A stretch of DNA of 64,000 bases from assembly GCF_015040615.1 (NCBI RefSeq), contig NZ_CP060402.1:2542001-2606000 (forward strand). Reading direction: 5' to 3'. Of this stretch, positions 1-64,000 are shown in pieces. Both the position numbers and the translations under genes were made by a program. Positions within the stretch are counted from its first letter, which is position 1; each line of letters begins with the position of its first letter. The stretch comes from Microbacterium sp. YJN-G. GTDB taxonomy: Bacteria; Actinomycetota; Actinomycetes; Actinomycetales; Microbacteriaceae. The notes below the pieces were generated by a model, which was not told where the DNA came from, did not search any database, and saw nothing but the letters and a program-made list of their open reading frames with translations.

Positions 1-569
1 GGGCCTACAGCGAGGATGCCAGCGCGGTGTCGATCGACGACGTCGCGGCCGCGCGCATCGCGACCGAGCACCTCATCGATCTCGGTCACCGAGACATCGT
101 CTTCCTCGGTGCCAGGTCGGATGCCGCCACGCACGCGTACGGCGATCAGCGACGCCTCGAGGGATACATGGCGGCGATGGTCGACGCCGGCCTGGAGGCG
201 AGCATCCGGCACGCACCCGGCGGGTCGACGATGCCCGGCGGCTACGAGGCGGCGGTGCGGACGCTGGGAGACCGGCAGAACCGGCCGACCGCGTTCGTCG
301 CGGTGTGCGACGAGGTCGCGATCGGCGGCATCATCGCCACGAGGAGACTCGGACTTTCCGTGCCCACCGAGATCAGCATCGTCGGCATCGACGACCACGT
401 GCACGCCGAGATGTTCTCGCTGACCACCGTGCGACAGCATCCGCGCGCCCAGGGGGTCGCCGCCGTCGGACTGCTGCACCGCCGGATGGCGGATCCCGAG
501 GCGGAGCCCGAGCGCATCGTCATGGCGTCGGAGCTGGTGGCGCGCTCGTCCACCGCCGCACCGCGCTGA
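1..569 (+). CDS. LacI-family transcriptional regulator, C-terminal part (5' end outside window)
   Basis: The reading frame is open from base 3 to the stop at 567-569, about 188 residues. The helix-turn-helix and the start lie upstream of the window. What remains is the periplasmic-binding-protein-like effector domain: a VSIDDVAAARIATEHL segment followed by LGHRDIVFLG, and near the end SIVGIDDHVHAEMFSLTTV, both typical of LacI/GalR regulators where they form the sugar-binding and dimerisation core. An internal GTG at 27 could be mistaken for the start, but the homology continues upstream of it. The gene converges on rplL with a shared strong hairpin between them. The effector, probably a sugar, cannot be read from this fragment. 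Confidence 0.85.
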   Translation, partial: AYSEDASAVSIDDVAAARIATEHLIDLGHRDIVFLGARSDAATHAYGDQRRLEGYMAAMVDAGLEASIRHAPGGSTMPGGYEAAVRTLGDRQNRPTAFVAVCDEVAIGGIIATRRLGLSVPTEISIVGIDDHVHAEMFSLTTVRQHPRAQGVAAVGLLHRRMADPEAEPERIVMASELVARSSTAAPR

Positions 570-578
570 CGACGCAGG

Positions 579-606
579 AAGGCCCCGGGGCGAACCCCGG
601 GGCCTT
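579..606. terminator. Bidirectional hairpin terminator between the lacI-type gene and rplL
   Basis: A perfect stem of 12 bp (AAGGCCCCGGGG and its complement) closes a CGAA tetraloop. It lies between two converging genes, so it can end both transcripts. No long T-run follows, which is usual for high-GC actinobacteria. Confidence 0.85.
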
Positions 607-621
607 CGCGATGAAGCGTGA

Positions 622-1005
622 TTACTTCAGGTTGACCGTAGCGCCGGCCTCTTCCAGAGCGGCCTTCGCCTTCTCGGCGGTCTCCTTGTTGACGCCCTCG
701 AGGACGGCCTTCGGAGCACCGTCGACGACGGCCTTGGCCTCGCCGAGGCCCAGCGAGGTGAGCTCGCGGACGGTCTTGATGACCTGGATCTTCTTGTCGC
801 CGGCGGCCTCGAGGACGACGTCGAACGAGTCCTTCTCCTCCTCGGCCTCGGCCGCACCTGCGCCACCAGCAGCGCCGGCGACGGCGACGGGGGCGGCAGC
901 GGTGACGTCGAACTTCTCCTCGAACGCCTTCACGAACTCGCTGAGCTCGACAAGGGTCAGACCGGCAAACTGCTCCAGCAGCTCCTCAGTGGTGAGCTTC
1001 GCCAT
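622..1005 (-). CDS. rplL: 50S ribosomal protein L7/L12
   Basis: 127 residues, normal length for L7/L12. The N-terminal dimerisation helices (about 1-33) are followed by an Ala/Gly/Glu hinge (about 35-58) and the conserved C-terminal factor-binding domain beginning [21 protein letters not shown]7/L12 forms the flexible stalk that recruits EF-Tu, EF-G and IF2 to the ribosome. The ATG is preceded by AGGAGATAAATC. It follows rplJ by 48 bp and is cotranscribed with it. rpoB and rpoC, which follow rplL in many bacteria, are not present: a terminator and a convergent gene come next. Confidence 0.97.
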
Positions 1006-1053
1006 GATTTATCTCCTAATAGATGGGGTTTGTGTGAAGAAGACGCTGGTCGC

Positions 1054-1542
1054 TCACGCGGCCTCGGCGGTCTCCAGCTTTTCGCGAAGCGCGTCGATGG
1101 TGGCGGCAGCCTTGCCCATCGTCGCCTTCATCATGCCCGCTGCCTTCGCCAGCAGAACCTCACGGCTCTCGAGCGAGGCGTACTTGTTGACCTCGTCGGC
1201 GTCGAGGGTCTTGCCCTCGAAGACGCCGCCCTTGATCACGAGAAGCGGGTTGGCCTTGGCGAAGTCACGCAGAGCCTTGGCGGTGGCGACGAAGTCACCG
1301 TGCACGAACGCGACAGCCGACGGACCCTTGAGCTCGTCGTCCAGCGTCGTGATCCCCGCGTTGTTCGCGGCGATCTTGGTCAGCGTGTTCTTCACCACGG
1401 CGTATTCCGCGTCCTGACGGATGCTCGTGCGCAGCTGCTTGAGCTGGGCAACCGTCAGACCGCGGTACTCGGTCAGCAGGACGGCGTTCGAGTTCTCGAA
1501 AGACTTCGTGAGCTCGGCAACCGTTGCATCCTTCTGCGCCAT
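1054..1542 (-). CDS. rplJ: 50S ribosomal protein L10
   Basis: 162 residues from the ATG at 1542, beginning [22 protein letters not shown] two codons upstream (1548) is possible, but it overlaps the AGGAG ribosome-binding site, so the ATG is preferred. L10 anchors the L7/L12 dimers to the stalk base. Conserved [15 protein letters not shown] and VVKNTL segments are visible, and the C-terminal helix that binds L7/L12 ends the protein. It heads an rplJ-rplL operon with a long leader that looks like an autoregulated L10 leader. Confidence 0.96.
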
Positions 1543-1611
1543 GGTCACTCCTTACGTGTACGGACGCCACGCGGATGCGGGACGTCGACCTCGACCACCC
1601 GCAGCTCAAGC

Positions 1612-1642
1612 AAAAACGCTCCGGCGCAAGCGCACGGAGCGT
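1612..1642 (-). promoter_or_regulatory. Attenuator hairpin in the rplJ leader (L10-leader-like)
   Basis: Read on the minus strand, a GC-rich stem (ACGCTCCG paired with CGGAGCGT, extended inward by GCGC/GCGC-type pairs) is followed at once by TTTTT, which makes it one of the few U-tailed terminators in the window. It lies about 70 bp before the rplJ start, inside the leader. Bacterial L10 leaders bind the L10-L12 complex and control transcription or translation of rplJL. Assignment to that family is by position and structure only. Confidence 0.6.
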
Positions 1643-1754
1643 GGATCTCGAGGAGAAACTCTCTATGACACCTGCGCGGGCCCCTGCTCAGCAGTGCTTC
1701 GATCGACCTGCGCTCACGCGCACGACGATGACCGGCGGTCTTCGGTTGGGATCA

Positions 1755-1783
1755 ACTCTACGGCATCCGCCCGCACCGCCCAA
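1755..1783 (-). promoter_or_regulatory. Candidate promoter of rplJ-rplL
   Basis: On the minus strand a -35 box TTGGGC (1783-1778) and a -10 box TAGAGT (1760-1755) are separated by exactly 17 bp. A transcript from here would have a leader of about 200 nt including the attenuator hairpin. The 351-bp gap between rplJ and the next gene otherwise holds the WXG-operon promoter at its right end. Confidence 0.45.
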
Positions 1784-1847
1784 ATCCGCTCCGCACCGCC
1801 GCGCCCCATGGGTAGTTCTGCCCGTCGCGACGCGCGTGCGGGTTCGC

Positions 1848-1889
1848 TACCGTGAGCATCCTGAGGGCAGTCGAGGGGGAACGAGGAAG
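1848..1889 (+). promoter_or_regulatory. Candidate -10 box and ribosome-binding site of the WXG-like operon
   Basis: TACCGT at 1848-1853 fits the actinobacterial TAnnnT -10 box, and GAGGAAG at 1883-1889 is a good ribosome-binding site for the GTG at 1894. A GTG at 1852 is in the same frame but lies inside the -10 box, so it would not be in the transcript; this decides the start. Confidence 0.5.
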
Positions 1890-1893
1890 CATC

Positions 1894-2190
1894 GTGGCAG
1901 ACGTCAGCCTGGATTACGGCGCCATGGAGGCGAGCATCCGCGCCTACAAGAGCATGCGGTCGATGCTGGACGGGGCGACCAGCGCACTCGGGTCGGCATC
2001 CGATGCCGCGGTGCCGCAGCGCGAGCTGCGCGATCGTCTGCACGAGCTGCACGACGCCTGGGGCGGCGGCATCGACAAGCTGGCACGCTTCTCGGAGGAC
2101 GCGCACGGCGGCCTGACCACCGTGCTGGATGCCTTCCGCAGCTTCGACGAGGATGTCGCGGCGAGCATGGAAGAGGGGCAGCAGGCATGA
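1894..2190 (+). CDS. WXG100-like small helical protein
   Basis: 98 residues, starting MADVSLDYGAMEASI at a GTG with GAGGAAG in front. Size and composition (about 100 residues, nearly all helix, no signal peptide) fit the WXG100/ESAT-6 superfamily, and HDAWGGGIDKL around the midpoint gives the W-x-G turn between two helices. WXG100 proteins pair with a partner and are substrates of type VII secretion. The gene overlaps the next by the ATGA junction at 2187-2190, which suggests translational coupling and a stoichiometric pair. No EccC-type ATPase is nearby, so secretion from this locus alone is not shown. Confidence 0.7.
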   Translation: MADVSLDYGAMEASIRAYKSMRSMLDGATSALGSASDAAVPQRELRDRLHELHDAWGGGIDKLARFSEDAHGGLTTVLDAFRSFDEDVAASMEEGQQA

Positions 2191-3314
2191 GCGGCTTCCC
2201 CGCGCTCGGCTTCGATCCGGCACCCGGCGACCTCGCACTGCTCGAGGGCTTCGTCGACAATCTCCGCGCCGGCGCCGACGGCGTCGACGATGCGCTGGCC
2301 GTGCTCGACGGCAGCGACGAGACCACCTGGACGGGGCTGGCCGCCGACGCGTTCCGGGCCAACCAGTCCGAGGAGTTCCGCCCCCGTCTGGTCGACTCGG
2401 GCCGGGCGCTGCGCTCGTCGTACGGCACGCTGTCGACCTGGGTGGACGAGCTCGCCGAGTTCCAGCGACAGGCGCGCCGCCTGGAGGACGATGCCGCTGC
2501 GGCGCGGGCGACGGTGTCCAGCCGCGAGGGGGCACGCGACGATGCGTCCTCAGCCGCCGGCGACGAGGGCGCGGATCCGGATGCCGTCCGCGATGCGACG
2601 CGGGCGCTCGCGCTGGCACAGGCCGACCTCACCGCGCTGCTCGAAGAGGCCCGGCGACTCAAGGAGGCGGTGTCTCAGCGTGCGACCGAGATCGCGACTC
2701 TCCTGGAGGAGGCGCGCGACGACATCGGGCAGTACGCAGGCAACTGGTTCTCCAATGCGTGGGACGACGCGGTCGACTTCGCCGACAAGTTCATGGAGTA
2801 CGTCGTCCCGATCCTCGAGGACATCCTCCGTGCGGCTCTGCCGATCATCAGCCTGCTGTCGTTCGTGTTCCCCGCGCTCGCCCCGATCGCGCTGGGCATC
2901 TCGATCGCCCTGGTCGTCATCGACGGACTGCAGGCGCTGACCGGGCGCGGCTCGTGGGGCGACTTCGCGATCGGCGTGGCCGGCCTGGCACTCGGCTTCG
3001 CCGTCTCGGGCATGACCGGCGTGCTCGGCCAGGGAACGAGCATGCTGCGGATCAACATCCCCACCATCGGACCGAACCTGGCGATGGCGGGCGGCGGCGC
3101 TGCCGCGGGTGGGATGGTGACCGTCGCCTCGCTGTCGGTCAGCACCTCTGCACTGACCAGCACGACGTTCTGGGCCGCGACGACCGCGAACGACATGTAC
3201 TCCAACAGCAAGGACTTCGTCGAGAGCTTCGGCGGCCCGTGGTCGAACCTCATCGAGCGCGGGCGGAACCTCGTGGACGGCGAGGGCCCGCGCACGGATG
3301 AGGAGCGGGCATGA
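2187..3314 (+). CDS. WXG100-like N-terminal domain protein with hydrophobic C-terminal region
   Basis: 375 residues from an ATG overlapping the previous stop. The N-terminal 110 residues resemble the helical WXG/LXG hairpin (TTWTGLAADAFRANQSEEF is the characteristic turn). Residues about 120-190 are acidic and coiled-coil-like (alanine, glutamate and arginine rich). From about 220 the protein has two or three strongly hydrophobic stretches (VPILEDILRAALPIISLLSF and following), then a glycine-rich region. This is the architecture of larger type VII-associated proteins. No toxin catalytic motif could be recognised at the C-terminus. It is coupled on both sides (ATGA overlaps), placing it in one operon with the flanking genes. 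Confidence 0.65.
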   Translation: MSGFPALGFDPAPGDLALLEGFVDNLRAGADGVDDALAVLDGSDETTWTGLAADAFRANQSEEFRPRLVDSGRALRSSYGTLSTWVDELAEFQRQARRLEDDAAAARATVSSREGARDDASSAAGDEGADPDAVRDATRALALAQADLTALLEEARRLKEAVSQRATEIATLLEEARDDIGQYAGNWFSNAWDDAVDFADKFMEYVVPILEDILRAALPIISLLSFVFPALAPIALGISIALVVIDGLQALTGRGSWGDFAIGVAGLALGFAVSGMTGVLGQGTSMLRINIPTIGPNLAMAGGGAAAGGMVTVASLSVSTSALTSTTFWAATTANDMYSNSKDFVESFGGPWSNLIERGRNLVDGEGPRTDEERA

Positions 3315-3940
3315 CGACGGGTGCCGACACCGCCGTGAAGGACACCGCCGTGACAGACGTCGTGTGGCAGCGCCTGCCGCAGGGGTGGATCGAGTTCCGC
3401 GCGTTCGGAGACGAGACCCCGGCCCAGTGGTGGCAGCGCTATCTGGCCAGTGGTGAGGGCTGGCTGACCGATGAGGCGCGCGACATCCTGACGGCGGGCT
3501 TCGAGCGCGGTATCGTACTATTCGCCGATTCGGCGTTCGACTTCGCCGGCATGCACCTCGAGGTCGGTGAGCGGCCGGCGGTCTGGTTCCTGTCCACGCA
3601 GGTGGTGCGCGGCACCCCGGATGCTTCGCGCGACGCCGACCGTTCGCTGGCGTATCTCGCGGCCGCCAAGCTGGGCGCCGCCGGATCGAGCACCTCGTTC
3701 ACCGCATCCGACGGCCGCACCGGGCTGATCGCCTTCGGCCTGATCGGCACGCCGGTGCAGGGGATCATCGCCGTGGGCGAACTCGCGCTGCCCGAGCAGC
3801 GGGGTGTCGCTCTTGTCACGGGGATGGCCTCCAACCCCGAGCGCTACCAGGACCTGCTGATCCGGGTCGCCTTCGCGCTCGACACCACGCTGGTGCTCCC
3901 AGCGGGCCAGACGCCCCCGGACCTGGAGACGGCAGAATAG
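3311..3940 (+). CDS. Hypothetical protein of the WXG-like operon
   Basis: 209 residues, soluble, no signal peptide or membrane segment. The start overlaps the previous stop (ATGA). No family was recognised with confidence. The sequence has a mixed alpha/beta pattern (GWIEFRAFGDETPAQWWQRY near the start; GLIAFGLIGTPVQGIIAVGE in the centre). By position and size it could play the role of an accessory or chaperone of the type VII substrates, as EspG-like proteins do elsewhere, but no sequence evidence for that was seen. Confidence 0.6.
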   Translation: MTTGADTAVKDTAVTDVVWQRLPQGWIEFRAFGDETPAQWWQRYLASGEGWLTDEARDILTAGFERGIVLFADSAFDFAGMHLEVGERPAVWFLSTQVVRGTPDASRDADRSLAYLAAAKLGAAGSSTSFTASDGRTGLIAFGLIGTPVQGIIAVGELALPEQRGVALVTGMASNPERYQDLLIRVAFALDTTLVLPAGQTPPDLETAE

Positions 3941-3944
3941 CGAC

Positions 3945-4622
3945 ATGGCCTTCCGACTGATCCGCGACGACTCCCGGCGCTATCTCGACCCGACGCCCGA
4001 GGCGACCGGAGGCAGGGCCGAGGCGCAACGCGCGGTCGAGGTCCTCGGAGCGGATTATCTGCGATGGTCCCGGGTGGGCCTGGGCCTGCTGGGGTTCGTC
4101 GGCGCGGTCATCGGCGCCTCAGGATTCGGCCTGATCGCCGACGCGATCGCGGGAGGCCACCCTGCCGTGATCACGGCGTTCGCGGCGACCATGGGCACCG
4201 CACTGCTGGCCGTGCTCGCCGCGTCGCTCTGGCTGCTGATCCGCCTCGCGACATCCGGCAGCCGCCTCGTGCGCGCACTGGCCGCGTGGCTCGCCGGCCC
4301 CTATCGCTCCGGTCAGCTCGCATCGTCCTGGGCCGGTTGGCTGCACACCCGCCTGCTCCTGTTCCGGCCGGGGGTGTTCGTGCGTATCGCCGCAGCCTCC
4401 TGCGCGGCCCTGTTCGGCGCGTACGCGACGTACGCGTTCCTCTCGACGTTCGCCGCGCCGTCCCCGGCGCTTCTCGCTCCGGGGCTCCTCATGTACGGAT
4501 GCTGGGCCGCGACCGCATTCACCGTTTCGGTCGTGCTGTTCGCCGGCAGCATCCGCCTCGTCAACGGCCGCGCGCAGGCGGACCGCGTCTGGCGGTCGGT
4601 GCGCGACGGCGCGATCCGCTGA
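3945..4622 (+). CDS. Hypothetical membrane protein with four predicted transmembrane segments
   Basis: 225 residues. Hydrophobic segments are centred near residues 48-70 (LGLLGFVGAVIGASGFGLIA), 78-100, 145-168 and 178-200; both ends are charged and probably cytoplasmic. It starts 4 bp after the previous gene. A CAGAAT hexamer ends 6 nt before the ATG, so it may also have its own leaderless start. No family recognised. As last gene of the WXG-like operon it may serve the same envelope process, which is inference from context only. Confidence 0.6.
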   Translation: MAFRLIRDDSRRYLDPTPEATGGRAEAQRAVEVLGADYLRWSRVGLGLLGFVGAVIGASGFGLIADAIAGGHPAVITAFAATMGTALLAVLAASLWLLIRLATSGSRLVRALAAWLAGPYRSGQLASSWAGWLHTRLLLFRPGVFVRIAAASCAALFGAYATYAFLSTFAAPSPALLAPGLLMYGCWAATAFTVSVVLFAGSIRLVNGRAQADRVWRSVRDGAIR

Positions 4623-4704
4623 CCGGATACTGTCCGACCGCACTCGTCTCGCACCTCGGCGTGTGGGTCAGCGGCGAGGCCAGGACGCGGGTACCCTCGA
4701 CAAG

Positions 4705-5382
4705 GTGACCCCGGAACTCGAAGCACGCATCGTCGCGGATTCCCGTGACCGCGTCGCGTGGCTCCGGGCCCGGGCTCGCGGGATCACCGCCACCGACGTC
4801 GCCGGACTCTCCGGAGACGCCTCGATCACCCGGGCGGCCGACGCGAAGCTCGGCGCCGGCCCGCGCTTCGGCGGCAACGCCTACACCGACCACGGCCGGC
4901 GGCGCGAGCCGGAGATCGCAGCCTGGGTGGCTGCGACGCACGGCATCCTGCCCTCTTCGGCGCTGTTCCACGCCGAGATCGAGAAGCGGCACCTGGCCAC
5001 CCCCGACGGCGTCTGCGTCGACGGCGAGGGTCGGGTGCTGCTCGCCGAGATCAAGACGACCAACAAGTCGTGGCGCACGATCCCCCGCACCTACCTGCGG
5101 CAGGTCTGGTGGCAGCAGCACGTGCTCGGCGCCGAGCGGACGCTGTTCGTGTGGGAGGAGCACGACGACTTCAACCCCGTGCACGACGAGCCCCGCAGCG
5201 TGTGGATCGACCGCGACGAGAAGGAGATCGGCCGCCTGGTCGTCCTCGCCACCCGGCTGATCGACGAGCTCTATCACCGCACGACAGGCCAGGCTCCGCC
5301 GTCGCACGCCGCGGCGGCCTCCAGCCGCCGCTCCTCGCTGCGCGAGCGCGACATGTTCCGCGCCCTCGCCCTCTCGGACTGA
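4705..5382 (+). CDS. YqaJ-like PD-(D/E)XK exonuclease-family protein
   Basis: 225 residues from the GTG at 4705, which has TACCCT (4692-4697) seven nt upstream and no Shine-Dalgarno, the pattern of a leaderless gene; an upstream in-frame GTG at 4663 would lie before the promoter box. YqaJ-type recombinase/exonuclease signatures are visible in order: RGITATDVAGLSGD, RREPEIAAWVA (first acidic residue), LATPDGV (metal-binding Asp), LLAEIKTTNKSW (E-x-K) and YLRQVWWQQHVLGA. Phage YqaJ works with RecT; here there is no phage context, and such genes occur as stand-alone chromosomal genes in Microbacteriaceae. Likely a DNA-repair or DNA-processing nuclease. Confidence 0.75.
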   Translation: MTPELEARIVADSRDRVAWLRARARGITATDVAGLSGDASITRAADAKLGAGPRFGGNAYTDHGRRREPEIAAWVAATHGILPSSALFHAEIEKRHLATPDGVCVDGEGRVLLAEIKTTNKSWRTIPRTYLRQVWWQQHVLGAERTLFVWEEHDDFNPVHDEPRSVWIDRDEKEIGRLVVLATRLIDELYHRTTGQAPPSHAAAASSRRSSLRERDMFRALALSD

Positions 5383-5512
5383 CCCGAACCGCCGGCACCC
5401 TGAATGCTGCCCCGTCGGCACGCCACTTCGGCGCGCCCGGCCGATCTCCGGCGACCCTGCGGACCTGCCGGCCTGCGGGCCTGCGGACCTCCCCCGGCGC
5501 CCGCCCTGATTA

Positions 5513-5556
5513 GTTGATGAAAATCAACCATCGACTTATAGTTGACGATTGTCAAT
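5513..5556. promoter_or_regulatory. Promoter of the MFS exporter with two MarR-type operator palindromes
   Basis: A near-consensus promoter is visible: -35 TTGATG (5514-5519), 17 bp, -10 TATAGT (5537-5542). Two palindromes overlap it. GTTGATGAAAATCAAC (5513-5528) covers the -35, and TTGACGATTGTCAA (5542-5555) begins at the end of the -10. They share a TTGA(T/C)-n4-(A/G)TCAA pattern and their centres are about 28 bp apart. The local AT-richness stands out in this genome. The MarR gene at the end of the operon is the obvious candidate to bind here and repress. Confidence 0.75.
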
Positions 5557-5571
5557 CAATACAGGAGTCAG

Positions 5572-7239
5572 ATGAGTTCGCCCTCAACCCCCGCCATGTC
5601 CCATCGCCAGGTGCTCGAAGCGCTCTCGGGCCTGCTGCTCGGCATGTTCGTGTCGATGCTGTCCGGAACCGTCGTCTCGACCTCGCTGCCCGTCATCGTC
5701 AGCGAACTTCAGGGCGACCAGAACGCGTTCACCTGGGTGGTCACCTCCACTCTGCTGACGACCGCGATCGCCACGCCGATCTGGGGCAAGCTCTCCGACC
5801 TGTTCAACCGCAAGATCCTCATCCAGCTCGCGCTGGTGATCTTCGTGGCGGCGACGGCGGCGGCCGGGTTCTCGCAGGATGCCGGGACGCTGATCGCGTT
5901 CCGCGCCGTGCAGGGCGTCGGGGCCGGTGGCCTGGCGGCGCTCAGCCAGGTGATCATGGCCGACATCATCAGCCCGCGTGAGCGCGGCCGCTATATGGGC
6001 CTGTTCGGCGCGGTGATGGCGCTGGCCACCGTCGGCGGCCCGCTGCTGGGCGGGTTCCTCACCGACGCCGCCGACTGGCGCTGGAACTTCTACGTCGCCA
6101 TCCCGTTCGCGATCGCCGCGCTGATCATCCTGCAGCTCACCCTCAAGCCGGTTCCGCCCACGCGCGACCGCGTCCGCATCGACTACCTCGGCATCGTGCT
6201 GCTGTCGATCTCGGTCTCGCTGCTGCTGGTCTGGGTGACCAGCGCAGGCACCTCGTTCGACTGGTGGAGCCTGCCGACCATCCTCATGGTGGGCGGCGCG
6301 CTGGTCACTGGCATCCTGTTCGTCGTCGTCGAACTGCGCTCGCGCGAGCCGCTCATCCCGCTGCGGATGTTCCGCGACCGCACGTTCACCCTCTCGGTGC
6401 TCGCGTCGATCGCCATCGGCATCGCGATGTTCGGCACCTCGGTGTTCCTGAGCCAGTACATGCAGATGGCCCGCGGCGCGACGCCGACCCAGGCCGGACT
6501 GATGACACTGCCGATGATCGGCGGCCTGCTGGTCGCGTCGATCGTGGTCGGCGGCCTGATCACCCGGCACGGCAAGTGGAAGGCGTTCGTGGTCACCGGC
6601 ACCGTGCTGACGATCGCCGGATCGCTGCTGCTGTCGACTCTGCAGTACGACACGAACTTCGTGCTCGTGTCGGTCTACATGCTGCTGCTGGGCGCCGGAG
6701 TCGGCATGACCATGCAGAATCTCGTGCTGATCGTGCAGAACACGTCCCGCCCCGAGGATCTGGGCGCCGCCAGCGCCGGGGTGACCTTCTTCCGCAGCCT
6801 CGGCGGCACCGTCGGGGTCTCGATCATGGGCTCGATGCTCGGGGGCACCGTGCTCAGCCTGTTCGATGGCCGCAAGCAGGATGTCGCCGCGGCGATCGCC
6901 TCGCTCGGCGAGAAGGGGCAGGCGATCGCCGCCCAGCTGCAATCCGGTGTGCTGCCAGAGGTGAGCAGGCTGCCCGAGGCGATCCGGGTGATCGTCGAGG
7001 ACATCTACGCGCAGGGCATCGCAGCATCCTTCCTGATCGCCGTGCCGTTCGCGGTGCTCAGCCTGATCGCCGTCGTGTTCCTGCCGAACATCCCGCTCAC
7101 GCGGATGACCACGCAGGAGCGCCTGCAGGCCTCGGAGACCGACCTCGCCACGATCGCCACCGGCGAGGGCATGGCGGCGGTCGGGCCGACAGGAACGACG
7201 CCCGCGCAGGCCGACCCCCGGGAGAACCGCGATGTCTGA
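5572..7239 (+). CDS. MFS drug exporter, EmrB/QacA (DHA2) family, 14 transmembrane segments
   Basis: 555 residues. The ATG at 5572 has a good CAGGAG site; an in-frame TTG at 5542 lies inside the promoter and operator. The DHA2 length and 14 hydrophobic segments fit, with the antiporter motif region LSGTVVSTSLPVI in TM1, the motif-A loop GKLSDLFNRK around residue 80, and the motif-C-like GPLLGGFLTDAADWRWNFY at about 155. Family members expel drugs and other amphiphiles by proton antiport. It overlaps the downstream marR-type gene by 8 bp and is probably autoregulated through it. Confidence 0.9.
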   Translation: MSSPSTPAMSHRQVLEALSGLLLGMFVSMLSGTVVSTSLPVIVSELQGDQNAFTWVVTSTLLTTAIATPIWGKLSDLFNRKILIQLALVIFVAATAAAGFSQDAGTLIAFRAVQGVGAGGLAALSQVIMADIISPRERGRYMGLFGAVMALATVGGPLLGGFLTDAADWRWNFYVAIPFAIAALIILQLTLKPVPPTRDRVRIDYLGIVLLSISVSLLLVWVTSAGTSFDWWSLPTILMVGGALVTGILFVVVELRSREPLIPLRMFRDRTFTLSVLASIAIGIAMFGTSVFLSQYMQMARGATPTQAGLMTLPMIGGLLVASIVVGGLITRHGKWKAFVVTGTVLTIAGSLLLSTLQYDTNFVLVSVYMLLLGAGVGMTMQNLVLIVQNTSRPEDLGAASAGVTFFRSLGGTVGVSIMGSMLGGTVLSLFDGRKQDVAAAIASLGEKGQAIAAQLQSGVLPEVSRLPEAIRVIVEDIYAQGIAASFLIAVPFAVLSLIAVVFLPNIPLTRMTTQERLQASETDLATIATGEGMAAVGPTGTTPAQADPRENRDV

Positions 7240-7726
7240 TCGGGTCGAGGGCGAGGGACGTCGGGTGGATGCCGACCGCGACCAGGCGATGCACGACCTG
7301 GAGCACGAATTCGCGGCGCTGTTCGCGCGGGTGCGGCGCATGTACCTGGAGTACGCCGCCCGGCTGGCGCCCGGCCTCTCCCCCGGCGCGTACAAGATGT
7401 TCAGCGTGATCACCTCCGCCGAGCGCGTGCGGCCCTCCGAGCTCTCGGAGCGGATGATGGTCGACAAATCGCTCGTCAGCCGGATGCTGCGCGAACTCGA
7501 GGCCCACGAGCTGATCGAGCGGATGCCCGACCCCGAGGACCGCCGATCGAGCTTCATCGTGGCCACGGCATCCGGGCAGGAGCGTCTCGCCGCCGTGCGC
7601 GCGCAGGATGACCGGCGGCTGCGCCGCAGCCTGGAGGCATGGGACATCGACGACATCCGCAGTCTCACGCACCTGCTGCACGCGCTCAGCGCCGGTGAGG
7701 CTCCGGGCTCGGCCGGTTCCTCCTGA
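7232..7726 (+). CDS. MarR-family transcriptional regulator
   Basis: 164 residues, overlapping the end of the exporter gene by 8 bp. The winged-helix core is clear: VRPSELSERMMVDKSLVSRMLRELEAHELIERMPDPEDRRSSFIVATASG, where the recognition helix is around SLVSRMLRELE and the wing contains DPEDRR. MarR regulators act as dimers that repress adjacent efflux genes and release DNA on binding a small aromatic ligand. The palindromes overlapping the exporter promoter are its likely sites. Confidence 0.92.
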   Translation: MSDRVEGEGRRVDADRDQAMHDLEHEFAALFARVRRMYLEYAARLAPGLSPGAYKMFSVITSAERVRPSELSERMMVDKSLVSRMLRELEAHELIERMPDPEDRRSSFIVATASGQERLAAVRAQDDRRLRRSLEAWDIDDIRSLTHLLHALSAGEAPGSAGSS

Positions 7727-7748
7727 CCCGATCACCTTCCCGGGCGGC

Positions 7749-8633
7749 TCAGAGCGGTGAGAGCACCCGCTGCGCCTCGGCGGCGACCTCACCGGCGATG
7801 GCATCCAGCAGCGCCGAGCGCAGGTTCCACTGCTGCCAGTACAGCGGCACGCGCGTGGGCGGCCCGCCGAGCTCGACCAGATCGGCGGTCGCCTGGGGGG
7901 CCGGGATCAGCCCCCACCCCAGCCCCAGCCGCACCGCCTGGGAGAAGTCGTGGGATGCCGGCACATAGTGCCGGGGCACCGACCAGGGGTCCACTCCCCG
8001 CGCCCGCAGCCAGTCGTGCTGCAGCGTGTCACGGCGGTCGAAGTCGACGAACGGCGCGGCGTGCAGGGCGTCGGCGGTGACTCCGCCCGGAAGCCACCGC
8101 TCGATGTATTCGGCGGTCGCCATGGGCCGGTACTCGAGCACACCGAGGGGTGTCACCGCACAGCCTCCGACGGGCGCGGATTCGCTGGTGACCGCGGCCA
8201 TCACCTCGCCCGACTCCAGCAGCCTGGCCGTGTAGTTCTGGTCGTCACGGTGCAGGTCGACGTCGACCGGGTGCGTGCGGGCGATGCGTGCGAGCGGGGC
8301 GAGGAACCAGGTGGCCATGGAGTCGGCATTCACGGCGAGAGGCACGCGCAGCCGGGGAGTGCGCTCGTCGGAGTCGCCGAGGCCGAAGGCGGTCATGGCG
8401 TCGTGTTCGAGCAGCTCGACCTGCCGTGCCAGCCTCACGAGCGCCTCACCGGCCTCGGTCGCCCGCACCGGCCGGGAGCGCACGACGACGACCCTGCCGA
8501 GCTGCTGCTCGACGGTCTTGATGCGCTGGCTGACCGCGGAGGGAGTGATGTGCAGCCGGCGCGCGGCCGCATCGAAGCTGCCCTCGTCGAGGACGGCGGC
8601 GACGGTGGCGGCGAGCTGGGCGTCGATCCTCAC
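7749..8633 (-). CDS. lysG: LysR-type regulator of lysine/arginine export (LysG/ArgP family)
   Basis: 294 residues from the GTG at 8633, where the protein starts in register with LysG family members (VRIDAQLAATVAAVLDEGSF). TAGCAT lies 7 nt upstream (8646-8641), so a leaderless start is likely and a longer reading to 8678 is not favoured. The LysR helix-turn-helix spans SFDAAARRLHITPSAVSQRI. The C-terminal effector domain contains the ArgP/IciA-type VAVTSESAPVGGCAVTPLG segment. In Corynebacterium glutamicum LysG activates lysE in the presence of basic amino acids; the divergent neighbour here is lysE. Confidence 0.9.
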   Translation of the reverse strand: MRIDAQLAATVAAVLDEGSFDAAARRLHITPSAVSQRIKTVEQQLGRVVVVRSRPVRATEAGEALVRLARQVELLEHDAMTAFGLGDSDERTPRLRVPLAVNADSMATWFLAPLARIARTHPVDVDLHRDDQNYTARLLESGEVMAAVTSESAPVGGCAVTPLGVLEYRPMATAEYIERWLPGGVTADALHAAPFVDFDRRDTLQHDWLRARGVDPWSVPRHYVPASHDFSQAVRLGLGWGLIPAPQATADLVELGGPPTRVPLYWQQWNLRSALLDAIAGEVAAEAQRVLSPL

Positions 8634-8704
8634 ATAAGAGATGCTAATGCTGCTGCAGTTCTCTTCGCTGGTGTTCATGCGGGGCGCGTTCTAGCGTTGA
8701 TCCC
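8634..8704. promoter_or_regulatory. Divergent lysG/lysE promoter region, both genes leaderless
   Basis: Only 71 bp separate the starts. TAGCAT (8646-8641, minus) stands 7 nt before the lysG GTG and TAGCGT (8692-8697, plus) stands 7 nt before the lysE GTG. The roughly 45 bp between the two boxes must hold both -35 regions and the LysG site. Confidence 0.6.
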
Positions 8705-9373
8705 GTGCTCACCGTCCTCTCCGGCCTCGGCCTCATGTTCTCGCTCATCATCGCCGTCGGCGCTCAGAACGTGTTCGTGCTGCGCCAGGGCCTGCGACGC
8801 GAGCACGTGCTGCCGGTGGTGCTGATCTGCGCAGCATCCGACGCCACGCTGGTGCTCGTCGGCACGGCGGGCCTGGGATACCTCGTCGGCGAGCTGCCGT
8901 GGCTGATCACCGCCGCGCGCTGGCTGGGCGGCATCTCGCTCGTCGTCTACGGCGCCTTCGCCGCCCGCCGCGCCTGGAAGGCCGGCGGAGAGGCGCTCGT
9001 CGCCGAACCGGCCGGCGACGGCGGCCGGGACGATCGGATGCCGGCCTCCGGCGGAACCGTCACGATGACGCGCTCCCGCCTGGCGCCGGTGATCCTTGCG
9101 ACGCTGGCCTTCACGTGGCTGAACCCGAACGTATACCTCGACACCGTGCTGCTGATCGGCGGGATCGCTGCCACGCACGGCGACGAGCGCTGGCTGTACG
9201 CATCCGGGGCGATCATCGCCAGCATCACCTGGTTCTTCGCGCTGGGGTTCGGCGCCCGTCACCTCGGGCGCTGGCTGCGCACACACCGCGCGTGGCGCAT
9301 CCTCGACACGGCGATCGCCGTGCTGCTGGTGATCATGGGCATCGGGCTCGTGCTGCCCGTGTTCACCGGCTGA
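8705..9373 (+). CDS. lysE: LysE-type basic amino acid exporter
   Basis: 222 residues with the LysE/RhtB pattern of six hydrophobic segments. The N-terminal LIIAVGAQNVFVLRQGLRREH contains the highly conserved GAQN motif, and LAFTWLNPNVYLDTVLLIGG carries the family motif around the conserved LNP. An extra hydrophilic loop (about residues 95-120) separates the halves. The exporter moves L-lysine and L-arginine out by proton or hydroxide coupling and protects against surplus from peptides. GTG start, leaderless. Neighbouring lysG on the opposite strand is the expected activator. Confidence 0.92.
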   Translation: MLTVLSGLGLMFSLIIAVGAQNVFVLRQGLRREHVLPVVLICAASDATLVLVGTAGLGYLVGELPWLITAARWLGGISLVVYGAFAARRAWKAGGEALVAEPAGDGGRDDRMPASGGTVTMTRSRLAPVILATLAFTWLNPNVYLDTVLLIGGIAATHGDERWLYASGAIIASITWFFALGFGARHLGRWLRTHRAWRILDTAIAVLLVIMGIGLVLPVFTG

Positions 9374-9396
9374 GCGCGGGGCCTGTGCCCAGGGGC

Positions 9397-10185
9397 TCAG
9401 TCCCCGTCGAGGGGACGCAGGATCCTCGTGAGGAACCGCTGCGTGCGCTCGTGCCGCGGCGCCGTGAACACCTGGTCCGGCGGGCCCTCTTCGACGACCA
9501 CGCCGCCGTCCAGGAACAGGACGTGATCGGCGGCCTCGCGGGCGAAGCTCAGCTCGTGGGTGACCACCACCATCGACCACCCCTCGTCGGCGAGTTCCTT
9601 GATCACCAGCAGCACCTCGCCGACCAGCTCGGGATCCAGTGCACTGGTGGGTTCGTCGAACAGCAGCAGCTCGGGGCGCAGGGCGAGCGCGCGCACGATG
9701 CCGACGCGCTGCTGCTGCCCTCCGGAGAGCTCATGCGGATAGGCGTCCTCGCGGCCGGCCAGGCCGACCCGGGCGAGCAGGTCGCGCGCCTCGGCGATTA
9801 CCTCGGCCCGCGGCCGACGCTGCACGCGCGACGGCCCCTCGATGACGTTCTGCAGCACGGTGAAGTGCGGGAAGAGGTTGTGATGCTGGAACACCATCGC
9901 CGACCGGTCGCGCAACGCGTACCGTTCGCGCGCGTCTATGCCCTTCGCGAAGTCGGCCGGCGGAGCCCCATGGATGGCCAGCGTCCCGACATCCGGGATC
10001 TCCAGGCCGTTCAGCGAGCGCAGCACGGTGGTCTTGCCCGAGCCGCTCGGCCCGATGAGCACCACCACCTCGCCGCGATGCAGCGTCAGGTCGATGCCCT
10101 TCAGCACCTCGACGCCGCCGAAGCTCTTGCGCAGTCCGCGTGCGCTGAGCAGGGGCTCCTGGCCCGATGACCTAGCGCGCGACAT
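9397..10185 (-). CDS. Polar amino acid ABC transporter, ATP-binding protein
   Basis: 262 residues. All ABC motifs are present: Walker [11 protein letters not shown]-loop [11 protein letters not shown], signature [15 protein letters not shown], Walker [15 protein letters not shown] and switch histidine VVTHELSFA. The signature and Q-loop are of the GlnQ/HisP/TcyC subfamily that serves polar amino acid importers. The start overlaps the end of the permease gene by 14 bp. It is the last gene of a three-gene importer operon. The close match of the binding protein to cystine-binding proteins suggests cystine or a related amino acid. Confidence 0.93.
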
Positions 10186-10834
10186 GACGATCCAGCCTCT
10201 TCTCCAGCAGATTCTGCAGCCCCGAGAGCACGAGGCAGAACACCCAGTACACCAGGGCCGCGGCGAGGTAGACGGTCATGAACCGCTGGGTCGCCGATGC
10301 GATCTGCTCGCCGACCCGGAACAGCTCGGTGACGAGGATGAGGGATGCCAGTGAGGTGTCCTTCACCAGCGAGATGAACGTGTTCGACAGCGGCGGAACC
10401 GACACCCGGGCCGCCTGGGGCAGGATGATCCGCCGCAGCGTCCTGGCACGCCCCATTCCGACCGTGTAGGCGGCCTCCCACTGGCCCTTGGGCACCGAGA
10501 GGATCGCCGCCCGCACGACCTCGGCCGCATATCCGCCGACGTTCAGCGAGAACGCGATGATCGCGCTGGGCCACGGATCGACGAGCAGGCCGATCGAGGG
10601 CAGGCCGTAGAAGATCACGAACAGCTGCACCAGCAGCGGCGTGCCCCGGATCACCGAGATGTACCCGCGGGCGATGCCCGAGAGCACCCGGTGCTCGGAG
10701 ATGCGCATGAGGGCGACGCCGATCGCGATGAGCAGGCCGAGCGCGAACGAGACGACCGCGAGCGGGATCGTCGCGGTCGCCCCGGCCAGCGCGAGTGGCG
10801 CCAGCGAGCTGAGGAAGAGCTCCCAGCCGTCCAT
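10172..10834 (-). CDS. Polar amino acid ABC transporter, permease
   Basis: 220 residues with five hydrophobic segments typical of the HisM/GlnP (PAAT) permease family. The conserved [18 protein letters not shown] segment after TM2 is the family hallmark, and the cytoplasmic EAA loop that docks with the ATPase is [20 protein letters not shown]. Its start lies 3 bp after the binding-protein stop, so translation is coupled. A single permease implies a homodimer in the membrane. Confidence 0.93.
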
Positions 10835-10837
10835 CTG

Positions 10838-11689
10838 CTACTGCGAGACGTCGTCGCCGAAGTACTTCTCGCTGATCTCGGCGAGGGTTCCGTCGGCGCG
10901 CAGCTCGTCGAGCGCACCGTCGACCGCGTCGACGAGCGCCTCCTTGTCCTGGGTGAACACGAAGGCCTGCTCACCGGCCTCCTCGGTCTCGGCCGCGATC
11001 TTCAGGCCGGTCGGTCCGTCGGTCTTCTCGTAGTCGAGGAAGGTGAGCTTGTCGTTGACGGTGGCGTCGACGCGGCCCTGCTGCAGCAGTGCGACCGCCT
11101 GAGCCCAGCCCTCCACCGCCTCGACGTTCGCGCCGGCCTCGGTGGCCAGCTCGTACCAGTTGCTGGTCAGTGACTGCGCGGTGGTCTTGCCCTTGAGGTC
11201 GTCGAACGACGAGATGGAGTCGTCGTCCTCGGTGGTGACGATGACGCCGCGCGAGACCGTGTACGGCTGGCTGAACAGGTACGAGGCCTTGCGCTCGTCG
11301 TTGATGGTGACCTGGTTCGCGATCACGTCGAAGCGACCGGCATCCAGGCCGGCGAAGATCGCATCCCACTGCGTCTCCTGGAAGACGATCTCGAGGTCGA
11401 GCTTCTCGGCGACGGCCTCGATGATCTCGACGTCGTAGCCGGTGAGGTCGCCGGTGCCGCCGTCCGCGTGGAAGCTGAACGGACGGTAGGTGCCCTCGGT
11501 GGCCACCGTGAGCGTGCCCTCGGTCACCAGGCCGAGGTCGCCCGATCCGCCGGTCGAGTCCGATCCGCCGGTCGAGTCCGATCCGCCGGCGGGGGCCGAG
11601 CCGGACGGCGCGGGAGTGCTGCTGCATCCGGCCAGAGCGGCGGTGGCGAGGGCGAGGGCGGTGACGGCGACGGTGATGCGGCGGACCAT
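10838..11689 (-). CDS. Amino acid ABC transporter, substrate-binding lipoprotein (cystine-type)
   Basis: 283 residues from the ATG at 11689, preceded by CAGGAGATCAGAAC. A lipoprotein signal peptide ends in LAGCSS, so the mature protein is anchored by Cys on the outer face of the membrane. A Ser/Gly/Asp linker with tandem repeats follows, then the bacterial solute-binding family 3 domain. Segments GTYRPFSF, GYDVEIIEAVAEKL and DVIANQVTINDERKASYLF resemble TcyA/FliY cystine-binding proteins; the exact ligand is not proven. It heads the operon with permease and ATPase. Confidence 0.9.
   Translation of the reverse strand: MVRRITVAVTALALATAALAGCSSTPAPSGSAPAGGSDSTGGSDSTGGSGDLGLVTEGTLTVATEGTYRPFSFHADGGTGDLTGYDVEIIEAVAEKLDLEIVFQETQWDAIFAGLDAGRFDVIANQVTINDERKASYLFSQPYTVSRGVIVTTEDDDSISSFDDLKGKTTAQSLTSNWYELATEAGANVEAVEGWAQAVALLQQGRVDATVNDKLTFLDYEKTDGPTGLKIAAETEEAGEQAFVFTQDKEALVDAVDGALDELRADGTLAEISEKYFGDDVSQ
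11544..11589. repeat. Tandem 18-bp repeat inside the binding-protein linker
   Basis: Two full copies and one partial copy of an 18-bp unit (beginning GATCCGCCGGTCGAGTCC on the plus strand) encode the repeated linker GGSDST. This kind of array varies in copy number between strains and only changes linker length after the lipobox. Confidence 0.85.
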
Positions 11690-11822
11690 GTTCTGATCTC
11701 CTGGATGCTCGGGTGGCGGTGCCGGTTGCGGCACTCGCTCAACGCTACGCCGCCTGGGGCGCGGATGGCGCATCCTGTGACGCCCGATGTCACCGCGACG
11801 GTGCGGCATCCCCCGCGAATGC

Positions 11823-11859
11823 GGAAGACCCCCGGACCGATACGGTCCGGGGGTCTTCC
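11823..11859. terminator. Strong hairpin terminator after rplK-rplA
   Basis: A perfect 17-bp stem (GGAAGACCCCCGGACCG and its complement) closes a 3-nt loop, 17 bp beyond the rplA stop. There is no U-run, but the strength and position support termination. It lies about 130 bp upstream of the ABC operon and separates the two minus-strand units. Confidence 0.85.
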
Positions 11860-11876
11860 CGAGTCCTGCGGAGGGC

Positions 11877-12566
11877 TCAGATGGCGTTGACGTCCAGCGG
11901 GATGCCGGGGCCGAACGTGGTCGACACGGCGCCCTTCTGGATGTAACGGCCCTTCGAGCTCGACGGCTTCAGACGCACGATCTCCTCGAGAGCGGCGTTG
12001 ATGTTCTCGTTGAGCTGCTCAGCCGAGAACGAGGCCTTGCCGACGATGAAGTGCACGTTGGCGTGCTTGTCGACGCGGAACTCGATCTTTCCGCCCTTGA
12101 TCTCCTCGACGGCCTTGGCCGGGTTCGGGGTGACGGTACCGGTCTTCGGGTTCGGCATCAGGCCGCGGGGGCCGAGCACCTTACCCAGACGACCGACCTG
12201 GCCCATGAGCTCAGGGGTCGACACGGCTGCGTCAAAGTCGGTCCAGCCGGCCGCGACCTTCTCGATGAGCTCGGCGCCGCCGACCTCGTCGGCGCCGGCG
12301 GCGATGGCGGCCTCAGCAGCCGGGCCGTTGGCGAACACGATGACGCGGGCGGTCTTGCCGGTGCCGTGCGGGAGCATGACGGTGCCGCGCACCATCTGGT
12401 CGGCCTTGCGGGGGTCGACCGAGAGCTTCAGCGCGACCTCGACGGTCGAGTCGAACTTCGCCGAACCGGTCTCCTTCGCCAGAGCGACGGCCTCGGTCGG
12501 GGTGTAGAAACGGTCTGCCTCGATCTTCGCGGCGGCAGCCTGGTATGCCTTGGACTTGGTAGCCAT
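11877..12566 (-). CDS. rplA: 50S ribosomal protein L1
   Basis: 229 residues, standard for L1. Recognisable segments are [36 protein letters not shown] and [21 protein letters not shown]1 binds helix 76-78 of 23S rRNA, forms the mobile stalk near the E site, and in other bacteria represses its own rplK-rplA mRNA. It follows rplK by 11 bp. Confidence 0.97.
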
Positions 12567-12577
12567 TGTTATCTCCC

Positions 12578-13009
12578 TCAGCCCTCGACCGTGATGCCCA
12601 TGGAGCGGGCGGTTCCGGCGATGATCTTGGACGCGGACTCGATGTCGTTCGCGTTCAGGTCGGCCTGCTTCTGCTCGGCGATCTGACGGACCTGCTCAGC
12701 GGTGATCTTCGCGACCTTGACCGTGTGCGGGGTGGCGGAGCCCTTGGGCACGCCTGCCGCCTTCTTGATCAGCTCGGCTGCCGGCGGGGTCTTCAGGATG
12801 AACGTGAAGCTGCGGTCCTCGTAGACGGTGATCTCCACGGGGATGACGTTGCCGCGCTGCGACTCGGTCGCGGCGTTGTACGCCTTGCAGAACTCCATGA
12901 TGTTGACGCCATGCTGACCGAGCGCGGGGCCGATCGGCGGCGCCGGGTTGGCTGCACCGGCGTTGATCTGAAGCTTGATCAGGCCGGTCACCTTCTTCTT
13001 CGGTGCCAT
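12578..13009 (-). CDS. rplK: 50S ribosomal protein L11
   Basis: 143 residues from the ATG at 13009 ([18 protein letters not shown]), with AAAGGAAAG just upstream; a longer in-frame reading to 13132 would add leader sequence and is rejected. The thiopeptide-binding N-domain contains [19 protein letters not shown], and the C-domain ends with [14 protein letters not shown]11 forms the GTPase-associated centre and is needed for the stringent response through RelA-type proteins. About 165 bp separate it from nusG; a dispersed GAGCCTGTCGAA-type repeat lies in its leader. Confidence 0.97.
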
Positions 13010-13094
13010 TTTCTTTCCTTTCGTCGACCGGATGCCGGTGAGCATCCGTTCTCCCGCAGATCCGGCATCTCCGGACCGCGGTTCGCCTGTGCGT

Positions 13095-13116
13095 CCTTCG
13101 ACAGGGTCAGGAACCC
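13095..13116 (-). repeat. Dispersed GAGCCTGTCGAA-type repeat, copy in the rplK leader
   Basis: Read on the minus strand: GGGTTCCTGACCCTGTCGAA followed by GG. It matches the other copies in this window (29870, 42316, 43268, 51686, 58511, 60882) at the core CTGTCGAAG with one change at GAGCC. All copies are intergenic. Confidence 0.6.
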
Positions 13117-13174
13117 ATGCCGCGACGCACAAACCACATAATCTTACCCGATCCGGCGGGATGCCGGGAACGAA

Positions 13175-13202
13175 GAACGGCCGCCCCGAGGGGCGGCCGT
13201 TC
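13175..13202. terminator. Hairpin terminator after nusG
   Basis: GAACGGCCGCCCC pairs with its complement, 13 bp, over a very short loop, 18 bp past the nusG stop. It separates secE-nusG from rplK-rplA. TAAGAT at 13146-13141 on the minus strand could be the -10 box for rplK, but its -35 is weak. Confidence 0.75.
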
Positions 13203-13219
13203 GTGGTGAGCTCGAGTGC

Positions 13220-14299
13220 TCAGAGCATCTTGGTGACCTGCTCGAACGAGAGCTCCACCGGAGTCTCGCGCTCGAAGAGCGAGACGAGCACGGTGAGCTT
13301 GCCGCTCGCGGCGTTGATCTCGCTGATCGTGCCGGGAAGACCCGCGAACGAGCCCTCCTTGATCGTGATGGTCTCGCCGATCTCGAAGTCGACCTCGGCC
13401 GCCATCGGACGGGCCACGGCGACGCCGCCCTTGGAGGCGATGGACTTCGCGGTGGGGACGTCCTTGACCTCGACGAGCGCCTTGAGCATGTTGAACGCCT
13501 CTTCGAAGCGCAGCGGAGTCGGGTTGTGGGCGTTGCCCACGAAGCCGGTGACACCGGGCGTGTGGCGCACGACCGACCAGGTGTCTTCGTTGAGCTCCAT
13601 GCGCACGAGCACGTAGCCCGGGATGCGCACGCGGGTGACCATCTTGCGCTGGCCGTTCTTGATCTCGACGACGTCCTCCATCGGGACCTCGATCTGGTAG
13701 ATGTCGTCCTCGACCTCGAGCGTCGACTTGCGCTGCTCGATGTTGGCCTTCACCTTGCGCTCGAAGCCGGCGTAGGAGTGGATGACGTACCACTTGCCCG
13801 GCAGCATCCGCAGGTCGGCGCGGAAGGCCTCGTACGGGTCCTCCTCGTCAGCGGTCTCTTCGGCCTCAGCGCCCTCGCCGGTCTCGTCTGCGGAGACGGC
13901 CTCGTCGGCGGACTCCCCGTCCGCCGGCTGCTCGTCGCCGTTCACGTCGGGCCCGTCGTAGGGCGTCACCTCGTCAGCGGCCGCAGCCTCTGCATCGGCG
14001 GTCTCTTCCGCCACAGCGTCGTTGAGGACCTCGGCGGCTGCTTCAGACTCAGCCGCTTCGTCCAGGTTGAGAGCGTCGTTCACGATCGCGTCCGCCTCCG
14101 GGTCTTCGATGTCGATGTCGTCGTCGGTGTCGTCGTATTCCTCGTCGTCGCCGCCCTCGATGTGCAGGGCGACGCGCTCGGCCGATGCGGAGGACTGCTC
14201 CTGCTCGGCGAGGACGTTGCCCTCCTGGGCCTCGTCCTCTTCGCTGGACTGCTCGGCCGCGGTGGCCCAGTCTGCGTCGTCGGAATATCGTTCAGACAC
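13220..14299 (-). CDS. nusG: Transcription elongation/termination factor NusG with long acidic N-terminal extension
   Basis: 359 residues, about twice the length of E. coli NusG (181). The NGN domain starts only near residue 170 ([19 protein letters not shown]), and the KOW domain is at the C-terminus ([20 protein letters not shown]). The first about 165 residues are an Asp/Glu/Ala-rich low-complexity tail. NusG binds RNA polymerase at the clamp and links it to Rho or to the ribosomal protein S10. Extensions are known in actinobacterial NusG; this one is at the long end. GTG start with GGAAAGAAG upstream. It follows secE by 42 bp. Confidence 0.95.
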
Positions 14300-14341
14300 G
14301 TTGCTTCTTTCCGTTCACTGCGACGGTCCGTCGCAGATGCG

Positions 14342-14611
14342 TCAGCTGCCGGGTACCCCGAACACGATGTGGGTCACGTAGCCGAAGAGCGAATCGAAAC
14401 CGTAGACCAGGCCCATGACGATGAGCACGAAGACCAGGACCACGAGAGTGAACTTGATCAGCTCCTTGCGGGTCGGGGTGACGACCTTGCGCAGCTCGCC
14501 GATGACCTGCCGGAAGAACAGCGCGATACGGCCGAAGAAGCCCAGCTGCTTGTCACGCAGGGAGTACGAACCTGCTGCGACGATATCGCCGCGAACGTCG
14601 TCCTGTTCCAT
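14342..14611 (-). CDS. secE: Preprotein translocase subunit SecE
   Basis: 89 residues from the ATG at 14611. The short single-span form of SecE: an amphipathic helix (GFFGRIALFFRQVIGELRKV), the conserved VTPTRKELIKFTLVVLVFV hinge and one transmembrane helix to about residue 80. SecE clamps the two halves of SecY, which is encoded at 47392-48714. AAGGT lies upstream of the start. tRNA-Trp precedes it by about 40 bp and could be on the same transcript. Confidence 0.95.
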   Translation of the reverse strand: MEQDDVRGDIVAAGSYSLRDKQLGFFGRIALFFRQVIGELRKVVTPTRKELIKFTLVVLVFVLIVMGLVYGFDSLFGYVTHIVFGVPGS

Positions 14612-14652
14612 CGTGCAAGTACCTTTCGTGAGCCAGCATGTGCGCTGACGCG

Positions 14653-14725
<73 letters not shown>

Positions 14726-14882
14726 AGAGACCGGATGGCCTCTGGGTCTGCGCCCTCCGTGTGCCGGTGAAGGCACGGTGAAGGATGCAGACAACTGCCC
14801 CTCAAGTGTACGGCATCCGATCCCTCGGGCCGAACCGGCGCGACTCCCGCGTGAGTCGCGCCACGGAATCGGCGGCGGCCGA

Positions 14883-14913
14883 CGCCGCCGCACGACGGCG
14901 GCGGACGCCGCCG
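14883..14913 (-). terminator. GC-only hairpin cluster after poxB
   Basis: Alternating CGCCGCCG and CGGCGGCG blocks (14883-14890, 14896-14903, 14906-14913) can form alternative 8-bp stems just beyond the poxB stop. Probable terminator; no U-run. The rest of the 195-bp gap to tRNA-Trp shows no other recognisable signal. Confidence 0.45.
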
Positions 14914-14920
14914 CGAACCG

Positions 14921-16645
14921 TCAGAACAGCTGTCGCCAGTTCGCCCTGGCGAGGTCGAGCAGCTCGTCACCCCGGCCCGACATGACCGTGCGGATGGCGT
15001 ACAGCGCGAAGCCCTTGACCTGCTCGGCGCTGATCGACGGCGGCATCGACAGCTCCTGCCGTTCGGTGACGACGTCGAGCAGGGCGGGCCCGTCGTGGGC
15101 GAGCACCTCGGCCACGGCATCCAGCAGATCCTCCGAGCGCTCCACCCGGCGAGCGAAGATGCCCAGCGCCTGCGCGACGGCCGCGAAGTCGGGGTTGTCG
15201 AGGTCGGTGGCGTAGGTCACGAACCCCGCAGCCTTCATCTCGAGCTCGACGAAGTTCAGCGAGGAGTTGTTGACGACGATGACCTTCACCGGCAGCCGGT
15301 TCTGGGTGAGCGTGATCAGCTCGCCGAGCATCATCGCCAGTCCCCCGTCGCCGGCGAGCGCGATCACCTGCTGATCGGGCCGCGCGACCTGCGCGCCGAT
15401 CGCGTGCATGAGGGCGTTGGCCATCGACCCGTGGTTGAACGAGCCGATCAGGCGGCGCTTCTCGGTCATGCTGAAGTACCGCGCTGCCCACACGGTGGGC
15501 GAGCCGACGTCGGCGGTGAGGACGGCGTCGGATGCCGCGGCCTCGTCGATCAGCCGGGCAAGGTACTGCGGGTGGATCGGCGCCTTGCCGCGTGAGGGGA
15601 CCGCGAGATCGTCGAGTTTCGCGCGGGTCTTGCGGTAGTGCTCGGTCGCGTCGTCGAGGTGGGCGCGGTCGGACTTCGCCTTGATCCGTGGCAGCAGCGC
15701 CTCGGCGGTGGCGCGCACGTCGCCGACCATTCCGAGATCGAGCGGATGCCGTCGGCCCAGGTGCGCGCCCCGGATGTCGACTTGGATGGTGGTGACGCCG
15801 TCCGGGTAGAACTGCGTGTACGGGAAGTCGGAGCCGAGGATGAGCAGTGTGTCGGCGTCCTCCATCGCCCGGAAGCCGGAGGCGAAGCCGAGCAGACCCG
15901 TCATGCCGACGTCGTAGGGGTTGTCGTACTCGATGAACTCCTTGCCGCGCAGCGCGTGCACGACCGGGGCTGCGAGCCGGTCGGCGAGCGCGATGACCGC
16001 ATCGTGGGCGCCCTCGACACCCGCGCCGGCGAGGATCGTCACCCGGCGGGCGCCGTTGAGCAGCTCGGCGGCCCGCTCGAGCTCGTCCGGCCCCGGAACG
16101 ATCACCGGGCGCGTGCGCGGGATCACCGCTGCCCGGTCGCCCTCGATCTCGGCGAGCGCGACGTCGCCGGGGATGACGAGCACGGCCACCCCGCGCTCCT
16201 CGATGGCGGCGCGCATGGCGATCTCCATCAGGCGCGGCATCTGCGACGGATCGGCGACGTACTCGGCGTACACGCTGCACTCGCGGAACAGCTCCTGCGG
16301 ATGCGTCTCCTGGAAGTAGCCGGTGCCGATCTCGACGGTCGGGATGTGCGCGGCGATCGCGAGCACGGGCACACGCGAGCGCTGCGCGTCGAAGAGCCCG
16401 TTGATCAGGTGCAGGTTGCCCGGCCCGCAGGAGCCCGCCACGACGGCGAGATCGCCGGTGAGCGCGGCATCCGCGGCCGCGGCGAACGCGGCCGATTCCT
16501 CATGGCGCACGTGCACCCAGCGGATCGTGCCGTCCTTGCGGAGGGCGTCGGTGAACCCGTTCAGCGAATCGCCGGGGATGCCGTAGACCCGGTCGATGGC
16601 GTTGGCGCGGAGCGTGCGGACGATGTTCTCGGCGACGGTGACCAT
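14921..16645 (-). CDS. poxB: Pyruvate dehydrogenase (quinone) / pyruvate oxidase
   Basis: 574 residues, close to E. coli PoxB (572). Thiamine diphosphate enzyme with three domains: Pyr domain with catalytic Glu at about 49-50 (VRHEESAAFAA), FAD/DHAP-like middle domain (IPGPDELERAAELL-type region near 190-330), and PP domain with the GDGG-n-NN motif (LAGDGGLAMMLGEL to VIVVNNSSLN). The C-terminal stretch is the candidate membrane-binding tail. The enzyme decarboxylates pyruvate to acetate and reduces quinone. The ATG has TAAGGT 6 nt upstream, a leaderless pattern. The acetate made could feed the glyoxylate genes at 26-30 kb. Confidence 0.9.
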   Translation of the reverse strand: MVTVAENIVRTLRANAIDRVYGIPGDSLNGFTDALRKDGTIRWVHVRHEESAAFAAAADAALTGDLAVVAGSCGPGNLHLINGLFDAQRSRVPVLAIAAHIPTVEIGTGYFQETHPQELFRECSVYAEYVADPSQMPRLMEIAMRAAIEERGVAVLVIPGDVALAEIEGDRAAVIPRTRPVIVPGPDELERAAELLNGARRVTILAGAGVEGAHDAVIALADRLAAPVVHALRGKEFIEYDNPYDVGMTGLLGFASGFRAMEDADTLLILGSDFPYTQFYPDGVTTIQVDIRGAHLGRRHPLDLGMVGDVRATAEALLPRIKAKSDRAHLDDATEHYRKTRAKLDDLAVPSRGKAPIHPQYLARLIDEAAASDAVLTADVGSPTVWAARYFSMTEKRRLIGSFNHGSMANALMHAIGAQVARPDQQVIALAGDGGLAMMLGELITLTQNRLPVKVIVVNNSSLNFVELEMKAAGFVTYATDLDNPDFAAVAQALGIFARRVERSEDLLDAVAEVLAHDGPALLDVVTERQELSMPPSISAEQVKGFALYAIRTVMSGRGDELLDLARANWRQLF

Positions 16646-16682
16646 GGCTCGACCTTACGCCCGACCCGACGGTTCATCGCAG

Positions 16683-16748
16683 GTAGGAGAAGGCGCGGGG
16701 GTAGGACCGAACCCGTGGATTCTGTCCTACCCCCGCGCTTTCTCCTAC
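16683..16748. repeat. 66-bp palindrome, 25-bp arms and 16-nt loop
   Basis: Arms 16683-16707 and 16724-16748 pair with one mismatch. Each arm begins and ends with the same hexamer GTAGGA, so the palindrome is built of two iterated blocks. It lies between gabD and poxB, 33 bp past the gabD stop, and could act as a terminator. The geometry equals that of the palindromes at 18163, 44699 and 45848. Confidence 0.85.
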
Positions 16749-16781
16749 GCTCACGCGAAGGCTGCTGGATGACAGAGGCCC

Positions 16782-18143
16782 CTAGGCCTTGCGGATGAGC
16801 TTCTTGTTCACGAACTCGTCAGCGGCAAGCAGCCCCATCTCACGCGACGTGCCGCTGCGCTTCACGCCGCCGAAGGGCAGCTCGGGGCTGTCGGCGAGGA
16901 CGACGTTGACGTAGACCATGCCGGCCTCGATGCCGTTCGCGACCCGCTCGGCCTGCTCGGGATCGGTGGTGAACACGTATGACCCGAGGCCGAACGAGGT
17001 GTCGTTGGCGAGCGCGACGGCGGCGTCCTCGTCGGCGACGCGGTAGACGACCGCGGCGGGGCCGAAGAGCTCCTCGCTGTACACGTCCATGTCGGCCGTC
17101 ACGTCGGCGAGCACGGTCGGTGCGAAGAACGCCCCCTGGCGGGTGCCGCCGGTGAGCACCGTGGCACCCTGCTCGACGGCCGTGTCGATCTGCTGCTGCA
17201 GGCGCTCGGCGGCGGCCAGCGACGACAGCGGACCGAGCACGGTGTCCTCCTCGGTCGGGTCCTGCGCGGTGACCGAGGCGAGCGAGGCGACGAACTTCTC
17301 GGTGAACTCCTCGTACAGGTCGTCGACGATGATGAATCGCTTGGCGCCGTTGCAGGACTGGCCGTTGTTGTCCAGGCGCGCGTCGACGGCGTTCTGCACG
17401 ACGGCATCCAGATCGTCTGCGGAGAGGACGATGAACGGGTCGGAACCGCCGAGCTCGAGCGCCACCTTCTTGAGGTTGCGGCCCGCGGCCTCGGCGACCG
17501 CGGCGCCGGCTCGCTCGGAGCCGGTGACCGAGACGCCGTGCACGCGCGGGTCGGCGATGATGCTCGCGGCCTGCTCGTTGGTGGCGTACAGGTTCACATA
17601 GGCACCGTCGGGCAGTCCGGCATCCCGGTAGATGGACTCCAGGGCCGCCGCCGACTCGGGGCACTGCGGTGCGTGCTTGAGCAGGATCGTGTTGCCGATC
17701 GCCAGGTTCGGCGCCGCGAAGCGCGCCACCTGGTAGGCCGGGAAGTTCCACGGCATGATGCCCAGCAGTGCGCCCAGCGGGGCACGGCGCACCACGGCGG
17801 TGCCGTCGCCGAGGATGTCCAGCGGCTGGTCGGCCGTGATCCTGTCGATGTTGTCGGCGTAGAACTCGATGATGTCGGCGGCGAACTCGACCTCGCCGAC
17901 GGCGGCGGCGATCGGCTTGCCCATCTCGCGCACGATGATCGCGCCGAGCTCGTCCTTGCGGTCGCGGTGCAGCTGCGCGATGCGGCGGATGACGTCGGCG
18001 CGCTCGGCCGGCGCGGTCGCGGCCCAGGTGACGGCGGCGGCGGCCGCGCGGGCGACGGCATCCTCGATCTGCGCATCCGTGAAGGTGTCGTAGGTGGCGA
18101 GGGTCTCGCCGGTGGCGGGGTTGACGACGGCGTAGTCGGTCAT
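16782..18143 (-). CDS. NAD(P)-dependent succinate-semialdehyde dehydrogenase (aldehyde dehydrogenase family)
   Basis: 453 residues, the shorter GabD1/Sad-like class of aldehyde dehydrogenase. Rossmann segment [18 protein letters not shown], catalytic Glu in LELGGSDPF, catalytic Cys in [11 protein letters not shown] at about 254, and [17 protein letters not shown] near the end are all present. It oxidises succinate semialdehyde to succinate for the TCA cycle, the second step of GABA use. AGAGGAC lies upstream of the ATG. A palindrome precedes it and another follows it. A second, longer dehydrogenase is adjacent, so substrate ranges may differ. Confidence 0.88.
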
Positions 18144-18162
18144 GTCGTGTCCTCTCTCAAGC

Positions 18163-18227
18163 CCGTCTATCTGTCACAAAGTGTCGATATCGGTGTCCGA
18201 TAACGACACTTCGTGACAAATAGACGG
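18163..18227. repeat. 65-bp palindrome, 24-bp arms and 17-nt self-complementary loop
   Basis: Arms 18163-18186 and 18204-18227 pair with two mismatches. The 17-nt loop contains TATCGG-tgt-CCGATA, itself a small palindrome. It fills the gap between the two aldehyde dehydrogenase genes and would form an intercistronic hairpin in the mRNA, 20 bp before the downstream start. Confidence 0.85.
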
Positions 18228-18241
18228 AACGTACGGTCAGG

Positions 18242-19717
18242 TCAGGAGTTGGGGATCAGGGTGTACTTGGTGGACAGGTACTCGTGGATGCCTTCGAAGC
18301 CGCCTTCGCGACCGACACCCGACTGCTTCACGCCGCCGAAGGGCGCTGCCGCGTTCGAGACGACACCGACGTTCAGGCCCATCATGCCCGTCTCGAGAGC
18401 GTCGATCATGCGGTGGCCGCGCCCGAGGTCCTCGGTGAACACGTACGACACCAGGCCGTACTCGGTGTCGTTGGCCAGGCGCACGGCCTCGGCCTCGTCG
18501 GCGAAGGTCGCGATGGCCAGGACCGGTCCGAAGATCTCCTCGCGCAGGATCGCGCTGCCGGCGACGACGTCGGTGAGCACGGTCGGCTCGTAGAAGGTGC
18601 CCGCGCCCTCGAGCGCGTTCCCTCCGGCCAGCAGGCGGGCGCCGCGGTCGACGGCGTCGCCGACCAGCTCGGCCGCCTTGGCGACGGCATCCCCGTCGAT
18701 CAGGGGGCCGATCGTGACCCCCTCTTCGGTGCCGCGGCCGATCTTCATCGCCTGCACCCGCTCGGTCACCTTGCGGGCGAACTCCTCGGCGACGTCCTGG
18801 TGCACGATGAACCGGTTCGCGGCCGTGCACGCCTGCCCGATGTTGCGGAACTTCGCCGCCAGGGCCCCGTCGACCGCCTTGTCGAGGTCGGCGTCCTCGA
18901 AGACGACGAACGGCGCATTGCCGCCGAGCTCCATCGAGACGCGCAGGATGCCGTCGGCGGCCTGGGCGATGAGCTTGCGGCCGACCTCGGTCGAGCCGGT
19001 GAACGACAGCTTGCGCAGCCGCGGGTCGGCGATGATCGGGCCCGACAGGGCGCCCGAGCGGGAGGTCTGCACGACGTTGACCACGCCGGCGGGCAGGCCC
19101 GCCTCTTCGAGCAGCTTGGTGAAGAAGATCGTGGTGAGCGGGGTCAGTGCCGGCGGCTTGATCACGACGGTGCAGCCGGCGGCGAGCGCGGGGGCGATCT
19201 TGCGGGTGGCCATCGCGAACGGGAAGTTCCACGGGGTGATGAAGAACGAGGGGCCGACGGGGCGCTGCGAGACGACCATGCGCCCGGTGCCCTCGGGATT
19301 GGTGCCGTAGCGTCCGCTGATGCGCACGGCCTCCTCACTGAACCAGCGCAGGAACTCGCCGCCGTAGACGACCTCGCCGCGGGCCTCGGCCAGCGGCTTG
19401 CCCATCTCGAGGGTCATGAGCAGGGCGAGGTCCTCCTTGTGCGCCTGCACGAGGTCGAACGCGCGGCGGAGGATGTCGCTGCGGGTGCGGGGTGCGGTGG
19501 CCGCCCACGACTCCTGCGCGGCGGCTGCGGCGTCGAGGGCGCGGATGCCGTCGGCCGGGGTCGCGTCGGCGATGGAGGCGATGACATCGCCGGTGGAGGG
19601 GTCGCGCACGTCGAAGGTGCGGCCCTCATCGGCATCCACCCACCGGCCGCCGATGAAGAGCCCGCCCGGGACCCGGGCGAGAAGCTCCTGCTCGTTGGTT
19701 GCGAGTGCACTGCTCAT
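18242..19717 (-). CDS. gabD: NAD-dependent succinate-semialdehyde dehydrogenase
   Basis: 491 residues, matching GabD length. Motifs: FFITPWNFPFAMATRKIAPA, SFTGSTEVGRKL (cofactor loop), catalytic Glu MELGGNAPFVVF, catalytic Cys in RNIGQACTAANRF and the C-terminal PFGGVKQSGVGREGG. GQ(A/T)C with NRF is characteristic of GabD. It converts succinate semialdehyde to succinate. Order on the transcript is gabT, reduced amine-oxidase gene, this gene, then a second dehydrogenase. No strong ribosome-binding site is visible before the ATG. Confidence 0.93.
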   Translation of the reverse strand: MSSALATNEQELLARVPGGLFIGGRWVDADEGRTFDVRDPSTGDVIASIADATPADGIRALDAAAAAQESWAATAPRTRSDILRRAFDLVQAHKEDLALLMTLEMGKPLAEARGEVVYGGEFLRWFSEEAVRISGRYGTNPEGTGRMVVSQRPVGPSFFITPWNFPFAMATRKIAPALAAGCTVVIKPPALTPLTTIFFTKLLEEAGLPAGVVNVVQTSRSGALSGPIIADPRLRKLSFTGSTEVGRKLIAQAADGILRVSMELGGNAPFVVFEDADLDKAVDGALAAKFRNIGQACTAANRFIVHQDVAEEFARKVTERVQAMKIGRGTEEGVTIGPLIDGDAVAKAAELVGDAVDRGARLLAGGNALEGAGTFYEPTVLTDVVAGSAILREEIFGPVLAIATFADEAEAVRLANDTEYGLVSYVFTEDLGRGHRMIDALETGMMGLNVGVVSNAAAPFGGVKQSGVGREGGFEGIHEYLSTKYTLIPNS

Positions 19718-19746
19718 GTTGTTCTCGATTCTGTGGGGATGGACGT

Positions 19747-20370
19747 TCAGGGGTGGAGGCCGGCGGCGAAGTCGGGTTCGCCGCGTGCCGCGCGCTGCGC
19801 ACGGCTGGCCTCGATGACGGATGCCGCGGCGTCGCGTCCGCGGCGCAGGGCGGCGGCGAGGGTGCCGCCGTCGGCGTGACCCGGTGAGCCCGGGGCGCCC
19901 GGTGCGCCGGCGGCGCCGGTCAGAATGCGGATGACGTCGGCGGAGGCCGCCACGGCGTCCGCCCCGCCCGCCACGGCGGTGTGGGCGGGGACGATCGCGA
20001 ACCGCGCGCGGACGGTGAGTCCGTCGGAGTCGGCGACGACGCCCTGCTCGTTCCAGGTGACGGCGTCCACCGGATGGTTCAGCAGCACGTCCGCGCCGAG
20101 CCGCTCCGCCAGCAGCAACGGCACCTGCGCCGGCTCGTCGTCGGTGTCGTCGTCGAGCACGGAGTCGAGCGCGAGCGCCCGGATGGTGCGGCGCAGTTCG
20201 TCAGGAGCACCGTCGGATGCCGCAGGTGCTGCGGCGGGATCGCCGACGTGACCGCGCGCCTCGAGGACGGCGACCGACAGTCCGGCACGGCGCAGGTCGT
20301 CGGCGGCCGCCAGGCCTGCGGCACCCGCGCCCACTATCACGACGTCGCGGCTGATCTCCTTCGCGATCAT
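19747..20370 (-). CDS. Reduced FAD-dependent amine-oxidase-like protein
   Basis: 207 residues, less than half of a normal flavin monoamine or putrescine oxidase (about 450). The N-terminus is a proper FAD-binding Rossmann motif (VVIVGAGAAGLAAADDLRRAG, ending in E37-A-R). The next family motif, normally RxGGR(T/S), is replaced by GHVGDPAAA. A middle piece PLLLAERLGADVLLNHPVDAVTWNEQG and a C-terminal DGGTLAAALRRGRDAAASVIEA match parts of putrescine oxidases, with the catalytic substrate domain missing. The ATG has AAGGAG, so it appears translated. In a GABA locus a putrescine oxidase would make the precursor aminobutyraldehyde; this copy probably lacks activity. Confidence 0.65.
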   Translation of the reverse strand: MIAKEISRDVVIVGAGAAGLAAADDLRRAGLSVAVLEARGHVGDPAAAPAASDGAPDELRRTIRALALDSVLDDDTDDEPAQVPLLLAERLGADVLLNHPVDAVTWNEQGVVADSDGLTVRARFAIVPAHTAVAGGADAVAASADVIRILTGAAGAPGAPGSPGHADGGTLAAALRRGRDAAASVIEASRAQRAARGEPDFAAGLHP

Positions 20371-20413
20371 CCGATCTCCTTCGATTCGTGGGCGCCGGGG
20401 GATGGGGGTGTGC

Positions 20414-20452
20414 CGGCCGCGATCCGTGATCCCCCGACCGGGATCGCGGCCG
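20414..20452 (-). terminator. Hairpin after gabT
   Basis: CGGCCGCGATCC (20414-20425) pairs perfectly with 20441-20452 over a 15-nt loop, starting 7 bp after the gabT stop. It may partly terminate the gabT transcript or protect its 3' end; the next gene has its own ribosome-binding site 44 bp on. Confidence 0.6.
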
Positions 20453-20458
20453 ACGGTC

Positions 20459-21817
20459 TCACTGCTGCGCGAGCGCCTCGGCCAGGACGTCGAGCCCCTC
20501 GTTGAGGAGGTCGTCGCCGATCGACAGCGGCGGCAGGAAGCGGATGACGTTGCCGAAGGTGCCGCAGGTGAGCACGATCACCCCGGCGGCCACGCAGGCG
20601 CGCGCGACCGCGCCGGTGAGGGAGGCATCCGGCTCTCCGGTGGCGGGATCCACGAACTCGGCGGCGATCATGGCGCCGTGACCGCGCACGTCTCCGATGC
20701 GCGGGTCGGCGGCGGCGAGGGCGCGCAGGCGGTCGAGCAGGATGCCGCCGATGCGCTGCGCGCGCTCGACGAGCCCCTCGTTCTCGAAGGCGTCGATGGC
20801 GGCGAGCGCGGCGGCGCACGCGATCGGGTTGCCGCCGTAGGTGCCGCCGAGTCCGCCCGCGTGTGCGGAGTCCATGATCTCGGCGCGGCCGGTCACGCCC
20901 GCGAGCGGGAGGCCTGCGGCGATGCCCTTGGCCGTGGTGATCAGATCGGGCTCGATGTCGAGGATCTCGCTGGCGAACATCGCACCGGTGCGGGCGAAGC
21001 CGGTCTGCACCTCGTCGGCGATGAAGACGACGCCGTTGGCGCGGCTCCAGTCGACGATGGCCTCGAGGAAGCCGTCGGCCGGGACGATGAAGCCGCCCTC
21101 GCCCTGGATGGGCTCGATGATGACGGCGGCCAGGTTGTCGGCGCCGACCTGCTTCTCGATGAGGGTGATGGCGCGCTTGGCGGCCTCGGCGCCGGTCAGG
21201 CCGTCGCGGTACGGGTACGAGCCGGGGACGCGGTACACCTCGGGGGCGAACGGCCCGAAGCCCGACTTGTACGGCATGGACTTCGCGGTGAGGGCCATGG
21301 TGAGGTTGGTGCGGCCGTGGTAGCCGTGGTCGAAGGCGACGACCGCCTGACGGCCGGTGTGCTTGCGGGCGATCTTGATCGCGTTCTCGACGGCCTCGGC
21401 GCCCGAGTTGAACAGTGCGGTCTTCTTCGCGAACGATCCCGGGGTGAGGCGGTTGAGGGCCTCGGCGACCTCGACGTACGACTCGTAGGGCGAGACCATG
21501 AAGCAGGTGTGCGTGAACTGCGCGACCTGGGCGCTGACCGCGGCGACGACCTTGGGGTGCGCGTTGCCGACGCTGGTCACGGCGATGCCGGAGCCCAGGT
21601 CGATGAGCGAGTTGCCATCCGCATCCAGCACGACTCCCCCGCCGGCCGCGACGACCGAGACGGGCATGGAGTGTGCGACGCCGGCGGCGACGGCATCCGC
21701 CTTGCGGGCGAGGATCGCCGCCGAGCGGGGGCCGGGCAGTTCGGTGACGACGCGACGGACTTGCTCGAGGGTCGGTCCGCCTACGGGCGCTGTGGAGGTC
21801 TCGTCGATGAGGGTCAT
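20459..21817 (-). CDS. gabT: 4-aminobutyrate-2-oxoglutarate transaminase
   Basis: 452 residues, class III aminotransferase. PLP-binding features: SGAEAVENAIKIARKHTGR, FDHGYHGRTNLTMALT, the Asp in FIADEVQTGFARTG and the Schiff-base Lys in ITTAKGIAAGLPLAGVTG. GabT moves the amino group of GABA to 2-oxoglutarate, giving succinate semialdehyde for the adjacent gabD products. TAACCT lies 6 nt before the ATG (21829-21824), so the mRNA is probably leaderless. Divergent from the PucR-type regulator with 94 bp between. Confidence 0.95.
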   Translation of the reverse strand: MTLIDETSTAPVGGPTLEQVRRVVTELPGPRSAAILARKADAVAAGVAHSMPVSVVAAGGGVVLDADGNSLIDLGSGIAVTSVGNAHPKVVAAVSAQVAQFTHTCFMVSPYESYVEVAEALNRLTPGSFAKKTALFNSGAEAVENAIKIARKHTGRQAVVAFDHGYHGRTNLTMALTAKSMPYKSGFGPFAPEVYRVPGSYPYRDGLTGAEAAKRAITLIEKQVGADNLAAVIIEPIQGEGGFIVPADGFLEAIVDWSRANGVVFIADEVQTGFARTGAMFASEILDIEPDLITTAKGIAAGLPLAGVTGRAEIMDSAHAGGLGGTYGGNPIACAAALAAIDAFENEGLVERAQRIGGILLDRLRALAAADPRIGDVRGHGAMIAAEFVDPATGEPDASLTGAVARACVAAGVIVLTCGTFGNVIRFLPPLSIGDDLLNEGLDVLAEALAQQ

Positions 21818-21851
21818 GAGGCGAGGTTAGGCCGACGGCATCCCGAAATCA

Positions 21852-21900
21852 TTCGCCCGCTCGTACAATCGGTATGACTCTTTCGCCAGCTCGTACATCG
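21852..21900. promoter_or_regulatory. Direct repeats in the gabT/pucR-type intergenic region
   Basis: TTCGCC(C/A)GCTCGTACA occurs twice, at 21852-21868 and 21882-21898, exactly 30 bp apart, about three helical turns. They lie between the divergent gabT and regulator genes, next to the gabT -10 box, and are the best candidates for the regulator's binding sites. Confidence 0.6.
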
Positions 21901-21911
21901 AGGAGGATGCC

Positions 21912-23417
21912 GTGGAGCCGACCGCCGCACCGACGCTGCGCACCCTGCTCGAGCGCGCGGAGCTGCGGCTGCGGCTGCTCTCGGATCCGGATGCCCTGCC
22001 CGCCGACGCACTGGAGCGGCCGGTGCGGTGGGTGCACAACTCCGACCTCACCGACCCCACCCCGTTCCTCGCCGAGGATCTCGTGCTGCTGACCACAGGC
22101 ACCCAGCTCTCCGACCACGACGAGGACACTGCGGCATACGTCGCCCGTCTCGCGCATCGTGGCGTGCTGGCGCTGGGGTTCGGCTCGGGTGTGCACCGGG
22201 TGGGGGTGCCCGACCAGCTCGTCGCCACGTGCGCGGACGCCGGCATCGCCCTGTTCGAGGTGCCCTACGACGTGCCCTTCATCGCCATCGCGCGCGCCCA
22301 CGCCGAGGCGATCGCCGCGCAGGCCTACGCCAGACGCACCTGGGCACTCGAGGCGCAGCGCGCACTGGCGATCGCCGCCCTGCGGCCCCGCGGGCTGGAG
22401 GCCACCCTCACCGAGCTCTCGCGGCGGCTGGGCTGCTGGGTGGGCATGTACGACAGCTCGGGAGCGATCGTGCATGAGCACCCCGTCGCCCTCGCCGCCG
22501 GGGCGGATGCCGTTGCGGCCGAAGTGGCCGAGCTGCTCGCACGCGGCGGCGCCGCCAGCCGCACGATCGAGGACGGCGACGAGGTCTTCACCCTGTTCAC
22601 CTTCGGGCGCACCGGCCGGCTGCGCGGCGTCATCGCGATCGCGGCGGCCGCGCTCGACCCCGAGACCCGCGCCGTGGTCACCTCGGTGATCGCCATGGCA
22701 GGCCTGGCCCTCGAGCAGAACGCACAGATGTCGCGCGCCCGGCGCCGGCTGCACACGCAGGTGCTGGCCTCGCTGCGAGCCGACGATCCGGCCCTCGCGC
22801 GCCGGGTGCTCGGAGCGCTGCCCGCTGCGCCGATCGTCGTCGCCGTGACCGAGGCGCCGCGCGCAGAGGCGGTCATCGACTGGTGGGAGCGACGCCGGGC
22901 GGATGCCGGCACCGCCTCGTTCATCGCCGAGGGGCCCGAGGGCCTGACCATGTGCGTCGAGGCGGCCGACGAGAGCGCCTTCGACGAGCTCGCCGCACGA
23001 TTCGAGCTGCGGATCGGGGTGTCGGGGCCGTGGGAGTACAGCGGCTTCTCACAGGCCCACGCACAGGCGCTGGCCGCGCTGCGGCGGGGTGCGACCGGCG
23101 CCGTCCGTTATGCGGAGGCGGCCTCGGGCGGGGTGCTCGATGCCCTGACCGGCGACGAGGCGCGCCTGATCGCGCGTACGCGCCTGGCCCCGCTGCGCGA
23201 CCACGACGCCGCCGGCGGCGAGCTGGAGCGCACGCTGGTCACCTGGCTCGAGCACGACGCGCACAGCGAGCAGACCGCGGCAGCCCTCGGCATCCACCGT
23301 CACACCCTGCGCTCGAGGATCGCGCAGGCCGCGAGTCTGCTGGGTCTGGACCTGTCGTCCTTCCCGGCCCGGGCCGAACTGTGGGCGGCGCTGCGCGCCG
23401 CCGGCGCGACCCGCTGA
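21912..23417 (+). CDS. PucR-family transcriptional regulator, probable activator of the gab genes
   Basis: 501 residues. The N-terminal PucR domain (about 5-125, with LRLLSDPDALPADALERPV and the WVHNSDLTDPTPFL motif) senses the ligand, a GGDEF-like central region follows, and the C-terminal HTH_30 helix-turn-helix is TAAALGIHRHTLRSRIAQAA near 460-480. PucR proteins activate adjacent nitrogen-compound catabolic genes, including GABA genes (GabR of C. glutamicum type). GTG start with GAGGAGG. The direct repeats upstream fit its role. Confidence 0.9.
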   Translation: MEPTAAPTLRTLLERAELRLRLLSDPDALPADALERPVRWVHNSDLTDPTPFLAEDLVLLTTGTQLSDHDEDTAAYVARLAHRGVLALGFGSGVHRVGVPDQLVATCADAGIALFEVPYDVPFIAIARAHAEAIAAQAYARRTWALEAQRALAIAALRPRGLEATLTELSRRLGCWVGMYDSSGAIVHEHPVALAAGADAVAAEVAELLARGGAASRTIEDGDEVFTLFTFGRTGRLRGVIAIAAAALDPETRAVVTSVIAMAGLALEQNAQMSRARRRLHTQVLASLRADDPALARRVLGALPAAPIVVAVTEAPRAEAVIDWWERRRADAGTASFIAEGPEGLTMCVEAADESAFDELAARFELRIGVSGPWEYSGFSQAHAQALAALRRGATGAVRYAEAASGGVLDALTGDEARLIARTRLAPLRDHDAAGGELERTLVTWLEHDAHSEQTAAALGIHRHTLRSRIAQAASLLGLDLSSFPARAELWAALRAAGATR

Positions 23418-23448
23418 GCCGTCGCGGGCGCGCGATCCTCGGGCCGGC

Positions 23449-24153
23449 TCAGCGATCCCCGGCGAGTTCTTCGATCAGCCGGGCCGCGGTGCCCTCGAAG
23501 ATCGGACCGTGTCCGGGGATCATCCGCCGCTCGGGCAGCGACCTCAGTCGCTCCAGGCTCCCCGGAGTCTGCCCCGGGTCGTCGCTGAACGGGCCGATCG
23601 CGACGGCCGCGACTCCCGTGAGGACATTTCGCGTGGTGATGGCATCCCCCACGAACACGGCATCCACGGCCGGGACGCGAACGGCGACCGAGCCCGGCGA
23701 GTGGCCGGGCAGCCCGATGATCTCGGGCGCACCGGGCAGGTCGAGCACCTCCCCGTCGCGGAAGGTGCGGACCTCGCCCACGTGCCGGGGGCGCAGGGCG
23801 CCGCGCCGCAGTCCGGCGGCCAGGAACTGCAGGATCGCCCGCAGCCGCCAGGCGCCGCCTGCCGCGTGCGACTTCTCCTCTCCGCGGGCGCGGGCGGCAT
23901 CGGCCTCGTGCACGTGGATCGGGATGCCGTGCTCGGCACGGAGCCACTCGGCGACGCCGATGTGGTCGATGTCGCCGTGGGTCAGCACCACGCCGCGGAT
24001 CTCGGTGAGCGAGCGGCCTGCGGCATCCAGTGCCCGGCGCAGCGCCCGGCGATCGCCGGGCAGCCCGGCGTCGACGAGTGTGATCCCGGCATCGGTGACG
24101 ATGGCGTGCATGGCGACGAGGTCGTCGCCGATCCGGATGAGTTCTGCGTTCAT
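23449..24153 (-). CDS. Metallo-beta-lactamase-fold hydrolase
   Basis: 234 residues. The zinc-binding HxHxDH family motif appears as THGDIDHIG at about 59-66; here the first His is followed by GD, so the motif reads H-G-D-I-D-H rather than HxHxDH. Further ligand positions are seen in GLPGHSPGSVAV, VFVGDAITT and RMIPGHGPIFEG. Family members hydrolyse thioesters, lactones and similar substrates; the substrate here is unknown. The ATG is leaderless, with TAGCGT 7 nt upstream and TTGACA 18 bp before that. It shares its control region with the divergent TetR gene. Confidence 0.88.
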   Translation of the reverse strand: MNAELIRIGDDLVAMHAIVTDAGITLVDAGLPGDRRALRRALDAAGRSLTEIRGVVLTHGDIDHIGVAEWLRAEHGIPIHVHEADAARARGEEKSHAAGGAWRLRAILQFLAAGLRRGALRPRHVGEVRTFRDGEVLDLPGAPEIIGLPGHSPGSVAVRVPAVDAVFVGDAITTRNVLTGVAAVAIGPFSDDPGQTPGSLERLRSLPERRMIPGHGPIFEGTAARLIEELAGDR

Positions 24154-24160
24154 GATCGCT

Positions 24161-24202
24161 ACGCTATGTAGCTTTGAAGGCTATTGTCAATAGCTTTAGA
24201 AT
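24161..24202. promoter_or_regulatory. Overlapping divergent promoters with a TetR-type operator
   Basis: Minus promoter: -35 TTGACA (24190-24185), 18 bp, -10 TAGCGT (24166-24161). Plus promoter: -35 TTGAAG (24174-24179), 17 bp, -10 TAGAAT (24197-24202). The palindrome GCTATT-gtc-AATAGC (24180-24194) sits within both, over the minus -35 and in the plus spacer. One bound TetR dimer would block both directions. The region is markedly AT-rich against the genome. Confidence 0.75.
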
Positions 24203-24230
24203 GACGACAGGTCGACGATGGGAGGAATGC

Positions 24231-24812
24231 ATGCCGGCACCGCTGCGCGTGAGCCAGGAGGAGCTCGTGGCCGCCATCCGGCGCATCGCCGAGCAGGACG
24301 GGATCGACGCCGTGACGATGAGCTCGGTCGCCGCCGCCGTGGGCATGCGCACGCCCAGTCTGTACAAGCGCGCCGCTCACCGGCACGAGCTTCTGCGCCT
24401 GGCCGCCGACGACGCGGCGCGGGAGCTCAGCACCTCGGCCGCCGCGTTCTCCTCGAACGGCGCCGATCCCGACCGCGACCCCGCGACCGTCCTGACCGGG
24501 CTGGCGCGCACATTGCGGGCCTACGTGGCGACCGCTCCGCGCGTCTCGGCGCTGCTGTTCGCGGCGCCGTCCGAGCAGGCCGCGCCGTCGACGGCATCCG
24601 CTGAGCCCATCCTGCGTACCCTGCTCGACGCGGTCTCGTCCGCCGTTCCGGGCGATCCCCTGCCGGCCGCGCGCACCTTCACCGCCTGGATCTTCGGCTT
24701 CTGCACCATGGAGCAGGCCGGCGCCTTCCGCCTCGGCGGCGACGTCGACGAGGCGTTCGAGTTCGGACTCGACGCCCTGCTCGCCGCGATCGGGGCTCGG
24801 CGGCAGCACTGA
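24231..24812 (+). CDS. TetR-family transcriptional regulator
   Basis: 193 residues from the ATG at 24231, which has GGGAGGA in front; in-frame codons from 24174 lie in the promoter. The TetR N-terminal helix-turn-helix is visible: AAIRRIAEQDGIDAVTMSSVAAAVGMRTPSLYKRAAHRHEL, with recognition helix around TPSLYKRA. The C-terminal part is the TetR_C WHG-type ligand domain (TAWIFGFCTMEQAGAFRLGG). It probably represses itself and the divergent hydrolase through the palindrome at 24180-24194. Confidence 0.9.
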   Translation: MPAPLRVSQEELVAAIRRIAEQDGIDAVTMSSVAAAVGMRTPSLYKRAAHRHELLRLAADDAARELSTSAAAFSSNGADPDRDPATVLTGLARTLRAYVATAPRVSALLFAAPSEQAAPSTASAEPILRTLLDAVSSAVPGDPLPAARTFTAWIFGFCTMEQAGAFRLGGDVDEAFEFGLDALLAAIGARRQH

Positions 24813-24857
24813 CACGCGACGCACGCGACGCCCACCGCGCACGGTTACGGTTGCGGC

Positions 24858-26318
24858 TCAGCGCGGGGCGTGCGCCTCGAGGAACTCGTACACGTCGGTC
24901 GTGTCGACGCCGGGGAACGACCCCGTCGGCAGGGTCGCGAGCAGGGTGCGCGGGGTGCGCACGTTCGGCCAGGACTGCTCGCGCCAGCGCTGCTCGAGTT
25001 CGGCCGGTGCCCGACGGCAGCAGGTCTCGACCGAGTGCTTCGACACTCCGCGGTTCGGGGTGTCGCGGCCGACGAACCACTTCGTGTCGTCGAAACGCAC
25101 GCCCACGCTGACCGAGTGCAGCCCTTCGCTCGAGGGCTCGACCCGCGCGGTGCACCAGTACGTGCCGTTGCCGGTGTCGGTGTACTGGTAGTACGGGTTG
25201 AAGCGGTCGTCGACGTCGAAGACGGTGCGGCTGGTCCACCGCCGGCAGCACATCTGCCCCTCGATCGACCCCAGCCTGTCGGTCGGGAAGTTCACGTCGT
25301 CGTTCTCGTACGCCTTGGTGATGGTGCCCGACTCGTGCACCTTCAGGAAGTGCACCGGGATGCCGAGGTGCCGCGTCGCGAGGTTGGTGAAGCGGTGCGC
25401 GGCGGTCTCGTAGGAGACCGAGTAGGCGTCGCGGATGTCCTCGACCGAGATGGCGCGCCGCGACTTGGCATCCTGCAGCACCGGCACGACGTGCGCCTCG
25501 GGGATCAGCAGCGCCCCGGTGAGGTAGTTGGTCTCGACCCGCTGGCGCAGGAACTCGGCGTAGCTGCGCGGCTCGGCATGGCCGAGGATGCGGCTCGACA
25601 GCGCCTGCAGCACCGCGGTGCGCGCGTCGCCGCGGGCCGGGATGCTGCTGGCGAGGTACAGCCGGCCGTTGGCCAGATCGGCGACGCTGCGCGTCGACTG
25701 CGGCAGGTCCGGGGCGTAGTGCAGGGTGAAGCCGAGGTGCGCGGCGATCTCGGACGCGGTGCGCTGGGTGATCGGCCCGCCGGGATGCCCGACCGCGGCG
25801 AGGATCTCGGCGGCCTTCTGCTCGAGGTCGGCGAAGTAGTTGTCCTGCGTGCGCATGAGATGGCGCAGCTCGAGGTTCGCGCGGCGCGCCTCCTCCGGCG
25901 TCGCGGCACGCTCATCGCGCAGCCGCTCGATCTCTCCGTGCAGCGCCAGCATCGCATCGATCGCGTCATCGGACAGCGACTTGCCGATGCGGAACGACGG
26001 GATGCCGAGGGCACGGAAGGTCTGCCCCCTCATGGCCCGCTCGAGGGCGATCTCGCGGGTGGCGCGGTCGTCGAGCGGTTCACCCTCGAGCAGCCCGTCA
26101 AGGGTGGTGCCGAGCACCTTCGCGATGGTCTGCAGCAGGGTGAGCTTGGGCTCGCGCTTGCCCGTCTCGAACATCGACACCTGGCTGGGTGCGCGGTCGA
26201 TGCGGCCGGCGAGCTCTTCGAGCGTCATCCCCCGCGCGGTGCGCAGCTGGCGGATGCGTCGCCCGATGGTCAGCGCATCGGAATCGTCGCTCGTCTCCTG
26301 GGCCTGGCTGAGGGTCAT
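24858..26318 (-). CDS. ramB: RamB-type regulator of acetate/glyoxylate metabolism (XRE HTH, ScfR family)
   Basis: 486 residues from the ATG at 26318. The N-terminal XRE helix-turn-helix is RQLRTARGMTLEELAGRIDRAPSQVSMFETG. An IrrE-like (ImmA) degenerate metallopeptidase domain follows in the centre (LNYLTGALLIPEAHVVP and the YSVSYETAAHRFTNLATRHLGIPVHFLKV segment). The C-terminal domain has the cysteine-rich ScfR/DUF2083 signature with CCRRW, YWCTAR and TCCRRAP. In C. glutamicum RamB represses aceA, aceB and acetate genes; the divergent neighbours here are aceB-aceA. An in-frame extension upstream to 26462 is rejected because it crosses the shared control region. Confidence 0.88.
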   Translation of the reverse strand: MTLSQAQETSDDSDALTIGRRIRQLRTARGMTLEELAGRIDRAPSQVSMFETGKREPKLTLLQTIAKVLGTTLDGLLEGEPLDDRATREIALERAMRGQTFRALGIPSFRIGKSLSDDAIDAMLALHGEIERLRDERAATPEEARRANLELRHLMRTQDNYFADLEQKAAEILAAVGHPGGPITQRTASEIAAHLGFTLHYAPDLPQSTRSVADLANGRLYLASSIPARGDARTAVLQALSSRILGHAEPRSYAEFLRQRVETNYLTGALLIPEAHVVPVLQDAKSRRAISVEDIRDAYSVSYETAAHRFTNLATRHLGIPVHFLKVHESGTITKAYENDDVNFPTDRLGSIEGQMCCRRWTSRTVFDVDDRFNPYYQYTDTGNGTYWCTARVEPSSEGLHSVSVGVRFDDTKWFVGRDTPNRGVSKHSVETCCRRAPAELEQRWREQSWPNVRTPRTLLATLPTGSFPGVDTTDVYEFLEAHAPR

Positions 26319-26348
26319 GCCGCGCAGTCTGTCACAGAAACAGAAATA

Positions 26349-26361
26349 CGCGCAAACTTCT
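26349..26361 (-). promoter_or_regulatory. Candidate RamB-like site between ramB and aceB
   Basis: On the minus strand AGAAGTTTGCGCG resembles the RamB consensus of C. glutamicum as I recall it (A-R-AACTTTGCAAA), agreeing at nine of the first ten positions but not in the final AAA. It lies 31 bp before ramB and 116 bp before aceB. Confidence 0.35.
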
Positions 26362-26476
26362 CCCCCGTTTTGGTCTTCAGCGACCCGGTTCTTCTCGCAG
26401 AGTGGATGCCAAGCCACCCGGCCACCTCGACACCCGATACCCGGTGCCGACCGACATCCCACGGAGGAGAAAGATC

Positions 26477-28147
<1,671 letters not shown>

Positions 28148-28174
28148 CCGTACGCCCACCACGAAAGACACGAC

Positions 28175-29770
28175 ATGACTCACTACCAGGACGACATCGA
28201 CGCCATCCAGGAGCTGAAGGACGCGAACGGCGAGGGCTGGCGGGCCATCGACCCCGAGGCGGCCGCACGCATGCGGGCGCAGAACCGCTTCCGCACGGGG
28301 CTGGAGATCGCGCAGTACACGGCCGACATCATGCGCCGCGACATGGCCGAGTACGACGCCGACTCGTCGGTCTACACGCAGTCGCTCGGCGTGTGGCACG
28401 GCTTCATCGGCCAGCAGAAGCTCATCTCGATCAAGAAGCACCTGAAGTCGACGAACAAGCGCTACCTCTACCTCTCGGGGTGGATGGTCGCCGCGCTGCG
28501 CTCCGAGTTCGGCCCGCTGCCCGACCAGTCCATGCACGAGAAGACGTCGGTGCCCGCGCTGATCCAGGAGCTCTACACCTTCCTGCGCCAGGCGGACGCA
28601 CGCGAGCTGGATCTGCTCTTCACCCAGCTGGATGCCGCCCGCGCGGCCGGCGACGACACCGCCGCCGAGTTCATCCAGTCGCAGATCGACGGCTTCGAGA
28701 CGCACGTCGTGCCGATCATCGCCGACATCGACGCCGGCTTCGGCAACCCCGAGGCGACATACCTGCTCGCCAAGAAGATGATCGAGGCCGGCGCCTGCGC
28801 GATCCAGATCGAGAACCAGGTCTCGGATGAGAAGCAGTGCGGCCACCAGGACGGCAAGGTGACCGTGCCGCACGAGGACTTCCTCGCGAAGATCAACGCG
28901 GTCCGCTACGCCTTCCTCGAACTCGGCATCGACAACGGCATCATCGTCGCCCGCACCGACTCGCTGGGAGCGGGTCTCACGCAGAAGCTCGCGGTCTCGC
29001 AGCAGCCGGGTGACCTCGGCGACCAGTACAACGCCTTCCTCGACGTCGAGCAGATCACCGAGGACGAGCTCGGCGACGGCGACGTGGTGATCAAGCGTGA
29101 AGGCCGGCTGCTGCGTCCGAAGCGCCTGGCCAGTAACCTGTACCAGTTCCGCCCCGGCACGGGTGAGGACCGGGTGGTGCTCGACTGCATCACCTCGCTG
29201 CAGGGCGGCGCCGACCTGCTGTGGATCGAGACCGAGAAGCCGCACGTCGAGCAGATCGCCGGCATGGTCGACCGCATCCGCGAGGCCATCCCGAACGCGA
29301 AGCTGGTCTACAACAACAGCCCCTCGTTCAACTGGACGCTCAACTTCCGCCAGCAGGCCTACGACCGCCTCGCGGCCGAGGGCGGGGACGTCTCGGCGTA
29401 CGACCGCGACCGGCTGATGAGCGCGGAGTACGACGACACCGCGCTCGCGCGTTTCGCCGACGAGATGATCCGCACGTTCCAGCGCGACGGCTCCGCCCGC
29501 GCCGGCATCTTCCACCACCTCATCACCCTGCCGACGTACCACACGGCGGCGCTGTCGACCGACAATCTCGCCAAGGGCTACTTCGGCGAGGAGGGGATGC
29601 TGACCTACGTGCGTGACGTGCAGCGCCAGGAGATCCGCCAGGGCATCGCGACGGTCAAGCACCAGAACATGGCAGGCAGCGACCTCGGCGACAACCACAA
29701 GGAGTACTTCGCCGGTGACGCCGCGCTCAAGGCCGGCGGTCAGCACAACACGATGAACCAGTTCAGCTGA
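28175..29770 (+). CDS. aceA: Isocitrate lyase, long (about 530-residue) subtype
   Basis: 531 residues. The catalytic loop reads DEKQCGHQDGKVTVPHEDFL, with the active-site Cys in K-x-CGH. This K-Q-CGH version and the 531-residue length match the Pseudomonas aeruginosa-type isocitrate lyase rather than the about 430-residue Icl1 with KKCGH known from corynebacteria and mycobacteria. Other segments: GLEIAQYTADIMRRDMAEYD, PIIADIDAGFGNPEATYLL, YNNSPSFNWTLNFRQQAYD. It cleaves isocitrate to succinate and glyoxylate. It forms the glyoxylate shunt operon with aceB and is followed by a strong terminator. Confidence 0.95.
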   Translation: MTHYQDDIDAIQELKDANGEGWRAIDPEAAARMRAQNRFRTGLEIAQYTADIMRRDMAEYDADSSVYTQSLGVWHGFIGQQKLISIKKHLKSTNKRYLYLSGWMVAALRSEFGPLPDQSMHEKTSVPALIQELYTFLRQADARELDLLFTQLDAARAAGDDTAAEFIQSQIDGFETHVVPIIADIDAGFGNPEATYLLAKKMIEAGACAIQIENQVSDEKQCGHQDGKVTVPHEDFLAKINAVRYAFLELGIDNGIIVARTDSLGAGLTQKLAVSQQPGDLGDQYNAFLDVEQITEDELGDGDVVIKREGRLLRPKRLASNLYQFRPGTGEDRVVLDCITSLQGGADLLWIETEKPHVEQIAGMVDRIREAIPNAKLVYNNSPSFNWTLNFRQQAYDRLAAEGGDVSAYDRDRLMSAEYDDTALARFADEMIRTFQRDGSARAGIFHHLITLPTYHTAALSTDNLAKGYFGEEGMLTYVRDVQRQEIRQGIATVKHQNMAGSDLGDNHKEYFAGDAALKAGGQHNTMNQFS

Positions 29771-29804
29771 CACACCTGCAACGCCCTTCGATCCCCACAC
29801 CCCA

Positions 29805-29834
29805 CTCCGCCCGCCGCTGACGCGGCGGGCGGAG
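29805..29834 (+). terminator. Terminator of the aceBA operon
   Basis: CTCCGCCCGCCGC (29805-29817) pairs perfectly with 29822-29834 over a TGAC loop, 35 bp beyond the aceA stop. Confidence 0.8.
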
Positions 29835-29869
29835 CCTCGGGGGCGCGTGGGCCCGGCTCAGGACCCAAG

Positions 29870-29911
29870 TGGGTCGCTGAGCCTGTCGAATGGGTCGCTG
29901 AGCCTGTCGAA
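29870..29911 (+). repeat. Two tandem copies of the dispersed GAGCCTGTCGAA repeat
   Basis: The 21-bp unit T-GGGTCGCTGAGCCTGTCGAA occurs twice head to tail (29870-29890 and 29891-29911) between the aceBA terminator and rraA. Single or inverted copies lie at 13095, 42316, 43268, 51686, 58511 and 60882. Confidence 0.9.
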
Positions 29912-29940
29912 GCGCCCGAACTCAGAACGAGGAGTCCCGA

Positions 29941-30405
29941 ATGACCTCCACCGCCGACCTCTACGACCAGCACGGCGACGCCCTGCAGTCCCTTCCGCTG
30001 CAGCTGCGCTCGTTCGGAGCGCGCACCTCGTTCGAGGGCCCGATCCGCACGGTGCGCTGCTTCGAGGACAACGCGCTGGTGAAGCAGCTGCTCTCCTCCC
30101 CCGACGACGGCGCCGTGCTCGTGGTCGACGGTGCGGGATCGCTGCAGACGGCGCTGATGGGCGACATGATCGCGCAGCTGGCCGTCGACAACGGCTGGGC
30201 CGGTGTGGTGATCAACGGCTGTGTGCGCGACAGTGCGGTCATCGCGACCATGCCGCTGGGGGTGAAGGCGCTGGGCACGAACCCGCGCAAGAGCGGCAAG
30301 CAGGGCACGGGCGAGGTCGACGTCACCGTGGAGTTCGGCGGCGTCTCCTTCCGCCCCGGCGCCCGGCTGTACGCCGACGAGGACGGCATCCTCGTCGAGC
30401 GCTGA
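29941..30405 (+). CDS. rraA: RraA-family protein (RNase E activity regulator / oxaloacetate decarboxylase-type aldolase)
   Basis: 154 residues, the RraA size. The family phosphate-binding and metal-site segments are present: [39 protein letters not shown] (with the R-D pair) and a C-terminal [20 protein letters not shown]. coli RraA binds and inhibits RNase E, while many relatives are HMG/CHA aldolases and oxaloacetate decarboxylases; the sequence alone does not separate these. GAGGAG precedes the ATG. It is transcribed on its own or with the following small gene. Confidence 0.88.
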
Positions 30406-30461
30406 GCGCTGAGCGCCGGCAGCCGGGAGCCGCCGCCTCCCACCGGGCGTACCCTGGGGGC

Positions 30462-30920
30462 ATGAACTCGGATCGCCTGAGCGGGATCGCCACAGCCCGG
30501 CGCACTGTGCACGACGGGATCGTCGACGAGTTCCTGCACAACCACCGCGGCGGGGCCCGGCTCCTGGCGGTCGCCGGGGCGGATGCCGCCGGTTCCGCGG
30601 CCTTCGCCGACGATCTCGCCCACGCCTTCACCGAACACGGAGTCGCCGCGGCATCCGTTCTCCAGGAGGGCCGGGGCGAAGAGGCGCTGCGGGCCGAGGT
30701 CGTTTCGCCGCTGCGGGCCGCAGGAGCGGATGCCGTGACGATCGTCGCCGGCGACGCCTCCCTGCTCGCGGGACGCACCCGCTGGCTGTGGCACTCGAGC
30801 GTCTGGCTGGCCGCAGGCGATGAGCTGGTCGAGACCGAGGCGGATGTGATCGTCGACGTCGTCGATCCTCAGCATCCGTCACGCCGCTTCGCCGACTTCT
30901 GCCAGTGCGACGTCGGATAG
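30462..30920 (+). CDS. Degenerate uridine-kinase-like protein without a working P-loop
   Basis: 152 residues; uridine kinase-like P-loop proteins of actinobacteria are about 200. The order of features still follows that fold: a helical lead-in, LLAVAGADAAGSAAFADDLAHAF where the Walker A GxxxxGK(S/T) should be, then a truncated lid region, TIVAGDASLLAGRTRWLWHSSVWL in place of the DG-FL and WD-SV strands, and a final DPQHPSRRFADF. The Walker lysine is replaced (G-ADAA-G-S-A), so ATP binding is unlikely. The ATG is leaderless (TACCCT 30450-30455, 6-nt gap), so the gene is probably expressed. Role unknown. Confidence 0.6.
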   Translation: MNSDRLSGIATARRTVHDGIVDEFLHNHRGGARLLAVAGADAAGSAAFADDLAHAFTEHGVAAASVLQEGRGEEALRAEVVSPLRAAGADAVTIVAGDASLLAGRTRWLWHSSVWLAAGDELVETEADVIVDVVDPQHPSRRFADFCQCDVG

Positions 30921-30971
30921 GCCCCGAGACGGGGAGGGCGTGTCAGCGACCGGCCGAGTACGATCGAGATC

Positions 30972-32174
30972 GTGACCGAACGCGCCCCTCTCTCCCGCAA
31001 GCTCTCCGCCATCGCCGAGTCCGCCACGCTGAAGGTTGATGCGAAGGCCAAGGCCCTCAAGGCCGAGGGCAAGCCCGTCATCTCCTACGCCGCCGGCGAG
31101 CCCGACTTCGCGACGCCGCAGTTCATCGTGGATGCCGCGGCCGAGGCACTCGCCGATCCGGCGAACTACCGCTACACCCCGGCGCCCGGTCTGCCGGCGC
31201 TGCGCGAGGCGATCGCCGCGAAGACGCTGCGCGACTCGGGCCTGGAGGTCTCACCCAGCCAGATCATCGTGACCAACGGTGGCAAGCAGTCGGTGTACCA
31301 GGCGTTCCAGGCGGTGGTGAACCCCAGTGACGAGGTGCTGCTGCCCGCGCCGTACTGGACCACCTATCCCGAGGCGATCCGTCTGGCCGACGGCATCCCG
31401 GTCGAGGTGTTCGCCGGCGCCGACCAGGACTACAAGGTCACCGTCGAGCAGCTCGAGGCCGCCCGCACCGACCGCACGACCGTGCTGGTGTTCGTCTCTC
31501 CGTCGAACCCGACCGGTTCGGTGTACTCGCCCGAGGAGACGAAGGCGATCGCCGAGTGGGCACTCGAGCACGGCATCTGGATCATCTCCGACGAGATCTA
31601 CCAGAACCTCACCTACGACGGCGTGAAGGCGACGTCGGTGGTGCAGGCGCTGCCCGAGGTCGCGAACCAGACCATCCTCGTCAACGGCGTCGCCAAGACG
31701 TATGCGATGACAGGCTGGCGGGTGGGCTGGATGGTGGGTCCGCCGGATGCCATCAAGATCGCGGGCAACCTGCAGTCGCACCTGAGCAGCAACGTCAACA
31801 ATGTCGCGCAGCGCGGTGCCATCGCGGCGCTGAACGGCCCGCAGGACGAGGCCGAGCAGATGCGTGAGGCCTTCGACCGTCGTCGCCGCCTGATCGTGTC
31901 GGAGCTCTCGAAGATCGACGGGCTCGTGGTGCCGAACCCCACCGGCGCGTTCTACGTCTACCCCGACGTGCAGGGGCTGCTGGGCCGCGAATGGGGCGGC
32001 GTCACACCCACCACCTCGCTGGAGCTGGCCGACCTGATCCTCGAGCAGGCCGAGGTCGCGGTCGTCCCGGGTGAGGCCTTCGGCCCGTCGGGCTACATCC
32101 GCATGTCGTACGCCCTCAGCGACGACCAGCTGCTCGAGGGCGTGCAGCGCCTGCAGCGCCTGTTCGCCTCCTGA
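30972..32174 (+). CDS. aspC: Pyridoxal-phosphate aspartate aminotransferase
   Basis: 400 residues, class I aminotransferase of the Ib aspartate type. [15 protein letters not shown] near the start, [43 protein letters not shown] and the Schiff-base Lys in [19 protein letters not shown] are clear. It exchanges amino groups between aspartate and 2-oxoglutarate. The GTG start has TACGAT (30959-30964) 7 nt upstream, so the transcript is leaderless. It stands alone and converges on the VOC-protein gene. Confidence 0.94.
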
Positions 32175-32224
32175 CCCGCGTCACCTCTCCTCTCCTCTCT
32201 TCTCCTCTCTTCTCCTCTCCGGCA

Positions 32225-32312
32225 TCCGCCGAAACCCCTCACCACCGCCGAGACCCCTCCTGATTCGCGTGAATCACGAGGGGTGTCGGCACGCACGAGG
32301 GGTTTCGGCGGA
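32225..32312. repeat. 88-bp compound palindrome between convergent genes
   Basis: The outer arms 32225-32240 and 32297-32312 pair perfectly (16 bp). After a 6-nt unpaired block, 32247-32259 pairs with 32278-32290 with one mismatch, and the centre TGATTC-gcgt-GAATCA pairs again. Each side carries the block GCCGA(A/G)ACCCCTC twice. It probably serves as a two-way terminator for aspC and the VOC gene. A run of about 42 pyrimidines (TCTCC units, 32181-32222) comes just before it. Confidence 0.85.
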
Positions 32313-32351
32313 AGGTGCAGGGGATGCCGCACAGCGCGGCAGCGGGGCGGC

Positions 32352-32750
32352 TTAGCCCTGGTGGCCGATCAGCCAGTGCACCCCGTAGCGGTCGACGACC
32401 GTGCCGTCGTGGTCGCCCCAGGGCCGCTTCTGCAGCGGGTCGATGACCTCGCCGCCGTCGGCGAGTGCGTCGAACCACGACGACAGCGCGCCGGGATCGG
32501 CCGTGCCGAGCAGTGAGAAGAACATGCCGCGCATCGACACGGTGTCGTCGCCGGACGCGGCATCCGACCCCGCGAGTTCGACGGGCCCGTCCACGAGCAT
32601 GCCATGCGCGATCGCGTCGCCGGGACCGTCGGCACGGCCGGCCTCGGCGTAGGTGAACAGGCGCACCTCGCCGCCGAACGTCGACGCGTAGTAGCGCAGC
32701 GCGTCGGCCGCGTTGCCGGGAAAGAGAAGGTAGGGAATCAGTCCGCTCAT
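32352..32750 (-). CDS. VOC-superfamily protein, PhnB/glyoxalase-like
   Basis: 132 residues from the ATG at 32750. The start MSGLIPYLLFPGNAADALRY and the following YYASTFGGEV are typical of the PhnB/3-demethylubiquinone-like branch of the vicinal-oxygen-chelate fold; the end has RPWGDHDGTVVDRYGVHW, where the metal-ligand positions lie. Substrate unknown. TACACT lies 6 nt before the ATG (32762-32757), indicating a leaderless transcript. A longer in-frame reading upstream runs antisense-free but lacks homology and is rejected. Confidence 0.85.
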   Translation of the reverse strand: MSGLIPYLLFPGNAADALRYYASTFGGEVRLFTYAEAGRADGPGDAIAHGMLVDGPVELAGSDAASGDDTVSMRGMFFSLLGTADPGALSSWFDALADGGEVIDPLQKRPWGDHDGTVVDRYGVHWLIGHQG

Positions 32751-32779
32751 CCCGCGAGTGTACGGCGGTTGCGGGATGC

Positions 32780-33931
32780 CTACAGATCCACGCCGATCAG
32801 CACGGGTTCGGGCTGCAGCAGCAGGCCGAACTCCGCGTGCACGCGGCTCTGGATGAACCGTGCCAGTTCGCCGAGCTCGACCGCAGTCGCACCGCCGCGG
32901 TTCGTGAGTGCGAGAGAGTGCTTGGTCGAGGTGGACGCGCGAGAGCGCGGCAGCGTGAACCCCTTCCCGATTCCTGAGTGCTCGATGAGCCACGCCGAGC
33001 TGACCTTCACGAGCACCTCCGGGCGCTCGGCGCGCGGCGAGAGGCCGGCGTAGGTCTCCAGCGGGATCACGGTGAACGTGTCGAGGTCGGGCTCGACCGG
33101 CCAGCGCGGGCACTCCGCGGGCAGCGCGCGGGCGATGTGCTCGGGGACGATCGCGTTCTGGAAGAACGACCCGGCGCTGTGCGTGTCGGGGTCGCTCTCG
33201 TCGAGCAGCATCCCCTTCGCCGCCCGGGTCTGCAGGATCCGCTCGCGCACCCACGCCAGCGGCACCGGTTCGAAGCCGTCGAGCCCGAGGGCGCGACGCA
33301 GCTGCTCACCGCGGATCACCCGTCCGGCGTCGCCGGTGACGGCCAGGTCGAGGGTCACCGAGAGGATGACCGCGCGACGCCCCTGCGCCTCGCCGTAGTG
33401 GTGCTTGAGCACGGAGGTGCGGAACCCCAGCCCCAGCTCGGATGCCGGCACGACGACGGGCTCGTCGGCGTGCTCGTCGAGCAGCTCGACCTCGACCAGG
33501 GTCTCCTGGATCTCCTGCCCGTACGCGCCGACGTTCTGCACGGGTGCGGCCCCGACGGTGCCGGGGATGCCGCTCATCGCTTCGATACCGGCATAGCCGC
33601 GCTCGACGGCGTACGCGACGAGCGCGTCCCAGTTGTGCCCGGCCTGCACCCGGAGGCGGATGCGTCCCTCGTGCGGGGAGGGCAGCTCCTCGATGCCGGA
33701 GGTGAGGATGCGGATGACCGCGCCGTCGAACGGCTCGTCACCGACCAGGAGGTTCGAGCCCCCGCCCAGCACGAACCACTCCTCGCCGGTGGCCCACACG
33801 TCGTGCAGGGCGTCGATGAGCTCGGCGCGCGTCGTCGCCTCCAGCATCCGGACGGGTGCGGCGCCGGTGCGCAGGGTCGTGAGATCGCGCAGTGGGATCG
33901 GGGTGACCTCGGTCATCTCGGTACGCGACAT
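32780..33931 (-). CDS. murB: UDP-N-acetylenolpyruvoylglucosamine reductase
   Basis: 383 residues. FAD-binding MurB: LGGGSNLLVGDEPFDGAVI (PP-loop region), GYAGIEAMSGIPGTVGAAPVQNVGAYGQEI, and near the C-terminus SAGSFFQNAIVPEHIA, with the catalytic serine, and LTNRGGATA. It reduces enolpyruvyl-UDP-GlcNAc to UDP-MurNAc for peptidoglycan. The length and lack of a separate third-domain loop fit the actinobacterial long form. Its start follows the hadB stop by one base; a second Met at 33916 is an alternative start. Confidence 0.95.
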   Translation of the reverse strand: MSRTEMTEVTPIPLRDLTTLRTGAAPVRMLEATTRAELIDALHDVWATGEEWFVLGGGSNLLVGDEPFDGAVIRILTSGIEELPSPHEGRIRLRVQAGHNWDALVAYAVERGYAGIEAMSGIPGTVGAAPVQNVGAYGQEIQETLVEVELLDEHADEPVVVPASELGLGFRTSVLKHHYGEAQGRRAVILSVTLDLAVTGDAGRVIRGEQLRRALGLDGFEPVPLAWVRERILQTRAAKGMLLDESDPDTHSAGSFFQNAIVPEHIARALPAECPRWPVEPDLDTFTVIPLETYAGLSPRAERPEVLVKVSSAWLIEHSGIGKGFTLPRSRASTSTKHSLALTNRGGATAVELGELARFIQSRVHAEFGLLLQPEPVLIGVDL

Positions 33932-33932
33932 C

Positions 33933-34340
33933 TCAGAGCGCGACGCGCAGCTGCGCCTTGACGAGAACGGTCGTCTCGCCGGCCCTGACGGTGAGATCGA
34001 TGCGTGCGGAGCTCTCGTCGACTGCGCCGACCTTGGCCAGCACGTGCACGTCGGCGCCGGTGTCGGGGTCGACGACGACGGGCTTCGTGAAGCGCACCCC
34101 GTAGTCGATCAGGCGCGCTTCGGCCGGGAGGGCTGCGATGACGGCGGAGGAGGCGAGGCCCATGGTCAGCATTCCGTGGGCGAGCACCCCGGGGAGACCG
34201 ACGGATGCGGCGACGTCGTCGCGGTAGTGGATCGGGTTGAAGTCGCCGGATGCGCCGGCGTAGCGCACCAGCGACTCGCGCGTGAGGTGCACGGTGCGCT
34301 CGGCGACGACGTCGCCGACGGTGAAGGTCTGCGCGTTCAC
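33933..34340 (-). CDS. MaoC-like (3R)-hydroxyacyl dehydratase subunit, HadB-type
   Basis: 135 residues, single hot-dog domain. The hydratase-2 motif is present as YAGASGDFNPIHYRDDVAASVGLPGVLAHGMLTMGL, where D and H of DFNPIH are catalytic. This is the catalytic partner of the HadA-type subunit encoded just upstream (4-bp overlap at 34337-34340). In mycobacteria HadAB dehydrates long-chain hydroxyacyl-ACP; in non-mycolate actinobacteria the pair occurs next to murB and its substrate is less clear. Confidence 0.88.
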   Translation of the reverse strand: MNAQTFTVGDVVAERTVHLTRESLVRYAGASGDFNPIHYRDDVAASVGLPGVLAHGMLTMGLASSAVIAALPAEARLIDYGVRFTKPVVVDPDTGADVHVLAKVGAVDESSARIDLTVRAGETTVLVKAQLRVAL

Positions 34341-34798
34341 TCGTCGTCTCCCTCGGACTCGGAGCCGACCAGCAGGACGCTGGTGGCGGTGACGACGTGA
34401 TCGCCCTCGGCATCCGTGATGGTCGCCTCGCTCGTGATCATCGCGTTGCCGCCGAGCGCGCGGATGCCGGTCACCGCCAGTCGCGCGGTCAGCTCGTCGC
34501 CCGCGACGATCGGCCGCGTGTAGGCGAAGCGCTGCTCGGCGTGGATCGTGCGGGCCAGCACGATGCCCGAGTCGGGCTCGGCGAGCAGCTGCTGCAGCGT
34601 GAGATCCTGGATCACCATCGCGAAGGTCGGCGGGGCGACGACATCCGCGTAGCCTGCGGCGCGTGCCGACTCGACGTCGGTGTGCTGCGGGGCGTCGGCG
34701 AAGACGGCGCGGGCGAACTCGCGCACCTTCTCACGACCGACGAGGTAGGGGGCGGTGGGCGGGAACTCCCGGCCGACCAGATCGTTGTTCACGGGCAC
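34337..34798 (-). CDS. MaoC N-terminal-domain protein, HadA-type subunit
   Basis: 153 residues. FAS1-like/HadA hot-dog domain with LVGREFPPTAPYLVGREKVREFA, then VAPPTFAMVIQDL and EQRFAYTRPIVAGDELTA, typical of HadA, which lacks the catalytic Asp-His pair and binds the acyl chain. It overlaps the HadB-type gene by ATGA. TAGGAT lies 6 nt before the GTG at 34798, so this first gene of a hadA-hadB-murB operon appears leaderless. Confidence 0.88.
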   Translation of the reverse strand: MPVNNDLVGREFPPTAPYLVGREKVREFARAVFADAPQHTDVESARAAGYADVVAPPTFAMVIQDLTLQQLLAEPDSGIVLARTIHAEQRFAYTRPIVAGDELTARLAVTGIRALGGNAMITSEATITDAEGDHVVTATSVLLVGSESEGDDE

Positions 34799-34923
34799 CC
34801 CTCGATCCTAACCGGGTGGCCCGGGCGGCTCCTCGGCGTCGCCCGGGAGAATACGGGGATGCCTCTGGTCACGGCCCGCCGATGCCGCTGCGCGGGCCGG
34901 GCGGATGCCGTTTCAGCGGCGCG

Positions 34924-35718
34924 TCAGCGGCCGCGGCCGCGGATCGCCTTGATCGTCATCTGCACGGCGATGACGAGCAGGTAGACGGCGAAGAGGATGT
35001 TGCCGGTCAGCGGCTCGATGAGGGTCGCCAGCCAGGCGCCCAGGGCGGTCATCGTGCAGGCCGAGAGCCCGATGATGCCCGCGGCGAGCAGGTCGACGTT
35101 GCGGTGGCGCAGGTTGCCGATCGTGCCCGAGACGGCCGTGGGGATCATCATGAGCAGCGACGTGCCCTTGGCGACCAGGTCGCTGGTGCCGAAGACGAGC
35201 ATCAGCACCGGCACGATGATCACTCCCCCGCCGACGCCGATGAGACCGGCGATGACACCGGTCAGCATCCCGACCAGGGCGAGGCCCACCCCGTTGACCC
35301 AGCCGAGTTCGAGCACCGCGTCGCGCGAGGGGATCACGAGGAACAGGCTCACCATCACGACCACCACGAACGCGACGAAGCCCCAGCGCAGCGCGGTCTG
35401 CGAGATGCGCGGCATCAGCCTCGACCCGATCTGCGCGCCGACCACGGCGCCCGCGGCGAGGATCAGGGCGGGGATCCACGCCACCGATCCCGTCATCGCA
35501 TAGGAGATCACGCCCACGCTCGCGGTCGGCACGATCGCGGTGAGCGAGGTGCCCGCCGCCAGACGCTGGTCGAATCGCAGCATGAGCACGAGCAGCGGGA
35601 CGATGACCGTGCCGCCGCCGACGCCGAACAGACCGGAGAGCAGGCCGGCGGTGAGCCCGATGAAGACGTAGGTGATGTAAGCGCGGGGCTCACGGGTGAT
35701 CGCGGAGTCCTCATGCAT
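34924..35718 (-). CDS. TSUP-family (TauE/SafE) membrane permease
   Basis: 264 residues, eight predicted transmembrane segments in two homologous halves. Each half carries the family motif: GLLSGLFGVGGGTVIVPLLV near residue 25 and GLIGVGGGVIIVPVLML near 160. TSUP proteins move sulfite, sulfonates, sulfolactate or other organosulfur anions. TATCCT stands 6 nt before the ATG at 35718, so a leaderless start is likely. The gene is separated from tctA by 119 bp and may be independent. Confidence 0.9.
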   Translation of the reverse strand: MHEDSAITREPRAYITYVFIGLTAGLLSGLFGVGGGTVIVPLLVLMLRFDQRLAAGTSLTAIVPTASVGVISYAMTGSVAWIPALILAAGAVVGAQIGSRLMPRISQTALRWGFVAFVVVVMVSLFLVIPSRDAVLELGWVNGVGLALVGMLTGVIAGLIGVGGGVIIVPVLMLVFGTSDLVAKGTSLLMMIPTAVSGTIGNLRHRNVDLLAAGIIGLSACTMTALGAWLATLIEPLTGNILFAVYLLVIAVQMTIKAIRGRGR

Positions 35719-35837
35719 CCGTTCAGGATATCGTCGCGAGCCGCCACCGCCCGCGCACGTGTCCGGTCTGCCGGTCGTCGCCAGGGCGGGCGTGGGCCGT
35801 CGCACCGACCGGCGCACGGTCGGCCGGCGCGGACGGG

Positions 35838-37385
35838 TCACACCTCCTGATCGGCCTTGATCGGCACGGCGATCGTCTCGGTGAGCTGCTGTTCGTAGCG
35901 CCGCTGACGCCGGCGCAGCCACAGTCCACCGAGCACCAGCAGGGCGAGTACGCCGTACGCCGCGGCGGCGAAGGGCTGCATGACCAGGGTCGACAGGTCG
36001 CCCTGGCTCAGCTGCAGCGCCTTGCGCAGGTACTCCTCCCCCATGGGGCCGAGGATCATCCCGACCACCAGCGGCGCGACCGGGTACCCGTACCGCCGCA
36101 TGAAGTAGCCGAGCGCCCCGATGATCACCAGGATGAGGATGTCGACCGTCGAGAAATTCAGCGCGTACGCCCCGAAGGCCGCGAACAGCAGGATGCCGGC
36201 GTACAGGTACGGTCGCGGGATCTGCAGCAGCTTCACCCACATCCCCACCAGCGGCAGGTTCAGCACGATGAGGATCACGTTGCCGAGGTACAGGCTCGCC
36301 ACCAGCGCCCAGACCAGCTGCGGCTGTGACTCGAACAGCAGCGGCCCTGGCTGCAGGCCGTACGCCTGGAACGCGACGAGGATGATCGCCGCCGTCGCCG
36401 TGGTCGGCAGCCCGAGCGTCAGCAGCGGGACGAGCACGCCCGCGGCCGCGGCGTTGTTGGCGGACTCGGGCCCGGCCACGCCCTCGATCGCCCCTCTCCC
36501 GAACTCGGCCTTGTGCTTGGAGAGCCGGCGCTCGGTCGCATAGGAGAGGAAGGTGGCGACATCCGCTCCCCCGGCGGGGATGGTGCCGATCGGGAAGCCG
36601 ATCGCCGTGCCGCGCAGCCAGGGCCGCCACGACCGCTTCCAGTCCTCCCGCGTCATCCAGCTGCGCCATCCGCGGGTGACGGGGATGACGTCGATCGAGC
36701 CGTGCCGCAGCTTCGCCGAGATGTACAGGGTCTCGCCGACGGCGAAGAGCCCGACCGCCACCAGCACGATGTCAACGCCGTCCGAGAGGGGCAGCAGGCC
36801 CAGTGTGTAGCGCTGCTGGCCCGACAGCAGGTCGGTGCCGACGAGGCCGAGGAACAGGCCCACGCCCAGCGACAGCATCCCGCGCGGCACCGAGCTGCCG
36901 ATCAGGGCGCCGACGGTGATGAACGCGATCATGATCAGGGCGAAGTAGTCCGCCGGCCCCAGCCCGACCGCGAACGACGCGAGCACCGGGGCGAGCAGCG
37001 TGAGCCCGACGGTGGCGAGTGTGCCGGCTACGAACGAGCCGATCGCGGCTGTCGCGAGCGCCGCGGCACCGCGACCGAGCCGCGCCATCCGGTTCCCCTC
37101 GATGGCCGTGACGATCGACGCCGACTCCCCTGGGGTGTTCAGCAGGATGCTGGTCGTCGACCCGCCGTACATGCCGCCGTAGTAGATGCCCGCGAAGGTG
37201 ATGAGCGCCGCGGTCGGGTCGAGCGTGTATGTCAGAGGCAGCAGCAGGGCGACCGTCATCGCGGGGCCGATGCCCGGCAGCACGCCCACGGCGGTGCCGA
37301 TCAGCACGCCGAGGAATGCGAAGACGAGGTACTGGGGCTGCATCGCCGTGGCGAGCCCCTCCATCAGCAGGGTCCAGCTGTCCAT
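35838..37385 (-). CDS. tctA: Tripartite tricarboxylate transporter, large membrane subunit TctA
   Basis: 515 residues from the ATG at 37385, which shares its first base with the tctB stop. About 11-12 hydrophobic segments. The repeated TctA signature [20 protein letters not shown] and [19 protein letters not shown], plus [21 protein letters not shown], identify it. TctA is the channel subunit that imports di- and tricarboxylates by a sodium- or proton-driven mechanism with TctB and the binding protein TctC. Confidence 0.95.
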
Positions 37386-37933
37386 CAGAACATCCCTCCC
37401 AGCCAGCCGAGCGCCGGACCCCAGGGCAGCGAGAGTCCGAGCAGCCCGCCGAAGACGACCTGCACGATCAGGCCGATGACGATGCCGACCACGAAACCGA
37501 GCCACCAGCGGCGGGCCCCGAGCGTCCAGGCGATGATGCCGAACAGCACAGCCGCTGCCGGCATCCAGCCGACGACGTCGATCAGCAGCAGGTGGGCGAT
37601 GAGGGCACCGGTGATCTTCGCCAGGGTGAACCAGTCGGTGCGGGCGGCCGGGTCGATGTCCTCGGCATCCTCGACCTCGGCGCGCTCTCCGCGCAGCACG
37701 CCGATGAGGACGGCGACGGCCGAGCCGAGCAGGACGATGGAGACGAAGATCGGGAAGACCGTCGGCCCGACGGTCGCACCGACGGGTACGCGGATGCCGA
37801 AGACGCCGGCGAGCGCGAAGACGCCGAGGGCGAGCATGAGCAGGGCGAAGACGAGCTCTCCGACGGGAACCCGCCGGGCGGACCGGGTGTTCACCTCGGT
37901 CCGCCCGTTCGCCCCGGTGACCGGGGCGCGCAT
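37385..37933 (-). CDS. tctB: Tripartite tricarboxylate transporter, small membrane subunit TctB
   Basis: 182 residues with four hydrophobic segments, as expected. [20 protein letters not shown] and [18 protein letters not shown] match the TctB family. It begins one bp after the tctC stop and overlaps tctA, so the three genes are translationally coupled. Confidence 0.92.
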
Positions 37934-37934
37934 G

Positions 37935-38948
37935 TCAGATCAGCCCGATGTTCTCGAGCGTGCCGGTCACGTCGGAGATGTTCTGCTCGATGAAGGCATC
38001 CAGCTCGTCGCCGGTGAGGAACGCGTCGGCCCAGCCCTTGGTCTCGAGCTCGCTCTGCCAGGCGTCCGAGTCGTGCATCTCGGCGACGATCCGCTCGAGC
38101 TCGGCGCGCTCGGCATCCGAGATGCCACCTGGGGCGATCACGCCGCGCCAGTTGGTCAGCACGACGTCGTAGCCCGCATCGGTGATGGTCGGCACGTCCG
38201 GCAGCTGGGCGGCCGGTTCCGCTCCCGAGACGGCGAGGGCGCGCATGGTGCCCTTCTCGATGTGCTGCTGGAACTCGCCGATGCCCGAGATGCCCGCGTC
38301 GACCTTGCCGCCGATGATCAGCGACACCGCCTCGCCACCGCCGGCGTTGGGCGTGTAGTTCAGCTTCTCGGTGATCTCGGCGCCCTCCAGGCCCGCCGCC
38401 TCGAGCAGCAGGCCGGCGAGGATGTGATCGGCGCCGCCGGCGGAGCCGCCGGTGACCGTGATCTCCTGGCCCTTGTCGACGATGTCCTCGACGAGCGCCT
38501 CCAGCGTGTCGTACTCCGAATCGGCGGGCACGACCACGACGAGCGCCTCGTCGGTCAGCCGTGCGATCGGGGTGGTGTCCTCCAGGCGCACCTGCGAGGC
38601 GTTCGTCTCGATCGCACCGACCATGACCAGCCCGTTGACCATGAGCGTCGCCGGGTCCTTCTCGTTGCGCAGCTGGGCGAGACCGATGGTCCCGCCTGCG
38701 CCGCCGACGTTGGTCACCGGCGCGGTCGTGACGATGCCGTCATCCGTGAGCACCTTGGCGATCGCGCGGCCGGTCTGATCCCAGCCGCCGCCGGGGTCTG
38801 CGGGGACGATGATCGAGACGTCCGTGAAGCTGGCCTTCTCCGCCGCGTCTCCGGCGGCGGGGGTGCCTGCAGTCTGCGACGAGCATCCGGTGACGGCGAG
38901 GGCTGCGGCGGCCGCGATCGCGATCAGTGCACTGCGTGTTCTCTTCAT
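37935..38948 (-). CDS. tctC: Tricarboxylate-binding lipoprotein TctC (Bug family)
   Basis: 337 residues. A lipoprotein signal ends in LAVTGCSS, then the Bug/TctC fold begins with SIIVPADPGGGWDQTGRAI, the family's first ligand loop, and continues with NVGGAGGTIGLAQL, the second. It captures citrate-like acids outside and hands them to TctAB. GAGGAG lies before the ATG. The divergent gene is the fused sensor-HTH regulator. Confidence 0.93.
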   Translation of the reverse strand: MKRTRSALIAIAAAAALAVTGCSSQTAGTPAAGDAAEKASFTDVSIIVPADPGGGWDQTGRAIAKVLTDDGIVTTAPVTNVGGAGGTIGLAQLRNEKDPATLMVNGLVMVGAIETNASQVRLEDTTPIARLTDEALVVVVPADSEYDTLEALVEDIVDKGQEITVTGGSAGGADHILAGLLLEAAGLEGAEITEKLNYTPNAGGGEAVSLIIGGKVDAGISGIGEFQQHIEKGTMRALAVSGAEPAAQLPDVPTITDAGYDVVLTNWRGVIAPGGISDAERAELERIVAEMHDSDAWQSELETKGWADAFLTGDELDAFIEQNISDVTGTLENIGLI

Positions 38949-39015
38949 TGCGCTCCTCCTTGAGCGGTGTCGGGATTGCTGACGAACGTAGGCCGACCGG
39001 TGGCCGCGATTCTGC

Positions 39016-39054
39016 TTCCGAAACCATTGGTCGGGGTTTCGGAACTATTGGTCG
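39016..39054. promoter_or_regulatory. Candidate operator of the tct genes: 10-bp palindrome and two direct repeats
   Basis: TTCCGAAACC (39016-39025) and GGTTTCGGAA (39035-39044) form a perfect palindrome with a 9-nt spacer. ATTGGTCG occurs at 39026-39033 and again at 39047-39054, exactly 21 bp apart, two helical turns. Both are in the 161-bp gap between tctC and the regulator. CitB/DcuR-type proteins bind direct repeats of this kind. Confidence 0.65.
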
Positions 39055-39109
39055 CGGATATCCCGTGTACCCGCTTCTGCGCACTCGCGCGGGCAGGGAC
39101 AATGGCTGA

Positions 39110-40393
39110 GTGGCCTCGATGATGAAGCGCGCGTCGACGATGACGCAGGGCGGCGGGATGCCGCGGGATGGCCGGATGCCGCTGCGGGTGCAGCTGATCC
39201 TGCTGCAGGCGCTGATCGTCGCGCTCGTCACCCTGATCGCCGGCGCGACGGCCGGCGTCATCCAGGAGCGCACCGTGCGCAACGCCTACGAGGACCGGAT
39301 GCTGGCGGTCGCCCAGTCGATCGCGACGATGCCGATCATCCTGAACGCGTTCGACGACGCCGATCCGGCGACGACGATCCAGCCCCTCGCGGAGGCCATC
39401 CGCGAAGCATCCGACCTGACGTACGTCGTGATCGCGGATGCCGACGGCATCCGCTTCTCGCATCCGAACCCCGCTCGCATCGGGCAGCGCGTGTCGACCG
39501 ACCCGTCGGTGCCCCTCTCGGGCGAGATCTACATGGGCACGCAGACCGGCACGCTCGGCACCACGTGGCGGGTGAAGGTCCCGATCTTCCAGGACGACGA
39601 GGTGATCGGCACGGCATCCGTCGGCATCCTCGAGTCGGAGGGCGTCGGCGAATTCGCCGGCAACCTGGCCTGGATCATCGGCGCCATGCTCGCCGCCGTG
39701 GTCTTCGGCGTGTTCGGAGCCGCGTGGGTGACGGCGGTGATCCGCCGCCGCATCCACCTGCTCGAGCCGCACGAGATCACCGCGCTGGTGCGCAATCAGG
39801 AGACCACCCTGCACGGGCTCAGCGAGGGTGTGATCACCGTCGGCGCCGACGGCATCATCACGCTGGTCAACGACGCCGCCGCGCGGCTGCTGGGAGCGGA
39901 TGCTCTGCAGCTGACCGGTGCTCGGGCCGCCGACGTGCTGGATGCCGAGCTGCTCACGGTGCTGCGCGACGGGGAGGATGCCGGACGCCCGGTGATCTCC
40001 GGCGACCACGTGCTGGTGGCGCGCAGTACCGGGGCACGGCTGGACGGTGAGACGGTGGAGGCGACGCTGCTGCTGCGCGACCACACCGAGCTGCACGACG
40101 TGGTGCGCCGCGTCGAGGCGGCCGACGCGATCATCGCGTTCCGCCAGCGTGCGGGCCTGCCGAAGGGGCTCAGCCCCGAGACGCTGGAGCGGGTGGCGAC
40201 GGCGCTCGCGGAGCATCCCGACGCCTCGGCCACCGAGATCGGCGAGGTGCTCTCGATCTCACGCGTGAGCGCGCGGCGCTACCTCGAGCACCTTGCCAGC
40301 ACCGGTCGGGCGATCCGCTCACTGGACTACAGCACGAAGGGGCGCCCCGGCACGCGCTACCGCACGAACGATCCGGTGAGTGCAGGGCACTGA
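39110..40393 (+). CDS. Membrane sensor fused to CitB-type DNA-binding domain, lacking kinase and receiver
   Basis: 427 residues. Residues 29-50 form TM1, 51-180 an extracytoplasmic sCache/CitA-type sensor (DLTYVVIADADGIRFSHPNP and TGTLGTTWRVKVPIF are typical of CitA/DcuS), 186-211 TM2 with the conserved VIRRRIHLLEPHEITAL exit, and 228-330 a PAS domain (LHGLSEGVITVGADGIITLV) ending LLLRDHTELHDV. In CitA-like kinases a HisKA/HATPase core follows; here residue 350 already reads LPKGLSPETLERV, the start of the C-terminal CitB/DcuR domain, with helix-turn-helix around TEIGEVLSISRVSARRYLEHL and the GRPGTRY end. GTG start, GACAAT 6 nt upstream. Divergent from tctCBA, its likely target. Confidence 0.85.
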   Translation: MASMMKRASTMTQGGGMPRDGRMPLRVQLILLQALIVALVTLIAGATAGVIQERTVRNAYEDRMLAVAQSIATMPIILNAFDDADPATTIQPLAEAIREASDLTYVVIADADGIRFSHPNPARIGQRVSTDPSVPLSGEIYMGTQTGTLGTTWRVKVPIFQDDEVIGTASVGILESEGVGEFAGNLAWIIGAMLAAVVFGVFGAAWVTAVIRRRIHLLEPHEITALVRNQETTLHGLSEGVITVGADGIITLVNDAAARLLGADALQLTGARAADVLDAELLTVLRDGEDAGRPVISGDHVLVARSTGARLDGETVEATLLLRDHTELHDVVRRVEAADAIIAFRQRAGLPKGLSPETLERVATALAEHPDASATEIGEVLSISRVSARRYLEHLASTGRAIRSLDYSTKGRPGTRYRTNDPVSAGH

Positions 40394-40474
40394 GGCTGCA
40401 GGGCACTGAGGCGGAGCCGTCGGCGGCTGCTGGAACCGGCGGGGCCGGCCGTTGCCGACCGCCCCTAGGACGAA

Positions 40475-40510
40475 GAGGCCCGCCGTCCCCGGAAGGGGAC
40501 GACGGGCCTC
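40475..40510. terminator. Terminator after rplQ
   Basis: GAGGCCCGCCGTCCCC pairs with GGGGACGACGGGCCTC (one mismatch) over a GGAA tetraloop. It lies 17 bp beyond the rplQ stop and faces the end of the fused regulator gene, so it can serve both strands. Confidence 0.88.
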
Positions 40511-40527
40511 TCACTGAGTGCTGTGGC

Positions 40528-41202
40528 TTACTTGCCGGCCTCGGTGAAGCCTGCGGCCTCGGCAGCCTCCGCGGTGCGGAACCACACCTCGGCGACGGTC
40601 TGCTCGTACCACTGGCCATCCGGGCGGTGGAACTTCATCGAGTCCTTGTTGCCCTTGATGTCGAAGCCCTCGGGAGCCGAGCCGTCCTCGAGAGGAGCGG
40701 CCGAGTCCTCGCCGAACTCGCCGTCGACGAGCGCTGCGGGAGCGGCGGTCTCCTCGACGGGAGCCTCCTCGGCCTTCTCGGCCTTGGCGGGCTTCTCAGC
40801 CTTGGCGGCGGGCTTGGCGGCCGCCTTCTTCTTGGGCGTGACGGGCTCGAGGACGAGCTCGATCACGGCCATGGGGGCGTTGTCGCCCTTGCGGTTGCCG
40901 ACCTTCGTGATGCGGGTGTAGCCACCCTCACGCTCGGCGACGAGCGGCGCGATCTCGTTGAAGAGGATGTGCGCGGCGTCCTTGTTGGAACGCAGCACGG
41001 TCAGCGCGCGACGGCGGGCGTGCAGGTCGCCGCGCTTGCCGAGCGTGATGAGGCGCTCAGCCAGCGGACGAAGGCGCTTCGCCTTGGTCTCGGTCGTCTT
41101 GATCGACTTGTGAACGAAGAGCGCGGCGGCGAGGTTCGCGAGAAGAAGGCGCTCGTGTGCGGGGCCGCCTCCGAGGCGGGGACCCTTGGTGGGCTTGGGC
41201 AT
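40528..41202 (-). CDS. rplQ: 50S ribosomal protein L17 with long C-terminal extension
   Basis: 224 residues; E. coli L17 has 127. The ribosomal part is about the first 120 residues ([20 protein letters not shown] to [12 protein letters not shown]). A Lys/Ala/Glu-rich linker follows, and the last about 45 residues form a separate small motif ([20 protein letters not shown] then [18 protein letters not shown]), which resembles the short YHxP-type or sunset-like domain found at the ends of other actinobacterial proteins. Function of the tail is unknown. It is the last gene of the alpha-type cluster after rpoA. Confidence 0.95.
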
Positions 41203-41237
41203 AATCGTCTAACTCCTGGTCAGAAAGAGGTCGGGTT

Positions 41238-42227
41238 TCAGAAGGACTCGTCTTCGTTGCCGCTGTAGAAGTGGGCGCCGTCGAAACCGGGCACCGAATC
41301 CTTCAGCGACAGACCGAGCGAGACGAGCTTGTCGCGCACCTCGTCGACCGACTTCTGTCCGAAATTGCGGATGTTCATCAGCTGCGTCTCGGAAAGGGCG
41401 ACCAGCTCCGAAACGGTGTTGATGCCCTCGCGCTTGAGGCAGTTGTACGAGCGCACCGACAGATCGAGGTCCTCGATCGGCATGGAGAGCTCGCTGGAGA
41501 GCACAGCCTCGACCGGCGCGGGGCCGATCTCGATGCCCTCGGCCTCGACGTTCAGCTCGCGGGCGAGGCCGAACAGCTCGGTGAGGGTCTTGGCTGCGGA
41601 TGCGACGGCGTCGCGCGGGCTGATCGCCGACTTCGTCTCGACGTCGAGGACGAGCTTGTCGAAGTCGGTGCGCTCACCGGCACGGGTGGCGTCGACGCGG
41701 TAGCTGACCTTGAGCACCGGCGAGTAGATCGAGTCGACCGGGATCTGGCCGGCCTCGGCGTACTCGTTGCGGTTCTGCGCCGCCGACACGTAGCCGCGGC
41801 CGCGCTCGATGGTGAGCTCGAGCTCGAAGCGAGCCGTGTCGTTGAGCGTGGCGATGACCAGGTCGGGGTTGTGCACCTCGACACCCGCCGGAGCGGAGAT
41901 GTCGGCTGCGGTGACCTCGCCGGCGCCCGTCTTGCGCAGGTACGCGGTGATGGGCTCGTCGCGCTCGCTGGAGACGACCAGCTGCTTGATGTTGAGGATG
42001 ATCTCGGTGACGTCCTCCTTCACACCGGGGATCGTGCTGAACTCGTGCAGCACGCCGTCGATGCGAATGGTGGTGACCGAAGCGCCGGGGATCGACGAGA
42101 GCAGGCTGCGGCGCAGCGCGTTGCCGATCGTGTAGCCGAATCCGGGCTCGAGCGGCTCGATCACGAACCGGCTGCGGTTCTCGGAGATCTTTTCCTCGGT
42201 GAGAGTGGGACGCTGTGCGATGAGCAC
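41238..42227 (-). CDS. rpoA: DNA-directed RNA polymerase alpha subunit
   Basis: 329 residues. N-terminal dimerisation domain with [20 protein letters not shown], and C-terminal domain from about 245 ([20 protein letters not shown], with the DNA-binding Arg/Asn positions, then [15 protein letters not shown]). It nucleates core polymerase assembly and contacts UP elements and activators. The 139-bp gap before it, up to rpsK, is where rpsD stands in many actinobacteria; no rpsD is present. Confidence 0.97.
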
Positions 42228-42312
42228 TATGTGTTCCTTTCGATCACATGCCCGCTATATGACATGTGTGGGTGAGGTCTTTAGTTGAGAAGTCTTCGGG
42301 CGACTGTGCCCC

Positions 42313-42345
42313 GCTGGGTCCCTGAGCTTGTCGAAGGGGCCCCAG
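42313..42345. repeat. Dispersed repeat within a hairpin, rpsK-rpoA gap
   Basis: GGGTCCCTGAGCTTGTCGAA (42316-42335) is a copy of the dispersed repeat with one change in the core. Flanking GCTGGG and CCCAGC close it into a hairpin. It lies where rpsD is usually located. Confidence 0.7.
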
Positions 42346-42366
42346 CAGGGCAGCAGTCGAGCGAGA

Positions 42367-42765
42367 TCAGACGCGACGACGCTTCGGCGGACGGCAGCCG
42401 TTGTGCGCCTGCGGGGTGACGTCCTGGATGGACCCCACCTCGAGGCCGGCGGCCTGCAGCGAGCGGATCGCGGTCTCGCGGCCCGAACCCGGACCCTTCA
42501 CGAAGACGTCGACCTTCTTGACGCCGTGCTCAGCGGCCTGGCGGGCAGCGGACTCCGCTGCCATGCCTGCGGCGTACGGCGTCGACTTGCGCGAGCCCTT
42601 GAAGCCCACGCCACCGGACGAGGCCCAGCTGATGACAGCGCCGGACGGGTCGGTGATCGAGACGATGGTGTTGTTGAACGTCGACTTGATGTGGGCCTGG
42701 CCCAGCGCGATGTTCTTCTTCTCCTTGCGGCGCGGCTTGCGCGCGGCGGCCTTGGGTGCAGCCAT
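42367..42765 (-). CDS. rpsK: 30S ribosomal protein S11
   Basis: 132 residues. After a basic N-terminus ([20 protein letters not shown]) comes the S11 core with [20 protein letters not shown] and the very conserved C-terminus [19 protein letters not shown]11 sits on the platform of the small subunit. AGGAGAACACTTTC precedes the ATG; 27 bp from rpsM. Confidence 0.97.
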
Positions 42766-42792
42766 GAAAGTGTTCTCCTATTCCCTGGCCGC

Positions 42793-43167
42793 TTAGCGGG
42801 CCTTCTTCTTGCCGGCGACGGTGCGCTTCGGGCCCTTGCGGGTACGGGCGTTGGTCTTGGTGCGCTGACCGCGGACCGGAAGGCCACGACGGTGGCGGAG
42901 GCCCTCGTAGGAGCCGATCTCGACCTTGCGGCGGATGTCTGCGGCGACCTCGCGGCGCAGGTCACCCTCCACCTTGTAGTTGCCTTCGATGTGGTCACGG
43001 AGGGCCACGAGCTGGTCGTCGGTGAGGTCCTTGACGCGGATCGACTCGTCGATCTCGGTCGCCTTGAGGATCTCGACGGAGCGGGTACGGCCGATGCCGT
43101 AGATGTAGGTGAGGGCGATCACCACGCGCTTGTCACGCGGGATGTCAACGCCGGCAAGACGTGCCAT
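42793..43167 (-). CDS. rpsM: 30S ribosomal protein S13
   Basis: 124 residues from the ATG at 43167 ([20 protein letters not shown]), with CAGGAGAACCGC upstream. H2TH-like helical N-terminus and a basic C-terminal tail ending [23 protein letters not shown]13 contacts the P-site tRNA and bridges the subunits. A 199-bp gap with a dispersed repeat separates it from rpmJ. Confidence 0.97.
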
Positions 43168-43267
43168 GCGGTTCTCCTGGAGTGTTGTGGAGGTGTGGAG
43201 CAGCATCCGTTCCCGGGCCTCCGCCCCGAGGTGTCCGCTTCAACCGGGCCGATGAGCCCGCTCAACT

Positions 43268-43290
43268 GGGTTGCTGAGCCTGTCGAAGCA
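43268..43290 (+). repeat. Dispersed GAGCCTGTCGAA repeat, rpmJ-rpsM gap
   Basis: GGGTTGCTGAGCCTGTCGAA then GCA. Almost identical to the tandem copies at 29870. No other signal was recognised in this 199-bp gap. Confidence 0.8.
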
Positions 43291-43366
43291 TCCGATGCTG
43301 CCTGTTTTTCGATATCGAGTTGTTCAGGTGCCGGGTCGGATGCCGAAGCACACGACCCGACCCCGC

Positions 43367-43483
43367 TCAGCCCTGGCGCTGCTTGTGGCGCGGGTTGCTC
43401 TTGCAGATCACCATGACACGACCGTGACGACGGATCACGCGGCAGTGGTCGCAGATGGGCTTGACGCTGGGGTTGACCTTCAT
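43367..43483 (-). CDS. rpmJ: 50S ribosomal protein L36
   Basis: 38 residues beginning [20 protein letters not shown] and ending in [11 protein letters not shown]. The zinc-binding Cys-x2-Cys (CDHC) plus later Cys and His mark the zinc-containing form, so expression does not depend on zinc-free paralogues. AGGAAAC lies before the ATG. It stands 65 bp after infA and is too short to be seen by most length filters. Confidence 0.97.
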
Positions 43484-43548
43484 GATGTTTCCTGTTCGCT
43501 GTCTTCACCGGGCAGGCGCGGTCGCCTGGGGTGTTACTTCTCGGCCGA

Positions 43549-43770
43549 TCAGCGGTAGCGGTAGACGATGCGGCCGCGGGTCAGGTCGTAGGGGCTGAGC
43601 TCCACGACCACGCGGTCCTCGGGGATGATGCGGATGTAGTTCTGCCGCATCTTTCCGGAGATCGTTGCCAGAACCTTGTGTCCGTTGGAGAGCTCAACGC
43701 GGAACATCGCGTTGGGCAGCGCCTCGGACACGACGCCCTCGATCTCGATGACACCGTCTTTCTTAGCCAT
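43549..43770 (-). CDS. infA: Translation initiation factor IF-1
   Basis: 73 residues, OB-fold: [20 protein letters not shown], then [20 protein letters not shown] and the C-terminal [15 protein letters not shown]-1 occupies the A site during initiation. Its leader carries an 18-bp perfect palindrome and a promoter (see separate entries). rpmJ, rpsM, rpsK, rpoA and rplQ follow in the same direction. Confidence 0.98.
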
Positions 43771-43788
43771 AGCCTCGCTGACGCTTCT

Positions 43789-43806
43789 GCAGATCGGCCG
43801 ATCTGC
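43789..43806. repeat. 18-bp perfect palindrome in the infA leader
   Basis: GCAGATCGGCCGATCTGC is fully self-complementary and lies 19 bp before the infA start, between promoter and ribosome-binding site. It could be an operator or an mRNA hairpin. Confidence 0.7.
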
Positions 43807-43876
43807 GGTGGATGGGTGATGAGTGATGCCGCCTTACGCGGACACGCCGAGATAAGGCGCAAGGCACCAAAGATCT

Positions 43877-43905
43877 ATGTTAGACCGTGTCGGCGCGTCC
43901 GGCAA
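43877..43905 (-). promoter_or_regulatory. Candidate promoter of infA and the following ribosomal genes
   Basis: -35 TTGCCG (43905-43900) and -10 TAACAT (43882-43877) with 17 bp between. It separates infA from the dsbA-like gene that ends at 43913, so the infA-rplQ group has its own promoter. GCCTTA/TAAGGC (43831-43836, 43853-43858) can form a hairpin in the leader. Confidence 0.55.
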
Positions 43906-43912
43906 CTCGGCG

Positions 43913-44590
43913 TCAGGCGATGGCCTTCAGGTACTCGTCGACCTTGGTGAACATCTCCTGCAGCGTCTGACCCTCGACGACCTCGCCGTCCAGCTCGATG
44001 GTGGGCGTGCCCTGGATGTCGTGGGCGTTCGCCTGGGCCGCCGGGTACTTCAGGTAGGTGCCGTCGGCGATGCAGCTCTCGGCGCCGGCCGCGCCGACCT
44101 CCTCGGCGTAGGCGACCAGCTGCTCGTCGGTCAGGCCGGGGGTGTTCTCGGCGGGCTGGTTCTCGTACAGGGTAGCGATGTACTCGAGCGTCTTGTCGGC
44201 GTCGGACTCGGCGACGCAGTAGACGGCCGCGGCGGCGCGCGAGGAGTAGTTCGTGCCCTGCGAGAAGCGGTCGAGGATCGAGATCGGGTGCACGTTCAGG
44301 GTGATCTTGTCATCGGCTGCGAGCTCGGTCAGCTGGTCGGCGAAGGTCTGCTCGAAGGCGTTGCAGGCCGGGCACATCAGGTCGATGTAGGTGTCGACGA
44401 CCTTGTCGCCCTCGCCGAACGAGATCGCACCGGTCTCGGCGTTGATGATGGCTCCCTTGGGCGCGGGGCCCGCGTCGTTGGCCTGGTTGTTCATCCACAC
44501 CACGACTCCCCCGAGGGCGACCAGCGCCACGACGACGGCGATGGAGATTCCGATGGCGAACCAGTTGGGCTTGCTCTGGGCCTGGGCCAT
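43913..44590 (-). CDS. DsbA-like membrane-anchored thioredoxin-fold protein
   Basis: 225 residues. One N-terminal membrane anchor (IGISIAVVVALVALGGVVVW, about 13-32), then a DsbA/thioredoxin_4 domain on the outside. The active site is CPAC in DTYIDLMCPACNAFEQTFAD, and the cis-Pro loop is GTPTIELDGEVVEG. Two further Cys (in VYCVAE and SCIADG) may form a structural disulfide. It probably makes or shuffles disulfides in exported proteins. In this block it sits beyond map; the segment between them is the inverted-repeat-bounded cassette at 44699-45914. Confidence 0.9.
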   Translation of the reverse strand: MAQAQSKPNWFAIGISIAVVVALVALGGVVVWMNNQANDAGPAPKGAIINAETGAISFGEGDKVVDTYIDLMCPACNAFEQTFADQLTELAADDKITLNVHPISILDRFSQGTNYSSRAAAAVYCVAESDADKTLEYIATLYENQPAENTPGLTDEQLVAYAEEVGAAGAESCIADGTYLKYPAAQANAHDIQGTPTIELDGEVVEGQTLQEMFTKVDEYLKAIA

Positions 44591-44698
44591 GACAGTCCGA
44601 TCTTTCTGCAGGAAAAGGTCACCCCAATTCTGCCCGGCTCACGCTATGCCTGCCATGTGAACCACACCCTCCTCCCGCCCCTCCCCTTCCCCTTCCCA

Positions 44699-44765
44699 CG
44701 AGACTTGCCTTCCAGCACGAGACTTGGCTCCAGACGCACTGTCTCGTGCCGGAAGGCAAGTCTCG
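44699..44765. repeat. 67-bp palindrome, left end of the nuclease-gene cassette
   Basis: Arms 44699-44723 and 44741-44765 (25 bp) pair with one mismatch over a 17-nt loop. Both arms start and end with the same CGAGAC motif. The outer 33 bases (44699-44731) are repeated exactly, inverted, at 45882-45914. Confidence 0.92.
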
Positions 44766-44869
44766 GCCGTCGGATGACTGTTCTCCACAGACGCGAGGCG
44801 TCGGCCACTTGCCCACAATGCATGGAACGGCGCACAGGTCCGCGGGGTGGGTGCGGTGAGGATGACGGG

Positions 44870-45844
44870 ATGCTGCTGCTCACAGACCGCGCCGTGCGCG
44901 AGTGCCCCCTGCCGCTGATCACCCGCGATGAAGCCCGGATGCTGGGGACGACACTCGGCCGCACCACCCATGTCAGGCTCCGCCGCGGCATTCACGTGCG
45001 ACGCGCCGAGTACCTCGACCTCAAGCCGTGGGAGCAGTACGCGGTCCGCGTGCATGCCTTCATCCGCAAGCATCCGGATGCTGTTCTGTGCCTCGAGTCC
45101 GCCGCGGTGCTGCATGGGCTTCCGCTGTTCAGGCATCCGCGCGACATCCACGTGTTCGACCCGGACGCCCGAACGTCGCAGCGCTTCGGAGACGTGTGCG
45201 TGCATGCCAGCGCCGATCCCCGCGACGTGGTCCGAATCGCCGGGGCCGCTGTCACCTCGCTTCTGGACACCGTCGCCGACCTCGCTCGGGTGACCGCGCC
45301 GGCACGCGCCCTGGCCGTCGTCGACAGCGCGATCTCTCCTGCCCAGGGCGGGGATCTGCTGATCGATGCGATCCGCGAGCGAGTCGGCGAGCAGCAGAAC
45401 GGCAGGGGCCGTGCCCAGCTGCGCTGGGTGTGCGACCGCGCCGACGGACGCTCGGAGTCACCCGCGGAGAGCGTGAGCAGGGCGGTGATCGAGTGGTGCG
45501 GCTACGAGGAGCCTCAGCTGCAACACGAGTTCCGGTACGAGGGCTCCCTCGACCGCGTGGACTTCCTCTTCCCCACTCGACGCACCATCGGAGAGGCCGA
45601 CGGATGGGGCAAATACAGGCTGGACGATCCGGAAGCAGCCGCGCAGAATCTGCGCGACGAGAAGCGAAGGGAGGACCGACTGCGCCGTCACGGGCATCCG
45701 TTCGCCCGGTGGGATCTCACTGCGGCCTGGCGCGTGACCCCACTCACCGACGCGTTGCGCGCTGCTGGCCTGACCCCGAAGCATCCGACGCAGTCCGCCA
45801 TGCTCGCGACCCTCGCCCGCGGCAACCGCGATCGACGCTCCTGA
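44870..45844 (+). CDS. AbiEi-like N-terminal domain fused to a Vsr/DUF559-like PD-(D/E)XK nuclease domain
   Basis: 324 residues. Residues 1-160 look like the AbiEi antitoxin-type region: a winged-helix-like start (LITRDEARMLGTTLGRTTHV), RLRRGIHVRRAEY and LCLESAAVLHGLPLF. Residues 195-285 look like a very-short-patch-repair-type endonuclease: E200 in SPAESVSRAVIE, D231 in LDRVDFLFPTRR, E242 in GEADGWGKYR with K248, then LRDEKRREDRLRRHGHPFARWD. GTGAGGA precedes the ATG. It is the only plus-strand gene in 40.4-64 kb and is enclosed by inverted palindromes. Function unknown; DNA defence or a passenger nuclease of a mobile unit are possibilities. Confidence 0.75.
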   Translation: MLLLTDRAVRECPLPLITRDEARMLGTTLGRTTHVRLRRGIHVRRAEYLDLKPWEQYAVRVHAFIRKHPDAVLCLESAAVLHGLPLFRHPRDIHVFDPDARTSQRFGDVCVHASADPRDVVRIAGAAVTSLLDTVADLARVTAPARALAVVDSAISPAQGGDLLIDAIRERVGEQQNGRGRAQLRWVCDRADGRSESPAESVSRAVIEWCGYEEPQLQHEFRYEGSLDRVDFLFPTRRTIGEADGWGKYRLDDPEAAAQNLRDEKRREDRLRRHGHPFARWDLTAAWRVTPLTDALRAAGLTPKHPTQSAMLATLARGNRDRRS

Positions 45845-45847
45845 CCA

Positions 45848-45914
45848 CGAGACTTCTCATTCAGCATGAGACAGGCCTCAGGGAGCCAAGTCTCGTGCTG
45901 GAAGGCAAGTCTCG
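45848..45914. repeat. 67-bp palindrome, right end of the nuclease-gene cassette
   Basis: Arms 45848-45872 and 45890-45914 pair with five mismatches over a 17-nt loop. Its reverse complement shares the first 33 bases exactly with the palindrome at 44699, so the two are inverted copies of one element. It starts 4 bp after the nuclease gene and ends 17 bp before the map stop. Confidence 0.92.
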
Positions 45915-45930
45915 GCGAAATAGCGGCGGA

Positions 45931-46779
45931 TCAGGCGAGAGGGGTGGGGGTGACGCCGAAGGCGGCGAGGGCGGCTGCGCCGCCGTCGGGGGCGGTCAGC
46001 ACCCAGATGCCGTCGGCGTGGCGTGCCACGCTGTGCTCCCAATGCGAGCCGTCGGTACCGTCGACGGTCGAGACGGTCCAGTCATCGTCCTCGACGAAGG
46101 TCGCCTCTCCCCCGGCTGTGACCATCGGCTCGATGGCCAGCACGAGGCCGGGGCGCACCTCGGCGCCGGCATCCGGGGTGCGGTAGTTGAAGACGCTCGG
46201 CGCCTCGTGCATCTTGCGTCCGATGCCGTGCCCGACGTACTCGCGCAGGATGCCGTAGGTCTCGCCCGAGACCTCGGACGGCCCCTGCGCCTCGATGTAC
46301 TCCTGGATCGCCGCACCGATGTCGCCGATGTGCCTCGCGGTCGCCATCGCGGCGATGCCGGCCCACATCGAACCCTCGGTGACCCGCGACAGCTCCTCAC
46401 GGCGCGCGACCAGCTCGGTACGCGCCGGGTCGGGGGCGACGAAGGTCACGGCACTGTCGCCGTTCCAGCCCTGATACTGGGCGCCGCAGTCGATCGAGAT
46501 GATGTCGCCCGGCTCGAGCACGCGGTCGCCGGGGATGCCGTGCACGACCTGCTCGTTCACCGAGATGCAGGTGGTGTGCCGGTAGCCGCGCACGAGCTGG
46601 AAGTTCGACTCCGCTCCGCGCGCGACGATGGCTCGCTCGGCGACGGCATCCAGCTCGCCCGTGGTGACGCCTGCGCGCACCAGGGGACGTACGGCATCCA
46701 GCGCCGCGGCCGTGATGAGCCCCGGCTCGATCATCGATCGAAGCTGCGCGGGGGTCTTGTAGATCGACCTGCGGAACAT
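45931..46779 (-). CDS. map: Type I methionine aminopeptidase
   Basis: 282 residues from the ATG at 46779. Metal ligands are seen in ISIDCGAQYQGWNGDSAVTF (two Asp), YVGHGIGRKMHEAPSVFNY (His) and VLAIEPMVTAGG (Glu), with the last Glu in WEHSVA. It removes N-terminal Met from new proteins. 19 bp after adk; no strong ribosome-binding site, so it is probably coupled. Normally infA or dsbA-like would follow at once, but here the nuclease cassette intervenes. Confidence 0.95.
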   Translation of the reverse strand: MFRRSIYKTPAQLRSMIEPGLITAAALDAVRPLVRAGVTTGELDAVAERAIVARGAESNFQLVRGYRHTTCISVNEQVVHGIPGDRVLEPGDIISIDCGAQYQGWNGDSAVTFVAPDPARTELVARREELSRVTEGSMWAGIAAMATARHIGDIGAAIQEYIEAQGPSEVSGETYGILREYVGHGIGRKMHEAPSVFNYRTPDAGAEVRPGLVLAIEPMVTAGGEATFVEDDDWTVSTVDGTDGSHWEHSVARHADGIWVLTAPDGGAAALAAFGVTPTPLA

Positions 46780-46798
46780 CGTCACATCTGCGGCCGGC

Positions 46799-47395
46799 TC
46801 AGACGAGCTGGCCGATGCCCCGAGCCGCGAGCGCGGTCGAGATGCGGGCGGTGATGTCGTCGAGCGAGCCGACGCCGTCAATGCGGTCGACGATGCCGCG
46901 CTGCTCGTACACCGAGATGATCGGCGCCGTCTCGTTCTCGTAGATGTCCAGACGGTGCGCGATCGCCTCGTCCGTGTCATCCGACCGGCCCTGCTCGGTC
47001 GCGCGCAGGCGCAGCCGCTCCAGGCTCTCCTCGCGCGGCACGTCGAGCAGGATCACGGCGTCGAGCGCGGCATCCGAGTCGGCCAGGAATGCGTCGAGGT
47101 GACCGACCTGCACGGTGTTGCGCGGGTAGCCGTCGAGCAGGAAGCCGCTCGCCGCATCATCCTGCGACAGCCGGTCGCGCACGATCTCGCTGGTGAGCTC
47201 GTCGGGGACGAGGTCGCCGGCGTCGAGGATCGCGGTGACTTTCTTGCCGAGGTCGGTGCCCTCCTTGATGTTCGCGCGGAAGATGTCACCGGTGGAGACC
47301 ACGGGGATGCCGAGGGCCTCGGCCACGCGCACACCCTGGGTGCCCTTGCCCGAGCCCTGCGGGCCGACGATCAGCAGTCGTGCGGTAGAGGTCAT
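46799..47395 (-). CDS. adk: Adenylate kinase, short-LID form
   Basis: 198 residues. P-loop LLIVGPQGSGKGTQGVRVAE, AMP-binding STGDIFRANIKEGTDLG and FLLDGYPRNTVQVGHLDAFL, and a short LID around EQGRSDDTDEAIAHRLDIYE with no zinc cysteines. It interconverts 2 ADP with ATP and AMP. ATGA overlap of 4 bp with secY. Confidence 0.97.
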   Translation of the reverse strand: MTSTARLLIVGPQGSGKGTQGVRVAEALGIPVVSTGDIFRANIKEGTDLGKKVTAILDAGDLVPDELTSEIVRDRLSQDDAASGFLLDGYPRNTVQVGHLDAFLADSDAALDAVILLDVPREESLERLRLRATEQGRSDDTDEAIAHRLDIYENETAPIISVYEQRGIVDRIDGVGSLDDITARISTALAARGIGQLV

Positions 47396-48714
47396 CGGAG
47401 GAGCCCTTCGTAATGGCGCTGCTGCAGCTGCGCGTCGATCTGCTTCACCGTCTCGAGACCGACACCCACGATGATGAGGATCGAGGCCCCGCCGAACGGG
47501 AAGTTCTGGTTCGCCTGCACGGTCGCCAGCGCGATCAGCGGGATCAGCGCGACGATGCCGAGGTAGAGCGAACCGGGGAACGTGATGCGGGTGATCACGT
47601 AGTCGAGGTACTCGGCCGTGGGACGGCCGGCACGGATGCCGGGGATGAACCCGCCGTACTTCTTCATGTTGTCGGCGATCTCGACCGGGTTGAAGGTGAT
47701 CGCGACGTAGAAGAACGTGAAGCCGATGTTGAGCAGGAAGTAGATCAGCATGTACAGCGGCTGGTCACCCGAGACGAGGTAGGTGGAGACCCATGCGACC
47801 CAAGCCGGCGGCTCGCTGCCGTCGGTCGGGGTGTTGAACTGCGCCACGAGCATCGGCAGGTACAGCAGCGACGAGGCGAAGATGATCGGGATCACACCCG
47901 CCATGTTGACCTTGATCGGGATGTACGTGTTGGTGCCGCCATAGGTGCGACGGCCCACCATGCGCTTGGCGTACTGCACCGGCACGCGGCGCTGCGACTG
48001 CTCGACGTAGACGATCAGCGTCATCACGACCAGGCCGACGGCCATCACCAGCAGGAAGGTCTCGAAGCCCTTGGCCTCCCAGATGCCCCACATCGCGGCG
48101 GGGAACGTGGCGGCGATCGAGGTGAAGATCAGCAGCGACATGCCGTTGCCGATGCCGCGCTCGGTGACGAGCTCGGCCATCCACATGATCAGGCCGGTAC
48201 CGGCGGTCATCGCGATGATGATGAGCAGCTGCGCCCACCACACGTCGTTGGTGAGCAGGTTCATGCAGGCCGCGACATCCGTCTGGCCGAAGAGCTGACC
48301 GCTGCGGGCGACCGTCACCAGGGTGCTGGACTGCAGCAGCGCGAGGGCGATCGTCAGGTAGCGGGTGTACTGGGTGAGCTTGCTCTGACCCGCCTGGCCC
48401 TCCTTGTGGAGGGTCTCGAAGTGCGGGATGACCACGCGCAGCAGCTGCACGATGATCGTCGCGGTGATGTAGGGCATGACGCCGAGCGCGAAGATCGACA
48501 GCTGCAGCAGCGCCCCGCCGGAGAACAGGTTGACGAGTCCGAGAAGGCCATCGGCGCCCGCCGTCGTGGCGAGACACTGCTCGACGTTCGGGAAGTGCAC
48601 GAACGGAGCCGGCACATTCGAGCCCAGGCGGTACAGGGCGATGATGCCGATGGTGAAAAGGATCTTCTGCCGCAGATCAGGCGTGCGGAAGATTCGCGCG
48701 ATGGCGCTAAACAA
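47392..48714 (-). CDS. secY: Preprotein translocase subunit SecY
   Basis: 440 residues from a TTG at 48714, which has AGGAGG at ideal distance; earlier in-frame codons to 48777 lie within the leader and terminator region. Ten transmembrane helices; plug and TM2 region GGALLQLSIFALGVMPYITA, the C4/C5 loop QSQRRVPVQYAKRMVG that contacts ribosome and SecA, and YTRYLTIALALLQ are visible. SecY forms the protein-conducting channel with SecE. TACCCT at 48771-48766 on the minus strand may be its own promoter. Confidence 0.96.
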   Translation of the reverse strand: MFSAIARIFRTPDLRQKILFTIGIIALYRLGSNVPAPFVHFPNVEQCLATTAGADGLLGLVNLFSGGALLQLSIFALGVMPYITATIIVQLLRVVIPHFETLHKEGQAGQSKLTQYTRYLTIALALLQSSTLVTVARSGQLFGQTDVAACMNLLTNDVWWAQLLIIIAMTAGTGLIMWMAELVTERGIGNGMSLLIFTSIAATFPAAMWGIWEAKGFETFLLVMAVGLVVMTLIVYVEQSQRRVPVQYAKRMVGRRTYGGTNTYIPIKVNMAGVIPIIFASSLLYLPMLVAQFNTPTDGSEPPAWVAWVSTYLVSGDQPLYMLIYFLLNIGFTFFYVAITFNPVEIADNMKKYGGFIPGIRAGRPTAEYLDYVITRITFPGSLYLGIVALIPLIALATVQANQNFPFGGASILIIVGVGLETVKQIDAQLQQRHYEGLLR

Positions 48715-48777
48715 GGGCGTTCCTCCTGAAGGGGTTGCCGTACGTCGAAGGACGGCCGAAAGTCCAGGGTAACGCAC

Positions 48778-48808
48778 AGGAGGGGTCGGAGAATCTCCGA
48801 CCCCTCCT
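48778..48808. terminator. Terminator between rplO and secY
   Basis: AGGAGGGGTCGGAG pairs perfectly with its complement (14 bp) over an AAT loop, 20 bp after the rplO stop. This hairpin divides the spc-type cluster into a ribosomal part and secY-adk-map. Confidence 0.85.
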
Positions 48809-48827
48809 CGCGTTGATCACCGGCGTG

Positions 48828-49418
48828 TCAGTTGACGGTACCGCCGGCAGCGACGATCTTCTGCTCCGCACTGCCCGAGACCTTGTCGACCGAGACCGAC
48901 AGCTTGACCGAGATGTCGCCGTCGCCGAGGACCTTGACCTTCTCGTTCTTGCGGACGGCGCCCTTCGCGACCAGGTCGCTGACGGTGACGTCGCCACCCT
49001 TCGGGTAGAGCTCGGCGAGCTTGGCCAGGTTCACGACCTGGTACTCGACGCGGAACGGGTTCTTGAACCCGCGCAGCTTCGGGGTGCGCATGTGCAGCGG
49101 CATCTGCCCACCCTCGAAGCCGATGCGCACGGTGTTGCGCGCCTTGGTGCCCTTGGTACCGCGACCGGCGGTCTTGCCCTTCGAGCCCTCACCGCGACCG
49201 ACACGGGTCTTGGCGGTGTTGGCGCCGGGGACCGGACGCAGGTGGTGCACCTTCAGGACAGCCGGACGCGAGGCCTCTGCCTCGGCATCCTTCTTGGCCG
49301 GAGCCTTCTTGGCGGCGGACTTGGCCGGAGCGGCCTTGGCAGCGGCCGGCTTCTTGGCGGCGGCCTTCTTCGGAGCGGCCGCGGCCTTCTCCTCGACGGC
49401 TTCGTTCTTCTCAGCCAT
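48828..49418 (-). CDS. rplO: 50S ribosomal protein L15 with Lys/Ala-rich N-terminal extension
   Basis: 196 residues, about 50 more than E. coli L15 (144). The first about 50 residues are [24 protein letters not shown], as in the tails of histone H1. The L15 core starts at [20 protein letters not shown], then [17 protein letters not shown] and [19 protein letters not shown]15 is a late assembly protein near the peptidyl-transferase region. Overlaps rpmD by one base. Confidence 0.95.
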
Positions 49419-49603
49419 TAGTCGATCTCCTCAACCTTGACGAGGTGAGCGACGGTGCGGACGTAACCGCGCGTCTGGGCGTCGTCGGGACGGACGACCG
49501 AGTCGCCGATCCGCTTGAGGCCGAGCGAACGCAGCGTGTCGCGCTGGTTCTGCTTCTCACTCACCTTGGACTTGATCTGCGTGACCTTGAGGCGCTCAGC
49601 CAT
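49418..49603 (-). CDS. rpmD: 50S ribosomal protein L30
   Basis: 61 residues, [20 protein letters not shown], then [18 protein letters not shown]. Standard short bacterial L30. It shares single bases with rpsE (TAATG-type junction at 49603) and rplO (49418), a sign of coupled translation. Confidence 0.97.
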
Positions 49604-50286
49604 CAGGCACCTACCTTCTGCGCGGCGGCGGCAGCAGCGGCCTTCGCCTCGTTGCGGATGATGATCTCCGGCACGACGGCGTCGTAGTCGAGACCACGGC
49701 GCGCGGCGACGGCACGCGGCTCCTCGAGACCCTGCAGCGCCTCAACGGTCGCGTGCACGATGTTGATCGTGTTCGACGAGCCGAGCGACTTCGACAGGAC
49801 GTCGTGGATGCCTGCGCACTCGAGGACGGCGCGGACCGGACCACCGGCGATGACACCGGTACCGGCAGCGGCCGGACGAAGCAGCACGACACCGGCGGCT
49901 GCCTCACCCTGCACGGGGTGCGGGATGGTCGAGCCGACGCGGGGCACGCGGAAGAAGTTGCGCTTGGCCTCTTCGACACCCTTCGAGATCGCCAGGGGGA
50001 CCTCGCGGGCCTTGCCGTAGCCGACGCCCACCAGACCGTTGCCGTCACCGACGACCACGAGAGCGGTGAAGCTGAAGCGACGACCACCCTTCACGACCTT
50101 CGAGACGCGGTTGATGGTGACGACGCGCTCCAGGAACTGGTTGTCGCCACGGTCGCGCGAGTTGCGGTCGCGGCTCTGGCCGCGGTCGCGTCCGCCACGA
50201 CGGCCGTCACGCTGCTCGCGCTGCGGCTCAGCCTGAGCCTCGGCAGGAGCGGTTTCGGTCACTTCGTTCTCCTTGTTGTCACTCAC
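49603..50286 (-). CDS. rpsE: 30S ribosomal protein S5
   Basis: 227 residues with an about 50-residue charged N-terminal extension ([20 protein letters not shown]). The dsRNA-binding-like domain starts at [20 protein letters not shown], and the second domain has [20 protein letters not shown] and [19 protein letters not shown]5 contributes to decoding accuracy. 4-bp overlap with rplR. Confidence 0.97.
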
Positions 50287-50642
50287 AGTGCCAGCCCCCC
50301 TTCACGGGCGCCATCGGCGATGGCCGCGACGCGACCCGCGTAGCGGTTGCCGCCACGGTCGAACACGGCCTCGGTGAAGCCGGCGGCCTTGGCGCGCTCG
50401 GCGAGGAGCTCGCCCACCTTGCGGGCCTTGGCGGTCTTGTCACCGTCGAAGGAACGCAGGTCGGTCTCGAGCGTGGATGCGGATGCCACGGTGTGGCCCT
50501 TGCTGTCGTCGACGAGCTGCACGAACACGTGGCGCGCGGAGCGGTTGACGACCAGACGCGGCCGCAGGTCGGTGCCGACGATCTTCTTGCGAAGACGGGC
50601 GTGGCGACGCGAGCGGGCGGCGGACTTGGACTTGACAGCCAT
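50283..50642 (-). CDS. rplR: 50S ribosomal protein L18
   Basis: 119 residues: [40 protein letters not shown] and C-terminal [21 protein letters not shown]18 binds 5S rRNA with L5. It is 2 bp after rplF and overlaps rpsE. Confidence 0.97.
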
Positions 50643-50644
50643 GG

Positions 50645-51181
50645 TTACTTACCAGCCTTTCCGGCCTTGCGACGCACGACCTCGCCGGCGTAGCGCACAC
50701 CCTTGCCCTTGTACGGCTCGGGCTTGCGGATCTTGCGGATGTTGGCAGCGGCCTCGCCGACAGCCTGCTTGTCGATGCCGCTGACGGTCACCTTGTTGGC
50801 GCCCTCGACGGTCAGGGTGATACCTGCCGGCGGGTCGACCACGACCGGGTGCGAGAAGCCCAGCGCGAACTCGATCGAGCTGCCCTTCTGCTGCACGCGG
50901 TAACCGGTGCCGACGACCTCGAGGCCCTTGGTGTAGCCCTCGGTGACGCCGATGATGTTGTTGTTGATGAGCGTGCGGGTCAGGCCGTGGAGCGACCGCG
51001 ACTCACGCTCGTCGTCGGGACGGGTGACCAGAACCTGGTTCTCCTCGACCGCGACCTCGATGGGCTTGGCCACCTGCAGGGTGAGCTCACCCTTGGGGCC
51101 CTTCACCGCGACCTCACGGCCGTCGACCGAGATGGTCACGCCCGTGGGGATGTCGATGGGAAGTCGTCCGATACGCGACAT
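50645..51181 (-). CDS. rplF: 50S ribosomal protein L6
   Basis: 178 residues: [20 protein letters not shown], the conserved [15 protein letters not shown], and [20 protein letters not shown] at the C-terminus. L6 lies near the sarcin-ricin loop and factor-binding site. 6 bp after rpsH. Confidence 0.97.
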
Positions 51182-51187
51182 GTCAGA

Positions 51188-51586
51188 TCACCACACGTAG
51201 GCGAGAACTTCTCCGCCCACGCCCTTCTGCTCGGCCTGACGGTCCGTGAGAAGACCGGAGGAGGTGGACAGGATGGCAACGCCCAGGCCGCCGAGGACCT
51301 TGGGCAGCTCGGTCGACTTCGCGTAGACGCGGAGACCGGGCTTCGACACGCGCTTGATGCCGGCGATGGAGCGCTCACGGTTGGGACCGTACTTGAGCGA
51401 CAGGGTGAGGTTGCTGCCCACGCGAGCGGGAGCGATCTCGAAGCCGGCGATGTAGCCCTCCTGCTGGAGGATCTCGGCGATGTTCGTCTTGAGCTTGCTC
51501 GACGGCATCGTCACGGAGTCGTGGTGCGCCGAGTTCGCGTTGCGCAGACGGGTCAGCATGTCTGCGACCGGGTCTGTCATTGTCAT
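51188..51586 (-). CDS. rpsH: 30S ribosomal protein S8
   Basis: 132 residues: [40 protein letters not shown] and the C-terminal [21 protein letters not shown]8 organises the central domain of 16S rRNA and in E. coli represses the spc operon. The 145-bp gap to rplE holds a palindrome and no rpsZ/rpsN gene. A second Met two codons in is an alternative start. Confidence 0.96.
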
Positions 51587-51685
51587 GGTTGTCTTCTTTC
51601 GATCAAGAGGTTTCGACGCCCGTTACACGGACGCCGACCTGCGTGAACACACAATCTTCAATTGTACGGGGTGCGCGGCGTGCGC

Positions 51686-51728
51686 TTCGACAGGCTCAGC
51701 GACCGGCTGGGTCGCTGAGCCCGTCGAA
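51686..51728. repeat. Inverted pair of dispersed repeats in the rplE-rpsH gap
   Basis: TTCGACAGGCTCAGCGACC (51686-51704) and GGTCGCTGAGCCCGTCGAA (51710-51728) pair with one mismatch over a 5-nt loop. Each arm is a copy of the dispersed repeat. The hairpin starts 4 bp after rplE on the minus strand strictly in its 3' flank, where rpsZ (S14) usually lies. Confidence 0.9.
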
Positions 51729-51731
51729 AGG

Positions 51732-52322
51732 TCACGCTGCGGCGTCGGCCGACTTGAACGGGAAGCCGAGCGCCTTCAGCAGCGCGCGACCCTCGTCGTC
51801 GGTCTTGGCCGTGGTCACCACGGTGATGTCGAAGCCGCGGACGCGGTCGATCTTGTCCTGATCGATCTCGTGGAACACGCTCTGCTCCTGGAGACCGAAG
51901 GTGTAGTTGCCGTTGCCGTCGAACTGGTCGGCCGACAGACCGCGGAAGTCGCGGATGCGCGGCAGGGAGAGGTTGACCAGGCGGTCCACGAACTCCCACG
52001 CACGGTCACCGCGGAGGGTGACGTGCGCGCCGATGGGCTGGCCCTCGCGCAGCTTGAACTGCGCGATCGACTTGCGTGCCTTGGTCACGATCGGCTTCTG
52101 GCCGGTGATCTTGGTGAGGTCCGCAACAGCGCCCTCGATCACCTTGCTGTCGCGAGCCGCCTCGCCGACACCGGTGTTCACGACGACCTTGACCAGTCCG
52201 GGAATCTGCATGACGTTCGCGTAGCCGAACTGCTCCTGCAGAGCCTTCTTGATCTCGGTGTTGTACTTCGCCTTCAGGCGGGGCTGGATCTTGCCAGCCG
52301 CCGCGGCGTCAGTCGCTGCCAT
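51732..52322 (-). CDS. rplE: 50S ribosomal protein L5
   Basis: 196 residues: [40 protein letters not shown] and [21 protein letters not shown]5 binds 5S rRNA and touches P-site tRNA. It overlaps the rplX stop by one base. Confidence 0.97.
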
Positions 52323-52681
52323 CAGAGGTCCTTACCTGACTTCTTCGCGTAGCGCACGCGGACCGTGCGCTTCACGCCGTCCTTGACCTGCTCCTCGACA
52401 CGGTGGCCGACGCGGGTCGGCTTCTTGGTCGAGGGGTCGACGACGGCGACGTTGGAGATGTGGATCGGGGCTTCGACGGTCTCGATGCCACCGGTCTTGG
52501 TGCCGCGCTGGGTCTGGCCGACACGGGTGTGCTTGGTGACGTAGTTCACGCCCTCCACCACGATGCGGTTCTGCTCGACGAGGACCTCGAGGACCTTGCC
52601 CTGCTTGCCGCGGTCGCCGCCCTTGTCCTGCTTGCGACCGGTGATGACCTGAACCAGGTCGCCCTTCTTGATGTTCGCCAT
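52322..52681 (-). CDS. rplX: 50S ribosomal protein L24
   Basis: 119 residues with the KOW motif [20 protein letters not shown], then [20 protein letters not shown]24 initiates 50S assembly. 2 bp after rplN, one-base overlap with rplE. Confidence 0.97.
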
Positions 52682-52683
52682 GA

Positions 52684-53052
52684 TCAGATGACCTCCGGGG
52701 CGAGCGAGACGATCTTCATGAACTTCTTGTCACGAAGCTCACGACCGACCGGTCCGAAGATACGGGTGCCGCGGGGCTCCCCGTCGTTCTTCAGGATGAC
52801 GGCGGCGTTCTCGTCGAACTTGATGTACGAGCCGTCGGGACGGCGCGTGGACTTTGCGGTGCGGACGATGACGGCCTTGACCACATCGCCCTTCTTGACG
52901 TTTCCGCCCGGGATCGCGTCCTTCACCGTCGCGACGATGGTGTCGCCCAGACCCGCGTAGCGGCGGCGCGAGCCACCGAGGATGCGGATCGTGAGCAGCT
53001 CCTTCGCGCCGGTGTTGTCGGCGACCTTGAGGCGGGACTCCTGCTGGATCAC
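52684..53052 (-). CDS. rplN: 50S ribosomal protein L14
   Basis: 122 residues, exactly the usual length: [40 protein letters not shown] and [21 protein letters not shown]14 contacts 16S rRNA in an intersubunit bridge. 4-bp overlap with rpsQ, so the S10 and spc groups run without a break. Confidence 0.98.
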
Positions 53053-53363
53053 TTGGCCTTCTCCACGATCTCGACCAGACGCCAGCGCTTGGTGGCGCTG
53101 AGCGGACGGGTCTCGCTGATCACGACGAGGTCGCCGATGCCGGCGGTGTTGTTCTCGTCATGCACCTTGCGCTTCTCGGTACGGCGGATGACCTTGCCGT
53201 ACAGCGGGTGCTTCACGCGGTCCTCGACCTCGACGACGATGGTCTTGTCCATCTTGTCGCTGACGACGTAGCCGCGCTGCGTCTTGCGATATCCGCGCGC
53301 GCTGGCGTCGCGGACATCGTGCTCGCCGTGCTCGACGGCGTCAGCAGTCTTCTTCTCAGCCAT
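53049..53363 (-). CDS. rpsQ: 30S ribosomal protein S17
   Basis: 104 residues with a 25-residue extension before the S17 core. The core starts [20 protein letters not shown] and continues with [20 protein letters not shown] and [21 protein letters not shown]17 is a primary 16S rRNA binder. One-base overlap with rpmC. Confidence 0.96.
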
Positions 53364-53680
53364 TACTCGGCCTCCTCCTTGGGCGCGTCGACAGCCTCAT
53401 CGGCCTTCTTCGCCTTCGCCTTGGACGCCTTCTTCGCCGGAGCCTCGACCGGAGCGGGCGTCGCACGGATGCCCAGCTCGCGCTCGCGGATCACGGTGTA
53501 GAGGCGCGCGATGTCGCGCTTGACGGCGCGGATGCGGCCGTGGCTCTCCAGCTGGCCGGTGGCCGACTGGAAGCGGAGGTTGAACAGCTCCTCCTTGGCC
53601 TTGCGCAGCTCCTCGACGAGGCGCTGGTCTTCGAACGTGTCGAGCTCGGCGGGTGCGAGCTCCTTGGTGCCGATCGCCAT
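53363..53680 (-). CDS. rpmC: 50S ribosomal protein L29 with C-terminal tail
   Basis: 105 residues from the ATG at 53680. The coiled-coil L29 part is [20 protein letters not shown] to [12 protein letters not shown], about 78 residues; an Ala/Lys-rich tail of about 25 residues follows. L29 lies at the tunnel exit and helps trigger factor and SRP docking. It shares one base with rplP and rpsQ. Confidence 0.95.
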
Positions 53681-54099
53681 TACGCGTCGCCCTCCTCGCG
53701 CTTGATGATGCGTGCCTTGAGCGGCAGCTTGTGAATGGCCCGGGTGAGGGCCTCGCGTGCGAGCTCCTCGTTCACGCCCGCGACCTCGAAGAGGACACGG
53801 CCCGGCTTGACGTTGGCGACCCACCACTCGGGCGAACCCTTACCGGAACCCATGCGGGTCTCGGCAGGCTTCTTCGTGAGCGGACGGTCGGGGTAGATGT
53901 TGATCCACACCTTTCCACCACGCTTGATGTGACGGGTCATCGCGATACGAGCGGACTCGATCTGACGGTTGGTCACGTAAGCGGGGGTCAGGGCCTGGAT
54001 GCCGAACTCGCCGAAGGAGACCTTCGTGCCGCCGGTCGCCTGGCCCGAACGCTTCGGGTGGTGCTGCTTGCGGTACTTGACCTTGCGAGGGATGAGCAT
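53680..54099 (-). CDS. rplP: 50S ribosomal protein L16
   Basis: 139 residues: [61 protein letters not shown]16 stabilises A-site tRNA. One-base overlap with rpsC and rpmC. Confidence 0.98.
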
Positions 54100-54845
54100 T
54101 ATGCCGACGCTCCTTCTGCGACAGGCGCCTCGTTACGCGGAGCGCGACGACGGTCGCCACGCTCGCGCTGCGGCTTCATGTTGGCCTGCTCGCGTGCGAG
54201 TTCCTTGTTGGTGAGATCGCCCTTGTAGATCCAGACCTTCACGCCGATGCGGCCGAAGGTGGTCTTGGCCTCGTAGAAGCCGTAGTCGATGTTCGCGCGC
54301 AGCGTGTGCAGCGGCACACGACCCTCGCGGTAGAACTCCGAGCGGCTCATCTCCGCGCCGCCGAGGCGGCCGGAGACCTGGATGCGGATGCCCTTGGCGC
54401 CGGCGCGCTGAGCGCCCTGCAGACCCTTGCGCATCGCGCGACGGAACGCCACACGAGCAGACAGCTGCTCGGCGATGCCCTGCGCGACGAGCTGAGCGTC
54501 GGCCTCGGGGTTCTTGACCTCGAGGATGTTCAGCTGGATCTGCTTGCCGGTGAGCTTCTCGAGGTCGCCGCGGATGCGCTCGGCCTCGGCGCCGCGGCGG
54601 CCGATGACGATGCCCGGACGTGCGGTGTGGATGTCCACACGCACGCGGTCGCGGGTGCGCTCGATCTCGATGCCCGAGACACCGGCGCGGTCGAGCTGCG
54701 TCTGCAGCAGGCGACGGATCTTGATGTCCTCGGCGACGTAGTCGGCGTAACGCTGGCCCGGCTTCGTCGAGTCCGAGAACCAACGCGACACGTGGTCCGT
54801 GGTGATGCCGAGGCGGAAGCCGTACGGGTTGACCTTCTGGCCCAT
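54099..54845 (-). CDS. rpsC: 30S ribosomal protein S3
   Basis: 248 residues: [22 protein letters not shown] domain with [20 protein letters not shown], and [21 protein letters not shown]3 forms the mRNA entry tunnel. A short basic and acidic tail follows the core. One-base overlap with rplV. Confidence 0.98.
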
Positions 54846-55243
54846 TACTTGCTCGCCTTCTTCGTCTTGGCCTCCGCAGCCGCCTCAGCGACCTCGGGGG
54901 TGGCCAGCACGACCGTGATGTGGCTCGTGCGCTTCTTGATCTGGAACGCACGACCCTGAGCGCGGGGCTGGAAACGCTTGAGCGTCGTGCCCTCGTCGAC
55001 GTACGCGTTCTTCACGTACAGGTCCTGCTCGTCCAGGTACTCACCGTCGCGATCGGCCTTGACCTGTGCGTTCGCGATGGCAGCGTGCACGAGCTTGTAG
55101 ATCGGCTCGCTGGCGCCCTGCGGGGCGAACTTCAGAATGGCCAGTGCTTCCTGCGCCTGCTTGCCCTTGATGAGCGCGACGACACGACGAGCCTTCTGAG
55201 GGGTCACGCGGATGTGCTTGACGCGTGCGATGGAATCCACCAT
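54845..55243 (-). CDS. rplV: 50S ribosomal protein L22
   Basis: 132 residues: [20 protein letters not shown], the long tunnel hairpin with [20 protein letters not shown], and a short Ala/Lys tail. L22 lines the exit tunnel at the macrolide-binding region. 38 bp after rpsS. Confidence 0.97.
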
Positions 55244-55281
55244 TGTTCTCCTCCTCTGCTTCTCTCCAGAGCGTCGCCGCG

Positions 55282-55563
55282 TCAGCGGCGACGACCCTTC
55301 TTGTCGTCCTTCTCGTGGCCGCGGAAGGTGCGGGTGGGCGCGAATTCGCCCAGCTTGTGGCCGACCATGGTCTCGGTCACGAACACGGGGATGTGCTTGC
55401 GACCGTCGTGGACGGCGATCGTGTGACCCAGCATTGCCGGGATGATCATCGATCGGCGAGACCAGGTCTTGATGACGTTCTTCGAACCGGCCTCGTTCTG
55501 AACGATCACCTTGCGAAGCAGGTGCTCGTCGACGAAGGGGCCCTTCTTAAGGCTGCGTGGCAT
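55282..55563 (-). CDS. rpsS: 30S ribosomal protein S19
   Basis: 93 residues: [40 protein letters not shown] and [21 protein letters not shown]19 pairs with S13 in the head. 12 bp after rplB. Confidence 0.98.
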
Positions 55564-55575
55564 CTTCCTCTACTC

Positions 55576-56415
55576 CTACTTGCGCTTCTTGCCGGCGTTG
55601 CGGCGACGCACGATGTACTTGTCGCTTTCCTTGTTGGCGTGACGGGTGCGACCCTCAGCCTGACCCCACGGGGAGACCGGGTGACGACCACCGGACGTCT
55701 TGCCCTCACCACCACCGTGCGGGTGGTCGACCGGGTTCATGGCGACACCGCGGACGGTCGGGCGGACGCCCTTCCAGCGCTTGCGGCCGGCCTTGCCCCA
55801 GTTGATGTTCGACTGCTCGGCGTTGCCGACCTCGCCGATCGTCGCACGGCAGCGCGCGTCGACGTTACGGATCTCGCCCGAGGGCAGACGCAGCTGGGCG
55901 TAGGGGCCGTCCTTCGCGACCAGACGCACCGAGGCGCCGGCCGAACGGGCCATCTTCGCACCGCCGCCCGGACGCAGCTCGATCGCGTGGATCACGGTAC
56001 CGGTGGGGATGTTCTTCAGCGGCAGGTTGTTGCCCGGCTTGATGTCGGCGCCCGCGCCCGACTCGACGATGTCGCCCTGCTTCAGCTTGTTCGGCGCGAG
56101 GATGTAGCGCTTCTCGCCGTCGAAGTAGTGCAGCAGCGCGATGCGTGCGGTGCGGTTGGGGTCGTACTCGATGTGAGCGACCTTGGCGTCGATGCCGTCC
56201 TTGTCATTGCGACGGAAGTCGATGACGCGGTACTGGCGCTTGTGGCCACCACCGATGTGGCGGGTGGTGATGCGGCCCTGATTGTTGCGACCACCGGTCT
56301 TCGAGAGCGGACGCAGCAGCGACTTCTCCGGCGTCGATCGGGTGATCTCGGCGAAGTCGGCCACCGACGAACCGCGGCGACCCGGGGTCGTGGGCTTGTA
56401 CTTGCGAATAGCCAT
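55576..56415 (-). CDS. rplB: 50S ribosomal protein L2
   Basis: 279 residues: [40 protein letters not shown], and the conserved C-terminal [20 protein letters not shown], whose His is important for peptidyl transfer. L2 holds the subunits together. 20 bp after rplW. Confidence 0.98.
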
Positions 56416-56435
56416 TATCTGTCCTTATCCCCCGG

Positions 56436-56756
56436 TCAGCCGACTGCCGTGAAGATGTCGATGGAACCCGACTTCAGCGCGACGATGGCGCGCTTGGTGT
56501 CCTTGCGCTTGCCGGTGCCGAAACGGGTGCGGCGGGCCTTGCCGACGCGGTTGATCGTGTTGACCGAAGCCACCTTGACGCCGAAGATCTTCTCGATGGC
56601 GAGCTTGATCTCGGTCTTCGAGGCGCGGGGGTCCACCAGGAAGGTGTACTTGCCCTCGTCGATCAGGCTGTAGCTCTTCTCGGAGACGACCGGGCCCAGG
56701 ATGATGTCGCGCGGGTCCTTGTTCAGGGCCGTTGCGAGGGTGTTCTGCTCAGTCAT
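56436..56756 (-). CDS. rplW: 50S ribosomal protein L23
   Basis: 106 residues: [40 protein letters not shown] and [21 protein letters not shown]23 is the main docking site for trigger factor and SRP at the tunnel exit. 4-bp overlap with rplD. Confidence 0.97.
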
Positions 56757-57415
56757 GCCGAGACCTCCTCGGTTGCGCCGGTCTTCGATGCGATGAACGC
56801 TTCGAGGGCGGCCTTGGTGAAGACGATGTCGTCGGAGACGACCACGTCGTAGGCGTTCAGCTGGTCGTAGCTGAGCACGTGCACGTTCGGCAGGTTGCGA
56901 ACGCTCTTCACGGTCAGCTCGTCGCTGCGCTCGATGACGACGAGCACGTTCTTCGGGCCGGCGACGGCGGCGAGCAGGCCCGCAGCGGTCTTGGTCGAAG
57001 GGGTGCTGTCGGCGACGAAGGCCTCGACGGCGTGCAGGCGCTCACCGCGGAAGCGATCGCTCAGCGCGCCCAGCAGGGCGGCCGCGATCATCTTCTTGGG
57101 GGTGCGCTGCGAGTAGTCGCGCGGCTTCGGGCCGTGGACGATGCCACCACCGGTCATGTGCGGCGCGCGGATCGAGCCCTGACGGGCGTTACCCGTGCCC
57201 TTCTGCTTGAAGGGCTTGCGACCGGCACCGGAGACCTCACCGCGACGCTTGGTCGAGTGGGTGCCCTGGCGTGCTGCGGCGAGCTGCGCGACGACCACCT
57301 GGTGGATCAGCGGGACGTTGGTCTTGACGTCGAAGATCGCGGCAGGCAGCTCGATGGAGCCGGCCTTCTTGCCGTCGACCGCGATGACGTCGAGCGCGAG
57401 AGTGGAGTCAGCCAT
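56753..57415 (-). CDS. rplD: 50S ribosomal protein L4
   Basis: 220 residues: [20 protein letters not shown], the tunnel loop with [20 protein letters not shown] and [20 protein letters not shown]. In E. coli L4 also represses the S10 operon through its leader; this S10 operon has a long leader too. 2 bp after rplC. Confidence 0.97.
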
Positions 57416-57417
57416 GT

Positions 57418-58077
57418 TCAGGCACCCTTCACTGCGTTGCGGACGAAGACGATGCGACCACGCGCGCCGGGGACGGCGCCCTTGACGAGCATGAGTCCCT
57501 TCTCGGCGTCGATGGCGTGCACCGTGAGGTTGAGGACGGTCACGCGCTCGCCACCCATACGGCCGGCCATGCGCATGCCCTTGAAGACGCGGCTCGGGGT
57601 CGACGATGCGCCGATCGAGCCGGGCTTGCGGTGGTTGCGGTGTGCACCGTGCGAAGCCGAGACGCCCTTGAAGTTGTGGCGCTTCATGACACCCGCAGTG
57701 CCCTTGCCCTTGCTCGTGCCGACGACGTCGACGAGCTGGCCGGCCTCGAAGGTGCCGTCGACCGTGAGCTCCTGGCCGAGGCTGTAGTCAGCGGCATCCG
57801 CGGTGCGGATCTCGGTGACGTGACGGCGCGGCGTGACGCCGGCTGCCTCGAAGTGAGCGGTCAGCGGCTTGTTGACCTTGCGGGGGTCGATCTGGCCGTA
57901 GGCGATCTGAACGGCGTTGTAGCCGTCCTTCTCGGGGGTGCGAAGCTGGGTGACCACGTTCGGGGCCAGCTCGATGACGGTGACGGGAACGAGCTTGCCG
58001 TTCTCGTTCCACACCTGGGTCATGCCGAGCTTGGTGCCGAGCATGCCCTTGGAGATCTTTGCGTTGATGTCAACCAT
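57418..58077 (-). CDS. rplC: 50S ribosomal protein L3
   Basis: 219 residues: [40 protein letters not shown], the W-finger region with [21 protein letters not shown]3 starts 50S assembly and reaches the peptidyl-transferase centre. 8 bp after rpsJ. Confidence 0.97.
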
Positions 58078-58085
58078 GTCGGACC

Positions 58086-58394
58086 TCAGAGCTTGATCTC
58101 GATGTTGACATCGGCAGGCAGGTCGAGACGCATCAGCGAGTCGACGGCCTTGGGCGTCGGGTCGACGATGTCGATCAGACGCTTGTGGGTGCGCATCTCG
58201 AAGTGCTCGCGGCTGTCCTTGTACTTGTGGGGCGAACGGATCACGGCGATCACGTTCTTCTCCGTCGGAAGCGGCACCGGGCCGACGACAGTCGCGCCCG
58301 CACGGGTCACGGTGTCGACGATCTTGCGCGCCGACGTGTCGATGACCTCGTGGTCATACGACTTCAGGCGAATGCGGATCTTCTGTCCCGCCAT
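58086..58394 (-). CDS. rpsJ: 30S ribosomal protein S10
   Basis: 102 residues from the ATG at 58394: [40 protein letters not shown] and [21 protein letters not shown]10 is part of the 30S head and, as NusE, couples ribosomes to NusG. First gene of the S10 operon. In-frame codons upstream to 58460 belong to the leader and lack a ribosome-binding site. Confidence 0.98.
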
Positions 58395-58752
58395 TGTCTG
58401 CTCTCTCTCTATAAGCGTCTTACCGTCCGGGGCCGGGTGACCCTGGGGCATTGGACGCACGTCGGCGCTGTTCGCGCCTCGGCACTTCGCTTCTCGGACA
58501 TGGAGGACCTGAGTCCCGGAGCCTGTCGAAGGTGCTGCACCACTGTTCTGCTGTCATCCCGCACGCCGGAGCGGGCGGATCCCGACTCCTGCCATGCAGG
58601 CACAACAGGACCTCCGTGAAGAGGTGTCGGATTGTGCGTTCTGCTGTCCGCGGCCTAGAACCCTGCGCACGCTCCTCGGAGTGCGCCGCCTATGCACTGT
58701 CGTGACAGTGATCCCGCGCATCACGAAGAGCGCAGGAATGTGGAACCTGTCT
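58395..58752 (-). promoter_or_regulatory. Long untranslated leader of the S10 operon
   Basis: About 350 nt lie between the candidate promoter and the rpsJ start and have no supported gene. Within it are a CACTGT-cgtg-ACAGTG hairpin (58695-58710) near the predicted 5' end, and a dispersed repeat at 58511-58535. The length is enough for an L4-type or other autoregulatory leader, but no known leader motif was recognised. Confidence 0.45.
58511..58535 (+). repeat. Dispersed GAGCCTGTCGAA repeat in the S10 leader
   Basis: GAGTCCCGGAGCCTGTCGAA then GGTGC. Core identical to the copies at 29870, 43268 and 60882. Confidence 0.75.
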
Positions 58753-58782
58753 ATTCTGCCATGACGGATTCGGGTACTGCAA
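58753..58782 (-). promoter_or_regulatory. Candidate promoter of the S10 operon
   Basis: -35 TTGCAG (58782-58777), 18 bp, -10 CAGAAT (58758-58753), the best match in the 805-bp gap upstream of rpsJ. Confidence 0.45.
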
Positions 58783-58819
58783 ACCCGGGCGTGTCGCGCC
58801 TGCGTGCCGCGCCCTCACG

Positions 58820-58953
58820 ACGCTGGGTGGAGCATCCCCACGCCCCACCCAGCGTCAGGGGAGGCCCGGTGGGAGGGGAGCCACCGGGCAGGAGGCAGCC
58901 GGCGAGAAGGGATGCCGGCTGCCTCGCTCAAGGGCGCGACACGACGGTCGCGC
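58820..58953. repeat. Array of four consecutive hairpins upstream of the S10 promoter
   Basis: Four perfect stems occur in 134 bp: 58820-58830/58845-58855 (11 bp), 58864-58872/58881-58889 (9 bp), 58892-58903/58914-58925 (12 bp) and 58934-58940/58947-58953 (7 bp). The stems differ in sequence. No open frame or known RNA family was recognised; it may be a structured RNA or a set of terminators. The remaining stretch to 59149 contains nothing recognisable. Confidence 0.75.
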
Positions 58954-59149
58954 AGACATGACGATGCATCCGTGGACATCCCACGTGACGAGCACGATGT
59001 TCCCCAAGATGAATCCCCATTCATTCGGATGCTGTGCTCCAGCATCCTGTGCCGCTGTTTCCCCAGGCGGCGTTGTCATTCTAGAGCAGGATGCGCTCCC
59101 GTGGTGAAGAGTTCCAGGAACGCGTCGGCGGCGCCGCCGACGACGAGGA

Positions 59150-59181
59150 AAGGCGGCGCACCCCGTGGGGTGCGCCGCCTT
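59150..59181. terminator. Terminator after the Rv0909-like gene
   Basis: AAGGCGGCGCACCCC and its complement (15 bp arms) with a 2-nt turn, 18 bp beyond the stop at 59200. Confidence 0.8.
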
Positions 59182-59199
59182 CGCTGAGACTGCGTGGGA

Positions 59200-59412
59200 T
59201 CACTCGTCGCCGACGCTGCGGTCGACGTTGTCGCGGATCTCGTCGATCTTGTCGGCCGAACCGGGGGCGAGCTTCTTCGCGAAGTCGGCGACACCGTCCA
59301 GGACCTTGTCGCTGATGTCCTCGGCCTGCTCGCTCTTGACGACTTCGGCGATCTTGTCCTTGTTCTCCTCGTACAGATCCTTGCCCTTGTTGACGATGTC
59401 ATCGATTGCCAT
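59200..59412 (-). CDS. Small Rv0909/MT0933-like antitoxin-family protein
   Basis: 70 residues, charged and helical: MAIDDIVNKGKDLYEENKDK, KVLDGVADFAKKLAPGSADK, DEIRDNVDRSVGDE. The repeated K-D-K-I and D-KIDE pattern fits the MT0933-type antitoxin family, in which a short protein of DKxxx(G/A)K repeats is annotated as antitoxin. No toxin gene is next to it; tuf lies upstream and hairpins downstream. Such single genes are common in this group, and a stress or storage role unrelated to toxin control is possible. GGGGAGGAC precedes the ATG. Confidence 0.7.
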   Translation of the reverse strand: MAIDDIVNKGKDLYEENKDKIAEVVKSEQAEDISDKVLDGVADFAKKLAPGSADKIDEIRDNVDRSVGDE

Positions 59413-59514
59413 GAGTGTCCTCCCCCGTCGAGATGCGCAGGGCTGCGCAACTACAGTTCTACGCGACGCGGCCGGGATGCGGTAGTCCCCGGATCGCGCA
59501 GCATCCCGGACACG

Positions 59515-59550
59515 ACGAAGGGGCCGGACCCGCAGGTCCGACCCCTTCGT
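59515..59550. terminator. Terminator after tuf
   Basis: ACGAAGGGGCCGGACC pairs with GGTCCGACCCCTTCGT (one mismatch) over CGCA, 13 bp after the tuf stop. It closes the str operon. Confidence 0.88.
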
Positions 59551-59563
59551 GAGAAGCAGAAGC

Positions 59564-60757
<1,194 letters not shown>

Positions 60758-60881
60758 TGGGTCCTCCTCAGGACGTTCGTGTAGAGATGGCCGGGCACTG
60801 GATTGTGACCGGCTCCCTACGGATTTCGGTTTCTCAGTTTAGTGGAGAGTGAATGTGAAGTTGTGGGGGTTCCGGTCAGCC

Positions 60882-60906
60882 TGGGCCCCTGAGCCTGTCG
60901 AAGGGC
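60882..60906 (+). repeat. Dispersed GAGCCTGTCGAA repeat, fusA-tuf gap
   Basis: GGGCCCCTGAGCCTGTCGAA then GGGCC, 24 bp beyond the fusA stop on the minus strand. The outer GGCCC/GGGCC can pair, forming a small hairpin around the core. Confidence 0.75.
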
Positions 60907-60929
60907 CGCAGGCCGACCGGATGAAGGGC

Positions 60930-63044
60930 TTACTCGCCCTTGGTCTTCTGGATGATCTCGTCGGCGACGGCCTTCGGGACCTCGGCGTAGCTGTCGAACT
61001 CCATCGAGTAGACAGCACGGCCCGAGGTCTTCGAGCGCAGGTCGCCGATGTAGCCGAACATCTCCGACAGCGGCACCGACGCACGCACGACCTTGACGCC
61101 CTGGGCGTCCTCCATCGACTGGATCTGGCCACGACGCGAGTTCAGGTCGCCGATGACGTCGCCCATGTACTCCTCGGGCGTGCGCACCTCGACGGCCATC
61201 AGCGGCTCGAGCAGCACGGGGTTCGCGCGGCGCACGGCCTCCTTGAAGCCCATGGAGCCGGCGATCTTGAACGCCATCTCCGAGGAGTCGACGTCGTGCG
61301 AGGCACCGTCGATCAGGATCGCCTTGACGCCGACCATGGGGTAACCCGCGAGGGCACCCGTGGCCATGGCGTCCTGGAAGCCCTGGTTCGTCGGCTCGAT
61401 GTACTCGCGCGGGATGCGGCCACCGGTGACCTTGTTCTCGAACTCGTACGTCTTCTCGGCGGTCACCTCGAGCGGCTCGATGGTGAACTGGATCTTCGCG
61501 AACTGACCCGAACCACCGGTCTGCTTCTTGTGCGTGTAGTCGTGCTTCTCGACGGCCTTCTTGATCGTCTCGCGGTACGCCACCTGCGGCTTGCCGACGT
61601 TCGCCTCGACCTTGAACTCGCGCTTCATGCGGTCCACGAGGATGTCGAGGTGCAGCTCGCCCATGCCCTTGATGGTCGTCTGACCGGTCTCGGGGTTCAG
61701 CTCGGTGCGGAAGGTCGGGTCCTCCTCGGCGAGTTTCTGGATCGCGGTGCCCAGCTTCTCCTGGTCGGCCTTGGTCTTCGGCTCGATGGCGACCTCGATG
61801 ACGGGCTCGGGGAAGGTCATCGACTCGAGGACCACCGGGGCGGCCGGGTCGGCGAGGGTGTCACCGGTGGTGGTGTCCTTCAGGCCGATGACGGCGTAGA
61901 TGTTGCCCGCGGTGAGCGAGTCGACCGGGTTCTCCTTGTTGGCGTGCATCTGGAAGATCTTGCCGATGCGCTCCTTCTTGCCCTTGGTCGAGTTGACGAC
62001 CGCGGAGCCGGAGTCCAGGTGGCCCGAGTACACGCGCACGTAGGTGAGGCGACCGAAGAACGGGTGCACGGCGACCTTGAACGCGAGAGCCGAGAACGGG
62101 TCGTTGGCGTCGGGGTGACGCTCGATGACCTTCTCCTCGTCCTTCGGGTCGTGAGCCTCGATGGCGCCCACGTCGAGCGGGTTCGGCAGGTAGTCGACGA
62201 CCGCGTCCAGCATCGGCTGCACGCCGCGGTTCTTGAACGCCGAGCCGCACAGGACCGGGTAGATCTCGTTGGCGACGACCAGCTTGCGGATGGCGCCCTT
62301 GATCTCGGCGATCGTGAGCTCCTCACCGCCGAAGAACTTCTCGAGCAGCGCGTCGTCGGTCTCGGCGACGGTCTCGAGCAGCTGCTGACGGTACTCCTCG
62401 GCCTTGGCCTGGAGGTCGGCGGGGATCTCCTGCACCTCGTACGAGGCGCCCATCGTCACGTCACCCTTGGCGTCGCCGGGCCACACCAGGGCGCGCATCT
62501 CGATGAGGTCGATGACGCCGACGAAGTCGCTCTCAGCGCCGATCGGCAGCTGCAGCACCAGCGGCTTGGCGCCGAGGCGGTTCACGATGGTGTCGACGGT
62601 GTAGTAGAAGTCGGCGCCCAGCTTGTCCATCTTGTTGACGAAGCAGATGCGCGGGACGTTGTACTTGTCGGCCTGACGCCACACGGTCTCGGACTGGGGC
62701 TCGACGCCCTCCTTGCCGTCGAACACGGCGACCGCACCGTCGAGCACGCGGAGCGAGCGCTCCACCTCGACAGTGAAGTCCACGTGACCGGGGGTGTCGA
62801 TGATGTTGATCTGGTTCTTGTTCCAGAAGCAGGTCACGGCGGCAGACGTGATCGTGATGCCGCGCTCCTTCTCCTGCTCCATCCAGTCCGTCGTCGAGGC
62901 GCCGTCGTGGGTCTCGCCGAGCTTGTGGTTGACACCCGTGTAGAACAGGATGCGCTCGGTGGTGGTGGTCTTGCCGGCATCGATGTGCGCCATGATGCCG
63001 ATGTTGCGGACCTTGCTCAGGTCGGTGAGCACTTCTTGTGCCAC
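60930..63044 (-). CDS. fusA: Elongation factor G
   Basis: 704 residues. G domain with [54 protein letters not shown] and [11 protein letters not shown]; domain IV with [17 protein letters not shown]-terminal [20 protein letters not shown]. It drives translocation and ribosome recycling. 79 bp after rpsG with a hairpin in the gap. GGAGGAACC precedes the ATG. Confidence 0.99.
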
Positions 63045-63087
63045 GGGGGTTCCTCCGGGATGGTTCAGGAACGATCAGAGAGTGAGG

Positions 63088-63117
63088 GAGCGGATGCCGC
63101 GGTGGCGGCATCCGCTC
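63088..63117. terminator. Intercistronic hairpin between rpsG and fusA
   Basis: GAGCGGATGCCGC pairs perfectly with its complement (13 bp) over a GGTG loop, 6 bp past the rpsG stop. It may partly terminate or protect the rpsL-rpsG mRNA so that fusA is expressed at a different level. Confidence 0.6.
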
Positions 63118-63123
63118 TGCCCT

Positions 63124-63594
63124 TTACCAGCGGTAGTGGGCGAAGGCGCGGTTCGACTCGGCCATCTTGTGGGTGTCCTCGCGGCGCTTGACCGCGGCAC
63201 CCAGACCGTTCGAGGCGTCGAGGATCTCGTTCTGCAGACGCTCGGTCATCGTCTTCTCACGACGGCCCTTCGCGTAGCTGACCAGCCAGCGCAGCGCGAG
63301 GGTGTTCGCGCGGTGCGGCTTGACCTCGACCGGAACCTGGTAGGTCGAGCCACCGACGCGGCGGCTGCGGACCTCGAGTGTGGGGCGCACGTTGTCGAGC
63401 GCCTTCTTGAGCGTGGCGACCGCGTCCTGGCCGCTCTTGGTCTCGACACCGCGGAGGGCGCCGTAGACGATCGACTCGGCGAGCGACTTCTTGCCGTCGA
63501 CGAGGATCTTGTTCACGAGCGAGGTGACGATCGGTGCGCCGTAGACCGGGTCGTTGACGACGGGGCGCTTCGGGGCGGGACCCTTACGAGGCAT
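63124..63594 (-). CDS. rpsG: 30S ribosomal protein S7
   Basis: 156 residues: [40 protein letters not shown] and [21 protein letters not shown]7 starts assembly of the 30S head and is the str-operon repressor in E. coli. 5 bp after rpsL. Confidence 0.98.
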
Positions 63595-63599
63595 CTAAC

Positions 63600-63968
63600 T
63601 CAACCCTTCTTCGCGCCGTAGCGGGAACGAGCCTGCTTACGGTTCTTGACAGCCTGGGTGTCGAGCGCACCCCGGACGATCTTGTAGCGGACACCGGGAA
63701 GGTCCTTCACACGACCACCGCGCACGAGCACCAGCGAGTGCTCCTGCAGGTTGTGGCCCTCACCGGGGATGTAGGCGGTGACCTCGGTGCCGTTGCGGAG
63801 CTTCACACGAGCGACCTTGCGCATCGCCGAGTTCGGCTTCTTCGGGGTGGTGGTGTACACGCGGGTGCACACGCCGGCCTGCTGCGGGTTCGACTTCAGG
63901 GCGGGCGCCTTGGTCTTCGCGACCTTGGGCGAGCGGCCCTTGCGAACCAACTGCTGAATGGTTGGCAC
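63600..63968 (-). CDS. rpsL: 30S ribosomal protein S12
   Basis: 122 residues: [60 protein letters not shown] and [13 protein letters not shown]. The two lysines where streptomycin-resistance changes fall (43 and 88 counting Met) are the sensitive wild type. S12 checks codon-anticodon pairing. GTG start with AGGAGAG upstream. First gene of the str operon; its promoter lies outside the window. Confidence 0.98.
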
Positions 63969-64000
63969 GTTCTCTCCTAGTAGTGCTGCACGGTGACAGC

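Follow-up and report, generated by a model that had tools for sequence, protein, structure and literature searches.

In Microbacterium sp. YJN-G, a single gene divergent from a tctCBA tricarboxylate transporter operon encodes a membrane protein that joins the sensory half of a CitA-type histidine kinase to the DNA-binding end of a CitB-type response regulator. We consider it likely, with a probability of about 0.74, that a CitA-CitB two-component pair has collapsed here into one membrane-bound, phosphorylation-free, citrate-responsive activator of tctCBA. Sequence comparison shows which parent each domain comes from, that the fusion arose once among the loci tested, that selection on it is purifying and that a two-site repeat is conserved beside it. 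The gene lies in a window, by which we mean the whole 64,000-nucleotide stretch analysed (NZ_CP060402.1, positions 2,542,001 to 2,606,000), of a genome of 3,624,144 bases with an estimated completeness of 100%.

Domain layout of the fused regulator

The regulator gene (39110..40393, forward strand, as are all its parts) is an uninterrupted frame of 427 codons and a stop. In order, it encodes TM1 (39185..39259; residues 26-50, Kyte-Doolittle segment 22-53, AF2 helix 25-72), an extracytoplasmic sCache_3 sensor of the CitA type (39266..39640; residues 53-177, Pfam sCache_3_2, 1.5e-30), TM2 (39659..39739; residues 184-210, Kyte-Doolittle segment 181-212, AF2 helix 175-216), a cytoplasmic PAS domain (39803..40093; residues 232-328, Pfam, 1.4e-6), a short junction linker at the site of the missing parental DHp, HATPase and receiver (40094..40159; residues 329-350) and, at the C-terminal end, a CitB/DcuR-type winged HTH (40160..40363; residues 351-418), the last assigned from the DcuR profile and from identity with CitB C-termini. 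Against NCBIfam, residues 23-337 align with DcuS/MalK kinases (2.9e-50), residues 345-420 with the C-terminal end of DcuR (6.4e-10) and residues 347-418 with the end of DpiA (4.9e-5), the DcuS/MalK and DcuR matches all falling under the curated whole-protein cut-offs. The Pfam HTH_64 match (residues 374-417, 6.5e-4) reaches 20.3 bits and is hence below the gathering score of 27; the family is visible at E ≤ 0.01 in 22 of 27 aligned members, including the window protein. No DHp, HATPase or REC family was found by Pfam at E ≤ 1 in the 427-aa protein. The layout read from the letters in the initial annotation, one frame holding TM1, sensor, TM2, PAS and HTH and lacking the kinase helix, HATPase and REC, was therefore confirmed by the frame itself, the Pfam and NCBIfam profiles and the hydrophobic segments.

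Measured against its putative parents, the protein has the sCache_3 domain between two transmembrane segments and the PAS after TM2 that mark a CitA/DcuS kinase, and lacks the kinase core (phospho-His DHp helix and HATPase; Pfam, E ≤ 1); it likewise has the C-terminal DpiA/DcuR-type HTH of a CitB/DcuR regulator and lacks the phospho-Asp receiver. Since the defining kinase and receiver are missing, it is neither a CitA nor a CitB, though built of both, and its transmembrane segments and DNA-binding domain in the same protein are those of a transmembrane one-component regulator. Structure comparison returned assorted winged HTHs with no CitB/DcuR entry among the 50 matches listed, nor did solved structures yield such an entry when searched with the HTH sequence, so that the HTH assignment rests on sequence homology. 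The linker was modelled by AF2 as a helix (335-348) at low confidence (pLDDT 52-64), in a domain arrangement that is itself unreliable (pTM 0.34).

The citrate residues of Klebsiella CitA are given as R66, H69, R107 and K109 in the accessible part of PMC3353115. These align with R115, H118, R154 and K156 of the fusion, which are invariant in 27 sequences; the four residues expected of a citrate-type, as opposed to a C4-dicarboxylate-type, sensor are thus present by alignment.

Genome-wide, sCache_3_2 and HTH_64 gave one match each at E ≤ 0.001, both being the window gene. The earlier observation that no CitA or CitB gene is nearby can accordingly be extended to the whole genome at this threshold and for these two families, with the qualification that a CitB matching even less well could escape, as the HTH_64 match of the window gene is itself weak in this search (2.9e-4). 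Relatives are annotated as 'PAS domain-containing protein' or 'CitB family sensor kinase', names that overlook the DNA-binding end and the missing kinase.

Parental citA-citB pairs, junction and spread of the fusion

The tctCBA-regulator cluster was found with separate full-length citA and citB genes in related genera and in other Microbacterium genomes. In 34 closely examined citAB loci (L005-L020, L022-L026, L061-L073), identity to the respective ends of the fusion is 46-64% for the sensor and 48-65% for the HTH; kinase core, receiver and HTH were detected in 34/34 and a divergent tctC in 32/34. With the same queries, a kinase core or receiver was found at 0/30 fusion loci, and tctC lay within the examined stretch at all 30 intact ones. 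The best matches outside the genus (L005-L020 and L022-L031, from 299 family genomes) stop at residues 337-343; their frames are 534-969 aa long, versus 427 for the fusion, which aligns with CitA to residue ~341 and with CitB from ~345. A set of 77 loci from named records divides in the same manner: 46 have a kinase core, together with a receiver (46/46), tctC (45) and HTH (45), and 31, including one truncated copy (L147), have neither kinase core nor receiver, 30 of them with tctC. The kinase-type records come from Pseudolysinimonas, Mycetocola, Rathayibacter, Okibacterium, Nocardioides, Jiangella, Cellulosimicrobium, Arthrobacter, Promicromonospora and some Microbacterium; the fusion-type records are all from Microbacterium except one titled Actinomycetales bacterium SN12.

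At the junction, parental CitA of one pair locus (L006) reads RDHTELHETLRRVDGAQSLTDGLRAQAHEF and its CitB reads IDEVMASRGTGALPKGLS; the fusion reads RDHTELHDVVRRVEAADAIIAFRQRAGLPKGLS. Pattern matching located both CitA RAQ and CitB LPKG at 19 of 35 pair loci, and the distance between the two there is 1028-1223 nt. Along its length, the linker is near-invariant in 30 fusions. Among 16 close fusion pairs, pN/pS was 0.133 for the sensor, 0.176 for the PAS, 0.032 for residues 329-350 and 0.127 for the HTH, which makes the junction the most constrained part of the protein (pN/pS 0.03); these are uncorrected Nei-Gojobori-style counts over pairs that share branches and serve as a guide rather than a test. 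All 30 fusion frames that were checked are uninterrupted and under purifying selection. A unique, decayed deletion, named at the outset as an outcome that would overturn the proposal, was not what the relatives displayed, as 54 of 366 genomes carry the fusion at full length.

Within the genus Microbacterium, 115 of 366 genomes gave a match at E ≤ 1e-40. Counted by eye, these comprise 54 full-length fusions (frames checked for 30), 3 broken ones, 42 kinase-type matches and 16 weaker matches. Each genome has one match, save for two broken genes seen as two pieces each; fusion and related kinase therefore do not co-occur at 1e-40, and the 251 genomes with no match at this threshold indicate that the system is dispensable in the genus.

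In a midpoint-rooted sensor tree of 70 sequences (30 fusions, 35 pairs and 5 long-branch outgroup rows), the fusions form one clade among pair sensors (100/100), whose sister group consists of two pairs from other genera (100/95); the outgroup rows fall among the pairs. Quick HTH and TctC trees also returned a single fusion group (SH-aLRT 87 and 99, respectively, the HTH tree having too few columns for much resolution), and the nearest pairs differ between the sensor, HTH and TctC trees. A single change from pair to fusion would be the parsimonious direction. The proposal that a two-component pair had collapsed is thus borne out by separate citA and citB genes at the same cluster, sought there as the ancestral arrangement, and by a fusion clade lying among kinases. 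The fusion cluster adjoins rplQ-rpoA in the window (40528-42227) and in most fusion loci. In the named set, rplQ was in the examined stretch at 25/31 loci without the kinase core and at 0/46 with it; because no pair cluster was seen beside rplQ-rpoA, the fusion cluster was probably relocated as well as collapsed.

Outside the genus, no whole-protein match appeared among the matches listed from overlapping draws of 299 family, 396 order and 396 phylum genomes. Some of the order and phylum matches listed reach residues 357-395 in frames of at least 549 aa, and from this frame length they are taken to be kinases or other long proteins. In the phylum draw, several genomes of one genus have a CitA-like sensor-PAS in ~900-aa frames, which is long for CitA kinases. 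A second independent fusion was sought with residues 318-422 (candidates of ~235-747 aa); of the best 120 of 161 matches, those whose names give an organism are all Microbacterium except for P0058. This record, labelled Streptomyces sp. AC495_CC817, is a 75% identical fusion protein that may be mislabelled or transferred.

CitA-type kinases adjoining tctCBA were also seen at L138, L140-L146 and L149-L154 (Promicromonospora, Myceligenerans) and at L155-L159, with a sensor match that stops at about residue 217-233. In those that were translated (L138, L140, L143, L144, L155, L157 and L159), TM2 runs nearly straight into the DHp helix with no PAS between them, so the PAS retained by the fusion is dispensable in these kinases. 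Promicromonospora and Myceligenerans matches ending at residues 230-233 had been considered as a possible shorter fusion; this was rejected, L138, L140, L143 and L144 being kinases that lack the PAS and the others showing a kinase core.

The divergent tctCBA operon and its operator-like repeat

The presumed target operon lies on the reverse strand and consists of tctC, encoding the tripartite tricarboxylate transporter binding protein (37935..38948; PF03401, 9.8e-23), tctB (37385..37933; PF07331, 4.6e-18) and tctA (35838..37385; PF01970, 6e-153), the last with a start picked by eye, its ATG at 37385 overlapping the end of tctB. In two other Microbacterium genomes (L075 and L076), neither tctC nor tctB was found, tctA is truncated, and so is the fusion, of which the HTH end remains; regulator and transporter seem to decay together there.

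The pattern TTNNGNAANNATTGGTC has two matches in the 3.62-Mb genome, both of them direct repeats in the tctC-regulator intergenic region, and the reversed control pattern has none. Operator-like site 1, TTCCGAAACCATTGGTC (39016..39032, forward strand), is 25 nt from a predicted tctC -10 box, TACGTT (38985..38990, reverse strand); site 2, TTTCGGAACTATTGGTC (39037..39053, forward strand), is 21 bp from site 1 and 44 nt from a predicted regulator -10 box, GACAAT (39098..39103, forward strand). Conserved across fusion loci, this box ends 7 nt upstream of the GTG at 39110 and would fit a leaderless start, so this GTG may be the true start of a gene that in many relatives is annotated to begin near residue 20.

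The repeat was scored at 31 fusion loci (30 intact and one frameshifted) with a pattern that permits T for one G. Two copies occur in 29/31, spaced by 21 bp in 23 and by 20 bp in 6; in L035, one copy has one mismatch (11/12), and L038 is the one locus of these 31 with a single copy. On the tctC side, all 31 loci have a NANNNT box at a distance of 25 nt from the first site (TANNNT in 15, CANNNT in 16), and the regulator-side box keeps its 44 nt at 30 of 31, L038 deviating. In the named set, which overlaps the first, two copies were present at 29/30 fusion loci and one copy at one, and at one of the 30 (L096) the tctC box does not keep the 25-nt distance.

Among the pair loci, a stricter pattern caught the motif at 10/32; once the pattern was widened, a similar motif was found at 20/32 and was absent from 12/32. 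Only two of the 20 motif-bearing pair loci have an upstream second copy matching at least 9/12. In seven of the 20, a TANNNT box stands in the same register when measured from the upstream position, and by arithmetic such a box lies 25 nt from the site at the single-site pair loci L005 and L007-L012. Among named pair loci, again an overlapping set, the motif was absent in 35/46 and in two copies at none, and 5 of the 11 one-copy loci (L109, L110, L112, L135 and L137) have TANNNT 25 nt from the single site. Because the repeat and the 25-nt register of the box recur at pair loci, the DNA target and its distance to the promoter seem to have survived when kinase and receiver were lost, with the second site strong in the fusion clade; the repeat is a candidate operator for this branch of CitB.

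At the more distant pair loci L022-L026, other tandem repeats occupy the same place in TTTCGGTC steps. The ATTGGTC repeat is likewise absent from L014-L017, L020 and L022-L026, where tandem repeats such as TTTCGGTCGTTTCGGTC or CATTGTGGTCATTGTGGTC stand instead; despite these other repeats, the HTH letters SRVSARRYLE are identical or almost identical at these loci.

According to the accessible part of PMC3353115, CitAB of C. glutamicum is needed for citrate-inducible expression of tctCBA and CitB binds the tctCBA promoter, its exact motif not being identified there; at the fusion locus, a candidate is visible. Control of the divergent tctCBA by the fused protein, suggested in the initial annotation, has gained in plausibility from a genome-unique, rigidly spaced operator-like repeat that has counterparts at 20 of 32 citAB loci, and is otherwise a prediction.

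Proposed mechanism, alternatives and known systems

We propose that a deletion of about 1.0-1.1 kb struck an ancestral citA-citB pair that lay divergent from tctCBA. It would have removed everything from the first residues of the CitA dimerisation helix up to and including the CitB receiver, and so joined the CitA sensor-TM-PAS in frame to the CitB winged HTH. Citrate would bind and close the sensor, TM2 would move, and the PAS would pass the change on to the linker. Both HTHs of a dimer held together by the sensors would thereby be positioned on the tandem direct repeats, provided that a domain this close to the membrane can reach the two sites. A receiver dimerises on phosphorylation; in its place, dimerisation would be supplied by the sensor and PAS, and tctCBA, perhaps along with the regulator gene, would be activated with no phosphotransfer. 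Counted from the predicted tctC start, the sites cover about -38 to -54 (site 1) and -59 to -75 (site 2), positions that make this an activator's layout. Weighing against the proposal are the HTH_64 score under its gathering value, the pair loci that lack the motif, the irregular fusion loci L038 and L096, the dispensability of the system in the genus, the low-confidence model and the disagreement between trees over the nearest pairs. The stronger form of the proposal is that one deletion wired the transmembrane signal of a sensor kinase directly and functionally to a DNA-binding domain, the linker newly becoming the most constrained part; two good sites 20-21 bp apart, versus one good and sometimes a degenerate second at citAB loci, would then look as if they compensated for the lost phosphorylation-driven dimerisation. 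We hold this tentatively, at slightly less than even odds.

It is unlikely, in our estimate, that the collapsed regulator is instead a repressor or constitutive binder that citrate would release. A collapsed regulator has been described as a repressor, namely Rsp, for pilA (PMC10269533, accessible part), and sites between both divergent promoters would also suit autorepression; however, both sites would be upstream of the expected tctC -35 and off the core promoter, and CitAB of C. glutamicum is an activator of tctCBA in the available text of PMC3353115. Furthermore, the tctC box is CANNNT, not TANNNT, in 16/31 fusion loci, a hint that the promoter is weak and relies on assistance. Some membrane-bound regulators are set free by proteolysis, and such release would solve the problem of membrane tethering; yet a linker that is near-invariant throughout, and is modelled with low confidence as a helix, appears more like a signalling helix than a cleavage region, and we regard an HTH that acts only once regulated proteolysis has freed it as distinctly improbable.

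The 3 of 57 genus loci at which the fusion is broken are what a non-functional relic of a two-component system would leave behind, but the 54 full-length matches, a pN/pS of 0.03-0.18 by region, the near-invariant linker and the kept repeat geometry all speak against a relic, and the selection data across relatives make this very improbable. As for an assembly or sequencing artefact that would have lost a kinase core from between codons 330 and 350, no support for it was found; the same junction in 30 loci of separate genomes, together with fusion-type loci in named assemblies of several species, refutes it for practical purposes.

The preferred reading, a collapsed CitA-CitB pair acting as an activator, has several points of comparison. 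DcuS/DcuR and DpiB/DpiA have a kinase and a receiver, unlike the fusion. Their sensor-PAS and HTH parts are homologous to its own by NCBIfam profile, and the DcuS sensor has F where the fusion and CitA have K. C. glutamicum CitA/CitB resembles the fusion in the kind of sensor, the citrate residues, the HTH family and the kind of target operon (PMC3353115, accessible part); it consists of two proteins with kinase core and receiver, whereas the fusion is one protein with neither.

The closest parallel is Rsp of Neisseria gonorrhoeae, in which, as far as the available text describes it, the PilS/Nps receptor is fused to the PilR/Npa DNA-binding end (PMC10269533, PMC6528607). Like the Microbacterium protein, it is a collapsed pair with a membrane receptor and a C-terminal DNA-binding domain, although from different protein families. 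It is called a 'remnant' in the title of the first paper on it and is said not to act in pilE transcription, though it is said to repress pilA (PMC6528607, PMC10269533, accessible parts); the Microbacterium protein differs in being maintained by purifying selection in several species, together with its DNA repeat. The transmembrane transcription regulators (TTRs) are also one-component proteins with membrane segment(s) and a DNA-binding domain, for which an origin from two-component systems is raised as a possibility in the accessible part of PMC10269533; in the fusion, with its two transmembrane segments and C-terminal HTH, the ancestral pair, the junction and the retained repeat are directly comparable. 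Membrane one-component regulators, and the fusion of a kinase receptor to a DNA-binding end as in Rsp, are therefore already a known kind going by these partial sources, and the suggestion that the architecture was undescribed holds only for the CitA-CitB fusion itself, of which no description was found in the open-licence literature searched (most subscription papers lie outside it).

With respect to evolution, the Microbacterium fusion makes a step visible through relatives of both parents, the junction, and the retained repeat and promoter spacing, in dozens of genomes. In the common view, one-component regulators came first and two-component systems arose from them; the step seen here is the reverse. 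The fusion also opens to test the question of whether the transmembrane signal of a kinase sensor can drive a DNA-binding domain directly. If the proposed reading is true, it would be a clean natural case of two-component to one-component evolution, opposite to the direction usually assumed.
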